From: Malus domestica
Taxonomy: Eukaryota > Streptophyta > Magnoliopsida > Rosales > Rosaceae
DNA length: 64,000 bases
Direction: 5' to 3'
Assembly (NCBI RefSeq): GCF_042453785.1
Contig: NC_091665.1
Location: 27,886,501 to 27,950,500, forward strand
Shown here: one piece after another, positions 1 through 64,000 of the stretch
Layout of the letters: each line of letters begins with the position of its first letter
Position numbering within the stretch: the stretch's first letter is position 1
The notes under the pieces: generated by a model
Seen by the model: the letters and a program-made list of their open reading frames with translations, nothing else
Database searches by the model: none
What the model was told of the DNA's origin: nothing
Position numbers and translations under genes: made by a program

Positions 1-814
1 TTTGTTATCACTTTTCGTTTTCTTTTATTTTAATCAGCGAGTGACTTTTCACTTTTATTATTATTATTGTCTATTTGTAAGACACTACTGTCTCTCACCA
101 ATAATATCTGCACTTTTTTATTTTGTCTTGGCTATGTCTATCCTATATATTAATAATAGCACACCTTTTATCAATTTTTTTAAGAGTTTTAACAAAAAAA
201 AAATTCCGATACTGTTCATTTTTAACGAAAAACTACATTTATATATTTTCCTGATACCATTCACTATACCTTTAAAAATGACTTTTCATTAAAAGTGAAG
301 GTTTTTTGGACTTTTCATTATTTTATTTTTTTTGTTTTTGAACAAAGACCCTTTATCAATTAAAAGCTAAGGAGAATATAAGTGTAAATAGTTACTTATT
401 TATATGATACATAATAAATTTGCTTAATATGTTTAGTCTGCCAAGTCGCCTAAACGTTAGGTCTTACTTCGCCACTCGACTAGAGCTTAGTGCCTTTTAG
501 AACCATGCAATTGTTATACTTAAAAAAAATCTCTCGATTCAAGGGAAAAGAGATTAGTTTGGCTCATCAATGAACAAGGAGTTTCTCTTTAATTCACCTT
601 GTGGCCAATTTATGGGATTTTATGCTCTTATGAGCAGAACCATTCATGTTATAAAACATTTTGTAAAGGCCATCTCTTAAAAAAAATCAATAAACTATGA
701 GATCGTTTAGTCATCACACTGTATAAAAACATATGAAAGAATCTAGTAAAAGAATTACAAAACCATCTATCCATTAGCTACAATAATTGACTAGACGACT
801 TTATTTTCTATTGA
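1..814. other. 5' flank of tandem gene copy 1
   Basis: AT-rich non-coding DNA. Bases 1-170 and 360-800 reappear as diverged copies at about 14250-14870 and 16045-16260, and 650-790 reappears at 22402-22525 and 28081-28120. It is therefore the left part of the unit that was tandemly repeated together with the membrane-protein gene; the unit probably starts left of the window. I see no coding sequence. Bases 172-300 belong to a dispersed MITE-like family (see 43682-43835). Confidence 0.6.
172..300. repeat. Dispersed MITE-like repeat, copy a
   Basis: AT-rich repeat with the recognisable phrases 'ctgttcatttttaacgaaaa' and 'gacttttcattaaaagtgaa'. Relatives in either orientation lie at 14128-14250, 43682-43835, 49405-49545 and 50866-51000. 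From memory this family is very common in apple and pear DNA; that is the basis for the Maleae guess. Confidence 0.5.
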
Positions 815-835
815 TCTTTTTTTTTTCTTTTTTTG

Positions 836-1090
836 GTTGACAACGGGGCTTAATGCCGAAAGAATATGAAGATTAGATAAGAATATAACGAGGTCACGAG
901 ACCCAAACTATATTTGCAATTAGTAACAGATGACAAGGAGGTGCTTGCTCAAAAAATACTGAACTCAAACTACATGACAAACACAAACGAGCCAAATCAT
1001 CAGCAACAAAATTCTTTTCACGATAGATATAACGAACTTCTATTGATCTTTTAATTTTTGCAAAGTTATTTATAATACGAACAATTTCAA
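836..1090 (-). mobile_element. Decayed non-LTR retrotransposon RNase H fragment
   Basis: Read on the minus strand, the sequence translates to SIEVRYIYREKNFVADDLAR followed by CLSCSLSS and related residues. The 'YREKNFVADDLARL' part is the C-terminal motif of the RNase H domain found in plant L1-type LINEs. A poly(T) stretch at 815-834 would be the poly(A) tail of a minus-strand element. Stops interrupt it beyond about residue 60. A second copy at 18011-18260 shows that the fragment was present before the tandem duplication. Confidence 0.5.
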
Positions 1091-1517
1091 TAAACTAAAG
1101 GTAATCGATCACAAAGTATCTTTAAAAATAAAATAAAAAAAAACCTCCTCAATCTATTTAAGGAGCCAACCTCGCTCAAGAGAAAATCCAAAATCCAAAC
1201 TCCAATAACAAAAAGCAAAAGCTTCTTCCCTTGTTCCGCCTTGCCCTTCCCTCTCCTTTCCTTCCATCTTCTCAAGAAACAAACAGAAACCACTACAAGC
1301 AACAACTTTAGCAAGAAAATAAAGAAATACATAAACCCAATAAGCACCATTACAATCTCGAAGTACGACATACAACCTCTCTCTCTCTCTGTCTCAAGAT
1401 TTCAGCTTCAGAATTTGACATCTGAAAGTGAAAAGTTAATCTTTTTGTGTTTTTTTTTTCTTGATTCCCAGATCCGACTACGCAAAAGAGCGCAACACCC
1501 AAGACGGCCGGAGAGCG

Positions 1518-2036
1518 ATGTTGTCATCGTCGACAACAAGCGTTCACGTCATGGCCCTGGACGGCCTGGTCAACGTGAACTCACTCTTCACCATCGCCGT
1601 CTTCGTGGGGCTTTCTCTGGCGACTCCGGGACAGAGGAGCCTCGAGAACCGGACATCCTGCGACGCCGGGATCGACGTGGCGAAGGAGCTGCTGGTGTTC
1701 GAGGTTGTCTCCTTCAGCTTCTTCCTGTTCTCATCGCTGGTGGCGCAGGGACTGAAGCTGGCGATCAACCTGCTCAACAGCAAGGATGTCAAGGAGGCGT
1801 TGCATACCAACATCAATATGAAGGTGTTGAGATTCGGGATGTTGGGGTCGGCTTTCGGGTCGGTCATGGGTTGCGTGTTTCTGGTGCTGTCGATGGTGAA
1901 TGTGATTCAGATCAGGCTGGGGATGCTTTCGTGTGGCAGCAAATCCGCCGTCCATGCTGTGGCGCCGCTTGTTGTTTTGGTCACGACGGCTCTTTTGGTT
2001 TATATTTCTACTGCTGTTTATGCTTTTCTTCACTAG
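1518..2036 (+). CDS. MEE60-like membrane protein, tandem copy 1
   Basis: 172-residue protein of a plant-specific membrane family; I recall it as similar to Arabidopsis MATERNAL EFFECT EMBRYO ARREST 60 (At5g05950) and At3g07510, but no biochemical role is established from sequence. The conserved start is TTSVHVMALDGLVNVNSLFT. Four hydrophobic segments lie at about residues 19-36, 58-78, 103-128 and 142-168. The ATG at 1518 is preferred because the equivalent ATG is kept in the other two copies and the longer upstream frame has no conserved residues; a pyrimidine-rich 'ttgattcccag' at 1460-1472 looks like the acceptor of a 5'UTR intron. Copy-specific changes cluster near residues 95-103 (KEALHTNINM). 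The stop lies only 47 bp before a retrotransposon LTR fragment, so the native 3'UTR is gone or displaced to 12865. Family assignment is moderate; the reading frame is clear. Confidence 0.8.
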   Translation: MLSSSTTSVHVMALDGLVNVNSLFTIAVFVGLSLATPGQRSLENRTSCDAGIDVAKELLVFEVVSFSFFLFSSLVAQGLKLAINLLNSKDVKEALHTNINMKVLRFGMLGSAFGSVMGCVFLVLSMVNVIQIRLGMLSCGSKSAVHAVAPLVVLVTTALLVYISTAVYAFLH

Positions 2037-2041
2037 CTGCT

Positions 2042-2110
2042 GAATGCATATTTATGCAAGTCTCTTGTACGATATCATGAAAGTGTAAGATAGACCCTTA
2101 AGCAATATAA
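2042..2110. repeat. Duplicated gene-flank/LTR junction, first copy
   Basis: The 3' flank of copy 1 (2042-2083, ending gaaag) runs into the first 27 bp of the Copia-1 LTR (tgtaagatagaccc...). The LTR fragment resumes at 5315-5352 after the PIF/Harbinger insertion. The same flank plus LTR start is then repeated at 5353 onward. Removing the Harbinger element gives a 107-bp tandem duplication. Confidence 0.7.
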
Positions 2111-2390
2111 GAGCAATTCCACCCCTAAGGACTTTGCGCCAGCACCTAGCGCATTTATCCACTCAAATAAACAGTAACAGACTCTAATGAACAGTAATAG
2201 GTCAAGGCATCTCCACCCCTAAAAAAATGCGCTAGCACCTAGTGAAAAAATGCGCTGGCACAAACGATCTCCATCCCTACAAAATGCGCTGGCACCCAGC
2301 CCATTTAAAATATTTTTAAATTTTGTCTAAAAGAATAAAAAAATAAAATAGTTTTAATTTCGGATAGGATTTTTAATCAATCTCGTCACG

Positions 2391-2683
2391 CCACGTGTCA
2401 TTATCTGAACGTACTATTTTGTGAATAGATTTCCGCTAAGATTTTCAACCAATCCCGACACGCCACGTGTCACTTCCGTTTTACAATAATTTAGCCAAGA
2501 TTTCGATAAGATTTTTAACCAATCACGTCATGCCACGTGTCATTATCTGAACGTACTATTTTGTGGATAGATTTCTGATAATATTTTCGACCAATCCCGA
2601 CACGCCACGTGTCACTTCCGGTTTACAATAATTTAGCCAAGATTTTGATAAGATTTTCAACCAATCACGTAGTGCCACGTGGC
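2391..2683. repeat. Subterminal array of CCACGTG (G-box) repeats
   Basis: Two copies of a roughly 142-bp unit. Each unit holds two CCACGTGTC sites; a fifth site reads CCACGTGGC. The sites start at 2391, 2463, 2533, 2605 and 2675, so spacing alternates 72, 70, 72, 70 bp. CACGTG is the plant G-box core. The array lies between the left terminal repeat and a TATA-like 'catataaacc' near 2717, followed by an ATG at 2821. It could be a transposase-binding array, an element promoter, or both. Confidence 0.7.
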
Positions 2684-2820
2684 ATTGTCCAGAACCTCAT
2701 CCTTTCTTTTTTTGTCCATATAAACCATACATCCCTACATCCATCCTCACACCAAGCTCAATCCTTCTTTTTAGCTCAGAATCCTTGTTCATCGTTTTCA
2801 AATCTTGAGTTCTTATTACA

Positions 2821-2973
2821 ATGTCTTCTTCAAGAAGGGTGTATAAACAGTTGCAGGAGCAACAACAAAGGTTGTTGGCACAACAGGCAGAATTGGCCAA
2901 TCTCGAGGAAGGTGGAGGTGGAGGTGGAGATGAGGCTTTCTTCATGGAGGAGGATGAGGGTGGAATAAATTAA
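2821..2973 (+). CDS. Short Gln/Gly-rich ORF of the Harbinger element
   Basis: A 50-residue ORF starting MSSSRRVYKQLQEQQQRLLA, with a Gln-rich middle, six glycines and an acidic end (MEEDEGG). A TATA-like sequence lies about 100 bp upstream and the G-box array lies before that. It resembles the low-complexity N-terminus I would expect of a plant Harbinger transposase whose catalytic part has been deleted, but 50 residues are too few to assign. Function unknown. Confidence 0.35.
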   Translation: MSSSRRVYKQLQEQQQRLLAQQAELANLEEGGGGGGDEAFFMEEDEGGIN

Positions 2974-2999
2974 AATTTTGGTGCGGGTGGAATGCATAT

Positions 3000-4602
3000 A
3001 AAAATTACATAAGAAATAACATAAAAATTACATACGAAATTAAATAAATCAAAATATTGATGTGGGTGGAATGCATATAAATAAATAAAAATATTGTCAC
3101 CTGATCCGCTAAACTTGTCCCACTACGAAGGTTACCAGAAGCATGAGAGATGGCGTTTTTCTAACAAGTAAAGGATGCGTTGAATTTTTTCCAACGACCT
3201 TGAAGACCTTGACTAGTTCTGGCGTTTTCTCCATGTACATCTGTTGACCCTAGAAACTACCAAGCCTACGTGGCGCGCAGGCCGAGTAATCTATAAGCTA
3301 ACTACGTCCTTCGGTGAATGCGGGGCGTGCCAACTCGTCGGCCGAGCTCGGCCGAGGAGTAAATTTTGCTGATGTCGCGTTGGATGCGCGGCTGACTTCT
3401 GCGTCTTGCGATTGCGGCCGAGAAAGGAACGCGTCTCGGCCTTTTGGGCTCTCGAACCTGAAGACAAGGTTACTATCCTTACGAAGTTCAATATCAAATT
3501 CGGCTCTCAATGTGCCGAATGTAATAACTGTAACACCTCACTTTGCCGAGAAGACTGATGAGATGACCTCGACCAATAAGGATTCAAAAATCCTTCTCGA
3601 CCGAGACTTGGATAGGTAATCAACCGTCCTCGCCGCAGTGCTGTTGATGCCAACGGAAGATGCTGCGAGACCGGCTGATTCTACGGTGACAGAGCTATCT
3701 ATGCCGACTTAAGATATCACCGGTTGCTTTCACAGTGCTGTTGATGCCAACGGAAGATATGTCAGCGAAAAAAGAAAGAAAAAATCTCAAGTTGTTGAGT
3801 TTGCGCAAGGCAGTTGTATTGATTTGCAGGTCATTTTTCCGTTGTTCGTGACTCTGTATTTATAGTGGCTGATGTACTTGCTTGGCACGGCTAGATAGAG
3901 TTTGACTGCAACTCTAACTCACTAAATAAAATTTGATCCATAGCTTTTAAAATTCTGCGACCTCCAAAATAAAGCCCATCCAGGCTTTATCACATCTAAT
4001 CTACCTAGGCTTCTGATTTTATTAAAACCTCCAGCAGAAACCTTCACTTCAATCACACAAAAAGCCTAGTCTAGCTAGGTTTGTTGTGTCATCATCTCAA
4101 CCTAGGCCTATCACATCACCACCAAAATCCAATCTAATCCTATCCTATTTAGGCTTCTTCATAATCTATGCAACCTGATCCCCACCATATTTTAAATAAA
4201 CAATAATCAATTTGCACCACACACCACACATTCGCGCTCCAGAACACCCAAGTCAGATTGACTTGTGCTGCCATGTTTCCAGTTGGAAATATATCTCTTA
4301 TCTTTCATAATAAATTACTATTAAAAGATAATTATGATAAAACACCATAACATTATCCTTTAATAATAATAAAATGAATTATCTCTACTTTTCATCTGAC
4401 GGTGTGAAACTTTGCTCATTCAACGGCCTTGATTACACGGGCCGATTGTGTAAATTTGGGTCCAAACAACATCGCAAAACGCTTTCGTAATTTTACTCCA
4501 CATTTCTCGCTTATCCATCACATTCCCCGTAATCGGGTCATGAGTAGTGTGAACCCAACATTCACACAACGTAATATCTTCAATGAGCCTCCACGAAGAC
4601 AT
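3000..4602 (-). pseudogene. Harbinger ORF1 (Myb/trihelix-like), split by a solo LTR
   Basis: Minus-strand reading begins at 4602 with MSSWRLIEDITLCECWVHTT and includes REMWSKITKAFCDV. This is the SANT/trihelix-like DNA-binding start found in ORF1 proteins of plant PIF/Harbinger elements, which partner the transposase. After the LTR insertion it resumes near 3220 with 'GLQGRWKKFNASF' and 'ISHASGNLRSGTSLADQ', the continuation expected for this family. Stops and a frame change occur in both halves. The join across the LTR (catc on both sides) restores colinearity, so the LTR inserted into a formerly continuous ORF. Confidence 0.6.
3242..4391 (+). mobile_element. Solo LTR inside Harbinger ORF1
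   Basis: About 1.15 kb starting TGTTGACCCTAGAAACTACC. Near-identical 5-bp flanks (acatc before, tcatc after) bound it, and the interrupted ORF1 continues across it. The first half is GC-rich with repeated GGCCGAG motifs, and a TATA-like 'gtatttatag' lies near 3856. I see no internal coding or second LTR, so it looks like a solo LTR left by LTR-LTR recombination. It is probably Gypsy-type, but the superfamily cannot be set from an LTR alone. Confidence 0.55.
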
Positions 4603-5394
4603 TTTTTTCTCTTAAAGTGTAGAAAATATTGAAATGTAGATAGTATAGAAAGTGTAGAAAATATTGAAATGTGGTGTAAAGGTGGAAGATGAGGGTTAGG
4701 TATTTATAGGAAAAAATTTAACATTTTTCAAAATTTTATGTAATTTTTTTAAAATTTTATGTATTTTTTAATAATTTTTCTGTATTTTTTTAATAATTTT
4801 TAATGAATTTTAATATAGTTAATTAATCTGGACCGTTGGATTTGAAAAATATTCAAATCCAAGAGACAGGGAGTTGCCACGTAGCCAACGGACATATTTC
4901 TGACCGTTGGGCCTTTTTTTTTTTTTTTTTTTTTACTTTTTTGTGAAAAAAAGTGGACCGTTGATCTTTGATCCGACAGTCTATTTTAAAAGTAAAATTA
5001 AAATTTTTTTTACCGTTGGATTTCCAACGGCACAAAGAGAGCCACGTCGCCAACTCGGGGGGGGGGGGGAACTGAGTGCGCTTGCACGCGGGCCCGCGCT
5101 CTGAAATCCTATCGGGCACTCGCTCCAGCGCCTCCGTGAAGCGCACGCGCCAGGCAAACTGCCCAACTTCTTGCTCAGTCTTTTTTGGGCTGGTCCAGAG
5201 CCCAGCTCGGGCTGGGTACCAGTCAAGTTGAGGGGGTGGACTTGGTTGACAGGGTCCTGGCCTTGTTTTTGTGCTGGGTCCTGGGCAAAGTCCACTGGGG
5301 TGGAATTTCTCTAAGGGCCAACTTTATATTAACTTAACCACCAACCTAAAGAGAATGCATATTTATGCAACTCTCTTATACGATATCATGAAAA

Positions 5395-6089
5395 TGTAAG
5401 TTAGACCTTAAGCAATATAAGGAGTGACTCTATGGATTCATTTGGATGTACTTTTAAAAATGATTAAAAAAAATTTTGGTTAAATTGATTTGAGTTCCAA
5501 AAGCACTTTAAGTGACTTTTTGAAGAAGCATCAGATATGTATTTCTTGTAGGAAGCACTAAAGTACTTTTCCAGGATCCATTTGGATTTTTACTAAGGAT
5601 TGGTATCAAAAACATTTTCACCAAAAGCGCTTTCACTCATTTTAAAAGCACATCCAAACGAGCCCTATATCAACTTAGCCACTAACCTGAAGAAGATATC
5701 GTCCCAGGAAATAAGGCAAGGAACTAAAGTTCTTCTACAACTCTACACAACTGGAAAACAAGGCTCACTAAATGGGGCTTGAGTATTTCTATAAAACTTG
5801 CGTGTAAAGTGAGAGTGTAGGGACCTTAGTTATATATTGTATGTGATGGGTCTTTGATTAGGAGTCCTCCCCTTAAGAAAACCTTATCAAAGATTGACCT
5901 TATCATCGAGAATCACTTATGCATTATATCGGCTAGTAGAGTTCTAATTTATCTAAGAGTGTTTCTAACTTGAATACCGAAGGAATACAACTCCTGAAAA
6001 GTGTACCACATGTGTCAATCCTAATCTCCTTGTTGTCCCAAAAGTCTTTGTACAAATTACAAAGTGTTTGCTCTCAAATAGTACTTACA
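5395..6089 (-). repeat. Copia-1 LTR (left; 3' LTR of the element)
   Basis: Begins TGTAAGTTAGACC and ends ATAGTACTTACA, so the LTR ends are TGTAAG/CTTACA. It contains a 232-bp MITE at 5434-5665. It aligns with 12405-12864 along its length, with many substitutions, which marks an old insertion. Confidence 0.85.
5434..5665. mobile_element. MITE nested in the Copia-1 LTR
   Basis: A 232-bp element with about 26-bp terminal inverted repeats. The left end begins GGATTCATTTGGATGTACTT, and the reverse complement of the right end begins GGGCTCGTTTGGATGTGCTT. It is flanked by tat. The right Copia-1 LTR lacks it, so the empty site is visible in the same window ('gactctatatcaac'). Confidence 0.8.
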
Positions 6090-6749
6090 TTCTCCCACTA
6101 GAGCAAATACTTTGTAAAGTTGTATAATTATACTTGAGTTGGAAAGAATCTGTATTGGTCATGAGATTAGTATTCGACACTTCTTAGTTTACCAGTCTTT
6201 GTCATTGTCAAGCATTTATGTGAACTATAGGGTAACACACTCAATTCATTGAAGAGTACCATCCCCATAATTACTTACAATAAAACTTACCAACACATAA
6301 GACTCCAGCAAGATATATGATATGTAAGACACAGCTGAACATGTATTAAATGTGTTAAACATTTGGTCCATTTTCCGAATTGAAAACGATCTTTGTGCTT
6401 CTATATGAAGCCCTTAGGATGTCTATCACTTTATAATGAATGAAAAATCATAAAGTATCATGTAATAAACACATTCATGCATTATCATAACTAATAGTTG
6501 AACTCTTTAAGGGAACTTGAACAACCTTTCAACATTATTCTTTACTAGCTAAGAAAACTTCATCATTAATACTCAAAACTTATCCTCCATAGCATAAACT
6601 GTAACTGAATAAAAACTAACATAAAGGTTAAACCAATTACATAACTCCCACTAATTCGCTGCATCGAAATCAGCCAAGACTCTCATTCTAGTGACATGCT
6701 TCTTAAAGACAATCATGAGAACTGCTTTATTTAATGGATCAACAATCAT

Positions 6750-8942
6750 TTATCCAGTCTCCAAATAATCGACTTTAACTAATCCAGCTACCACCTTCTC
6801 TCGAGCAATGAAATACTTTCTATCCAAGTTCCTTGTTGCATTAGACCTCTTATTATTCTTAGTAAAGAATATGGCTGCATTGTTATCACATAAATCTGTA
6901 TAGGTCTCGATATAGAATCCACAGCTTGAAGCCCAAGTATGAAGTTCTTCAACCAAATAGCTTGATCCACTGTTTCACAAACTGATAAATATTCGACAAC
7001 CATAGTTGATGCTGTCACAGTTCCGTGTTTCACATTTTTCCAAGAGACCGCACCACATGCCTTTAGGAAAACATAACCTGTCATCGATTTCATATCATAT
7101 GGGTAACCTGTGTCTAAATCATTATATCCTTCCAAAACCAAACTCCGAGTTCTTCTATACACTAACATATGGTCTTTAGTTCTCTGAAGGTATCTCAAAA
7201 CCCTTTTGGCAGCATTCCAGTGGGCTTCTCCAACATTGGATTGAAACCTACCAAGCACAAAGATGGTGAAAACCAAGTCAGGCCTTGTGCACACCTGTGC
7301 ATACATCAAACTTCCCACCAAAGTACATTTGGTTTGTCTTCCATAGTCTTCCTCGCCAAGTCTGTTTTTGGACATTGCAGTTTACTCAATTTATCACCCC
7401 CTGATATAGGCATTTATGTGGTTCCACATGAAGACCTGTTGAATCTTTTTAACTCTTTTTCTATGTATGCCCTCTGTGACAATCTCAGTAAACCTCTCAT
7501 TCTATCTCTTTTGATCTCAATCCCCAAAACATGTCGCTTCTCCCAGGTCCTTCATTTCAAAATGCTTCTATAATAATGTTTTTGTCTCATCCAACAAATT
7601 GTGACTATTTGTGGCAACCAATTTATCATCCACATAGAGAACTAGGATGATAAAGTTGCTCCCACTGAACCTTAGATAGATGCAATTGTCTAAAGGGTTT
7701 TCAGTGAAGCCATGTTCTTTCACAACTCTATGAAACTTCAAGTACCGCTGTCATAATGCTTGCTTCAATCCATAAGTGGATTTGTTGAGCTTGCACACTA
7801 AGTTTCTTCCTTCTCCCTCTTTAAAACCTTATGGTTGTCGCATGTAAATACATTATTTCAGATCCCCATTCAGGAATGCCGTTTTTACATCTATTTGATG
7901 TAAAATTAAATCAAAATAAGCCTCCATAGACATGATAACCCTAAAATCATCTTTTGTTGATACATGACTGAATGTTTCTTTATAGTCTACACTCTCATTC
8001 TGTGTGAAGCCTTTTGCAATGAGCCTGGCTTTGTGCATTTCTATGTTTCCATTTGAATCCCTTTTTTGTTTTAAAGACCCATTTGCACCCTATGGGTTTT
8101 GTTCCTTCTGTATGTTCCACTAAGTCCCATACTTGGTTGTTTGCCATCGAGCTTAATTCACTCTTCACGCCTTTATCCACTTGTTTGCATTTGGTCCTGC
8201 AATAGCTTCTTTGTAACTCATCAGATCATTTAACTCTGAAAGATCAGTGTCAACCTCTGTCAAATACACGAAATCACTTAAGGTTGTAGGTTTTCGAACC
8301 CTAGATGACTTTCTTACAGCACCTGCAACCATAAAATTGTCTTCTTGTGCTTGTTGTTGTTGATGATTTTATGTCATAGCATCTTCAAGAACATCTTGAA
8401 TAACTGTATTATTATGCAGTTCAGTGTCATGTGCAGCCTCTATCTCGTTGTATGGTTCATCAGAATCATTACTTCTCATGTTCTCAGTTACTATAATCAT
8501 TAGTGCCATTACCCATGTGTTACGATCAACTTCCTCAACTGTAGCTTCTATTTTCATTAGTGTCTTCTTCAAATACGAATTCTTCAACCCTTGTTCCAGA
8601 ATCATTGCTTGCATCAGACTCTATGAAAACTGCTTTTCCAATTTCGACAATTCTAGTAGTTTGATTAGGGCAATAGAATCTAAAACCCTTCGATCTCTCA
8701 ACATATCCAATAAAATGACAACTAATAGTCTTGGAATCGAGTTTCTTGTAGCCTGGGTTATAGATTTTTGCCTCTGCCCTACAACTCCATACATGCAGAT
8801 GGTTCAAACTTGGTTTTCTGCCTGTCCAAAGTTCGAAATGTGTCCCTTCCACAGATTTTGAAGGTACCCTATTAATTATAAAATTCACAGTTTTCACTGC
8901 TTCACCCCACAAACAACTTGGAAGATTGGTTTTACAAATCAT
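6750..8942 (-). pseudogene. Copia-1 pol remnant (integrase end, RT, RNase H)
   Basis: Minus-strand fragments in several frames. 8942-8535: the C-terminal part of integrase (TNLPSCLWGEAVKTVNFIIN, RKPSLNHLHVWSC). 8180-7853: the start of reverse transcriptase (GCKWVFKTKKG, IDVKTAFLNGDL). About 7640-7610: the catalytic LYVDDKLVA. 7375-6750: the linker and RNase H (VGSLMYAQVCTRPDL, MTGYVF, CDNNAAIFFTKN). Frameshifts and stops separate the pieces, so no functional polyprotein can be made. This fits the age suggested by the diverged LTRs. Confidence 0.8.
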
Positions 8943-9851
8943 GCTTCTTAGTTTTAATTTGCAACCTTTTTTTATTTTTAAATTTGTACTAATTTTCTTT
9001 TTAGTTTTAATTTGTAACTATATATTAATCTAAATTTCTAATTTTTTATTTGTAACCATAATTTATTTATAATGTAACCATTCTACTTTATAAATGTACC
9101 ACTTTGTTATATGTAAAATGTTCCAATTTTTGTCTAAATGTATCATTTTTATGTGAAATGTACCCATTTTGTAGTATAAAATCTATAAATGTATCATTTT
9201 TCAATTTCAAATTAACCCTGATTTAGAAGTATACAATAGAACATTTATTTTGTTCAAAAAAAGAATATACAAATTGTGTGTGTGTGTGTGTGTGTGTGGT
9301 GTATTTTTTTTTTTTAACAAAAGGGTGCACATTGTATATTCTTTTCCTTGGGTACATTCTTTTTATTTTTTATTAAATAGTTTGTTGAGCCAAAATTAAT
9401 GTGTACATTATTTTCCTCTTGTTTTAAATGTACCCATGATTTTTTTTTCTCTTATCCTTTTTTATTTGGGTACGTACATTGTTGTGTCATGCAGGAGTAC
9501 ATTTTTGCTGTTGTCAAGTTCATGGGTACATGCAAAATTAATTTACTAGGTGTATATTATTTCACTTGACACTACTCATTAAAATTTGCAAAACTTTGTG
9601 CACAATGGTTTGTTATGTACATTGTTTTTAGTCTCATAATCCATGAGACTTTTACCATTTATAGTGCGAAAATGGTGAGATTTGTTAAATACAATTTAAG
9701 TTAAAAGAGAAAATAACTAACATAAAATATATTAATGCTAATATGCTAATGTGTACAAAGTTAAACGACTTTGATCAAAATATAAAAATCAATAAGGTTT
9801 CAATTAAAAAATATTGGTGATTAGAGACCGCATCCAAAGTATCTCTTATTA
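8943..9851. other. AT-rich segment replacing the Copia-1 integrase core
   Basis: About 0.9 kb of AT-rich sequence with repeated 'tgtacc' and 'gtacatt' phrases and a (TG)n run at 9276-9299. It sits between the protease-region reading (9852-10073) and the integrase C-terminal reading ending at 8942. The zinc-binding HHCC and DDE residues expected here are absent. I could not find clean terminal repeats or a target duplication, so it may be an insertion with an accompanying deletion. Confidence 0.45.
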
Positions 9852-11917
9852 TTAATAGGTAAAATAAAAACCCAATAACACTAGCTTTGAAATAGAAATC
9901 AACTTTCTTTTCATGGAAGGAGCATAAACAACAGTATCGAACTCTAAATAAAAACCAAATTCTAGTTTTAGCCTAACACTTCCTAAGGCTTTGACTTCAA
10001 CTCTCCTTCCATTGCCAACCGAAATTTTGACTTCATCCTTATTTGGTGTTCTCCTTGTTGTGAAGTCCTGCAATGAATTTGTAACATGTATAGAAGAGCC
10101 TGAGTCAAGCCACCATTAAGTGCTAGGTATGTTAATTAAATTAAATTTAAAACAAGCAAAAACATTTTTACCTTTCTTTACTTCTTGTTTGGCAAGCCAA
10201 GCCTTATATTTGGGATAGTTTCTCTTCATGTGGCCTTCTTTTTTGCAAAAATAACACTCGAAAACTGAAGGTTTATTAAGTTTGAAGTTTCTTTTAGGTG
10301 AGGGAGCCCTTTTGGTAACATCCTTTTTGGCAGCATCAGGGACATAAGGTTTGGTAGCTTTAATGGTACTTTGCACGAAGTTCACATACTCATACTTCTC
10401 TTTTTCAGACTTTTCTTTCTTCATCCTCTCTTCTTCACTCACACAAATGGCTATCAACTTATTCACATCCCATTTTTCACGCAGACCATAATAATAGACT
10501 TTGAGTTGTTTATAATTCTCAGGCAAGGAAGGAATTCATTATCACATGTAGGGCTGGAAAAAAATCCCAAAAATCCCAAACCAAACCAAAAAAATCCCGA
10601 TCCCAAACCAAAAAAATCCCAAACCAAAATTCCCGAAAGTTTTGAGATGTAATCCCAAACCAAACCGAAAGTTTCGGTATGGGATTCGGTATTGCATTTC
10701 ATTTTTTCGGTATTCCCATACCGAACCGAAAAAAAAATATAAATATATATATATATATATAATTTTTTAATTATAAGAGAATTATTTCAACCGTTGATTG
10801 TTTTGGATTTAATCTGTGCCGTTGATTTGTTTTTAGGTCATATCACATTTCACTTTTGTAGTTCCTCCGTTCATTTGTTTGGAAGCGCAACCCTGAGCCT
10901 CCGGTCCTCACCAACGTCGTCCCTCACCATACTGTCGAATTCCGACCAGCCACCGGCCCACCACCACACCATACTCTCATCTCTGACTCTCCAGCCTTCC
11001 TTCACCACACAACCACCGCTCTCTCTCGCGATCTCTCTCTCTCTCTAGGGCGATTGTCTTTCACGGACAGGTCAGGTCACAGAACTGGGGATCTCTCTCA
11101 CGGTCTCACCACTACACCGAGTCTGAGTCTCACTCTCACCCCAAATTAGGTAATTAATTTAGTTTTCTGAAATCTCTCTATCTCACCGTCACACACACAC
11201 CTCTCGCTCTCTCTCTTTTCTTTTGCGATTTTGTCTCTTCATCTGGATCGTCTTTGAAATGATAGTATATATTCGTCATTTGCATGTTAGTATATATTCG
11301 TCATTTGAAATGATAGTATGTATTCTCTCTGTAATATGAAGTTATGAACAATCCTCTGTAATATGAAATGATTGCATATTCTCTGAAAGAATTTTTCGAA
11401 TTGGGTAGAAAAAAATACCAATTACATATGTGATTCACATGTGCCAGAAACGTATCAGAAATTGGTACCTCAAGTGCATTGAGTTTTCTAGCCACATCCA
11501 CCATCTTCAATATGTACTCTCGCACACTTTGGATCCCATCATATCTCATGTTAGTAAGAGCATTCATGAGATTACCTGTCTCAGTTTTTGGCGACTCCCT
11601 ATACTTGTCATCAATGGACTTTAGAAAGTCTTTTTCATTTGTTGCATCAGGAAAGCCACTTTTCACCACATCTGTCATGATCCTTTTGATGTCAACAGAA
11701 AGATTCTGTTGGATTTGTGCCATTTTTAATACTTGGATTTCTGACTGGATGTGCTGTTATCAGTAGGTGTTGGAGGCTCCTTAGTTCTCAGCGCCATACC
11801 CTAGTCCATGACTCCTAGAACGATTTCGAGATCTTGTTTCCACTTTCTGTAGTTGACACCAGTAAGAGGCTCAACTGTATTGAGGTTCATCGAGTTGGGA
11901 TTCACTGAAGAAGACAT
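9852..11917 (-). pseudogene. Copia-1 gag and protease-region remnant
   Basis: Gag begins at the minus-strand ATG at 11917 (MSSSVNPNSMNLN, then VEPLTGVNYRKWKQDLEI) and meets in-frame stops shortly after. It continues through 11723-11443 (RIMTDVVKSGFPDATNEKDF; MVDVARKLNALEVPIS), is broken by a hAT-like insertion (10550-11434), and resumes at about 10545 (NSFLPENYKQLKVYYYGLR). A CCHC zinc knuckle, CYFCKKEGHMKRNYPKY, has its last cysteine replaced by tyrosine. 10073-9852 is the protease-to-integrase linker (ISVGNGRRVEVKALGSVRLK). Confidence 0.7.
10550..11434. mobile_element. hAT-like insertion in Copia-1 gag
   Basis: Bounded by an 8-bp direct repeat TCACATGT (10542-10549 and 11435-11442), the length typical of hAT elements. 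Deleting the insert restores the gag reading (LAHV-IMNSLPENYKQ). The left end reads (T)AGGGCTGGAAAAAAATCCC, a common hAT-type end. The right end does not match it well. The interior has repeated 'aatcccaaacc', a (TA)n run near 10745, and a CT-rich stretch at 11020-11220. No transposase is seen. Confidence 0.6.
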
Positions 11918-12390
11918 TCATTATGTAAGGAGTATTAATCTTTAACCCCAACCTATAAATCACCTTTTTCAACATCTTTAGGCTGATTAATATGTGAAAG
12001 CTGTCTGTAATCACATCGCTGATTAATATGTGAAAGCTGTCTTTAAGCACATCACTTTATAGTCAACAATCGAATTTTTGTAATTAAGATCACAAGCCTT
12101 CGTGGTTTGAAAATATTAATTTGATTCAAATATATAATATGCTGCTTAAATAAATTCGAAGCATGAAAGAAAGATCGTCCTTAGATGAGTGATCATGTCT
12201 TGAATTTAAGCACCATTACTGGTGCATGTATCGACTGAAAAATATGTATATCCTTATGATCAAGAAAACTTTAGTCATCCTTGAACGTGTTTATATATTT
12301 TTCCCTGATGATACAGTTCCAGTTCCATAACATGCGAGACAAATTAAAATTTCTTGATGCCTTCTACGTAGGGTCGAATGATATGTGAGG

Positions 12391-12402
12391 GCTCTGATAT
12401 CA
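12391..12402 (-). other. Copia-1 primer-binding site
   Basis: On the minus strand this reads TGATATCAGAGC, two bases inside the 5' LTR. The consensus complement of plant initiator tRNA-Met is TGGTATCAGAGC; one base differs. Confidence 0.8.
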
Positions 12403-12404
12403 AA

Positions 12405-12864
12405 TGTAAGATAGACCCTTAAGCAATATAAGGACTGACTCTATATCAACTTAACCACTAACATAAAGAAGACATTGTCTCAGGAGATAGGGCAAGGAAT
12501 TGAAGTTCTTCTGCAACTCTACACAATTGGAAAGCAAGGCTCACTCAATGGGGCTTGAGTATTTCTATAAAACTTGCATGTAAAGTGAGAGTGCAGGGAT
12601 CTCAGCTATATAATGTGTGCAATGGTCTTCGATTAGGAGTACTCCCATTAAGAAAACCTTATCAAAGATTAACCTTATCACCGAGAATCACTTATGCATT
12701 ATATCAGCTAGTAGAGTTCTAGATTATCTAATAATGTTTCTGACTTGAATACCAAAGGAATACAGCTACTAAAAAGTCTACCACAGGTGTCAATCCTAAT
12801 CTCCTTGTCGTCCCAAAAGTCTTCGTACAAATTACAAAGTGTTTGCTCTCGAATAGAACTTATT
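12405..12864 (-). repeat. Copia-1 LTR (right; 5' LTR of the element)
   Basis: Begins TGTAAGATAGACCC. The outer end reads CTTATT where CTTACA is expected, so the terminal CA has mutated. The target duplication GAAAA follows directly. Confidence 0.85.
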
Positions 12865-13600
12865 GAAAATTGCATATTTTTGTCTCCAGGTATTGAAATA
12901 TCATTGTAATGGTATCTATGCGAATTTCACATATTTCTTTGCACGGAAGTTCTTTGTTCGAGATTTTAGGTGACCCTGTTTTGGTAGAGAGTGACAAATC
13001 TTGAAAAGAGGCAACTTAAAATAGACTTTGCTTCATTTGAGTACTTAGGTAATGTTGGTCGGACACTTGGAATTAGGGGGGTTATGGGTTACAGATATTT
13101 TGGAGATAAACTTACCCAGACTGGCGATGACCTTGTGGCGATCTCATAGCCAATCGATCACATATGCGTTATCATGTGGAGTAGGACTCTCGGTCGCGAT
13201 ATTGTTATGAGATATTGTCACGGTAGCATCCCGTTGCGATATCCATTAATTCCATCCAGTTGCTAGTGAAAAATATGGTTGACTTTTGTACGACACCATT
13301 AGGTGATATTAGAATACGGTTTTTGGTGTCTTTCCCTTCTTGACGGGAGGAGACATCAACTCATCGGAACAGCCATAATTGGCCATGATAAATCTGTATA
13401 AACTCGGATTGACATGTTCATTTGGTTGCATTGGACTCGTTTCAACATCCCGATTAACTGTTGGTCTTGGTCTTGCATTTGAGACCCTTGTTTTTTCGTT
13501 TGTCGAACATTTCCACCCAAATCGAACTCGTGCTTGACTTGGGGCTAGGGTTTCCACAACAACTAGAAAAGGGAAATTATAATCTCATTTCAATTTTTGT
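12865..13600. other. Displaced 3' flank of gene copy 1
   Basis: Matches the 3' flank of gene copy 3 (29214-29790 and 30040-30250): for example 'gagattttaggtgaccctg' and 'acttgtttgggg'-like GA/T-rich stretches, and the shared 'gtctcatttcaatttt' near the end. It is the original continuation of copy 1, now 10.8 kb from its stop codon. A minus-strand frame at 13557-13309 recurs, diverged, at 30220-29891; I do not recognise it and it lacks a conserved start. Confidence 0.65.
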
Positions 13601-14127
13601 TTACTGATATGCTACTTGGTATCAACATCGGTGATTTATTGATACATTTGATACTAAACGATATCTGATTCGAATGATTTTTATAGAGATGATTTTCAAA
13701 TGAAGATTAAGAGATTGAATGGTTACGATTATAAAATTTTTACATTTAAGATATGTTTTTTGCAAGTGGAGAAATGAGATCATTTCAATATATGAGAATG
13801 AAAGTATTCAGTGTTCTAAAAAGCAGCCTAGGCAACTCCTAGGTGTTAGGCGGTGAGTTGTCACTGCGACAATTCCTAATCAGTCTGAAAATCAAAACGC
13901 TTGTTAAGCGGCTCCTTGGGTGGAGCTAGGTACGGTAGGCGGAAATTTGTAGAGAGCTATGCCGGAATCTGAATTTTTTTGTATGCAGACCGACGACACA
14001 TTCGAAGAAGAAGATGGCTTGTCTACAAGTTGTCGTTTTGCCAAAGGTTGTCAGTTGCTGTTTCAGTTTTTTATTCAAACTTTTTTGTTTTGAGAGCCCA
14101 CCATTTTTTTTTTTTTGATTTTTTTAA
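13601..14127. other. Unassigned spacer
   Basis: AT-rich DNA between tandem units 1 and 2. I see no coding sequence, terminal repeats or RNA gene. A poly(T) run lies near 14105. Confidence 0.4.
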
Positions 14128-14250
14128 TGGGAAGCTCCCAATGAAAAATCATATTTTTATATTAAAAAGTCAATCCTGGTACTATTCACTTTACTTTTTA
14201 TTTTGTCTTTATCATTAAAACTCAAAATTTTGAAGTCATTTTCATTTTTT
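14128..14250. repeat. Dispersed MITE-like repeat, copy b
   Basis: Contains 'cctggtactattcactttac' and 'attaaaactcaaaattttga', the opposite-strand form of the family at 43682-43835. It lies at the left edge of tandem unit 2, as copy a lies in unit 1. Confidence 0.5.
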
Positions 14251-14406
14251 TTATCACTTTTCGTTTTCTTTTCTTTAATCAGTAAGTGACTTTTTCACCT
14301 TTATTGTTATTATTTTTTTTCTCGTTTTAAGACACCATTGTCTCTCACCAATAATATTTGTACTTTTTTATTTTGTTTTGGTTATGTTTATACTACATAT
14401 TAATAA

Positions 14407-14555
14407 GGGGTGTGTAGATATACACACCATTTTTTACTTCTCACACACCTCTTATTAATTTATATCTGTTGATCTTCTTCATTTCATCCGATCCGAAAGC
14501 CGAAAATTGGAAGGGTGTATGAGAAGTAAAAAATGGTGTGTGGAGATCACACCCC
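14407..14555. mobile_element. 149-bp MITE
   Basis: Terminal inverted repeats of about 40 bp: the left starts GGGGTGTGTAGATATACACA, and the right, reverse complemented, starts GGGGTGTGATCTCCACACAC. Both continue into CCATTTTTTACTTCTCA. It is flanked by an exact 8-bp duplication ATTAATAA (14399-14406 and 14556-14563). Tandem unit 1 has the empty site near 150-160 (atattaataatagc). Confidence 0.85.
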
Positions 14556-14872
14556 ATTAATAATAGCATACCTTTTATCAATCAAAAGATAGGGTAAAAA
14601 CAAGTATACGGGTAGATAATTACTTATTTATATGAAATATAATAAGTTTACTTAATCTGTCTAGTTCGTCTAGTCGCTTAGATGCTATGTCCTAACTCGT
14701 CACTCGTCTAGCTAGGCCGTAGCCCGCTACTCAACTATAGCTTAGCGTCTTTTAGAGCCATGCAATTATTATCCTTAAAAAAAATCTCCAGATTCAAGAG
14801 AAAAGAGATTAATTTGGTTCATCAATGAATGAGAAGGAGTTTCTCTTTAATTCACCATGTGGCCGATTTATG

Positions 14873-16044
14873 GAGAGATTTTTTCAGTGTGATCGAAACA
14901 TGGGGTGATACACCACTTGTCACTATACAAATGGTGGGATATGTGTGTTAAAAAGTTAATAACTTAAATATTAAAATTTTGGGTAAATTACACTTTACCA
15001 CCTTATACAACACTTCAAAACATTTCACTTTCATACCTCACCTACTATTTAATTTTAATATAGTACCCCCGTTACATTTTCCATCCATTGATCCATTAAG
15101 AGCTGGTGTGGCGAACACATTTGTGCCACGTGGCAAAAAAATTAATTTTTTATTCATTTAAAATATTATAATAATTTACCCCTAAAAAAAACTCAAACTC
15201 AAAACCACCTCTCTGCAACCCCCACCCCTGCAAACAAACCCAGAAACATTCACCCCCACCTCCCTCTCCTCCACTCTCTTCACCTCCCTTCCCAAAAATC
15301 CTTTTCTCAGTCCTCTCCTCACTCACCATTTCTGACTGTTTCTCTCTATCTCCCCTCTCTCTCTAGGAGATGAGTCCTCAAACCCTAACCTTAATCTCAT
15401 GCACTATTCTCTCTTCTTCTTCCTCTTCCTATCGCCGATCAATTCGTAGAGACACTCGTCGACGATCTCCGCTCCCACAGAAAAAGCAAGAGCTTGGACG
15501 GAGGGGGTGGCTTGGGTGGGATTTTTGGGCATGGCGGTGGTCTCCGGGAAGGTAGGGGTGGGGTGGGGGGTTGCGGGGGAGGTGAGGGTCGGGTGGAATG
15601 GGGTGGGATGGGATGGGGTGTTTGGGTTGTAGGGAAGGGGGAGGGTCGGGGGGTTCTAGGTTTGTTTGGTTTTTTTTTTAAATAGGGTAAATATTATTAT
15701 ATTTTAAGTGCATAAAAATTATTATTTTTGCCACATGGCATAAATTTGGCAGCCACATCAGCACAAATATGGATCCCATATTTACCACGTCATCATTTAA
15801 CGGTTTACTTAATGGATTTTCTAACGGATGTATGAAATTGAAATAAAATGATAAGTAAATGTATGAAATTGAAATAAAATGATAAGTAAATGTATGAAAT
15901 TGAAATGTTTTAAAGATGTTGTAAGAAATTGAAATTGACCACAAACATGAGGGGGTAAAATGTAATTTACCCTAAAAATTTTCACCACTTATATAAAAAC
16001 ACGTGGTGTACCACTCATGTTCCGGTCACAATGAAAAAATTTCC
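14873..16044. mobile_element. Mutator-like element (MULE), non-autonomous
   Basis: A 9-bp duplication CGATTTATG (14864-14872 and 16045-16053) flanks inverted repeats of about 45 bp: left GAGAGATTTTTTCAGTGTGA, right reverse complement GAAATTTTTTCATTGTGACC, both leading to TACACCAC. A 9-bp duplication with long inverted repeats is the Mutator signature. Tandem unit 1 has the empty site near 607-620. A second set of ends (GGGTAAATTACACTTTACC at about 14981, and its inverse at about 15968) suggests another element nested inside. The interior has a CT-rich stretch and a GC-rich G-run block (15490-15650) that might be captured host DNA, but I do not recognise a gene. Confidence 0.7.
15828..15905. 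repeat. 31-bp tandem repeat
   Basis: About 2.5 copies of a 31-bp unit beginning GTATGAAATTGAAATAAAAT, inside the nested element. Confidence 0.8.
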
Positions 16045-16278
16045 GATTTATGGGATTTTATGCTCTTATGATCTGAACTATTCATATTATAAAAACACTT
16101 TGTAAAGATCACTCTTCAAAAAAATCAATAAAATATGAGATCGTTTAGTTATCAAACTGTATAAAAACATATAAGCGAATCTGGTAAAAGAATTACAAAA
16201 CCATCTATCTATTAGCTTCAATCAATTGATTAGACGACTTTATTTTCTGTTGATCTTTTTTTTTTGGTTGGCTACAGG

Positions 16279-18010
16279 CATAGATTTAAATATCGATATT
16301 ATCGGCGAAATATCGCCGATAATATCGATTTTTCGGGGAATGGATATTTAAATAGGTATCCGTGTGATTTTCGTCAAAATATCGCGATATTATCGATAAT
16401 ATCGCGATATTTTGGAAATATCGCGACATTTTTTGGAACTGTGCAATCGGACTCTGAGAATAACGCCGGAGATGGTGTGCCTATTCCCGAGCCGATTTCG
16501 TCCCAAAAACCTTGCAAAAACACGATTTTTAACATCAATTTCACATATAAACTTCAGATTTCACGCATGCAAGAGGTAATCAACATAGGGTTTAGTCGGA
16601 TCTCACCTGAAAACTTGGGTGTGCCTGGGTGTGGGTGCGATCGGGGAAGCCGAGCTTCCTCTGCGCGTCGCCGTGCTTCCCAGAGACGGAGGAGAGGGAG
16701 GGAGGGTGGTGGAGACGCTGCGCTGGCATCGGGGTGGACGGATTTGGGTGTGCCTGGGTGTGGGTGCGATCGGGGAAGCCGACCTTTCTTTGCGCGTCGC
16801 CGTGCTTCCCAGAGACGGAGGAGAGGGAGGGAGAGTTCAGGAGGGTGAGAGTTCAGGAGGAAAGGGAGGGAGAGTTCATGGGAGGGAGAGTTCGAGAGAG
16901 AGATAGAGTTGAGAACTCTGAGAGAGTGAGGGGTCCGAGAGGGACTCGGGAAAAGAGAGAGAGATAGGGTGAGGGTTAGTGGGCTGCCACGTGGCAGCGT
17001 GACAGAGAGTGAGAATCAAGATGAAGGGTCCATATTAGATTAGGATAAAGGACTCAATTGCACAATTTATATAATTTCAGAAAAAGAGTGAAAATATAAA
17101 TTAATCTGGGGGTCTAGATTAGATTAGGATAAAAGACTCAATTTCAGGGAAAAAGTGAAAATATATAATTTCAGGGAAATAGTAGAAGTTGTATTTATTG
17201 GTTAGGCATATGGAAATGCAAAAAATTGTTTTTCTAATGATTCTAATCAATTTCAAGAAAAATAATGAATTTATAAGGGTAAGATGAGTCTATAAAAGTG
17301 ATATAATGAGTCTATAAGAGTGTCGGTCAGTTAGACAATTTAGATTTTTTTAATCATTTTTGCCAATTGGCTTGTTATCGCCTTTTTTTATTATCAAATT
17401 GGATTATTATTCATTAAATTGGATTATTATCAAATTGTATTATTATTCATCACCATGTTTTATATTAGGATTATTTTTTTATGAAATTGGATTATTATTC
17501 ATGAAATTGGATTATTATTCATTAAATTGGATAACTACTCTTCACAATACACTCACTATACACATAGAGATGATGAAGATAGTGAAAATTTTGAACCTCA
17601 TAGGAACTCTATGTGGTACTAAGTCACTTATGTATCTTACCATGCAATGTATAAAGTGTAAAATATTGTACTAATTCATTATATATAAATGATTATGGTG
17701 TGTTTAGACTTCTTTCATTAATTACTACATATTTTCTACACTCACAATGTTTGTCAGCTCGCTATATAATCAACTTGATAATGTTAAATCCATCATGCAA
17801 TGCATTTCTTTCCAATTTTTTGTGATAAACTAATAGATAATTGACTAAATAAACATCCTACAAAGTTTCAATAAAAATTTCCAAGTTTTTCTTACAATTT
17901 TCGTGGTTTCCATGTAATTTTTATCGATATCGATATTTTACCGATATTTCCATCGATATTTCCGTGTTTTCGGACTACCGATATTTCCGATATTACCGAT
18001 ATTTTCTTCC
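16279..18010. mobile_element. ATATCG-palindrome element, probable MULE
   Basis: A 1.7-kb insert bounded by an 11-bp direct repeat TTGGCTACAGG (16268-16278 and 18011-18021), in the range for Mutator-like elements. Unit 1 and unit 3 show the uninterrupted context ('ggttgacaacgggg'). Both ends are built from short ATATCG/CGATAT palindromes. The left end has a 17-bp perfect inverted repeat (16292-16308 with 16313-16329) and a 40-bp perfect palindrome (16375-16414); the right end (17925-18003) repeats CGATATTTCC and ATTACCGATA. The middle includes a GC-rich tandem duplication (16617-16826) and AT-rich DNA. No transposase is visible. Class assignment is inference from the target duplication. Confidence 0.5.
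16617..16826. repeat. GC-rich tandem duplication, period 127 bp
   Basis: A block starting 'gggtgtgcctgggtgtgggt' at 16617 repeats at 16744 with few changes over about 80 bp ('gatcggggaagccga', 'gcgcgtcgccgtgcttccca'), followed by GGAGAGGGAGGGA runs. It is much richer in G+C than its surroundings, which suggests captured sequence inside the transposon. An open frame runs through it, but it depends on the repeat and has no recognisable domain. Confidence 0.7.
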
Positions 18011-18260
18011 TTGGCTACAGGGCATAAGCCCAAACGACAAAGGAAGTTACATAAGAATATCACGAGGCCACGAGACCCCAGCTATATTTGCAACTAGCAA
18101 CTGATGGCAAGGATAAGCCTGCTAAAAAAAACCAGACTCAAACTGCATGACAAACCCAAATGAACCAAATCATCATCAACAACATTCTTTTCACGATAGA
18201 TATAACGAACTTCTATTGATCTTTTAATCCTTACAAAGTTATTTATAATATAAACGGTTC
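18011..18260 (-). mobile_element. RNase H fragment of a LINE, tandem copy 2
   Basis: Minus-strand reading RSIEVRYIYREKN then VVDDDLVHLGLSC: the counterpart of 836-1090 in unit 2, more decayed (the ADDLARL part reads DDDLVHL). Confidence 0.5.
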
Positions 18261-18447
18261 CAATATAATCAAAAAGTACAATGAATTGATCACAAAATAT
18301 CTTGAAAAAAAACTTCAATCGTTTTAAGGAGCCAACCTCACTCAAGAGAAAATCCAAAACCCAATAACAAAAAACAAAAGCATCTTCGTTTGTTCCCCTT
18401 CGCCCTTCCCTTTCATTTCCTTCCATCTTCTCAAGAAACAAACAGAA

Positions 18448-19724
18448 GGGTTTTTATCACAAATGGTTATTGAAATTGACTCTCACTATCAAGATGATAT
18501 CTGAAATTGAAAATCAATCAATGTAGTCCTTGAAAATAGGTGTCGTAAATCAATGTGGTCATTTCGTCACAATTCTGTTTAAAATTTCGTTAAATGCTGA
18601 CGTGGCATATAAATGGGTCCCACAAGATTTACAGGTTTTTATCATAAATTGCCCCTGAAATTGACCCACACCATCAAGATGGTCTCTAAAAGTGAAAATC
18701 AATGAATGTAGTCCTTGAAAATAGATGTCACAAATCAATATGATCCTTCTGCCACAATTTTGTAAAATTTTCTGTTATGTGCTGACGTGGGTTTAATAAT
18801 AAATTAAAAAAGTTGACTAAATATCTTTTTGCACAATGATTTTTTTTTTTTTTTTGGTTATAGTAGGGCCTACTTCGAAGAGAGACCCTTCCATAAATTC
18901 TCAAGAGCACAAAGCTTAACCAAGGCCTAAGAGAGGGTTTGGTAATAGTTTTCAACCAACAATAGACACACCTCGGTTATAATATCATTATCTCAAGGCA
19001 GACCTCGTTGTTCTTTGAATCACCGTACCGCCAGGAAAGCACTTAACAAACTCTCCAAAATTAAGATTGTAAGGATGTTGATCGCCTAAATGTTAAGGGT
19101 GATGTCCTAGAAGTCTTTGCCAGTCAACTAAGCCGTCACCAAAAGTGATCTCGATCCAAGTTCAATTCGATGAAGAGTATCGAAGTGTGTAAAGATGGGT
19201 GTATTGAGATTTTTTTTTATTATAGAGAATATGCAGCAAAGGAGGTAGACGAATGTGGACTGGGATCGGAGGTGATTACAGGACTGGATTTTTGGGTTGA
19301 CAACTATTTATTAACTATTAAATTATTAAACCTATTTTTAATTTTTTTAAATTTAATTAGACTTATGTGACCGATTTATGTGTCAAATCAGCACATAACA
19401 AAATTTTTGACCGAATGATGACGGAATGACTATATTGACTTGGGACACTTACTTGCAGGACTGCATTGATCGATTTTCAATTTTAAAGACCATTTTGATG
19501 TCGTCAGTCAATTTCAGGGACCATTTTGATGTGGCAAGTCAATTTCAAGGACCATTTGTGAGAAAAAAAAAAGAACTTATGGGACCCATTTATGTGTCAC
19601 ATCAACACTTAATAGAATTTTTAACAGAATTATGACATAATGACTACATTAATTTGCGACATCTATTTTCAAAAATTACATTAATTGATTTTCAATTTCA
19701 GATACTAACTACGATAAAAACCCC
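18448..19724. mobile_element. TIR element with GGGTTTTTATC ends, in gene copy 2
   Basis: Interrupts the 5' leader of copy 2 between 'aagaaacaaacagaa' and 'caccactacaagcaacaac', which are adjacent in copies 1 and 3. Ends are GGGTTTTTATCAC and GATAAAAACCCC; the flanks aaacagaa/aaacatac are an imperfect duplication. Inside, 'gaaattgaaaatcaatcaat' and 'tgtggtcatttcgtcac' phrases recur several times (18476-18620, 18655-18790, 19400-19700) in both orientations, so it may be a composite of related non-autonomous elements. A poly(T) run and an unassigned block lie at 18840-19380. No coding sequence is recognised. Confidence 0.55.
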
Positions 19725-19928
19725 AAACATACACCACTACAAGCAACAACATTAGCAAGAAAATAAAGAAATACATAAACCCAATAAGCACCATTATAAT
19801 CTCGACGCCATGGATGAGTACGGCATACAACCTCTCTCTCATGATTTCAGCTTCAGAATTTGACATCTGAAAGTGAAAAATTATTTTTTTTGTGTCTTTT
19901 CTCTCCATTTCCAGATCTGACGACTACC

Positions 19929-21144
19929 TAGGGGCGGTTCGGTACGATTACCGTACCAAAACTCTTGTACCAATTACCGTACCAAATTTTCGGTTTGGTA
20001 AAATCTATTACCATTACCGTACCAAACTTTCGGTATACCGAAGTTTGGTATTGCCAAAAGTTTGGTTGGCATGGTATGACAATGGTAATTGCCATTTTGT
20101 TTTGGGACAAAATTTGTTTTTGTTTTTTTAACCCAATTCAAGGGCAAAACTTTTTTTTTGTACCTTTATCTCATACATTATAGATTAAATTCATCTATTA
20201 TTCATCATTCACAATTCACACACATAATAATTCAAATGATGCATTAAGATTCATCATGAAAATTAAGCTTACAATCCAAATAAAACTTACGAACCAAAAC
20301 AAATAGAAGTTAACAATCCAAATAGAAATTAAAGTTTCAAACCAAATGAAAATTGGAAGTAAACTTCAGAAGGGAGAATTCATTGATCAGTTATTCAAGC
20401 TTGAGATGTTGAAGCTTTTGGAGGAGGCATTGAACTTCTAGAAAATTGAATTTGTGTCAAGCCTACATTACAAACAAAGAAAACGTATTAATTAGTAGCT
20501 AAAAGAATTAAAGTTGAAAACCATTTAATAACAAATTTACTAAAAAAATTAAAGCATATCTTTCTTGTTTTCTCTTCTTCCATTTCCTTGTAAAATTGAA
20601 GCATATCTTCCGTTGGTTCCTTATAGAAGTTTACTTCGTCTGCCCTAAGCCAACCACTAGTACGCACTAGTGCCTCCATTATTTTAGGAGTCAAGGATAC
20701 CCTAAAAGAGTTCACAACCCTCCTCCCTAAGCTAAATGCATTTTCACTAGCAACAATAGAAGTGGGGGTTACAAAGATATTTTGGCTATTTGTGAAAGAA
20801 TTAGGAACTCTTTTGTGTTTGATTTCCACAATTTTAAGAGATCAAAGTCACCAACAACAATGCTAATATAAGTAGGGTTTTATTTTCAAATTATTGGAAT
20901 ATTATAAATATGTGTTATATAATTATCTATTATATAATTTATAAATTATAAATTATATTGTATTTTCAGTATGATACGGTAACACCATGGTAATAGTATC
21001 CATTACTAATACCATACCATGAAATTTCGATACGGTACAATACCGTACCATTACCGTTTAGTATAAAAAAATTGGCACAAAAACGGTATGGCACGGTTGA
21101 CAATTCGGTTCGCAAGGCAATTTGGCAAAAAAAATCCACCCCTC
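19929..21144. mobile_element. hAT transposon remnant in gene copy 2
   Basis: Exact 8-bp target duplication CGACTACC (19921-19928 and 21145-21152), matching the uninterrupted 'gacgactaccc' of copy 3. Ends are TAGGGGCGGT and, reverse complemented, GAGGGGTGGA. Subterminal regions carry many 'taccgtacc'/'ggtacggta' motifs in both orientations. The interior holds the end of a transposase (20488-20829). At 1.2 kb it is an internally deleted copy. Confidence 0.85.
20488..20829 (-). pseudogene. hAT transposase C-terminal dimerisation fragment
   Basis: The minus-strand reading contains TPTSIVASENAFSLGRRVVN followed by SFRVSLTPKIMEALVRTSGW. This is the conserved C-terminal dimerisation segment of plant hAT transposases (the ASE-AFS-GRR-LTP--EALI---W pattern). 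Only about 110 residues remain; the catalytic RNase H-like domain and BED finger are missing. It lies inside a hAT-bounded insert, so it belongs to that element. Confidence 0.8.
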
Positions 21145-21187
21145 CGACTACCCAAAAGAGTGCAACACCCAAGACGGCCGCGAAGTG

Positions 21188-21530
21188 ATGTCATCATCGT
21201 CGACAACAAGCGTCCACGTCACGGCCCTGGACGGCCTGGTCAACGTGAACTCACTCTTCACCATCGCCGTCTTCGTGGGGCTTTCTCTGGCGACTCCGGG
21301 GCCACATCAATCTGAAGGTGTTGAGATTCGGGATGTTGGGGTAGGCTTTCGGGTCGGTCATGGGTTGCATGTTTCTGATGCTGTCGATGGTGAATGTGAT
21401 CCAGATCAGGCTGGGGATGCTGTCGTATGGCAGCAAATCCGCTGTCCATGCTGTGGCGGCGCTTGTTGTTTTGGTCACGACGGCTCTTTTGGTTTATATT
21501 TCTACTGCTGTTTATGGTTTTCTTCACTAG
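21188..21530 (+). pseudogene. MEE60-like gene, tandem copy 2 (broken)
   Basis: Starts with the same ATG and MSSSSTTSVHVTALDG sequence as copy 3 and stays colinear to LFTIAVFVGLSLATPG. It then jumps to the codons for 'HINLKVLRFGMLG' in another frame. Compared with copy 3, about 175 bp (28761-28935) are missing; the junction lies in CCGGG, present at both deletion ends, so a microhomology-mediated deletion is likely. 175 is not a multiple of three, so the rest is frameshifted and the second transmembrane segment is lost. The 5' region is also split by two transposons (18448-19724, 19929-21144). Certainly not functional as this protein. Confidence 0.9.
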
Positions 21531-21708
21531 CTGCTGTGCTGAAATTGTATATAATTTTGTCTCTGGATATTAGAATAATGGAATGTCAGTGGCGGTTTTC
21601 TCTGTAAATTGCACGGATTCTGTTGCTGAGAAGTTCTTTGTTTGAGATTTTAGGTGACCCTGTTTTGGTTGAGAGTGAAATCTTGAAAATATGGCAACTT
21701 GAGGGTGG
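21531..21708. other. 3' flank of gene copy 2
   Basis: Matches the copy 3 flank 29166-29370 ('gttctttgtttgagatttta', 'gagtgaaatcttgaaaatat'), then ends abruptly at 'ggcaacttg'. Confidence 0.6.
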
Positions 21709-22401
21709 TGAGGTCACCGGAGAATGAACCACGGTGGTGGAGGTCACGGTGATGGTCTCGGCGTCTCAACACCACGAGCACAGAGAAGGTGAGGGAGACA
21801 GAGGTTGAGGTAAGGGAGAGTAACAAGAAAGAGAGGAAGAGACGTGGTGGTTGGGGTGGTGCGTGGTGGGCGTCTCGCCGGAGTGGCGAGGGCATGCCGG
21901 TCTCGGTGCCAGAGTTTGCAGAGGAATAGAGCTGAGGGAATTGACAGGGAGATGGGGTGTCGACGTGTCGTGGCGGCACAAGAGAGGTGAGTGAAGAGAG
22001 GGAGCTGCGGAAATGTGCGGAGGAAATGGACACATGGCAGCAAGAGAGTGGTCCAAAAGTTTTAAAAATAAAAAAGAGAGTGTTAGGAAGAGAGAAGGGA
22101 CACGGGACGGGCAGGAGTGGGGTGTGGGCCCACGTGACTCACAAAACAAGCCACAAAATATCTCTAAACATGAAATTACCAAATTGTCCTTCATATTCAT
22201 AAATCTGTAAAATCTCCCTCGTAACTCTAAATTCGATTACGTGTTCATATCGTCGCGTACTACGCAATTACGCAAAAGAATGAGTCCTACATCTCTCTAA
22301 ACGATGGTCAACGAAAGTCAAAAACCTTGTCTTTAGGGGCATTTTCGTCAAATCATTTTTTTAAAATTAATAAAATAGTAAAATTAGGGATGGGTTGTCA
22401 C
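21709..22401. other. Unassigned 0.7-kb insertion between units 2 and 3
   Basis: Separates the copy 2 3' flank from the copy 3 5' flank, which resumes at 'gttcatgttataaaacattt'. The first 400 bp are G+C-rich with GGTGG and GAGAG runs; the rest is AT-rich with phrases such as 'aaattaccaaattgtccttc'. No TIR pair or coding domain is recognised; open frames on either strand look incidental. Confidence 0.4.
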
Positions 22402-22525
22402 AGTTCATGTTATAAAACATTTTGTAAAGGCCATCTCTTAAAAACATCAATTAAAATATAAGATCTTTTAATCATCAAACTGTATAAAAACATATGAAAT
22501 AATTTAGTAAAAGAATTACAAAACC

Positions 22526-23191
22526 TGTTGAATTTTGGCCAAGTGGCCATCACCTTTTGTATTAAACAAATAAAAAGAAAAAAAAGGGGAGACATCATGA
22601 TGTTGTTTCTTACTTTGTGATGATGACAAATGATGATGTTTGAGAATTATTTTTTCTTTGGCCATGTGGGAAGTCACGGGGTGACTTGAAGAATTTATTT
22701 AGCAGCAATTGCTGCTTGTGTGGTTAAAAGAAGAAAAGAGAGAGCTGAAGAGAGGAGAGAGCTGCAGAGAGAAGTTAGAGTTTTTTTCTGCAGAGAGCCC
22801 AAAAGGAAGAAGAAGCTGCTGCTTCATTTGGTTAGTAATCATCCACCAAAATAGGTGTTGTTGTAATAGTTTTGAGCTATATGTATAGAGAAGAAATTAT
22901 TCATTATATTTCTTCCTCTATTTGTTTCTTTGGTGTGTGAGAGCTATTGGGTGTATTGGGCTTTTGGGTTGTGAGATTGCCAACATTTTGTAAACTCCCA
23001 TTTGGTTGATAGTGGATTATTGGGTGAGCTCCTACTGCTCCGAGGACGTACTCCAGTTACACTGACTGTTGAGGAACCTCGTTAAAATCTTGGTGTTCTT
23101 TCATATTTTGTTCTTGCATTTTCATTTGATAAATTTCCTGTGGGTTAGCTTGAGTTGGTTCCAACGGGTTTGGTGCTATCCTAGCACAACA
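22526..23191 (+). repeat. Copia-2 5' LTR
   Basis: Starts TGTTGAATTTTGGCC and ends CTAGCACAACA. It contains a GA-rich stretch (22735-22820) and would hold promoter and polyadenylation signals. A TATA-like 'ctatatgtatagag' lies near 22877. It differs from the 3' LTR at about 22870-22874, 22998 and 23119-23120. Confidence 0.9.
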
Positions 23192-23193
23192 AT

Positions 23194-23205
23194 TGGTATC
23201 AGAGC
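23194..23205 (+). other. Copia-2 primer-binding site
   Basis: TGGTATCAGAGC, two bases after the 5' LTR; identical to the complement of the plant initiator tRNA-Met 3' region used by most Copia elements. Confidence 0.95.
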
Positions 23206-23240
23206 ACTGGTTGCTCTTGGGTACTGTCTAGTTGCCAAAG

Positions 23241-26200
23241 ATGTCAGACGGGCAAGATGAGAATCCTTTTGGAAGCACCTCCGGGTTTGCAAGAACTACG
23301 GTGCAAAATGCAAAGTTCGAAGTGGAAAAGTTTGATGGCACAAACAACTTCGGGATGTGGCAATGTGAGGTCAAAGATGTGTTGGCTCAACAAGATCTAC
23401 TTGCCGCTTTGGGAGAGAAGCCGGAAGCTATGTCGAAGCCGGAATGGGAGAAATTAAATTTGTGGGCTTGCTCTTCAATTCGGTTGTGCCTTGCAAAAAC
23501 TCAGAAGTATTTTGTGATGCGGGAGACGGTAGCAAGTGTGTTGTGGCAAAAATTGGAAGACAAGTATATGACGAAGAGTGCAGAGAACCGGCTACACTTG
23601 AAGAAAAAACTCTACCGCTTCCAATACAAAGAAGGTACAAAAATGATTAGACACCTTGATGCTTTTAATAAGTTGATTGCCGACTTGTTAAATTTAGATG
23701 AGGATATTAAGGATGAAGATAAGGCCTTAATATTGTTGAATTCCTTGCCGGACTCTTACGAGCATTTTGTTACCACTATTATGCATGGTAAAGAAACTGT
23801 GAAATTTGAAGATGTGTCAAATGCCTTGATGAATTATGAAATGAGGCATAGAGATAAAAATCATGATAGTACATCTGAAGCTTTATTTGTTAGAGGTAGA
23901 TCATCGGAGAGGAGGTCATCTTCTAGCAGAAAAAAATCACAGTCTCGGCCTAGAGGAAACTCTAAAGGTAGAAAACCTTTGGAAAGGGATGAATGTGCAT
24001 TTTGTCGTAATAAGGGCCATTGGAAGAAAGATTGTCCTAAATTGAAGACCAAAGGCAAAGAAAGTTCTGAAGCTAATGTTGCTGAGGTTGAAACAGATTT
24101 TTCTGATTTTGCTTTAACCACTTCTTCATCATTTGATTGTGCTACTAAGTGGGTGTTGGATACGGGTTGTACTCATCATATGACTCCTCATAAGGATTGG
24201 TTTTCAAGCTTGAAAGAGTTTGATGGTGGCGTTGTGTTCATGGGAGATGACAATCCTTGCACAACAAAAGGGATTGGTACAGTTCGTTTGAAGTTGCATG
24301 ATGGCATGGTTAAAGAGTTGACAGGTGTTCGGTATGTACCGAATTTGAAGAAAAATCTTATTTCTTTGGGTACTTTGGAATCCAAGGGTTTCAGGTTTCA
24401 TTCAGATGGACAGACATTGAAAGTTACTTATGGTGCACTTGTTGTGATGAAAGCTCCTAGATGTGGCCATTTGTATTTATTGCAGGGAAGCACTGTGACA
24501 GGTGAAGCATCTGTAGTCTCTGAAAATATGGGCACATCTGATTCAGATACTACTAGATTGTGGCATATGAGATTAGGCCATGCCGGTGAGAAAGCTCTAC
24601 AAGGGCTTGTGAAACAAGGTCTTCTAAAAGGTGCCACGACTTGTAAGCTTGATTTCTGCGAGCATTGTGTCTTGGGGAAGCAAACTAGAGTGAAGTTTGG
24701 TACTGCTGTACATCAGACGAAGGGCATTCTTGATTATGTGCATTCGGATGTTTGGGGTCCTACAAAGACTCCCTCTTTGAGTGGTAGACATTGGTTCGTG
24801 ACCTTTGTTGATGATTATTCAAGAAGGTCTTGGGTCTACACTATGAAGCACAAGAGTGAGGTGTTGAGCATTTTCTTGAGTTGGAAGAAAATGGTTGAGA
24901 ACCAGACTGGGAGAAAGATTAAGATTTTGAGATCGGATAATGGTGGTGAATACACATCCGATCCTTTCTTTAAAGTTTGCAAAGAGGAAGGAATTGTGAG
25001 ACATTTCAGTGTTCGGGGAACTCCACAACAAAATGGAGTTGCAGAAAGATTGAATCGAACCTTGCTTGAGAAGGTTAGATGTATGTTGTCTCAATCGGGT
25101 TTAAGCAAGTCATTTTGGGCAGAGGCAGTTAATTATGCATGTCACATCATCAACCGGTTACCCTCAGCTGCTGTTCAGGGTAAGACACCAATGGAGGTAT
25201 GGACTGGAAAACCTTCTTCTGATTATGATTATATCCATATTTTTGGTTCACCTGCTTATTTTCATGTGACTGAAAATAAACTTGATCCTAGAGCCAAAAA
25301 GGCTATCTTTCTTGGTTTTAGTAGTGGTGTCAAAGGTTACAGGTTGTGGTGTCCAGAGATGAAGAAACTGGTAATTAGTAGAGATGTGACATTTGACGAA
25401 GAAAGTATGTACAAAGTCTCTGAGAAGAATGTGAAAGATGTCCAACAGGTGGAGCTTGAGAAAGTTGCCTCTGGTACTTCAAATTCTATTTCCGCTGATG
25501 TCGAAGCCACTACAAGTGAAGAAGTGGGAGACCATGAGGATGTTGAAGAAGTTGAACTTGAAGATTCTATTCAAGTTGAAGAGCAAGTTTCACCTCAAGA
25601 GTCTATTGCCAAAAACAGAGGAAATAGACAAATTACCAAGCCAGCTCGGTATAGTGACTATGTTTCTTTTGTTCTTCCTATTATCACTGATGATATTCCA
25701 TCTAATTTCGAGGAAGCCATTGAGAGTGAGGAGAAGAAGAGGTGGTGCAATGCCATGGGTGATGAGATGAATTCTCTCTTGAAGAACAAGACGTGGGAGT
25801 TAGCTAAATTGCCTAAGGGCAAGAAAGCTATCGGTTGCAAATGGGTGTATGCCAAGAAGGAAGATGCTGATGAGAAAAGCAATGTGAGATTTAAAGCAAG
25901 ATTAGTTGCTAAAGGGTATGCACAAAAGGAGGGCATTGACTACAATGAAATATTTTCTCCAGTTGTGAAGCACTCCTCAATTCGTATTATGTTAGCTCTT
26001 GTTGCACAATATGATCTTGAGCTTGTGCAACTTGATGTGAAGACGGCTTTCCTACATGGTGATTTGAATGAAGAGATTTATATGTGTCAACCGGATGGGT
26101 ATATAGTGAAAGGGAAAGAAAATTTGTTTTGCAAATTGAAGAAATCACTTTATGGCTTGAAGCAATCTCCAAGGCAATGGTATTTGAGGTTTGATAAATT

Positions 26201-27272
26201 TATGAGAGGCCAAAATTATTCTAGAAATCAATATGATCATTGTGTGTACTTCAAGAAGTTGCAAGATGGGTCTTTCATTTATTTATTGATATATGTTGAT
26301 GATATGTTGATTGCCTCAAAAAATGTTGAAGAGATTGAAAAATTGAAGAAGCAAATGAAGAATGAGTTTGAGATGAAGGATCTTGGTGAAGCGAAGAAGA
26401 TCCTTGGCATGGAGATCACTAGAGATAGAGAGAAGGGTTTGGTCAGTTTGAATCAAAGACAATACCTTGAGAAGTTGATTCGGAAGTTTGGAGTTCATGA
26501 TTCAACCAAACCGGTTAGTACCCCTTTGGCTCCTCATTTTAAATTGAGTTCTCTACAATGTCCTAAAAATGATAAAGAGAAGCTGCAAATGAAAAATATA
26601 CCATATGCAAATTTAGTTGGTAGTTTGATGTATGCAATGGTATGCTCTAGACCGGATATTGCTCATGCAGTTGGCATGGTGAGTCGATATATGCATAATC
26701 CAGGTAAAGAGCACTGGCAAGCAGCTAAGTGGATATTGAGATATCTCCATGGTACTCGAGATGTTGGTTTATGCTTTGAGAGAGATGACTCTGGTATTGG
26801 TCATTTTGCAGTTGGTTATGTTGATTCAGATTATGCAGGTGATCTGGATGGAAGGAAGTCTACTACAGGCTATGTGTTTACTATGGCTAAAGGACCAGTT
26901 TGTTGGAGGTCTATTTTGCAGTCGTCTGTTGCCTTGTCTACTACAGAGGCTGAATATATGGCAGTTGCTGAAGCTATAAAGGAGGCCATTTGGATACATG
27001 GGCTGATTAGAGATTTAGGGGTTGATCAGAAGCAGGTGGAGGTACATTGTGATAGTCAGAGTGCCATTTATTTGGCTAAGTATCAGGTTCATCATGCGAG
27101 GACCAAGCACATAGATGTGCGTTATCACTTTGTTCGTGAAATTGTTGGTGAAGGGGAAATCATTCTCCAGAAGATTCCAACTAAAGACAACCCCGCTGAT
27201 ATGTTGACTAAGGTTGTTGGTGTAGCCAAGTTTGTTCATTGCTTGAACTTGGCTCACATTTTGCCTATATAA
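23241..27272 (+). CDS. Copia-2 Gag-Pol polyprotein
   Basis: 1,343 residues, uninterrupted, beginning at the first ATG after the primer-binding site (MSDGQDENPFGSTSG). Domains in order: gag capsid (about 20-210); CCHC zinc knuckle CAFCRNKGHWKKDC at 252-265; aspartic protease with DTG at 307 (many relatives have DSG); integrase with the LWHMRLGH...CEHC zinc part and catalytic D503, D566 and E602, giving exact D-35-E spacing; Copia reverse transcriptase (QLDVKTAFLHGDL, YVDD at 1018-1021); RNase H with D1195 (VDSDYAGDLDGRKSTTGYVF), TEAEY and the C-terminal TKHIDVRYH. It makes virus-like-particle proteins and the enzymes for reverse transcription and integration. Closest remembered relatives are TNT1-type plant Copia elements. 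No broken motif is visible. Confidence 0.95.
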   Translation: MSDGQDENPFGSTSGFARTTVQNAKFEVEKFDGTNNFGMWQCEVKDVLAQQDLLAALGEKPEAMSKPEWEKLNLWACSSIRLCLAKTQKYFVMRETVASVLWQKLEDKYMTKSAENRLHLKKKLYRFQYKEGTKMIRHLDAFNKLIADLLNLDEDIKDEDKALILLNSLPDSYEHFVTTIMHGKETVKFEDVSNALMNYEMRHRDKNHDSTSEALFVRGRSSERRSSSSRKKSQSRPRGNSKGRKPLERDECAFCRNKGHWKKDCPKLKTKGKESSEANVAEVETDFSDFALTTSSSFDCATKWVLDTGCTHHMTPHKDWFSSLKEFDGGVVFMGDDNPCTTKGIGTVRLKLHDGMVKELTGVRYVPNLKKNLISLGTLESKGFRFHSDGQTLKVTYGALVVMKAPRCGHLYLLQGSTVTGEASVVSENMGTSDSDTTRLWHMRLGHAGEKALQGLVKQGLLKGATTCKLDFCEHCVLGKQTRVKFGTAVHQTKGILDYVHSDVWGPTKTPSLSGRHWFVTFVDDYSRRSWVYTMKHKSEVLSIFLSWKKMVENQTGRKIKILRSDNGGEYTSDPFFKVCKEEGIVRHFSVRGTPQQNGVAERLNRTLLEKVRCMLSQSGLSKSFWAEAVNYACHIINRLPSAAVQGKTPMEVWTGKPSSDYDYIHIFGSPAYFHVTENKLDPRAKKAIFLGFSSGVKGYRLWCPEMKKLVISRDVTFDEESMYKVSEKNVKDVQQVELEKVASGTSNSISADVEATTSEEVGDHEDVEEVELEDSIQVEEQVSPQESIAKNRGNRQITKPARYSDYVSFVLPIITDDIPSNFEEAIESEEKKRWCNAMGDEMNSLLKNKTWELAKLPKGKKAIGCKWVYAKKEDADEKSNVRFKARLVAKGYAQKEGIDYNEIFSPVVKHSSIRIMLALVAQYDLELVQLDVKTAFLHGDLNEEIYMCQPDGYIVKGKENLFCKLKKSLYGLKQSPRQWYLRFDKFMRGQNYSRNQYDHCVYFKKLQDGSFIYLLIYVDDMLIASKNVEEIEKLKKQMKNEFEMKDLGEAKKILGMEITRDREKGLVSLNQRQYLEKLIRKFGVHDSTKPVSTPLAPHFKLSSLQCPKNDKEKLQMKNIPYANLVGSLMYAMVCSRPDIAHAVGMVSRYMHNPGKEHWQAAKWILRYLHGTRDVGLCFERDDSGIGHFAVGYVDSDYAGDLDGRKSTTGYVFTMAKGPVCWRSILQSSVALSTTEAEYMAVAEAIKEAIWIHGLIRDLGVDQKQVEVHCDSQSAIYLAKYQVHHARTKHIDVRYHFVREIVGEGEIILQKIPTKDNPADMLTKVVGVAKFVHCLNLAHILPI

Positions 27273-27398
27273 AGAAGGCGTTGAGCAGTAGGAGTTTTGG
27301 AGCATTTGGCTCGGCATGAGTTGTTCTCTTGCTAGTATTTGGGAGTGATTTTTTGGGTCAATTGTGTTGGTTGGCTTATCATGGCGTTTTCGGAACTT

Positions 27399-27413
27399 GG
27401 CCAAGGTGGAGAT
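27399..27413 (+). other. Copia-2 polypurine tract
   Basis: GGCCAAGGTGGAGAT immediately before the 3' LTR; expected primer site for plus-strand DNA synthesis. Confidence 0.7.
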
Positions 27414-28079
27414 TGTTGAATTTTGGCCAAGTGGCCATCACCTTTTGTATTAAACAAATAAAAAGAAAAAAAAGGGGAGACATCATGATGTTGTTTCTTA
27501 CTTTGTGATGATGACAAATGATGATGTTTGAGAATTATTTTTTCTTTGGCCATGTGGGAAGTCACGGGGTGACTTGAAGAATTTATTTAGCAGCAATTGC
27601 TGCTTGTGTGGTTAAAAGAAGAAAAGAGAGAGCTGAAGAGAGGAGAGAGCTGCAGAGAGAAGTTAGAGTTTTTTTCTGCAGAGAGCCCAAAAGGAAGAAG
27701 AAGCTGCTGCTTCATTTGGTTAGTAATCATCCACCAAAATAGGTGTTGTTGTAATAGCTTTAAGCTATATGTATAGAGAAGAAATTATTCATTATATTTC
27801 TTCCTCTATTTGTTTCTTTGGTGTGTGAGAGCTATTGGGTGTATTGGGCTTTTGGGTTGTGAGATTGCCAACATTTTGTAAACTCTCATTTGGTTGATAG
27901 TGGATTATTGGGTGAGCTCCTACTGCTCCGAGGACGTACTCCAGTTACACTGACTGTTGAGGAACCTCGTTAAAATCTTGGTGTTCTTTCATATTTTGTT
28001 CTTGCAAATTCATTTGATAAATTTCCTGTGGGTTAGCTTGAGTTGGTTCCAACGGGTTTGGTGCTATCCTAGCACAACA
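27414..28079 (+). repeat. Copia-2 3' LTR
   Basis: 666 bp, same length as the 5' LTR; five substitutions counted by eye (t/c and g/a near 27758-27762, c/t near 27886, tt/aa near 28007). The target duplication AAACC follows. Confidence 0.9.
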
Positions 28080-28118
28080 AAACCATCTATCTAGCTACGA
28101 TAATTAACTAGACGACTT

Positions 28119-28270
28119 TATTTTCTATTGATCGTTTTTTTCAGTTGACAACGGGGCATAATCCCACATTTTCTATAGATCGTTTTTTTTCAGTTGACAA
28201 CGAGGCATAGTGCCAAAAGAAAATGATTTTCTATTGATCCTTTTTTTCAGTTGACAACGGGGCATAATGG
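28119..28270. repeat. Triplicated poly(T) segment upstream of copy 3
   Basis: Three head-to-tail copies of a unit reading roughly TTTTCTATTGATC, a T-run, then CAGTTGACAACGGGGCATA. Unit 1 (about 800-855) has it once. The expansion is therefore specific to tandem unit 3. Confidence 0.8.
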
Positions 28271-28490
28271 CAACAGAAAATGAAGATTACATAAGAATAT
28301 AGCCAACCTCGCTCAAGAGAAAATCGAAAATCCAATAACAAGAAGCAAAAGCATCTTCCTCTGTTCCCCTTCGCCTTCCCTCCCCTTTCCTTCCATCTTC
28401 TCAAGAAACAAACAGAAACCACTGCAAGCAACAACATTAGCAAGATAATAAAGAAATACATAAACCAAGCACCATTACAATCTCGACGCC

Positions 28491-28553
28491 ATGGATGAGT
28501 ACGGCATACAACCTCTCTCTATCAAGATTTCGGCTTCACAATTTGACATCTGA
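28491..28553 (+). CDS. Upstream ORF in the leader of gene copy 3
   Basis: A 20-codon ORF (MDEYGIQPLSIKISASQFDI) that begins at an ATG 156 bp before the copy 3 start and ends before a likely 5'UTR acceptor (tttccag, 28591-28597). Copy 2 retains a similar frame (MDEYGIQPLS start). Copy 1 lacks the ATG: its leader reads 'ctcgaagtacgacatacaac' there. It could reduce translation of the main ORF; whether it is transcribed is unknown. Confidence 0.35.
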   Translation: MDEYGIQPLSIKISASQFDI

Positions 28554-28646
28554 AAGTGAAAAATTATTCTTTTTGTGTCTTTTCTCTTGATTTCCAGATC
28601 AGACGACTACCCAAGGGAGAGCAACACCCGAGACTGCCGGGAAGTG

Positions 28647-29165
28647 ATGTCATCATCGTCGACAACAAGCGTCCACGTCACGGCCCTGGACGGCCTGGTC
28701 AACGTGAACTCACTCTTCACCATCGCCGTCTTCGTGGGGCTTTCTCTGGCGACTCCAGGGCAGAGGAGCCTCGCAAACCGGATATCCTGCGACGCCGGGA
28801 ACGACGTGGCGAAGAAGCTGCTGGTGTTCGAGGTTGTCTCCTTCAGCTTCTTCCTGTTCTCATCGCTGGTGGCGCAGGGACTGAAGTTGGCGATCAACCT
28901 GCTCAACAGCAAGAATGTAGAGGACGCGTTCCGGGGTCACATCAATCTGAAGGTGTTGAGATTCGGGATGTTGGGGTCGGCTTTTGGATCGGTCTTGGGT
29001 TGCGTGTTTCTGGTGCTGTCGATGGTGAATGTGATCCAGATCAGGCTGGGGCTGCTGTCGTGTGGCAGCAAATCCGCCATCCATGCTGTGGCGGTGCTTG
29101 TTGTTTTGGTCACGACGGCTCTTTTGGTTTATATTTCTACTGCTGTTTATGCTTTTCTTCACTAG
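28647..29165 (+). CDS. MEE60-like membrane protein, tandem copy 3
   Basis: 172 residues, uninterrupted, beginning MSSSSTTSVHVTALDGLVNV. Same family as 1518-2036 (see there for the family note). Four hydrophobic segments at about 19-36, 58-78, 103-128 and 142-168, with a conserved cysteine pair region (RISCDAG near 48 and LSCGSKSA near 138). The ATG is set by alignment with copies 1 and 2; a 5'UTR intron is likely because a strong acceptor (cttgatttccag) lies 50 bp upstream. Differences from copy 1 are mostly conservative (VEDAFRGHINLK versus VKEALHTNINMK). This copy keeps its own 3' flank and looks like the least disturbed member, but Copia-2 lies 0.57 kb upstream. Confidence 0.82.
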   Translation: MSSSSTTSVHVTALDGLVNVNSLFTIAVFVGLSLATPGQRSLANRISCDAGNDVAKKLLVFEVVSFSFFLFSSLVAQGLKLAINLLNSKNVEDAFRGHINLKVLRFGMLGSAFGSVLGCVFLVLSMVNVIQIRLGLLSCGSKSAIHAVAVLVVLVTTALLVYISTAVYAFLH

Positions 29166-30250
29166 CTGCTGAATCCACTTTTATATTTATCTAAGTTTCT
29201 CGTTCGATATCATGAAATTTGTATATATTTTGTCTCGGATATTGGAATAATGGAATGTCAGTGTGGCAGTATTCCCTATGAATTGCACGGATTCTGTTGC
29301 TGAGAGGTTTTCTTTGTTTGAGATTTTAGGTGACCCTGTTTTGGTTGAGAGTGAAATCTTTAAAATATGGCAACTTGGAATAGAATATGCTTCATTAGAG
29401 TACTAAGGTAATGTTGGTTGGACACTTGTAATGAGGGTTTATGGAAACTTACCTACATTGGAGATGACCTTGTGGTGATCTCACAGCCAGTCACACATGC
29501 GTTGTCATGTGGAGTAGGACACTCGGTCGCATTAATGTTTTAAGATATTGTCACGATAGCATCCCGTTGCAATATCCACTGATTCTATCCAGTTGCTGCT
29601 GGTGTTGAATGTTTGATTAGATTATGATTGATTTCGATCACATTACAAACTTACCTGAGAAAACAAAGCCGTCATTTCATCCGAACTAGTCGCTGAAGCA
29701 AAATATGGTTGAATTTTGTACGACACCATCAGATGATGTTAGAGTACGGTTTTTGGTGTCAGTTGCTAATTGTTTTTGTTTGAACTAGGTTCTCACTGTC
29801 GGGACCTCGGGACCCAGCATTATGATTGGCTTGCTTATTCGTTGTATGCCGAATAGCATAACGGATGACATTTAGGAACCTCAACCGTGTCTACGAGCAA
29901 TATTGGGCGGTGCGCTGGTCGGTATTGTAATCGGCACATGACAACCCCCAAGAAGTCGTATGCCCGCCCCCTAACCTCCAACGGGTGCCGAGAAGAAGCT
30001 TGTTTAGTGCGCCAAGGGTGCGAGCACCGGGGACGATTGGGAGCTTGTTTAGCCGTAATAAATCTATATGAACTCGGATTGACATGTTCATCAGTTGCGT
30101 TGGACTCGTTTCAACCTCCCGATATGGTCTTGCGTTTGAGACCCTTGTTTTTCGTTTGTTGAACATTTCTACTCGAATCGGACTCGTGCTTGACTTTGGG
30201 ACTGGAGTTTCCACAAACAACTAGAGAAGCGAAATTATTATCTCATTTCA
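29166..30250. other. 3' flank of gene copy 3
   Basis: Colinear with 12865-13600 (displaced flank of copy 1) except for about 0.25 kb at 29787-30050 that copy 1 lacks or has diverged from. No gene is recognised. It marks the right end of the tandem repeat region. Confidence 0.55.
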
Positions 30251-30699
30251 ATTTTTATTTTCAGGTCTCTCGATTTATAATAATAATAATAAATAACCAT
30301 GAATGTTGGAGATAAAATAGATTAGAAAGAGATAAGAGAGACGAGATAGATTGGGAGGCGAAATAAGGGAAGTGAATTTCATATCTCATTGTCTCCTTCT
30401 GCACTCCTCCCTTTGTCTGTGTCCTTGATTTACTCTGAGTCGTATGGCTAGAAAAAGAGGGAGGAGCGAGATAACGGGAGGGTCAAAAATCACTTTGCTA
30501 AATTAAAATGAAATTGAAGAAAAATAATAGAGTACGCAAAAGATTATGGAGTTAGAAGAACTTGCTACTTATACGTATGCTATTTGTACAACCTAATAAG
30601 GGTAAATCAACCGAAAAACTAAAAAACAAAAAACAAAGAACGAAAACTACAGGATAATTTAGTTTGTGCTCAACCGAAAACTGAGATCTTCAGTTTTTC

Positions 30700-30815
30700 T
30701 TTTAACAAGATGATAATTTAAACTACTCTTATCTAATCTATGGGGAGGGGATTTGAACTCAGATGCAAGAGGCAGACACATTGCCTTGACCAACTGACCA
30801 GACCCACATTTGCAA
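30700..30815 (-). mobile_element. tRNA-derived SINE candidate
   Basis: On the minus strand: a Pol III A-box-like TGGTCAGTTGGTCAAGG and a B-box-like GAGTTCAAATCCCC about 40 bp later (30747-30760), followed by a pyrimidine/AT tail. This is the layout of plant SINEs. It lies just 3' of the FRF-A gene, possibly in its 3'UTR. Confidence 0.5.
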
Positions 30816-30883
30816 ATTAAGTCTTGAATACAGGGAATAGCGTATGAAAGGAGCTGAAACAATCAAGCAGCCTTTTAACCGTT

Positions 30884-32789
30884 TCAAGGTGCTACCCTCT
30901 TTGATTCAATTTCTTTCACGCTCTGGACTATAGCGTCAATGTTTCTCGACAAGTGATTGGAATGTTCTTCCATCTGCCTCAAAACCATATCAAGCTGTTC
31001 TTGATAGTTGGCAGACCTCTTTCGCTCACGTTGCAACTCAGCAGTCAACTCCCGAATTTTCACATCTTTTTCGTCCTGGAACAAACCAAAAAGCAAATCA
31101 ATAGTAAATATCGATTGCTATGGGAAATATTATGGTGGCATAATGCAAAGAACTCTTCCCCTGCCCTGCCCTCACAAACATGCGTCGGGTATCTGCTAGA
31201 TGACTTTAACAAGCCTTGATCAAATATGTAAAACGTTACTGTAACCACTGTAAATTAGAGCACAAACCCTACATGTAAAACGTTTACTGTAACCACGATA
31301 AAGTTATAAACTAAAAGCACAATACCAAAAGAAACTATTATTACTCAAACTGAACAGAAACGAGACACCTATGACATCTCACAAAACGGCCAGACAAGCA
31401 ATTACAGATAGCACTCGAGGGGACTTGTCCAAATTCTAAGAACAGTTACTAACAAAAGAAACCATTAAAACGTCTTTATTTAATTATTTTATTACTTCTT
31501 GAGTAAGTTAATAAAGCTAAGGACCCATTTGATAAACATTTTGGTTTTAGCTTTTAGTTCTTATTTTTTGTGCTAGAGACCGGGGGAAAGTATATTGGAT
31601 GAAATAAGGAATGGAGAAGGATAAAGGGAGGCGGTGTGAGGGAGGAGGGAGAAATGTAGATCATATGAAAACAAAAACGTTAAAGTGAAATCAACTCAAA
31701 ATTGTTTTTAGTTTTCATTTTTGTCATTCCTTTCCTTTCCTTTCCTTTCCTTTCCTCCACCCTCCTTCCTTCACCCTTCTTTATCTCTCCTTCCCTTTCT
31801 CCCACAAGTACTTCTCCACCATATATATCACAAAAAATTAAAACTAAAAACGAAATGGTTATCAAACAGGTCCTGAGTTTTAGATTGAACATCAAAACTG
31901 GTTTTAACAATTTGGAGGTGACAAAAAATGGGTTGCCTAGTACGCCTTTGAGAAATATATGAACTACATTCTTCAAACAAGGAAAACCAAAAGAACGATA
32001 TCATCAGGGAACCTTTTCAAGCAAGGGGCATCTGCTAACTTCATCCAATTAACCAGAATCCCTACTAATATAATGCAGGGTTGCATTAGCAAAAGTAACT
32101 TTCCAGCTTGCAAAAGCTCCAAATCACTTGCAGGCAACAGAGACTAGACCATCTGATGCAATTTCAAATATACAACGGACAGAAACTAGATAATCGATTA
32201 ACTTAACCAACACAAGGAAACAAAATAAACCGCTATTTTAACAGATATCACAATGCATCTGTCTTACAAAATAAACCTATAAGCGAGCAACTCAAAGATG
32301 CAGATAAGAAGCACTCACTGGTGTTTGAGACAGAAGCATACTGCGGCGACCATTTGCAGGTGTACCTACTAGTGGATGGTTATGCTCCTTTATAAATCGT
32401 GTTACGATCCATTTTCCTGATTTGTCTTTCTTTACCACAAGCATCGCTTTGCACCCTTCTCTGGTGATTGCTCGAGGCTTCCTGTTCTCAGTTCTTTTGG
32501 CTCGGGTCTTGCGAAATCCCTCTTTGTTACACACAAGCCTCCGCCAAACTACCTTACCATCACGCATTGATCTCCGGAAGGCATCGACTCGCATAATGAA
32601 GCCCACTTGTGTTGCATATCCATCATAGAACACTTTGGCAGCCTCTTCAGATTCAAACTCCATACCCACAAATGGTTCTGTATCCGAGTTCCCCTCATAT
32701 GTGACTGCCTCTTTCCTATTGGAACTCTCTAACACGTCCTCATCCTTGCTTATAGAAGGTTCTTCATCATCCACTGCCCAAATAAGCAT
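30884..32789 (-). CDS. FAR1-domain regulator, FRF type (gene A)
   Basis: Two coding exons on the minus strand: 32789-32319 (5' limit uncertain) and 31075-30884, joined by a GTGAGT donor and a TTGTTCCAG acceptor in phase 0. The first exon holds the FAR1 DNA-binding domain: FVGMEFESEEAAKVFYDGYA, then VCNKEGF, EGCKAML and KEHNHPL, the C-C-H-H zinc ligands of the WRKY-GCM1 fold. The second is a 63-residue coiled coil (DEKDVKIRELTAELQRERKR) ending in ESKRVAP. There is no MULE transposase or SWIM domain, so it is a short FRF-type protein (compare Arabidopsis At3g07500), thought to compete with or modulate FHY3/FAR1 regulators in the nucleus. The ATG at 32789 precedes a possible acceptor (ttgggcag), so the start may instead lie in an upstream exon; a likely leader exon is at 33284-33480 with donor GTGAGT. 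Confidence 0.82.
31520..31874. mobile_element. MITE in the FRF-A intron
   Basis: Terminal inverted repeats AGGACCCATTTGATAAACAT and, from the right end, AGGACCTGTTTGATAACCAT. The interior contains a (CTTTC)n run at 31728-31757. It lies wholly in the 1.2-kb intron. Confidence 0.65.
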
Positions 32790-33283
32790 TGTGATAAGAT
32801 TCCATCTAAGGTTCTACCTTCCAAAATTCAAGCAAAACAATAATTTTGCGAAGAAAAAATGCGATTTTTTATACCAAACTAGTTTTCGATTACCTAATGA
32901 ATTGTGCAAAGTCTCACATCATAGTGTAACCAAATAAAACCCTACTAAAATATTTTACCAATGTAATGATTCTGATCACACACGCAGAATAACACATCTA
33001 TATCTCAACTATCCACTGGAAAACATAACCTGGGTTATGTTTGGCTGCCGAGAAAACACAAGAAAATACCAACAACAGACTGGAAAACTGAGAACAACCC
33101 AAGATTGGGGTTACTGAATTCTAAGTTACCCAACTCTTATAGTTGTCTACTTTTTCTCAGCATCCAAACAGATAAAGGAAATTCCAAAAACAACAAACAA
33201 CACAATCGAAGGTTTAACGTGAGTGCAGATTAAGGAATGATTAGGAAATTAAAGAGTGAAAATGCTAAGATAAAATGATTAAC

Positions 33284-33480
33284 TCACTTGCTGTGACAGA
33301 GAGATCGCGACCCAACAGTTTGCTTGGCTTCTGCAATAGAGAGGAAGCAGAAAGTTCGTTCCTTTTTGGTTCTTCTGGTTTTGGGGAGGTGGCGGGCGGT
33401 TGAAGCGTTTGAGCTCGAACTCCAGTCCAGGGTGTTGGCAGGTGAATGATCCACTGCGGCGAAGAAATGCATCTTCCTCT
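33284..33480 (-). promoter_or_regulatory. Probable 5' leader exon of FRF-A
   Basis: CT- and GC-richer than its surroundings, ending on the minus strand at a GTGAGT donor (AGCAA|GTGAGT). A 62-codon frame is open here but does not join in frame to the FAR1 exon, so it is more likely leader sequence. A (T)n stretch and AT-rich promoter DNA lie upstream at 33490-33600. Confidence 0.4.
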
Positions 33481-33499
33481 ACGGATTCCTTTTTTTTAT

Positions 33500-34465
33500 T
33501 TTTCTGAATTTTTTTTGGAAATTTTGTAAAAGGTCGTATGGACTTATATATTCGCTAGGACCTTCCAATTTATTGTGCTATTATTTAATTTGTAAATTTA
33601 GTAAATAACATATCGTTAACTTGCATATCATCGGTTTTATAAAATTTAGTTTACAAATTTATTTTGTCTAAATTTACCCTTAAATGTCGTAAATGAAACA
33701 TTATTTTCTAAAGTAGAGTACAAGTACTCACTCTTACTATCTTTGAACTGTTAGGTATTTCTTACTATGATATCTATTAGAGGCACTTTCTTGTGCACTT
33801 GATAAAGCTAGCTCTACACACTCAGCGGCCAATCTTGTGTTTCGTGCTTACTCTAAGAAATTTGGATTCCATCCGATTCTAAATTGTGGATATCTTAGGA
33901 ATTCTCACATCTTAATCATTCAGCATGCATCGTGAGGTCCGAAATCATTTGACTTTTTTTATTTAACATTAAACACAAATAGTACCTAATGAAAACTGAT
34001 TGCACGATATACGATGAACGGTTAGGATGTGAAAATAGATATGGGGAAGATCTATTCCCCACTATAAGCACATAGAAGTTGACTACCACTTCATTCTCCC
34101 TTCCCTATCTCACTAGCCGCTTTACTCAAGTAGCCGATGGCTTCCATTCTAAATTCTATAATTCCATTTATGGAATGTTTCTTCTCTCCTATTTCACCAC
34201 CCGGGTGATGAGGGAAAGTCTCGTTACATCTCCAATAAACTATAGTTTTGAGTTCTTCAAAAAAGGAAAAAAAAAAACTATAGTTTTGACTTATCCGGTT
34301 ATAAAATTTGTCGATGATTTTTTGTTTCAATTTTTGATGAAAATGTGTGAAAAAGAACTACAAATTAAACCTCCAAAGGCTTATACAAACCTCTAGACCT
34401 AACCTATGAATGGTTGAACTATTGAGAGTTTTTATAGTAATTCATTGTCTTTGGTAATACATTTA
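33500..34465. other. Intergenic AT-rich DNA
   Basis: I see no gene, RNA or transposon ends here. Short open frames around 34080-34400 have no recognisable features. Confidence 0.4.
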
Positions 34466-35215
34466 GGGGGTGTTTGTTTGCCCTCACTAAATGTCACTAG
34501 ACCAGACTAACTATTAGTCCAGTGCTGTGTTTGTTTGGATTATGTTCAATGAGACTAAAAAGGACTCGCATGGACAAACTCCTTCGCTAGGAGTTCTTAG
34601 CGAAACCCCCAAATACCCATGGGATTACTAATACCTCGTCTGCTCCGTCTCATCCTCTCTCTGCTCTCGGTTCTCTTGAGCACCGACAGCCACCATCACA
34701 CCATAACTCACCAACTCCACCGAGACACACCACCAGCCCACCACCACTCTCTCCCTCTCTTCTCACCCCGAACCCATAGTTTCAAACTGAGGAAGACCTC
34801 GTTCTTACCACCGTCCGTCCAGCTCTAGCCATCTGTTTTGCTTCACTACGCTTCGAACTTAACCTTGAATTCATTTGCTACACTTCGAACTCAACCTCGG
34901 ACTTGTCGACTACGCACGATTGACGGGATCTTTGTGAACCCATTGGTGGGTAAGCCACCCAGTGCGCTTGAAGGAATATTGCAGGCCAAGAACGTCGGAG
35001 CCTACGAAGGCGATGAAGACGTTAGTTGGATTGGGACGACAGCGGCGTGGTCTCCATCAAGGGCAGCGACTTGGAATTTTTGTGTACTGATAAGCCTACA
35101 AAGAATACTTACCAAAAATATATGATCTTTTCGTCAATGGACCCTACTGCGAACGAATCAAAAAATTGTTTACACTCTCAAGCATAAATTAAGCTTCTAT
35201 AAAAAAAAATTACTA

Positions 35216-35915
35216 GGATCTATCTTGCAAAAGAACAGATAATTAGATGGAGACCTCAACCATATAATACAAGCTGGATGGATGAAGTGGAAGAGTGCAT
35301 CCGGCGTGTTGTGTGACCGTCGTAAGATCTATCTTGCAAAAGAACGGAGAATTAGATGGAGACCTCAACCATAGAATACAAGCTAGATGGATGAAGTGGA
35401 AGAGTGCATCCGGCGTGTTGTGTGACTGTCGTATGCCACTGAAGCTCAAGGGAAAATTTTATAGGACAACAATAAGGTCGACGATGTTGTATGACACAAA
35501 ATGTTGGACGGTGAAACATCAACACGTATATAAAATGAATGTAGCGGAAATGAGGATGCTTCGTTGGATGTGTGGGCACACGAGAAAATATAAGATTATG
35601 AATGAGAATATCTGAGGTAAAATAGAAGTAGTCGAAATTGAAGGAAATATGAGAGAAAATCGGTTACGGTGGTTTGGACATGTTCAATGAAGGCCTATTG
35701 ACACTCTAATTAGAAGATGCGACTACGAGATAGAGGTCCAGGGCCGAAGGGGTAGAGGAAGACCTAATAAGACTTTGGAAGAGACTCTAAGAAAAGACTT
35801 AGAGTACTTGGATCTAACGGAAGACATAACACAGAACCGAACGCAATGGCATTCTAGGATTCATATAGCCAACTCCACTTAGTGGAAAAAGGCTTTGTTA
35901 TTGTTGTTATTGTTG
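35216..35915 (+). mobile_element. RTE-type LINE 3' fragment
   Basis: Plus-strand decayed copy of the C-terminal end of a plant RTE reverse-transcriptase protein ([36 protein letters not shown], then GRRGRGRPNKTLEETLRKDL in another frame). It ends in a TTG/TTA-rich tail (ttgttattgttgttattgtt, 35896-35915), the RTE-style 3' end. The first 109 bp are tandemly duplicated (35217-35325 and 35326-35434). Confidence 0.8.
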
Positions 35916-36016
35916 AATAAATAAAATTCATGGTATTCTTCTTATTATTAATTACTTAGAATTTGAACAAAAAATAAATTCATTTGATAAAAAATATTAA
36001 CAACAGAATTTTTTTA

Positions 36017-36287
36017 TGTAACATTCCACATCGCCCAGGGGAGTGGATCTTGTAAGCCTTACATGTATATTATCATCTCTACCTAGCACGAGGCTTTTTG
36101 GGAGCTCACTGGCTTTGGATTCCATCAGAACTCCGAAGTTAAGTGAGTTCGCGAGAGAACAATTCCATAATGGGTGACCCACTGAGAAGTTCTCGTGTGA
36201 GTTACCAGAAACAAAACCATGAGGGCGTGGTTAGGGCCTAAAACCGACAATATCGTGCTACGGCGGAGTTGAGCTCGGGATGTGATA
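36017..36287 (+). mobile_element. Solo LTR of a Cassandra TRIM (5S rRNA-bearing)
   Basis: Starts TGTAACATTCCACATCGCCC and ends GGGATGTGATA (consensus end ...GTTACA has decayed). Exact 5-bp duplication TTTTA on both sides (36012-36016 and 36288-36292). Bases about 36118-36205 match plant 5S rRNA: CATCAGAACTCCGAAGTTAAG, then a diverged middle, then AATGGGTGACC and AGAAGTTCTCGTG. Cassandra LTRs are known to carry such a 5S-like Pol III promoter. There is no second LTR, so it is a solo LTR. Confidence 0.88.
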
Positions 36288-36493
36288 TTTTATTTATTAA
36301 ATTTAATCAATGAATTGGTTGTAAATATATTGGATTAAATAATATATATTAAAATTTGTTATTAATCAATTTTTTAGTCCGACGTTGTATTAAACGCTTC
36401 ACTAAGTTAGTCTAGCTTAGTTTAGTGCCAATCCAGCTTAATCCCTGAAACTAGTTTAGTTCGAAATAGTCCGGTGCAATAAGCGCACCCTTA

Positions 36494-37849
36494 GATTATA
36501 TCGTAAATTGCAAAATCATTATGTTACTTATATATAATCACTAACTAATCCTTTAGGTAACCTTTTATTACATATGAAAACTAATCATGATATTCAAACT
36601 TAATTCAAATAATAAATAACTGGTAATTTTGGTGGAATTTGGTTTTAAACCGAATTTGACCTTTTTTTTCCTCATATATTTTTTGGTGCGAGTTTTTAAT
36701 TTATTTTAAAACTTATAGTCACAAGTACTACAATTTAGTGACATTGTTTTTCACGTATCAACAAGAAGTCTTATATTTGACTCTTCCAAATAGCAAACTC
36801 CGGATCGAATCATTAAACGATTTCATTACGAACCTTAAACCAATCTCCTTCCTTAAAAGATATTGTTACATAAAAAATAAAGTAAAAAATTCTGACATGT
36901 GAGTAAAGCCCAGCCCAACCCAAATCCAAGATTCTCCCATAAATCATGAGCCCATATCACCAAAAGTAGATTTAAATAAAAAAGTAAAAAGAAAATAAAA
37001 TAATTTTACTGCTGAGTTGCTTTTGAGTTTGGAAGTTAGAAGTGTTGAGTCCCTTTCGTCTTCGTCTGCAGCTGCTGAGCGGTCTCCATCTTCTTCCATT
37101 TGGATCAGTCCACGAAACCCACCAACAAAATCCTCAGCTTCCAATTCCATTCCGAACTTCTTCGATTACCCACTTCCCGATTTTTATTAAAGTAAGTTCC
37201 TTTACTTTTTTTTCACTCTCTGCCACTCTTTCAACTCCAATTTTTTCCTTTAATTTTTTTATTCAATGATTATAACGAATCTGTGCAATCCGATATCTTT
37301 GTCTCTTTAAATGGCAGTAAATACTGGGCTTTCCTTGCAAATGTTTTGAATTTTCTCGAGAAAATTAGCTCATGCAAAGCATTGCTTGGTGAGAAAAAGT
37401 GGGGAAGGGAGAAACTTATATCTCAGATCTCTTGTGATTTCGTACACTTGAAAAAATTATATACCACCATTGAACTGAGCATTCCGTAGATGTGTGCGGC
37501 TGTGAGAGCTTATGCTTATCTGGATTGTTTTGGGTTTTATTTATCTATCTGCATTTTTGTTCTTGATGTTAAATATTGGGTTGTTGGTCCAATTTCATGA
37601 AGGATTTGTGTTTTGAGTTTAAGTAGTATTTTTTCGGTTTTCTATGACAAAAATTCGGCGCGATAAATGACCCAAGTTTTAAAAAAGTTAAAACTTCATG
37701 ATGTTGTTCAAAGATCAGGGCGGTTTGCTTGAAACTGCATGTTGATAGCTTGATTAGTAAAAGTAATGCGTGGGTAGATTTATTTAGTGTGTATTAGATT
37801 TTTTTTTCAATGACAAATTACGCAAGTAATCTGCCTGAAATAAAAGTTT
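36494..37849 (+). promoter_or_regulatory. Promoter, leader exon and leader intron of FRF-B
   Basis: A CT-rich probable leader exon ends at 37191 with donor GTAAGT (37192). The rest (37192-37849) would be intron or leader. No TATA box stands out; AT-rich DNA precedes it. The exact acceptor near 37830-37880 is not decided. Confidence 0.4.
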
Positions 37850-39170
37850 ATGGATTCTGTTACATGTTATATGACAGTAGATTTGGAAAAGGAAGCTGAG
37901 GCAGAAGTAGACAGTGCTGTGGAGATGGATGTAGGTACTTCGGGAGGTTTGGTTCCGGAACCTTATGTGGGTATGGAATTTGATTCCGAAGATGCCGCCA
38001 GGAAATTCTATGCTGACTATGCCAGACAGGTCGGGTTTGTTGTCCGTGTTATGCAGCGTCGTCGATCAGGAATTGATGGGAGAACTCTTGCCCGTCGGCT
38101 TGGGTGTAACAAACAAGGGTTTTCTCCTAACCAGCCGGGAAAATTTGGACCTGAGAAAAAGCCTAGACCTAGTGCACGAGAAGGTTGTAAGGCAACAATC
38201 TTGGTGAAGATGGAAAAATCTGGAAAATGGGTTGTTACAAGATTTGTAAAGGATCATAATCATCCTCTGGTCGTTACTGCCAATGGTTTTAGCACAGAGG
38301 TGAGCATCCTTATATTATTTAACTTCAGTATTAATATTCTCCCTTTTCAAATGTTTTTCGAGGTCGTTGTTTTTTGCTTGATTATCCCACTTGTTTCTTG
38401 TTTTTTGCTTGATTATATCCCACTTGTTTCTCTCCCATATAAATCATTTAGTGATCTTTCAAAACTAACTCTGCCTATCGTCTTTCCAAATCGTTTACAA
38501 TAGTTAAATTTCTTTGCCCTTTGTTTTCTTTCACACGTTAGAACTTACTCGGCAAACTTATGTTGTGTAAGGGTAAAGAAACAAGAGATAGATATGCATG
38601 GTAGATCTACTCCAGTAATAACTTTAATGAGCTATCTATGATTTCGTCATGGTCCCTACATGAAGCATCATGGTGGGTCTTAGGGCATGGTAGGTAAGGT
38701 TCTTTGATGACATGCATGAAAGCATGTTTCCCGATATCTCACCAGTTGTTGAATGAACCACCGACGAAAAAAATTTCAAGGAGAATAAGGAAGGGTGAGT
38801 TTGGAATAAGTAACCATTGGAAGACTTTCGAATTTGTTCATGAATCAACCTTAGAATTCTATGATAGCGATCTTTTGAGTTTATATTTACTATTTTTAAT
38901 AGGTCTCAATACTTTTGACTCAGTTCAGTTTCCGCAGTTGACTAATTTGCTTGTTGATGATTGCAGGGTGATAAGGATCGGAAAATTGAGGAACTTACAA
39001 TGGAGTTGGAGCATCAGGATCAACGATGTGCAGCTTATCGAGAAAAATTACTAAGCTTCATGCACAATGTTGAGGCGGAAACAGAAGAACTGTCTGGAAA
39101 GATACAAGTTATTGTCGAAAATGTGAGAAAAGTTGAATCTGAAATGCAAAAACATTCCTTTCGTAGATAG
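37850..39170 (+). CDS. FAR1-domain regulator, FRF type (gene B)
   Basis: Two coding exons: 37850-38299 (150 codons) and 38967-39170 (67 codons plus stop), with donor GAG|GTGAGC and acceptor TTGCAG|GGT, phase 0; about 217 residues. Exon 1: acidic start (LEKEAEAEVDSAVEMDVG), then the FAR1 domain (PYVGMEFDSEDAARKFYADY, LGCNKQGFSP, REGCKATILVKM, KDHNHPLV) with the C-C-H-H ligands intact. Exon 2: coiled coil (DKDRKIEELTMELEHQDQRC) ending KHSFRR. Short architecture without transposase domain, as in FRF proteins. A second in-frame Met (MTVDLEKEAE) at 37871 could be the start. It shares its exon structure with FRF-A (opposite strand) and FRF-C, so the three arose by local duplication. Role inferred: nuclear modulator of FHY3/FAR1-type transcription. 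Confidence 0.85.
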
Positions 39171-39722
39171 CATTGGAGATTAAAACTAGGATTTTCAGTG
39201 AATTACTCACCATTCAGCTCCATCATCCAATAATGTACAGTGTTAATTACAATTAATTTCCTCTTATCACAAATAGAGAAGTTCTTTTATTCTACGGTTC
39301 AATGAAAATCCAACATTCTTCTACAAACTTTCATTGTTTGTTTCGTTCGATTAAACGAAATGTTCATCCACTTCGATTTGCTTCTTGTCTTGCACGCTGC
39401 CCCGAAAATTAGAATGCGAGGCATTCTTATATCAGACTTTATCAGCATCATGATCATAGTTGTGCAGTATCTGCAGTAAGAGGGGTCCAAAAATACCTGG
39501 ACCGAAAACAGAAAATTAAAGAAATTATGAACGGCAGCAATAAGGCCTCGGCCGAGCACAATGGGAGTCCAAAGCAACTATTTGCCTGAAGGGCATTCGA
39601 TTCACTAAATTTTTATGGTTCAAGTCTTCAAGACATTTCTGCTGTACAGTATGTTAGTCTGTCAGAATACTCTCCAGGAGAACATCAGTCGAATCCTCAT
39701 GCACAGAGCCATAATTCTGTCT
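39171..39722. other. Spacer between convergent FRF-B and FRF-C
   Basis: Contains the 3'UTR of FRF-B and, on the other strand, that of FRF-C. No further gene is seen. Confidence 0.4.
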
Positions 39723-40905
39723 CTAATTGTGGCCTGATTGACTTTGTGGAAGCCCTTGAACTTCAGTCACCGTTTGATTTGGAGGAAGCCGTCGAACTTT
39801 AGCCTCCATTTGATTTTGTGGAAGCTCTTCAACGTCAGTCTCAAATTCTCTTACATGGTTAACGACTCCTCTAACTTTCGTTGCTATCAGTTCCGTCTCC
39901 TCCTCAACATTATTCAGCAATGTAAGTAGTGGCTCATGGTATTGTCCACATAATTGCTCTTCACGCCCCAGGTCCATAGTGAGTTCCGCAATCTTCATAT
40001 CCTTTGCGTCCTGCGAATGTTTATTTGAAAGAAAATCAGACTCAGAGGTTGCAGGTAATGCACTTCTGCAATCATTTAACGATGCACACTTTCAGATCCT
40101 TTGTCAAACCATACTTCCTAATAATGAAACAACCTAAATAAAAGACTCTTCGTCTTAAAAGAAAAGGAAAATACTCCCATCCTGACTAATATGATCCAAT
40201 TCTCTGGAACATCAGAAAACAAAACGCGTGTAACTCCATTGCATGGAAACCCGGAAAGTATTCATTCGTAGATAAGCTAGTCAATTACATTAGATGGGAA
40301 CCATGCTAGTTATAGCAGGGATGAAGAATCTAAAGCACCTTAGACAGACTTGCCTTAGATCTGATCAAAAAGTACATAAACCACGGTTTTGAAATCGATA
40401 TTACTAGTTTCAACAACACAGTCAATAAGCAAAGTTCAATCAATCATGTTTGCTTTAGAAGTTCGATAAGAAGAGTAACAGGCATAATTGCAACTCCATT
40501 AATCAAGGATCACATCAAGATTCGAGCAATGGTTACTTTTTTCTTGGATTTAGATTAGATGAACTTACCATAGAATTCCCGGAAGAAGCTATAAGTGGAT
40601 GAGCATGGTCCTTAACAACTCTTGTAACAACCCATTTTCCAGACTCATTAAGTTTGACTAGCATCATTGCTTTACAACATTCTCTTCTCGTAGGTCGTGG
40701 TCTTCAAACTGACAGGACTCGGTCTCTAGCTTTTACAGAATGCCCTCCTTGATTATTGCAGGATAGCCTACGGGAAAGAACTCTCTTGTCAACATCTGAT
40801 CGCCGACACTGATCTATACACATGATGAACCAACACGCCTTGAATAATCTTCGTAAAAAACCTCGGCAGCATCTTCAGACTCAAATTCCATACCGATATG
40901 TGGTT
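39723..40905 (-). pseudogene. FAR1-domain gene C, broken
   Basis: Two exons on the minus strand mirror genes A and B. Exon about 40905-40569 encodes PHIGMEFESEDAAEVFYEDY, then meets a frameshift and TGA near RRVGSS; in another frame it continues RVLSRRLSCNNQGG, a second stop within the basic linker, then CCKAMMLVKLNESGKWVV and VKDHAHPLIASS, ending at a GTAAGT donor. The final ligand pattern reads H-A-H instead of H-N-H. The last exon 40010-39723 is open: DAKDMKIAELTMDLGREEQL, then an unusual tail with three repeats of about 14 residues (EELPQNQMEAKV, RRLPPNQTVTEV, QGLPQSQSGHN). A poly(C) run (40915-40932) sits at the 5' edge. Either a pseudogene or, less likely, an error-prone assembly region. 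Confidence 0.7.
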
Positions 40906-40914
40906 CTACAACTG

Positions 40915-40932
40915 CCCCCCCCCCCCCCCCCC
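40915..40932. repeat. 18-base poly(C) tract
   Basis: Uninterrupted C run just upstream of the FRF-C FAR1 domain. Such runs are prone to sequencing error and could mark an assembly gap. Confidence 0.9.
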
Positions 40933-41339
40933 AGTTTCCTCCTACCTTGAAGCCTTTAAGATTTTATATGCTTTTGTTGAACACCAAAGTTTCTTCCTCC
41001 CGAATCACAGTTACAACTATATCCTTGAAGTAAAAAACAATATTTTGAGTAATTAAACACTGGAATTACAGATATGGAAGCGAATATAGTAACAAGAGAC
41101 ACGAGTCGATGTAGATAGAGTTGAAGATACAGTAAGATACATAATATAAGAGAAGTTGAGGATTGAGGACATTTTAATCTTAATTTTTGAGAGTAACTCT
41201 TGCTCAATTTTGGGAGGAATAGGCCTTGAAATCAAATATTACCTTTAACTAGAAATCACAAGTATCTAATTAGCAGGAGACTAAAAAAAGTGCAAGTATC
41301 TAACCATCGAATTGTGATCATAAGCAATTTACAAGTGTC
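40933..41339. other. Spacer between FRF-C and the CRM gene
   Basis: AT-rich. It holds the upstream region of FRF-C and the 3'UTR of the CRM gene; nothing else recognised. Confidence 0.4.
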
Positions 41340-43416
41340 TCATCTTCTTTTTTTCTTTAAAAGTGAAGCAGCACGCAGAAATACTCGATCAACTTCATCA
41401 AAATTTGGCAAGTCAGCATCTTCGTCCAAGGATTTATCCTTCTTTGCGTCCCTAGATATTTGACGCAGGTGATCCTCAAAATCGTCAGGTTCACCATCAC
41501 CTTCAACTGGAAACTTTTCAAACTCTTCCAAATACAGAGGTCGCTCTGCCTTCTTCTCGGACTCCTTCTCAGAGTCAGTATCAAAAATATCGGATAAATC
41601 TTCAGAGTCTGAAGCTATATCCACATCTGTTGAAAGGTCATCCTCAAAGCGTTCCTTGCTCCCATCCATCATTTCTTTTACCTTATTTGAAGCCTCCAGC
41701 TTCAACTTTGAGGAGCTCTCAGAGTGTACACTATCAGTAGATTCAGTAGCAGTTTCTTGCGTTTCTTCAATGTAATCTGTATTGATGTCTACTTTCCTTT
41801 TAGCCTGTGCTCGAAGCAACTCAAGATCTTGTTCAAGTTTTGGAATATATTTCCTTACAGCTCGAAGACCATCCTTATACTTCGATTTATCCAAAGCCTG
41901 TATGAAGGAGCAGAGAACATAAGGGAAAACACGAAAACAAATAATGACAGACAGTGCTTCAGTATATGATCAGGGAACCTAGTTTTAATTTCAACACCTG
42001 TCAAAAGTCTAACCATGTTGTCGAACATATACGTGCATATCATTGTATATTTGTGTTTTATTTACTGATGGATCTTTTAAACGAACATTATATAAGGAAA
42101 ACTTGTTAGTTTTCCGGTCATGAGGAAGCAAGCAAAGGACTTGATTGTCATGTTATCAGGAATTGATTTAAAATGTTTATCAGAAAAGAGCAACGAGGCG
42201 CTTACAGTATCAAAATTAATTTCAAATATGGAGTTAAAAAGCACTCGGCTTGCGCTTGACATGCAGTGTTCTAGTGGAGACAGTTAAAAGTCTAATTTCT
42301 CCGAAAGATCTAAGTTTAGAAAAAAATAGACGATAAGCGAACCTTCTTCCTGGAGAGAGTGACCCTAGGTGACATGATTTCTGTTGGAGGCTGAGAATAG
42401 TTCTTCCCTCTATACATAATTATCGTGTATTCTTCATGAATGCCGAGCACAATCCCTCCGGTTAATCTAGCCAGCTCAGAAGCAATCTCCTTAACCTCTT
42501 CAGGTGAGAATGTTTTCACCACCACCTGCAGAGTTTGATGTTTCTTCCAATGCAAGTGCATGTTCAGAATCACACCCTGGTATATCCCCCGTCTACCAAC
42601 GGGCACATAGTTCTTGCACTTGAGACCCATCTTCAGAAAGTAGAAGTGTTCCTCCGGCGTCAATATTTCTGGATCATGGTTTGTCTCCGATGGCTCCGAG
42701 GGCTCAATCTTTTTGAGAGCTTCAACAAGCCTTTCCTCTTTCCTTTGAGCCTGCAAAAACAGAAATCACATATTTTCATCAGTCTCTAAACATTTCGCAG
42801 AATCGTGCTACCTTTGTCATGCAAACATCAGTTGAGAGATGTGCTTAAAACTCCAAAATTGCCAGATAACTTGTACGAAATCAAAACCCAATGCAACTCT
42901 TAACGTACAGATTATTTTACCTTTCTTAACTTGTGGAGAATTTTCTCCTCAGCAGTCATTCTCTCATAGTCTTTCTTCTTCTTATACCTGAAGAACTTGA
43001 GCCACCTAACCACTGCCCTTTTTCCCTTGAGCTTTTTCCTCTTCACTTTACCATCACCAGTGGCCTCAGCACCCGCGCCGTCTTTTGAATTTTCCAATGG
43101 CTCCACAGCCTTGTGTTCTGTGTTAACACACGGAGCCGAATGAACCCATTTTTGGCACTCCAACGGAAACCTTGCAATGCCCACCACGTCCCACACAGGC
43201 TTTTCATCGAACACCTTGCATACAACATCACCCAAGCTACTGCATTTTGAGGTCCAAACATGAAATGCTATACATTTCAATGCAATTATCACAGAAAATT
43301 CACTACTTTTTGGGATTTGGAGAAAGAGGGTACCTGGGTCGGTATATTTTGGGGTGGTTGTGGGATTTGAGAAGGCGCAGTGACCGGAAAACGCTCGGCC
43401 GCGCCAGTTTCTGCAT
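41340..43416 (-). CDS. CRM-domain RNA-binding protein (At3g25440-like)
   Basis: Four exons, all phases checked: 43416-43334, 43239-42921, 42750-42343 and 41897-41340, giving 455 residues. The ATG at 43416 is the only in-frame Met in exon 1 (MQKLARPSVFRSLRLLKSHN), a basic, acid-poor N-terminus suitable as a plastid or mitochondrial targeting peptide. Exon 2 is Lys/Arg-rich (KRKKLKGKRAVVRWLKFFRY). Exon 3 is the CRM (YhbY-like) domain: ILTPEEHFYFLKMGLKCKNY, VPVGRRGIYQGVILNMHLHW, the GxxG-type loop region, and IIMYRGKNYSQPPTEIMSP. Exon 4 is an acidic tail (DVDIASDSEDLSDIFDTDSE) ending LLKKKRR. CRM proteins bind organellar group II introns or rRNA and act in splicing or ribosome assembly. From memory the sequence is very close to Arabidopsis At3g25440. 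Splice sites are all GT-AG. Confidence 0.92.
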
Positions 43417-43681
43417 TGGGGCTGAGCTGCGGTAGGAAATAGCAATCCTCTGTTTGGAGGATCCGAAAGAAGGCGAGTTAGGCCATCTGGAATTCCAAGT
43501 TCTCAAAATCCAACGTTTGGGAGCTCGGTAGTGGTAAGGTTCAACTGAATTTCTTCCAATGTGTTTTCTGGCGTGTTGCCATTAACCCCAATTGGGACGA
43601 CGAGAACCAGCAGCGTATGCACCAAAACGCCGTCGTATTTATGTTAGGGTGGTTGTTCTGTAAGTTGTGATTTTACCAGGG

Positions 43682-43835
43682 TTATTTTTTAAGAAAACTA
43701 ATGAAAAATCTTTAAAAATGTTAGTTTTAATGAAAATAACAAAATAAAGGTATAAATGAATAGTATCAGGAGTGACTTTTCAAGATAAAAATGTTCTTAA
43801 CGTTAAAAGTGAACAATACCGAAAGTGTTTCATTA
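43682..43835. repeat. Dispersed MITE-like repeat, copy c
   Basis: Reads 'taagaaaactaatgaaaa', 'aaataaaggtataaatgaat' and 'gttaaaagtgaacaatacc'. It lies in the promoter side of the CRM gene, about 270 bp upstream of its ATG. Same family as copies at 172, 14128, 49405 and 50866. Confidence 0.55.
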
Positions 43836-43839
43836 AGAT

Positions 43840-44615
43840 TCTCTTTTTTTTTTTAATGGAAAGTGATTTTTTGCACACATTCATTTTAACCTTTTACTTA
43901 AATTTTTTAATTTATAAATTGAATAAATGAAGTGAAAATAATAATCAAAATTAAACAGCGGAATAAGAAGCTGAACGGGTGTTTGTTTATTATATCCCTC
44001 TCCACATTTGTAATAGTTACTTTTATTTACCTATTGTCTTGAGGGAAAAAAATAATACCATTGCATTTTTTTTCCTCCATCATGGAAATCTTAGTTTGGG
44101 CTTCTTTATGCGACAACACATCACAGACAAGTGTTCAACTTAAATTTAATCGTTTGAAATGAAATGTCACATAACATAAGTTAACTTGACGGTTTATCGT
44201 ACCATTTCCATCAATTAGCAACCAATACCATAAGCACACATGACTTGGTAATGTCATGAGACATGAAATAATTCACTTTAATCGTGTTGGACTTCCAAAT
44301 TTACTTATTTTCTTGGCTAAAGAAGAGCTACCAAAAACATCTACATACATCATCTCTCATATATACCCCAACTCCTAGAGATCAAAATTGATGAAGGATT
44401 AAGCGAGAGAAAGTGGTCATGAAACAATCTAGGAGAACATAGAGAATGTCCTAAATCTGCAAGAATATCACCCACAACCTCAACCGCAACATATTTGCTT
44501 TCCAACACACATGTTCAATGTCAACTTCGTAACATATTCGACCTAAAATGTCTCAAATAATCGAGTAACAAAAACCTTTTATGACCTACTTTCTTTTCGA
44601 AGATTTAAGACAAAC

Positions 44616-44617
<2 letters not shown>
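43840..44617. other. Intergenic AT-rich DNA
   Basis: No gene or repeat recognised apart from A/T runs. Confidence 0.4.

Positions 44618-44698
<81 letters not shown>
44618..44698. repeat. (GA)n microsatellite
   Basis: About 40 uninterrupted GA units. Likely polymorphic in length. Confidence 0.95.
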
Positions 44699-44700
<2 letters not shown>

Positions 44701-44849
44701 TCCCTCCCTAAGGAAATTTTATTTCTCTAAATATGCGAAAATTTTATTGGAGTACACCAGTGTATGACATGCATTCGATGAACATGTGTGCATACTAGAA
44801 AAAACTCCTAAATAGGATTATTGAAAATAAATGTGACAAGAAGATAATG

Positions 44850-45020
44850 TTAGGTTTAGAGGGTTCGAGATAGCAAAGTATTTAACTCCGTGGTATAAAG
44901 TTTAGTGCAAGTGATGGATATGGTTCAAATCATTGTGTCCTGAGTTCAAACCCTCCACCTCCCTTTAATTTAGATGAATTTAGTATAAAGTACCTATTGT
45001 TTGTCCAAAAAATAAATGGC
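44850..45020 (+). mobile_element. tRNA-derived SINE candidate
   Basis: A-box-like GGTATAAAGTTTAGTGCAAG and B-box-like GAGTTCAAACCCT (44943-44955), followed by 'ccacctccctttaatttaga' and a TTTG/A-rich end. Layout as in plant SINEs; family not named. Confidence 0.45.
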
Positions 45021-45129
45021 ATAAAGTTAGTAATTTAGGGTAAAATATTTTTATGAAGACTTGAGAATCTTTTTTGGCTCATGAACTTGAAGATGTCTCT
45101 CATGATCTCATTTTGGATGGATGTTTTTA

Positions 45130-45911
45130 TAGAAACTGAATATCTTTCTTTCATCTCGCCTCACGACCTTCTCTCTCTCGATCCTCTTCGCTTTCGCTCC
45201 CAATTTCTGATCTTTCTCTCTGAATTTTGCTGTGATTCTTCATTGTTCTTCTTCGATTGTCGCTTCGATCTTGTTGTTTGGTGTATTTCTCGCTGCAATC
45301 AGCCATGGCGACTCCGTCAAATTCGTCTTCTCCTCTTGAGTCGGTGCAAGCTCCAAACCCTAATTCGTCAAATTCTGCCATGTCTTCGTCTTCATATGCT
45401 TCTCTAACGATCCAAAACATTGGAAGTATGGTGCCAATTAAACTCAAACGCTCCAATTATCTCCCCTGGCGTGCTTTATTTGCTCCAATTCTGCGCAGGT
45501 ATAAGCTCCTTGGCATCATTGATGGTATTGAGGTCTGTCCATCACCTCTTCTTTCTGATCGCTCTATCAATCCCGACTTTGACATTTGGAATGAGAAAGA
45601 TCAGAACCTTCTCATCTGGTTGAATTCTACTCTGTCTGAAGAAGTGATTCCTTTCACTGTTGGTGTCTCGTCGTCTCGGGATCTATGGATCAAGCTTGAG
45701 CAGCGCTTTGGAGGAGTCTCTGATGCTCACATTCATCAGTTACGATCTCGTCTCCAATCCATTCAGAAAGGTTCACAGTCAATTTCTGATTATCTTCAAC
45801 AAATCAAGGAAAGCTCTGATACCATATAGAAACTGAATATCTTTCTTTCATTCAATACAATCAGATAATTACACAAAGTTTGATATATATATTGTGGGCA
45901 TTCTAACAGAT
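45130..45911. mobile_element. Chimeric Copia fragment: gag with inverted LTR/PBS
   Basis: A plus-strand gag fragment (45305-45829) is bounded on both sides by 'atagaaactgaatatctttc'. On the right this is the inner end of a short LTR in the opposite orientation: read on the minus strand, 45911-45827 runs TGTTAGAATGCCC... to ...CAGTTTCTATA, followed by a perfect primer-binding site TGGTATCAGAGC (45826-45815). A real element should have gag on the same strand as its primer-binding site, so interior and LTR are inverted relative to each other. The junction shares 'tctgat' with the gag sequence. Confidence 0.6.
45305..45829 (+). pseudogene. Truncated Copia gag
   Basis: 174 residues starting MATPSNSSSPLESVQAPNPN. 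It contains the Copia gag N-terminal signature MVPIKLKRSNYLPWRALFAP and the following helical gag region (WIKLEQRFGGVSDAHIHQLR, LQSIQKGSQSISDYLQQIKE). It then stops in the inverted LTR sequence (SSDTI, stop). Full Copia gag would continue to a zinc knuckle and pol, which are absent. A CT-rich leader (45160-45300) precedes it, as expected for retroelement RNA. Confidence 0.8.
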
Positions 45912-46340
45912 TACACTTATGCCCTTAACCAAACTAACAATTTACAAAACAACTAAAACAAACTATAAGCAATTCTTATCAACACTTTGATGACTCTTTA
46001 GTTTTAAGAGCAAACGATGAAAGCTAGATAAAATATAGAAAAAGCTAGCATGAGCGTGATTTCAACCAGATAGATGTGAGATACGTTGGACTTTATCTCC
46101 ATGTGATGCATGCAACCCACATCGAGATCAAATGAAACAGTTTATTTAGTGATTACTATATGTATATATTTGCTCTTTAGTCTTTGATTATATGAATAAA
46201 AATTGATCTAAGGAGGTTAGTTGCAAATTCTAAGGTCTTATATGCAAATTGCTTAAGATCGATCGATCTTATCATCAATCTGAATTGATATACGAACAAA
46301 TTAAGTCTGGTTTAGTGGTTCAATTTTCTTTTGGTGGAGA

Positions 46341-48247
46341 ATACGGCTAAGGCTGTTGTTTCCTTTGTGGCCGAAAAGCTTGGTGACTTCATAATTAAGG
46401 AGGCAAGTTTCTGTGCGGAGTTGGCGATCAAGTTAAGCTTGCACAAACCGAGCTAAAAATGATGCAGGGCTTGTTGAAGGATGCAGATGCAAGACAAAGA
46501 GATAAAGAAGTAATACGTGTTTTGGTTGCTGAAATTAGAGATGCTGCTTATAATTTGGAGGATGTCAGTGAAAACTTTGCCTTGAAGGTGACTTCCAAGT
46601 TCCAAGAGGAAAGGAGGAGGTGTTTAGAGTTTTATGAAAAGGTTCCGTTCCATCTTGATTGAAGGAGTCAATCTTCATGAGATAGGGTCAGAAATTGGGA
46701 ACATTACAACCAAATCTCTCATTTGAGGTTGAGTAGTTTGCAGGCTCACAACATAAGGGACATAAGGGAGAGCAGCGGTTACACGTTAATGAGAGGAAGC
46801 AACAACTAAGGCGAACCTAGAATGTGATGTTGTCGGGTTAGAGAAGAGTGTCAAGGAGTTGGTTCTGCATTTGGTAAGAGATAAACATCACCGCCTCCGA
46901 GTTCTTTCTATATGGGGGATGGGTGGCTTGGGCAAGTCCACTCTTGCGAAACAGATTTACCATCATAACGAAATTAGATGCAGTTTTAGCTCTTTTGCTT
47001 GGGGTGTGTATATCTAAACAGTTTCAAGTGAGAAATGTTTGGCAAGAGATTTTAACGAAACTCATTTCTGCTACCTGTGAGCAAAGAAAAGAAATCGCTT
47101 GAATGAGTGATGCTGAAATAGCCAAGAAACTTTGTCTTCTCCAGAAAGATAAAAGATGTTTGGCGGTTCTTGATGATATTTGCAGTATTGAGGCATGGGA
47201 CTCCTTGAAAGCTGCATTTCCATACGAGGAAACGAAGAGGAGCAGTAGCGTTGCATGTAAGAAACTTGATGTGAGTTTCATCAAACATTTGACAAGTGTA
47301 ATATTATAAGTTAAGTGAGTTATATATATTGAACTTAGCCTAACTAATGTAATAATGCAGTTTCCGGAATTAAGACTTGGAGGGAAACTTAAGGAGATTC
47401 AAATTAATTTGAATCGGACAGTTACATTGAAGATGTAACTGGTGATAACTCCTTTCTTGATGGGAGGAAGGAACTACTACAAGTATATATATAGCGATAT
47501 GGTCCCTTCTCTTGGTGTGAAAAACATGGTCCCATCAATATTCTTCTCACAGGACTTCTAGCTACTAAGAACACAGTTGACGAGTGGGATGCGGTGCATA
47601 ATAAGAATGTTTATGCAAACATAAGGAGAAGCAAAGGCCAAGAAGAAGAGTACACAGGTGCAACGTGGCTGTTAGCATTGAGTTATGACGACTTACCGTA
47701 TCATTTAAAGCCATGCTTGCTTTATTTAGTAGGTCAGTTTCCTGAGGATTATGAGATTCCAGTGAATAAGTTGGCTAACCTATGGACACCAGAAGGTTTT
47801 ATTTCTTTAGCCCAACATAGACAAAGTTCAGTCGAAACCATGGAAGGTATAGCATATAACTGCTTAACAGAGTTGGTCGAAAGGTGTGTGGCTGAAGGTG
47901 GGGAACGAGGTTCAGTTAGGAAGATAAAAACCTGCCGTATCCATGATCTTATGCGACACATGTGCTTGTTGAAGGCAGAAGAGGAGCATTTCCTCCAAAT
48001 CGCCAATTTTATGGCTAGAAACAAGGTAATTGGTAAAGTTCAAGGAGTTGCTATATTCTTGGACGAGAAGGTTGAAAAATTGGTTCCATCAAAAGATGAA
48101 GGAGATGTCCACCTTAGATCGCTCTCATACTTTGGCTCAATTCGTTGGATCGCAGGAAGTAAAAAGTTACTACGATCAATGTTCAAAGATTTCAAAGATA
48201 TCGAAAAGATACCGATCAAAGAAATGAAAGAGTTTGCATTCTTTTGA
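46341..48247 (+). pseudogene. CC-NBS (NLR) resistance gene, decayed
   Basis: Pieces of a CC-NBS-LRR immune receptor in order but in different frames. 46341-46660: Rx-type N-terminal domain (AVVSFVAEKLGDFIIKEA, one frameshift, then QVKLAQTELKMMQGLLKDAD and EIRDAAYNLEDV). 46850-47015: P-loop with IWGMGGLGKSTLAKQIYHH. 47103-47310: kinase-2 (LAVLDDICSIEAWDSLKAAF). 47540-48247: ARC2/winged-helix part (ALSYDDLPYHLKPCLLYLVG, IHDLMRHMCLLKAEEEHF). Several stops and shifts, no RNBS-B or GLPLA block, and no leucine-rich repeats. Closest remembered relatives are At1g50180/RPP8-like genes of the type common in apple. Not able to make a receptor; the last open part (218 codons) could only give a fragment. 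Confidence 0.85.
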
Positions 48248-48508
48248 AATAAAAATGAAATTATACAAGAGAGAGAGGCCTCTAAACCTCTAAACAACAA
48301 GGCTGCTCTTCTTTTGTATCTCCTTCTCTATTGAAAAAAAAAAAAAAACAACAACAACGTGATGCTTTTCGTACTCCCCATGCATTCCCCTCCTGCACCC
48401 CTTGTATCCCTTAGATCGAATAAACTCGAAGGCGAATAATGGGAGGAGTGTAGAAGGAGAGAATGGAAAATCGAAAATCACTACCATGAAAAATAATGCT
48501 TCTGCTAG

Positions 48509-48967
48509 CTAATTTGAGCTTAAAGCAGCAAACCCACCACCTTTCATCATCTGCTTAAACTCCTTGAAATTCACCCTCCCATCACCATCACCATCAACCT
48601 TCTTTATCATGATCTTGCAATCCTCCAATGTCCTTCCTTGCTTCAGCCCCAAGGAAGATAAAACCGACTGCAGCTCGTCCACCGTGATGAATCCGTCTCC
48701 GTTCCGATCAAACACATTGAACGCCTCCCTCATGTCTTCCTCCTCGTCCCTCTCGCCTATGATCGTCTGGTACAACGCCCCGAATTCATCAATGTCCACG
48801 AACCCATCTCCATTGACATCGATTTTTTCAATCATCTGGATCAAGTCTTTGTCCGGAATGTAAATCCCCAGTTTCTCCAACGAGTCCCTCAGCTCCTTCT
48901 TCGTGATCCGCCCGTCCCCGTTCTGATCAAACATCTGGAAAACCCGCCGTACCTCCGCCCTGTCCAT
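48509..48967 (-). CDS. Calmodulin-like protein (CML3/CML7 type)
   Basis: 152 residues, intronless, with four EF-hand loops: D14[11 protein letters not shown]25, D50[11 protein letters not shown]61, D87[11 protein letters not shown]98 and D125[11 protein letters not shown]136. All loops have Asp at position 1 and Glu at position 12, so all four should bind calcium. Extended linkers ([28 protein letters not shown]) and the C-terminus [13 protein letters not shown] match Arabidopsis CML3 (At3g07490) and CML7 (At1g05990) as I remember them. Cytosolic or nuclear calcium sensor relaying to unknown targets; no lipidation motif is visible. Start: first in-frame ATG ([10 protein letters not shown]), equal to the family start. 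Syntenic position argues for the At3g07490 counterpart. Confidence 0.93.
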
Positions 48968-49400
48968 TAAAATTGCTAAAAAAAATAATGAATCACCACC
49001 AAATAGTACGATTCAAAATTCGATCGGGATATTGAGGAACCAGCAAAAAAAAAACCCAAATGGTAAGAAAGATTTCAATTTTTGGAAGAAGTGAGGAATG
49101 GAGGGTAGAAAATATGGGAAAAAACCCTGAGGAAAAAAATGGTTGGGAAACTTGGTTAGTACCGAACTGAGAATTTGTGGTGGGAGTTGTACGGAGTTGT
49201 TACAAGGAAAAAGGAGGTGAAAAATCGATTAGGGTCAAACGTTTGTACGTTGATGATTGATTGGCTTAAAATTTTGGTTTTTAACGTTGTCAGTTGAAAA
49301 ACGCGGGTATTGGTTTGAAGTCGTTTGGAATGAAACCCGCCGTTTTTGCGGCGCTGCGTTTATAATTGTGGCGCCGTATTTTCTCGAATTAAGACTTGAT
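48968..49400 (-). promoter_or_regulatory. Upstream region of the calmodulin-like gene
   Basis: Contains the 5' leader; no clear TATA box found. A GC-rich patch with 'gccgtttttgcggcgctgcg' lies at 49335-49360. Confidence 0.3.
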
Positions 49401-49404
49401 TTTA

Positions 49405-49545
49405 GGGTTTTTTTTTTTTTTAAATTTTAACGAAAAGATTTCCGTACTGTTCATTTTAATAAAAAATCACATTTATCATGGTATTATTCATTTACAACAC
49501 ATTTTTATCATTTTCATTAAAACTTAAAATTTTTAATCCCTTTTC
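49405..49545. repeat. Dispersed MITE-like repeat, copy d
   Basis: Contains 'actgttcattttaataaaaa', 'catggtattattcatttac' and 'cattaaaacttaaaattttt'. Same family as copy a. Confidence 0.5.
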
Positions 49546-49762
49546 ATTATTATTTTTATTTTTTTGGTGATTCAAAGGTTGCATTTTTGTTTGAACAAAA
49601 GTTTTGTGCAGATCGTAGGTTTGCGCATGCCCAAAATATAGAATGGAGTTTTGGGTAATTATCAAAGCTAGCTTGGTTTTTTATGGTGAAATTGAACTAT
49701 CATTCAATTATCATACTCAGTAACAAGGACGTGAGTTAAGCTAGTTTGCAATGATAAAAAAA

Positions 49763-50432
49763 TGAGGTTTGAAATCGTTTGGAATTACTTTTAAAATAAT
49801 CGAAATCGTTTTTAAAAAAAATATTTATAGGGTTCCAAAAACACTTAGGGGGTGTATTCAATTGAGATTTTGAGGGATTTTAATTATTTTAATGAATCCA
49901 AGAGTATTCAATCAAGATTTTAAGTGATTCTTTGAAATTCAATGTGTATTCAATCAGGATTTTAAGATAGTTTATTAAAATCCTTAGAAATCCGGATGTA
50001 TTCAATTAGAATTTTAAAGAAGTTTATAACATTTCAGTTGTATTAAATTAGAATTAGAATTTAAAGAATTTAGAAAAGTTGAGGAATTAGAGGGGAATTC
50101 AAGAGATTTTGTAGTGTATTTTAAGCATTCACAAATCTCACCTCTCCCGATGAGATTTCAAGGAAATTAAATCAAAATTTTACTTGAAATATCTACAAAT
50201 CAGTTAAACTCCATAAAAATTCATGGATTTATAAATCCATTAAAATCTTTCAAATTCTCAATTGAATATACCCCTTAAAGTGATTCGTGCAAGAAGCACT
50301 AGCACCAGTTATGTGATTTCTGTAGAGAGCACTTAAAGTATCTTTTCAAAATTCACTTTTATTTTTACTAAAAATTTGTTCCATATATTTTCGTTTTCAA
50401 CAATTTTAAAAGTAATTTCAAACGAACTCATA
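49763..50432. mobile_element. MITE carrying a nested Tourist-like MITE
   Basis: Outer element: left end ...CGTTTGGAATTACTTTTAAA, right end (reverse complement) ...CGTTTGAAATTACTTTTAAA, in the same style as 5434-5665. It is split by the inner element at 49848-50274. Confidence 0.6.
49848..50274. mobile_element. Tourist-like (PIF/Harbinger) MITE
   Basis: 427 bp. Left end GGGGGTGTATTCAATTGAGA; right end reverse complement GGGGTATATTCAATTGAGA. Flanked by TTA on both sides (49845-49847 and 50275-50277). Internal repeats of 'gtattcaat' occur. Confidence 0.85.
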
Positions 50433-50524
50433 AAGTAAAGTGGTCGTCCCGTTGCATCCAAATTCAAATATAAAGTGATTTATAAACACCCTTTTTCTCC
50501 AAAGAACGGGCAAATTTAATTAAT

Positions 50525-50665
50525 TTGAATTATTATTATTATTATTATTGAGTAAAACGATAATGTTAATAAGTTAAACGTTATATTAGCTACTAATGGG
50601 ATTCGAACCACGCTATCATGCAAGGACACAACACATTTCCACTACTATAGTAAAGGGTTACTTCT
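50525..50665 (-). mobile_element. tRNA-derived SINE candidate
   Basis: Minus strand: B-box GGTTCGAATCC (50599-50609), with TGGAAATGTGTTG upstream as a weak A-box, and a 3' (AAT)n tail at 50530-50550. Flanked by an imperfect direct repeat around 'ctccaaagaa...ggg' (50497 and 50663). Confidence 0.5.
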
Positions 50666-50865
50666 CCAAAGAAGGGTCATGTTTATTTCATTTGAATTTA
50701 TTAAATAGAAGGTTACTTCATCTGAATTGAAAATAAAAAGTAAACAACATAACCAAGGGGAGGGTGTCTAAAGATTATTTCTCATTCAAATCTTCCATCT
50801 CCAATTAGCTATTGTTTATATAACATAATACCTACTTAAGAGTTCAATTATGTTCAACTCCGTTT

Positions 50866-51000
50866 TATTTTTAAGAAAACTAATGAAAATAGCTTGAAAA
50901 TTTTGAATTTTAACGATAAGAACAAAATAAAAGGTAAAATAAACAGTACCAAAATTGATCTTTTAATGTAAAAATATGATTTTTCCTTAAAATTTCCTTT
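50866..51000. repeat. Dispersed MITE-like repeat, copy e
   Basis: Contains 'aagaaaactaatgaaaatag', 'ttttgaattttaacgataag' and 'aaataaacagtaccaaaatt'. Same family as 43682-43835. Confidence 0.55.
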
Positions 51001-51159
51001 ATTTTTTTGAGCCTTAATGAGAAACTTCTAGTGAGACTTTATTTTCAGTCCAATCTCCAAAGTCTAAGATCTTTTTAGTCCCACCATTTTTAGCGTGCAA
51101 AGAATGTGTTAGAACTTGTTTGTTTTAATTCCAAATAGTAGCCCTTATTTATTTGTTTT

Positions 51160-51249
51160 AGAATCAGAAAGAACGTAGCGAAGAGATATTATTCTGATCA
51201 TGTTAAATCGATAGATCATCACCCTTTCACATCTCTTTCATCATTTTCT
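51160..51249 (-). ncRNA. Box C/D snoRNA, predicted guide for 5.8S rRNA A47
   Basis: A 90-nt minus-strand candidate. Terminal stem AGAA (51249-51246) with TTCT (51163-51160); box C ATGATGA (51244-51238); internal C'-like GTGATGA (51222-51216); box D CTGA (51167-51164). The 14 nt TTCGCTACGTTCTT, ending one base before box D, are fully complementary to plant 5.8S rRNA AAGAACGTAGCGAA. The nucleotide that pairs with the fifth base upstream of box D is A47, counting the Arabidopsis 5.8S from memory; A47 is a known 2'-O-methylated site in plant 5.8S. So motif, spacing and target agree. The alternative is to use GTGATGA as box C with no terminal stem; the target is unchanged. Function: directs fibrillarin methylation in the nucleolus. 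Confidence 0.75.
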
Positions 51250-51524
51250 TCATCAATCAAATTCAATTTACAGAAAATATCAAATTAAATTTAAGAAAAT
51301 AAAAACAAGTGTAATCCAACCATGTGCCCACAAAACCAACCAAAGTAATAGGGATAATGGGCGAGTAGTTGGATAATCTAGAAAAACTAGAACTCGATTA
51401 ATATTGCAAACGAAGAAATTGCCTCAAAACATCGACTGTTTAGGGACAGAGTGCGTTTGCTTAATATAATTATTAATTATTTATCAAACTTTATAAATTA
51501 AATTGGGGGAAATAAAGGAAAAGA

Positions 51525-51672
51525 AGATGTGACAGTAGTAAAAGGGCCTGAAGAATCAGGAGGAAGTCAGATTCAGGCGAGTGCTACTGCCGATTTGGAT
51601 TTCGCAAGGTTTGTAATTCATTTGGCTGGATCGTTGAATCGACACCCAGTCAAGAAGCTGAACTTGCTTACC
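51525..51672 (-). ncRNA. Box H/ACA snoRNA candidate
   Basis: On the minus strand, the 3' half folds into a classic H/ACA hairpin: lower stem CAGTAG/CTACTG, a pocket (CACTC and CCTTTTA), upper stem GCCTGAA/TTCAGGC, then ACA (51530-51528) two bases after the stem. The distance from the upper stem to ACA is 15 nt, the usual 14-16. A 5' hairpin is possible (GCAAG/CTTGC outer, CTGG...CCAG inner), but the hinge GAAATCCAAATCGG has no canonical ANANNA box. It would guide a pseudouridine; I could not assign the target. Lies between the promoter at 51868 and the C/D snoRNA. Confidence 0.5.
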
Positions 51673-51867
51673 CTTTCAAAAAATTCAAAGCAAAATTTGA
51701 TAAAATAAATAGAGAGATTAAATCGAATCAAAACAATCGAAGAAGCGACGGCAGGGATTTATGGAGGAAAGAAAAGGAATTAGAATCGGACGGGAGCTGC
51801 CGCGGAAGAGAAGAAGAAGAGGAACCCTGCACAGGACGATACTTGCTAATCTCTCTGATATCGTAGT

Positions 51868-51958
51868 ATTTATATAGAAAATTAGCAGGAACTAGGGTTT
51901 TCTTTTGCTCGAGTGGGCTCAGCCCTATAGACTTCAGACTAATTATTGTTCGGCCCAT
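51868..51958 (-). promoter_or_regulatory. Telo-box/site II promoter of the snoRNA unit
   Basis: Minus strand, upstream to downstream: ATGGGCC (51958-51952), GAGCCCA (51920-51914, a site II motif in reverse), telo-box AAACCCTAG (51900-51892) and TATA box TATATAAATA (51876-51867). This combination is typical of plant genes for snoRNAs and ribosomal proteins. Transcription would start near 51840 and run through a CT-rich leader to the two snoRNAs. No protein-coding exon was found downstream, which favours a non-coding unit. Confidence 0.6.
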
Positions 51959-51989
51959 TGGCTCGAGTTTGGGCATTGTATCACAAATT

Positions 51990-53031
51990 AATCACTTATT
52001 AGGGAGTCTCCAAAAAAAAAAAATCAAAATATTCAAATTAGTACTAACATTAATAAATGGCAACGACAATATTTTTCAACCGAAAAACAAAATATAATGT
52101 GGCATGACATGGATTTGTAGCCCTCACCATTATTGACAAAATTGACAGCAGCTTCAAAACTCTTTTTAATTAATTATTAAATGCATTTTATTTATTTTAT
52201 TAAAATTTATAATAATATTTGCATTTGACATATCAAGTGAAGAGCAAAACTTTAAAACATGTCAAAATACCACATAGGTTGTCAAATTTAAATTTTAAGT
52301 TAAAATTTGACATCTTTTTTACAGATGCTCTTCTAAGGCGTTATAACTTTTAAACATAACTGATTAACTTGAGAAGCAGCGACATGAGCGGAATGAAAGT
52401 ACTTCTCAGTACAACACGACACATGATAACGATTTGAAACAAATAGGTTATTGAGGGAAAAATTTAGTTACCCCTTTGAACTATCGTTTGTGGTCCACCA
52501 AATTGCCACATTGAGTTTCAATTTTAGTTTGAGCCTCCTTATAGTTTCAAAAATCAATGTGGCAATAAAAACGAGACAATATCACGTCAATTAGTAGTTT
52601 AGTTCAATGTTTTGGTAAATAGGGACATGCAAAGCCCGTGAGCCATTTTTTGAAGTAATATGGTGATTTAGTTATGTCTATTTCTCCCCCTCACTTCGGG
52701 TTAAAAGCCTAATTTAGAAGGCGCTGCTAGATCATGCAAACCAGGAAGCAAAACAATACACAAGGCAAAACGGGAGCTTCAGTAGTCACTACTACAACTA
52801 TACATCTTCTGCCCCTCTTCTGTTAGGTTCTAGGATTCTAGAGATGATGTGAGAGCACTGCACAATCACATCCTCCAACCACTAATACGAGACGCATAAA
52901 TAGAAACTTAACACCCTATTCACTAGGATATTGGACCACATGCACATTCTCCAACCACTATAATTTCACCATTCAATTATACGAAAATAAGAGGAAGAGA
53001 CTGAGAGTCTGAGAGACAATGACACTTCTCA
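51990..53031. other. Intergenic DNA with MITE-like stretches
   Basis: AT-rich. Phrases such as 'caaattgccacattgagttt' and 'aaaatttgacatcttttttac' look like parts of non-autonomous repeats, but I could not pair their ends. No gene seen. Confidence 0.35.
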
Positions 53032-53660
53032 TACAACAATAACAACAACAACAACAAAGCCTTTTCCCACTAAGTGGGGTCGGCTATATGAATCCTAGAA
53101 CGCCATTGCGCTCGGTTTTGTGTCATGTCCTCCGTTAGATCCAAGTACTCTAAGTCTTTTCTTAGAGTCTCTTCCAAAGTTGTCCTAGGTCTTCCTCTAC
53201 CCCTTCGGCCCTGAACCTCTGTCCCGTAGTCACATCTTCGAACCGGAGCGTCAGTCGGCCTTCTTTGCACATGTTCAAAATCACCGGAGCCGATTTTCTC
53301 TCATATTTCCTACAATTTCGGCTACTCCTACTTTACCTCGGATATCCTCATTCCCAATCTTATCCTTTCTCGTGTGCCCACACATCCCACGAAACATCCT
53401 CATCTCCGCTACACCCATTTTGTGTACGTGTTGATGCTTCACCACCCAACATTCTGTGCCATACAACATCGCTAGCCTTATTGCCGTCCTATAAAATTTT
53501 CCCTTGAGCTTCAGTGGCCTACGACGGTCACACAACACGCCGGATGCACTCTTTCCATCCAGCTCGTATTCTATGGTTGAGATCTCCATCTAATTCTCCG
53601 TTCTCTTGCAAGATAGATCCTAGGTAGCGAAAACGATCGCTTTTTGTGATCTTCGCTAGA
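53032..53660 (-). mobile_element. RTE-type LINE 3' fragment
   Basis: Minus strand: [60 protein letters not shown] and, in another frame, EVQGRRGRGRPRTTLEETLR, ending in a TTG-rich tail (ttgttgttgttgttattgtt on the minus strand). The C-terminal part of the RTE polymerase protein; RT core absent (5' truncation). The sequence from 53661 belongs to the next element. Confidence 0.85.
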
Positions 53661-55019
53661 TTGCTCCGGTCATTAGTGTGGATAAGTATATAAATGGATA
53701 GAGATAGGAAAGCAAACACAAGATGTACGTGGTTCACCCAGATTGGCTACGTCCACGGAATAGAAGAGTTCTCATTAATTGTGAAGGGTTTACACAAGTA
53801 CATAGGTTCAAGCTCTCATTTAGTGAGTACAAGTGAATGATTTAGTACAAATGACATTAGGAAATATTGTGGGAGAATGATCTCGTAATCACGAAACTTC
53901 TAAGTATCGGAGTGTGGTGTCGTCTTGACTTGCCTTATCTGTCTCATAGGTAGATGTGGCATCTTCTCTGGAAGTACTCTTCCTCCATCCAGGGGTGGTA
54001 TCTTTAACTGGTGGAGATGCACAAGGTAATGTATCAATTTCACTTGAAGCTTACTTGTAGTTTCAGGCTTGGTCAAGCGCGATACAAACCATGTAGTAGG
54101 AGTCCCCCAAGTCACCGAGCTAGGGGGTCTGCTGAAAGAGGTGACAGACAAGGTAAGCAATCAGAGCTCCGACTGATTATTCACCTTCTCCCCATCTTGC
54201 AGCAGCATGAAGGATAAAGAGAAGAAAAATGAGAAGAGATGATATGAGATACTTTTGCTTTTGAAGAAGTAACTTTCCACAGGCTTATTCTTGAACTGAG
54301 CTGGAGGGTTTTCTGGTTTCCTCCAAAGTATAAGGTCGACTGAAGAATTTGAGGGTCAAAACAAGTCCATCAAATCTAGAGTACGTTCCACCCTGCTGAT
54401 ATGGGATACTTTTGCTTTTGACAGAGTAATGAATGTATCGGCACGTGTGCTGTTACGCTTGTCTCCACATGCTTCCTTGTATCCTTCGCACTTGCCCTAT
54501 CTGTTCCTCAAGCAGATGCGGAATCTTCCCTGGAAACATAAGATGTTGAAGATGAGTACTCGAGAGCAATGCCAGGTAAGTAATCAGGTAAGGGGTTCCA
54601 GGCAGTCAGTTCCTGGCTGGAAGCTTGATTCCAAGTGCTGACTGATTGCTCTCTTTCTCCTTGTCTTGCAGGTAAAAACAAGGCCAAAAGAAAAGACAGG
54701 GAAAAAGCATGATATGGGATACTCTTGCTTTTAACCCTGATGATATGAGATATTCTTGCTCTAGTATAGCTTGTTTGCAGAGGTATTATCGGGGGGAAAG
54801 AAAGCTGAATATTTCGAAAGGCTTCGTTGGGAGTGCCCTCTCAGATATGATGAAGGGTTGAGCATTTTTGCAGGTCTGCCTGTCCGTTGGGGATGGAGGT
54901 CGACATATATAGGAGTCTCCCTAACAACAAGTAGTAATGCTATTCCTTTACCCTGCTTGGTCATAGCACGGTAGTGGGAGCTGCCAGTTTCACATGTTTT
55001 AACTCTGTCAGAGCACTTT

Positions 55020-57060
55020 GAAAAAGTGGTCTGTGGTATCTGGCTCTCGAGATTCGGAGAACGATGCCTCTTCGATTTTTGAGAAAGCAATCATGCTGGG
55101 GGTATGACTCTCGAGATTCGGAGAGCAGTGTCTCTTCGATTTTTGAGGAAGTAATCATGTTGGGAGTCTGGCTCTCGAGATTCGGAGGGCGGTGCCTCTT
55201 CGATTTTGGAGCAAGCAATCTTGTTGGGAGTGTTGTCTCGAATGTGAGTAAAGGTTGGGCATGTTTGCTAGTCTACCTTGCCACGAAGCACAAAGGTTAA
55301 CACACAGGGACTTTCCAATTATCCAGCAATGGTACTGTTCCTTTACCCTCTCTTCGATTTTGAGAAAGTAGTCATGTTGGGAGTCTGGCTCTCGAGATTC
55401 GGAGGACGGTGCCTCTTCGATTTTGGAGCAAGCAATCTTATTGGGAGTGTTTTCTCGAATGTGAGTAAAGGTTGGGCATGTTTGCTAGTCTACCTTGCCA
55501 CGAAGCACAGAGGTTGACACACAGGGACTTTCCAATTATCCAGCAGTGGTACTGTTCCTTTACAGTTGTGGGTAATAATATGGTAGCTAGACCTTCAAAA
55601 TTTATGTGTCTAAACTTTTGTTAGTGCTGTTTCTTTGCTATTCTTTTACCTTTCTTGGTCAGAGCGATGTAGTGGGAGCTGCAAGCTTCACGTGCTCAAC
55701 TTTGGCAGAGAACTTTGGCAAAGTTATTTGTGGTACCCATGAGCTATTGTTGCGTGTGGGAAGTGGGTGATTGAACAGTAAGATTCATGTGCTTTCTACT
55801 TCACCAGAAGTCTTCGACAGAATGCCCATAATTTCTGCAAAGCTGAGTGTGCGTGTGACAGGTGCTGACAAGGCTAGAAAAGTAGGTGCCTCTTCGATTT
55901 CTGAGATCGGCCCTCGTGGTCTCTGAGCAGCCCAGCTTTTGAGAAAGCGAGCGCCTCTTCGATTGATTCGGAGAACGATGCCTCATCGATTTTTGAGAAA
56001 GCAATCATGCTGGGGGTCTGGCTCTCGAGATTCGGGGAGCAGTGTCTTTTCGATTTTTGAGAAAGTAATCATGTTGGGAGTCTGGCTCTCGAGATTCGGA
56101 GGGCGGTGCCTCTTCGATTTTGGAGCAAGCAATCTTGTTGGGAGTGTTTTCTCGAATGTGAGTAAAGGTTGGGCATGTTTGCTAGTCTACCTTGCCACGA
56201 AGCACAGAGGTTGACACACAGGGACTTTCCAATTATCCAGCAATGGTACTGTTCCTTTACCCTCTCTTCGATTTTTAAGAAAGTAGTCATGTTGGGAGTC
56301 TGGCTCTCGAGATTCGGAGGACGGTGCCTCTTCGATTTTGGAGCAAGCAATCTTATTGGGAGTGTTTTCTCGAATGTGAGTAAAGGTTGGGCATGTTTGC
56401 TAGTCTACCTTGCCACGAAGCACAGAGGTTGACACACAGGGACTTTCCAATTATCCAGCAGTGGTACTGTTCCTTTACCCTTGTGGGTAATAATATGGTA
56501 GCTAGACCTTCAAAGTTTATGGGTCTAAACTTTGTTAGTGCTGTTTCTTTGCTATTCTTTTACCCTTCTTGGTCAGAGCGATGTAGTGGGAGCTGCAAGC
56601 TTCACGTGCTCAACTTTGGCAGAGAACTTTGGCAAAGTTATCTGTGGTACCCATGAGCTATTGTTGCGTGTGGGAAGTGGGTGATTGAACAGTAAGATTC
56701 ATGTGTTTTCTACTTCCCCAGAAGTCTTTGACAGAATGCCCATAATTTCCGCAAAACTGAGTGTGCGTGTGACAGGTGCTGACAAGGCTGGAAAAGGCTG
56801 GAAAAGTAGGTGCCTCTTCGATTTCTGAGATCGGCCCTCGTGGTCTCTGGGGAGCCCAGCTTTTGAGAAAGCGAGCGCCTCTTCGATTTTTGAGATCGGC
56901 CTTCGTGGTCTTTGAGCAGCCCAACTTTTGAGAAAGCAAACGCCTCTTCGATTTCTGAGATCAACCCTCGTGATCTCTAAGCAGCCCAGCTTTTGAGAAA
57001 GCAAACGCCTCTTCGATTTCTGAGCAGGCGCCTCTTCGATTTCTGAAGCTTCGTCGAGTG
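55020..57060. repeat. Three-level tandem repeat array
   Basis: A 217-218-bp unit ('tgttgggagtctggctctcg' ... 'tgccacgaagcacagaggtt') occurs at about 55156, 55373, 56070 and 56288. The pairs are themselves part of a 914-915-bp duplication (55156 to 56070; the 'gtgggtaataatatggtagc' segment at 55566 and 56481). A 65-bp unit follows at 56812-57030. The motif 'gcctcttcgattt' recurs throughout. Short open frames here are incidental to the repeats. Confidence 0.85.
56812..57030. repeat. 65-bp tandem repeat
   Basis: Units begin GCCTCTTCGATTT at 56812, 56877, 56942 and 57007 (exact 65-bp spacing), the last truncated. Each contains 'ctgagatcggccctcgtggt' and 'agcccagcttttgagaaagc' with few changes. 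Confidence 0.9.
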
Positions 57061-57185
57061 CAGATTTTTATAGGGGCTGGCATTAAGTTCCAAAGCACAC
57101 TTGAATCTCCACCAGTAGAAGCTTCATTCTTGCACTTCTAAGATCTTGATTTGTCCGACCTCTTCTCTCTTCAACACCTTTGAAA

Positions 57186-57860
57186 ATGTCTGGCCCCTCC
57201 GACCGTCGTTTTGACTTGAACCTTGTTGAAGAGGCAGCCCCGCCTTCTCCAGACAACATATGGCGCCCATCCTTCGTCTCCCCTACTGGTCCTCTTACCG
57301 TTGGGGATTCCGTGATGAAGAATGATATGATCGCTGCGGTGGTGGCCAGGAACCTTCTCACTCCCAAAGATAACAGACTACTTTCCAAACGGTCTGATGA
57401 GTTAGCTGTTAAGGATTCGCTGGCTCTCAGTGTTCAGTGTGCAGGTTCTGTGTCTAATATGGCCCAACGCCTATTTGCTCGAACCCGCCAAGTTGAATCA
57501 TTGGCGGCTGAAGTGATGAGTCTCAAACAGGATATTAGAGGGCTCAAGCATGAGAATAAACAATTGCACCGGCTCGCACATGACTATGCTACAAACATGA
57601 AGAGGAAGCTTGACCAGATGAAGGAAACTGATGGTCAGGTTTTACTTGATCATCAGAGATTTGTGGGTTTGTTCCAAAGGCATTTATTGCCTTCGTCTTC
57701 TGGGGCTGTACCGCGTAATGAAGCTCCAAATGATCAACCTCTGATGCCTCCTCCTTCTAGGGTTCTGTCCAGTACTGAGGCTCCAAATGATCCCCCTCCG
57801 GTGCCTTCTCTTTCTGGGGCTCTACCGACTGCTGAGACTTCTCCTAAGCAACCTTTGTGA
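57186..57860 (+). CDS. Coiled-coil protein encoded by element A
   Basis: 224 residues from ATG at 57186 (MSGPSDRRFDLNLVEEAAPP). Three parts: a conserved block (GPLTVGDSVMKNDMIAAVVA; DSLALSVQCAGSVSNMAQRL) at about 36-105; a heptad-rich coiled coil (RQVESLAAEVMSLKQDIRGL onwards, about 105-165); and a Pro-rich tail of three imperfect 19-20-residue repeats around EAPNDQPLMPPPS. No zinc knuckle, protease or polymerase motif. I remember near-identical hypothetical proteins scattered in apple genomes, which fits a repeat-borne gene. The ATG is fixed by the homologous start at 62987 ('ttgaaaatg' in both). Possibly a gag-like or accessory protein; function unknown. Confidence 0.65.
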   Translation: MSGPSDRRFDLNLVEEAAPPSPDNIWRPSFVSPTGPLTVGDSVMKNDMIAAVVARNLLTPKDNRLLSKRSDELAVKDSLALSVQCAGSVSNMAQRLFARTRQVESLAAEVMSLKQDIRGLKHENKQLHRLAHDYATNMKRKLDQMKETDGQVLLDHQRFVGLFQRHLLPSSSGAVPRNEAPNDQPLMPPPSRVLSSTEAPNDPPPVPSLSGALPTAETSPKQPL

Positions 57861-58119
57861 AGGCTCCCTCTTGTGTGCTTATTTTGACTCATGTATATGT
57901 ACATATTTGTAGCTTATCGGGGATATCAATAAATAAGCTTTCTTTCATTTCAACGTATTGTGTTAAATACACCAAAGCCTTCTTCGCTAAGTTCTTTGAA
58001 TTTTCTTTTGTTAAAGCTTGTATGTTGAAGCTTTCTGAGTGGAGCATGTAGGTTGGGGTAGTGTTCCCTTAATTTCCCGAGTGAGGAAAACTTCTCGGTT
58101 GGAGACTTGGAAAATCCAA

Positions 58120-59272
58120 GTCACTGAGTGGGATCGGCTATATGAATCTTAGAACGCCATTGTGCTCGATCCTGTGTCATGTCCTTCGTTAGATCTAAGT
58201 ACTATAAGTCTTTTCTTAGAGTCTCTTCCAAAGTTTTCCTAGGTCTTCCTCTACCCCTTCGGCCTTGAACCTCTGTCCCATAGTCGCATCTTCTAATCGG
58301 AACGTCAGTAGGCCTTCTTTGCACATGTCCAAACCACCGTAACCGATTTTCTCTCATCTTTCCTTCAATTTCGGCTACTCCTACTTTACCCCGGATATCC
58401 TCATTCCTAATCTTATCCTTTCTCGTGTGCCCACACATCCAACGAAGCATCCTCATCTCCGCTACACCCATTTTGTGTACGTGTTGATGTTTCACCGCCC
58501 AACATTTTGTGCCATACAGCATCGCCGGCCTTATTGCCGTCCTATAAAATTTTCCCTTGAGCTTCAGTGGCATACGGCGGTTACACAACACGCCGGATGC
58601 ACTCTTCCACTTCATCCATCCAGCTTGTATTCTATGGTTGAGATCTCCATCTAATTCTCCGTTCTTTTGCAAGATAGATCCTAGGTAACGAAAACGGTCG
58701 CTCTTTGGTATTTCTTGATCTCCGATCCTCACCCCTAACTCGTTTTGGCCTCCATTTGCACTGAACTTGCACTCCATATATTCTGTCTTTCATCGGCTTA
58801 GGCGAAGACCTTTAGATTCCAACACTTCTCTCCAAAGGTTAAGCTTTGCATTTACCCCTTCCTGAGTTTCATCTATCAACACTATATCGTCTGCGAAAAG
58901 CATACACCAAGGAATATCATCTTGAATATGTCGTGTTAACTCATCCATTACCAACGCAAAAAGGTAAGGACTTAAGGATGAGCCTTGATGTAATCCTACA
59001 GTTATGGGAAAGCTTTCGGTTTGTCCTTCATGAGTTCTTACGGCAGTCTTTGCTCCTTCATACATATCCTTTATAGCTTGGATATATGCTACTCGTACTC
59101 CTTTCTTCTCTAAAATCCTCCAAAGAATGTCTCTTGGGACCCTATCATACGCTTTTTCCAAATCTATAAAGACCATGTGTAAATCCTTTTTCCCATCTCT
59201 ATATCTTTCCATCAATCTTCGTAAGAGATAGATTGCCTCCATGGTTGAGCGCCCTGGCATGACACTTCTCAT
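58120..59272 (-). mobile_element. RTE-type LINE fragment with RT core
   Basis: Minus strand from 59272: MRSVMPGRSTMEAIYLLRRL, VFIDLEKAYDRVPRDILWRI, GLHQGSSLSPYLFALVMDEL, catalytic LFADDIVLIDE, then one TGA stop (SR-stop-KTEYMECKFS) and an open 191-residue remainder to the C-terminus (GRRGRGRPRKTLEETLRKDL). Missing the endonuclease half (5' truncated) and the TTG-rich 3' tail; the 3' end stops at CCCACTCAGTG against element A. Compared with 53032-53660 it is a separate, longer copy in the same orientation. Confidence 0.88.
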
Positions 59273-60775
59273 GATCTGGATAAATTCTCTTCTAGAAGCA
59301 ACGACAAACAGCCATCCAACAATGTGGATATCAGAAGAGAAAATAATTCGGCAATTCTAAACCACATTGTAGCCATCAAAAAAGGATTTCCTGAGAAAAG
59401 CATCCCGGGTAATCCAAAGAAAATTGTACGTCCATCGGGAGGGTCATAGACAGAACAATTCATCCTTAGACCCCATTAGCTATTTCATTTTCCTTTTTTG
59501 CATGTAAAACTATGTTCATCTTCAAACAGATTCCCAAATAAAGATATATGTGCTTCCTGAAGGGCTCTAGCCACTTAACACCTATCATGATCTTCTCATG
59601 GTTCCCTATCCCGCACGATACCTATCCCTTATTATTCCAGCATGCTGGAAAGAAAAGAGTTTGGAAAGATGTTTCCAAATCTCCACTACCCAGTACCCAA
59701 AGAATAATGCTCATATAATATCTCAAGTAAGCTCCACTAAGGTGCTAGAAAATAAGAAAAAAAGAACAAAACATCTCCAAAACATCTCAAGTGCAAAACT
59801 ACGGGTGACCAAAGTCACCAAACCAAACCCATGTAATGGAATAAAACTGCACCGAGCAGTGTGCAGAACAGAAAAGTTCATAAAAGCACGTTTTAAACAT
59901 AAACCAATCTGTTGCTTAGTTTCTTGCACAGCTACACTAATCTAAACTTCACATAAGCGATTGTGATTCAGTACTATCGCCAGCTCAAGCAACTATAGCC
60001 AATCGCAAAACAAACCCATCCATGAACATTAACACTCGCCTATCATCAAGCGTTTCAAGTTCTTCATCATTGTTACTGAAACTATTATCACGTGAAAATC
60101 TAAACTCCCTACCTCCTTCATCCAGTTCTTGCATTATATTACCTTTACGCAACATTCCATAGAATTCCACAATTTGCAGGTTGTTATGCAGCAATCAATT
60201 AATATAAACCAAACAGCTACCACTCTTCGCTCATGTAAACTACAACGAGATGACTACTACAAACTAAAGATTCACATTCAACCTCCATTCAAGTCGAACT
60301 CTACATTTACTTCCTGGACCTAAGCCTACAAACTGAAATCCACATTCAACTCCATCCAGGTCAAAAATATGTCCGTCATTTACTCAATCTGCTCCTAGCC
60401 TCCTACTTCCGAAACACCACCCTTATATTACTAAATGGAACAACGAACAAGGATTTCTGACCCCATTCTAGAAAACCCGAAATCTATGCCTCAACACTTT
60501 TTCAACATTTCTCCTACATTTCATCGATTTTCACCAACTAAATCAACACTGAAAAAAGCACAAAGATTAATACGGAAGCCAAAACAAACAATTCAACATT
60601 TCAAAATATTCAAATCATGAAATTGAACAACAATTTTCTCAATTCATACACAGAAATCCAAAGCATTAGACCCACAACATTAAAAACTGGTTCCACATAA
60701 TTCCCTCAGAGCCAGAAAATCGCATTATTGTATCAAAAAACAGAGTAAAATCCCAAGAATTTCACTACCCTAAGC
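59273..60775. other. Spacer and 3' region of the C1-FDX gene
   Basis: No gene that I can recognise. Two minus-strand open stretches (59463-59269, containing DPPDGRTIFFGLPGMLFSGN; and 60194-59985, containing EEGGREF-like acidic sequence ending MDGFVLRLAIVA) have non-random-looking composition but no known domain; either could be an exon of an unrecognised gene. Bases 60300-60775 probably include the C1-FDX 3'UTR. Confidence 0.3.
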
Positions 60776-61252
60776 TTATGGAATGTCCCAGGGTTTGGCC
60801 TCAGGGACAGCAACCACCATACCTTGAAGCTCTGGAGTGAGTACGACCTGGCATCCCAGCCTGGAATGCTTGTTGAGAACCCTAGCCCTAGAGTTCCTCT
60901 TCAGCACGTACTCCTCGTCGTAGGACCGCGGCGGGAGCTTGTCGAACCATTCCTGAGCAATGTTGACTTCGCACTCGGCGGAGCAGGCGTCGATGTCCTC
61001 GAGCCGGTGGGAGGCCGGGTCGATCAGGCCCCTCTGGGCCAGGGCCTTGAGGAGAGTGTGGCCGGATAGGCCCACCACCTCGCGCTTGCGGCCGTCGACG
61101 TCGATCGCGAAAAGCTTGACGATTCGGTCGGAGACTTTGGCGGAGTGAGTGGGGGAGGATGTGGAGGCGGAGGATCTGGAGATTAAGGAGAGGGAAGGGA
61201 GGCGGTGGAGGATTTGAGAGTGACGGAGTCTCTGAAGGCTCGCCATCGCCAT
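60776..61252 (-). CDS. C1-FDX, ferredoxin-like bridge subunit of complex I
   Basis: 158 residues, intronless. The ATG at 61252 starts MAMASLQRLRHSQILHRLPS, an Arg/Ser-rich mitochondrial presequence; the longer frame upstream has no ATG. The body (VSDRIVKLFAIDVDGRKREV, GLSGHTLLKALAQRGLIDPA) has the beta-grasp ferredoxin fold pattern. Metal-site cysteines: DACSAEC and RLGCQVVLTP, so three instead of the four in a normal CX5CX2C...C 2Fe-2S ferredoxin. It ends VAVPEAKPWDIP. This matches Arabidopsis At3g07480 as I remember it, identified in plant complex I structures as the ferredoxin-like protein that bridges the membrane and matrix arms; a structural or regulatory rather than electron-carrying role is thought likely. 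High family confidence. Confidence 0.9.
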   Translation of the reverse strand: MAMASLQRLRHSQILHRLPSLSLISRSSASTSSPTHSAKVSDRIVKLFAIDVDGRKREVVGLSGHTLLKALAQRGLIDPASHRLEDIDACSAECEVNIAQEWFDKLPPRSYDEEYVLKRNSRARVLNKHSRLGCQVVLTPELQGMVVAVPEAKPWDIP

Positions 61253-61399
61253 CTTTTGTTTCAGGTTTGGGCAACGATTTGGCTGTGTGACTGCGATGAC
61301 CTGTTTGTTTGGGAGAAAAAAAATACTTTTTTTTTGTTGTAAAATCGAAGGTGTGTGCAATAAAATAAATGAAATAAGACATAAAATTTATGAGGTTTT

Positions 61400-63760
61400 T
61401 CTACAGTTAGTGTGACTGGAGTACGTTCTCGGGGCAGCAGTGGTGCTTTCTATTACAATTTAGAATAATATGAGTACAAAAATAACTTTTTCTATTATCT
61501 CCTCTCTTTTCTCTCTTCCTCTTCCGTGAACTTCTTACTTTCATCCTTAGGTGTGTTGTGTTCCATAAAGCTTGCTTTTATATAAGCAAATTACGAGCAA
61601 CATAGTGAAAGGCATATTAGTAGAGTCACCTAACATTCCATCCAATAAAGATAGATTGAAGTGGATTAGTGATTAGTCATCCAGTCACCTTTACAACATT
61701 CCATCTTGAATGGTCACAAGTCTTCGATTGACTCCTTAAAATCTTGATATGTTTTTGGATGCTCCCCTTGATGAGTAGTATCATATATGTTATGCTTGTT
61801 GACTTTCCACATGCTTGTTCTTGAACTGGGCTAGAGGGTCTTCTGCTAGACTTCCTCCAAATGTCTGAATTTACTCCTTTTATTTGGAGCTGAATTTGAT
61901 TCAAAGGTGGTGGACACTTGATCTTGAATCAGACTTGTGATTTCTTCAAGGACTGTCGAGGCTTGATCTTGAATGAAATTGGACCATGAGGAGCTTCACG
62001 TGGCAAATAGTCTTCAGCTTTGTCAGGGATGAATCAGCACGTGTTTGTTGCGCTTATCTCCACATGCTTCAATGTATCATTTTCACTTGTCTTATCTGTT
62101 CCCCTTGCATAAGTGGTATTTTTCTTGGTTTTCCCCCATGCATGTGTGACATCTTCTCTTATAGTATTTGTCCCCTGTTGCAAGAATGGAATGCAACCCT
62201 TTCATTTGGATGGTTCATCACTTTTTCGTGACTGGAGACCCAGCTCCAACAACAGTTGGAGATGGTTACTCGAGAGCAATGCTAGGTAAGCAATCAGGAA
62301 AGGTTCCAGGCAATTGGTTCCTTACCAGAAGTTTGATTGAAGGTTCCGACATATTGCTTTCTTTATCCTTGTCTTTGTAGGTAAGAACAAGGACAAAGGA
62401 AAGAATATGGAAAAAACATGATAAGAGATACTCTTGCTTTCGACCCTGATGATATGAGATACTCTTACTTTGGTGTGACTTGTTTTGAAGAGGTATTCTC
62501 GGAAAGGAAGACATGAGTATTTCGAGATGCTTTGTTGAAGATGCATTCTCGGAGATGAGGAAGAGTTAGGTATTCTTGCAGGTCTGCTTTGTTATGGAGA
62601 ACGGAGGTCGACATATATAGAGATTTCCCAATAGCAAGTAGTGGTGTTGTGCATTTACTCTTGTCAGCAACTGTGGTGTAATTAGAACAGTAAGATTTAC
62701 GCGTTTTCAACTTTGTCAGAGATCTTTGACAAAGTTGCACACGATATCCGAAAAAACTGAGATTGCGTCTGAAAAATGCCAACAAACTTTATTCAAGAAA
62801 ATCTGGCTTTTGAAATTCGGAAAGCGGTGCCTCTTCGATATCTGAACAAGTGGCTTTGTTGCCTCTTCTTTTATAGAGACATCAATTGTGTTCAAAAGTA
62901 TGCTAAAAAAGTTGTTGCCTGTAAAAATTTTCCCCTTCTTGCACTTCTGAGATTTTGACCTCATTTTTCCTTCATCATTTTTGAAAATGGCTTGCCCATC
63001 TAACATTTTCTTAGATTTGAGTCTTAGGAGTGATACAGACAAGCATCGTCAAGATAATATATGGCGCTCGTCCTTCTTATCTTCTAATGGTCCTCTTACA
63101 GTTGGGGATTCTGTGATGAAGAATAACATAACCGTTATTGTGGTAGCTAGGAATCTTCTCACTCTAAAGGATAACAGAATCCTTTCAAAAAAGTCTGATG
63201 AGTCGACCGTTCAAGACTCTTTGGCTCTTAGTGTTCAATGTGCGGGCTCTGTATCCAATATGGGCCAACGCTTACTTGTTCAAACTCGCCAAGTTGAATC
63301 ATTGATGCCTGAGGTGACAAGTCTTAAACAAGAGATCAGATGGGCTTAAGCACGAGAATAGAATGTTACACGTGCTTGTAAATAATTACTCGATGAACAT
63401 GAAAAGAAAGCTCGACCAGCTGCAGAAATCTGAAAGTCGGATTCAAAGTGATCACCAGAGATTCGTTGCTAGATTTCGAAAGCAACTGCTGCCTTCCCCT
63501 TTTGGTGTTTTGTCAAGTACTGGGGTGCCACATGATCAATCTCCAGTTCCTCCTCCTTCTAGGGTACTGCCGAACATTGAGGCTTCACATGAGCAACCTT
63601 TGTGAAGGTTTCATCCTGTTTGTTTGTTTTAACTCATGTGTATGCACATATCTATAATTTCTCGAAGATATTAATAGATAAGCTTTATTTCATTCAATAT
63701 ATTGTGTCAAATACAATAAAGCATTTACTTCACTAAGATGTGGTACTTCTGGACCAAATA
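61400..63760 (+). mobile_element. Diverged relative of element A (element B)
   Basis: Same layout as 53673-58115: a leader with 'ttgacatatatag'-like and 'gataagagatactcttgctt' phrases (62420), 'ggtcgacatatatagagatt' (62606, compare 54898), the conserved upstream box ending 'tttgaaaatg' and an ORF remnant (62987-63605) followed by a similar 3' end ('agatattaatagataagctt', compare 57922). It lacks the long tandem arrays. Starts about 150 bp upstream of the C1-FDX ATG side, so it may contribute promoter sequence there. The right limit is uncertain; AT-rich DNA continues to 64000 with nothing else recognised. Confidence 0.5.
62987..63605 (+). pseudogene. Element B coiled-coil ORF, frameshifted
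   Basis: Homologue of 57186-57860. Starts MACPSNIFLDLSLRSDTDKH and is colinear from DNIWRSSFLSSNGPLTVGDS through DSLALSVQCAGSVSNMGQRL to SLKQEIR. One extra base near 63343 (agatgggc versus agagggc) shifts the frame and gives a stop at 63349. The coiled coil and Pro-rich tail continue in the other frame (MNMKRKLDQLQKSESRIQSD; a tail with only two of the three repeats) to 63605. Differences from element A fall mostly in third codon positions upstream of the frameshift. Confidence 0.75.
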
Positions 63761-64000
63761 TCAATTTATTTTTTCCCTCATGAAGATAAATGATCATTCT
63801 TAATGTCAACATCATTTAAGTATTCAACTCATAATCTTCAATCTATATGATTCTTTAATATCATAAACATCATGGATAAAATTCGTGTTGGCATATTGTT
63901 CGATCTGCAGTTCGAGACAATTATTATGTCGTGCATCATTGCCTTTTTCAGATTGTGCCATGCATATTCCATAAACTTCTTTTTTTTTTCTTTCTTTGTC

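Follow-up and report, generated by a model that had tools for sequence, protein, structure and literature searches.

Can the 90 nt between positions 51160 and 51249 of a stretch of the Malus domestica genome encode a box C/D snoRNA, or do a few short boxes and a piece of rRNA complementarity merely lie side by side there? We addressed this question in the 64,000-nt stretch that contains the locus (contig NC_091665.1, positions 27,886,501 to 27,950,500; hereafter, the window). A preliminary description had proposed a C/D snoRNA that would methylate 5.8S rRNA at A47, on the strength of a box C, a box D, a terminal stem and a 14-nt perfect antisense to 5.8S rRNA, all of which are indeed present on the minus strand (Table 1). 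The antisense element, TTCGCTACGTTCTT, is separated from box D by a spacer of 1 nt, and the D+5 position falls opposite A47, as had been proposed; the numbering is that of the 5.8S rRNA sequence used for the comparison. For a functional guide we looked for at least about nine contiguous pairs with the modified base at D+5; here, there are 14 pairs and the base is A47.

A search of Rfam had been suggested in the same description. When the window was compared with 4227 Rfam families using cmscan, the sole match above the gathering score was RF00356, at 69.2 bits (cut-off 45), and the alignment covered the family over its full length (positions 1–98 of 98). The consensus of RF00356 contains GCUACGUUCUUUCUGA, which comprises the 5.8S guide and box D and is identical in the window element; thus, the 5.8S guide is a trait of the family. 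The window copy keeps the consensus box D and 5.8S antisense; its middle part, the D′ region included, has substitutions and short gaps relative to the consensus. These sequence features make it very probable that the locus is a box C/D snoRNA of family RF00356 with a 5.8S A47 guide. This part of the preliminary description stands, but the description had overlooked both the described family and the apparent polycistronic unit presented below. As a gene, the C/D snoRNA is an ordinary addition to an already known plant family.

Table 1 Features of the snoRNA locus (positions in the window)
Feature	Position	Strand	Basis or remark
Box C/D snoRNA gene, Rfam RF00356 snoR32_R81	51157..51252	-	cmscan 69.2 bits, cut-off 45, E 2.2e-8 in window
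Mature C/D snoRNA	ends ~51249-51160	-	probable ends
Box C, ATGATGA	51238..51244	-	sequence
Box D, CTGA	51164..51167	-	sequence
D guide, TTCGCTACGTTCTT	51169..51182	-	14-nt perfect antisense to 5.8S rRNA 44-57
Terminal stem, 4 bp	AGAA 51249-51246 / TTCT 51160..51163	-	Rfam structure line
C′-like box, GTGATGA	51216..51222	-	pattern; Rfam consensus there GUGAUga
D′ guide, GTGATGATCTATC	51210..51222	-	speculative; pairs with 18S 1548-1560
Probable H/ACA snoRNA, divergent relative of RF00545 snopsi18S-841/snoR66	51354..51461	-	sub-threshold match
H/ACA 5′ hairpin with pseudouridylation pocket	51399..51463	-	fold and pocket pairing
Pocket arms	51454-51449 and 51419-51411	-	counted by hand
H box, ATATTA	51404-51399	-	15 nt from pocket, counted by hand
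Candidate 18S target uridines of the H/ACA RNA			in AAAUUAGAG
Tentative H/ACA-like element, 3′ hairpin then ACA (51530-51528)	51525..51605	-	z -3.2
TATA box, TATATAAA	51869..51876	-	motif occurs 11 times in window
Telo-box, AAACCCTA	51893..51900	-	pattern
Site II element, TGGGCT	51914..51919	+	pattern
Site II element, TGGGCC	51952..51957	-	pattern

The excerpts of two papers use the name snoR32_R81 for tomato (PMC4575465) and cotton (PMC11222342), and a "snoR32" family is conserved across land plants according to the excerpt of PMC5122169, in which it is ambiguous which snoR32 is meant. The target site is well documented: A47 is one of the two methylations mapped in Arabidopsis 5.8S rRNA (PMC8053127, Table 1), and Table 2 of PMC11542601 lists it as Am48 for tomato and Am46 for tobacco, which confirms the earlier claim that this nucleotide is known to be 2′-O-methylated in plants. 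The guide assigned to A47 in Arabidopsis is SnoR9, which has multiple gene variants (PMC8053127, Table 1). Compared by target, SnoR9 and the window element share the assigned nucleotide, but multiple variants there contrast with one exact guide word in the genome studied here.

The target itself can be found in the same genome, where the 5.8S stretch GATGAAGAACGTAGCGAAATG is present in an rDNA fragment, L003. A search with RF00002 gave five matches (39 of 16241 candidates were scored), and L003 was the one with an intact motif. For the other four, which include the best-scoring match, L002, a motif scan of one strand and a reading by eye of the stretches displayed revealed no intact motif; it was changed or missing, and these four therefore look like mutated copies. 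In L007, which covers 9.5 kb around L002, megablast gave no match to plant 18S or 5.8S rRNA, and an exact-pattern search for plant rRNA found no match in viral_contigs or genome_contigs. The rDNA fragment at L003 and L009:501-5500 (contig C1) is partial and error-laden, about 90–92% identical to plant rRNAs, and adjoins a 5-kb run of N.

Upstream of the C/D snoRNA, on the side given by its strand, a TATA box, a telo-box and two Site II elements lie 617–705 nt from position 51252. The TATA motif occurs 11 times in the window. A Site II motif lies within 150 nt of just 1 of the 23 telo motif starts, that at 51900 (the seven permutations of the telo motif were considered and overlaps counted separately; the window holds 40 Site II motifs). 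A telo-box and Site II elements upstream of a TATA box characterize the promoters of plant polycistronic snoRNA genes and ribosomal-protein genes in the excerpt of PMC4660826. The window unit has the arrangement that we took as the mark of such a polycistron, namely TATA and the snoRNAs preceded by a telo-box and Site II. Its resemblance to the genes described in that excerpt extends from the telo-box, Site II and TATA to the snoRNAs that follow within a few hundred nt, with no notable difference from what the excerpt presents. A scan for bacterial-type promoters was set aside as having no bearing on a plant, and ARAGORN detected no tRNA in the window.

The second member of this unit would be an H/ACA RNA located about 100 nt upstream of the C/D snoRNA on the same strand. 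Its score against RF00545, 27.4 bits with E values of 0.019 in 1.2 kb and 0.089 in 5.5 kb, falls short of the 50-bit cut-off for membership. The 5′ hairpin, the pocket arms and the H box region align with the family; the differences are the score, a shorter, non-canonical 3′ half and a right pocket arm that reads AUUUCUU instead of the consensus AUUUGUu. The altered arm fits AAGAAAU, which we take to be the plant 18S sequence. In the irregular 3′ half, CCA stands where the ACA box aligns, and an ACA (51325-51323) follows after another hairpin.

The 5′ half was examined by folding and by pairing. The hairpin had a z of -2.5, with 2 of 200 shuffles as good, and its pocket arms pair over 9+6 nt with plant 18S rRNA, TGAAGAAAT[UA]GAGTGC, around U764, an extent matched by none of 300 shuffled arm pairs; an alternative drawing of the arms was no better than shuffles (214/300). 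A plant 18S sequence was used for this pairing, the 18S fragment from the genome itself not covering the U764 place. What we looked for in an H/ACA guide was a 5′ hairpin, a pocket complementary to rRNA and an H box 14–16 nt away, and all three are found here. Pseudouridines 761 and 762 have been reported in this 18S expansion segment (PMC8351944), and we infer that they are the target uridines of the pocket, with an offset in numbering. By its mechanism, the neighbour is likely to be an H/ACA guide, and it is likewise probable that it shares one transcription unit with the C/D snoRNA.

Six of the eight matches in the 1.2-kb Rfam scan were taken as chance (E 3.8–7.8). A search of the genome with RF00545 gave no match among the 54 of 46079 candidates that were scored, and no control match either. 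A 50-nt piece on contig C2 (L014:1501-1549) matches the H/ACA 5′ hairpin on its 3′ side at 94% identity; the left half of the hairpin is lacking, the sequence around the piece is unrelated, and Rfam gives no snoRNA match there.

We propose the following course of events at the locus. RNA polymerase II would transcribe a longer precursor from the telo-box/Site II/TATA promoter (51957-51869), out of which the C/D snoRNA would be cut and then bound by the C/D core proteins. Its D guide would pair with 5.8S rRNA 44–57, and fibrillarin would methylate the 2′-O of A47. The H/ACA snoRNA (51461-51354) would be carried by the same precursor, and its 5′ pocket would direct pseudouridylation of 18S rRNA (U764 in the numbering used here).

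Apart from the unit itself, a 901-nt query taken from it matched contig C10 (84%) and the 50-nt piece on C2. The window contig, C5, and C10 presumably are a homeologous pair, as befits apple. Two blocks align on C10, one being the promoter region (78%) and the other the end of a third element discussed below (84% over 157 columns, downstream DNA included); beyond the promoter block, BLAST blocks were used, as the MAFFT alignment was wrong there, with a large gap. The flank is collinear through an EF-hand gene (85.5% over 1256 columns). Two Site II motifs are retained on C10, while the telo-box and the exact TATATAAA are gone, and Rfam over 2 kb, BLAST and guide 8-mers detected neither the H/ACA neighbour nor the C/D snoRNA. 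The preliminary description had named a lack of conservation of the boxes and the antisense element in related Rosaceae as refuting its case, and by this standard of its own the missing snoRNA in the related C10 copy speaks against conservation. It appears that one of two duplicated units decayed on C10 and that the window holds the intact one. The EF-hand (calmodulin-like) open frame in the window (Pfam; 48509-49012, minus strand), which is conserved on C10, lies downstream of the snoRNA on the same strand.

The third element (Table 1) is a doubtful H/ACA candidate. Two of 200 shuffles folded as well as its 3′ hairpin, whereas its 5′ half, to about 51673, was unsupported (z 0.08); Rfam gave no match at E up to 2, and its pocket found no convincing target in plant 18S or 5.8S rRNA. 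Its counterpart on C10 folds weakly (-11.9 versus -19.6 kcal/mol), with a lower stem that is partly broken by eye, which argues against the element.

Could the parts of the C/D snoRNA have come together by chance, or could the locus be a decayed pseudogene of a guide that works elsewhere? Single boxes and short antisense stretches are frequent, as exemplified by the 16 bare 10-nt 5.8S antisense stretches in the window (shuffle mean 14.2). By contrast, the window has a single instance of a 14-nt 5.8S antisense followed within 0–4 nt by a box D and preceded by a box C, none of 40 dinucleotide shuffles of the window has one, and even with the antisense relaxed to 10 nt the complete set with box D and box C appeared in 0 of 40. 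With the covariance-model match (E 2.2e-8) also speaking strongly against it, coincidence has a negligible probability; the preliminary description had already called it unlikely. As to a pseudogene, plant snoRNAs often are multi-copy, as the variants of Arabidopsis SnoR9 illustrate, and diverged copies may have escaped the search of the genome with RF00356, which scored 54 of 409418 candidates and gave one match, the window locus. A DNA search with a 121-nt query likewise returned nothing beyond the window itself. The guide word with its box D, CGCTACGTTCTT-N{0,3}-CTGA, occurs at one place in the 651,096,769-base assembly, the window, and its reversed control at none. Allowing up to two mismatches yielded 34 places, compared with 64 for the reversed control, so that near-matches of the guide word are at chance level. 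At 20 of these 34 places we looked upstream for an exact box C, and the window copy alone had it; it was found at 0 of the 19 examined among the 33 places with one or two mismatches. The exact guide word is thus single in the assembly, which may be incomplete and in which diverged copies may have been missed. Given the intact boxes, stem and guide, the complete promoter and this uniqueness, it is very unlikely that the locus is a pseudogene.

Two further readings leave the C/D snoRNA in place and concern its origin or an additional function. The snoRNAs might be intronic: the promoter would then drive a host transcript that is spliced, with a donor-like GTAAG (51671-51667) closing the first exon, and the snoRNAs would be processed from the intron. 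A CT-rich leader does precede this GTAAG on the same strand, and the telo-box/Site II class of promoter also serves ribosomal-protein genes in the excerpt of PMC4660826; but a lone GTAAG is weak, and intergenic telo-box/Site II polycistrons are common in plants according to the same excerpt. We consider an intronic origin unlikely, and it would leave the guide function unchanged. More improbable still is that the D′ region acts as a second guide, methylating 18S U1554 besides 5.8S A47. GTGATGATCTATC forms 13 contiguous pairs with 18S 1548–1560 if G-U is included, 10 of them Watson-Crick in a row, and with TCGA (51211-51208) as D′ the +5 nucleotide is U1554. The 18S 1548–1560 stretch is also present in the rDNA of this genome, and in 21-day Arabidopsis U1554 is reported to be methylated with no C/D snoRNA to account for it (PMC11542601). 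However, when the inner region was shuffled, 8 of 150 versions gave a run of at least 10 nt against 18S alone, both D′ and the register were picked after the fact, and neither 9-day Arabidopsis nor tomato nor tobacco has Um1554 among its mapped sites (PMC11542601). Moreover, GTGATGATCTATC overlaps the good C′-like box GTGATGA, an overlap that would account for the conservation of the D′ stretch. If the double guide were true, a known snoRNA would serve, through a degenerate D′ box, an 18S site that is apparently guide-less; the reading thereby suggests a guide for an orphan methylation site and can be tested directly.

Elsewhere in the window, an open frame with the plant disease-resistance winged-helix domain WH_DRP (47495-48247, plus strand) is probably a gene fragment, and a weak match to copia-type gag, Retrotran_gag_2 (45236-45829, plus strand), with 19.9 bits against a 27-bit cut-off, is likely a retroelement remnant. 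Tandem arrays of 64–65-nt and 217–218-nt repeats occupy 55044-56481 and 56812-57024; two separate arrays have 217/218-nt units that resemble each other by eye.

The C/D snoRNA of family RF00356 described here, with its intact boxes and 5.8S guide, may be the sole guide in this genome for a methylation of 5.8S rRNA found in plants. If it is present in one copy, it would lend itself to a knock-out test, which is more difficult in plants with several variants of a guide.
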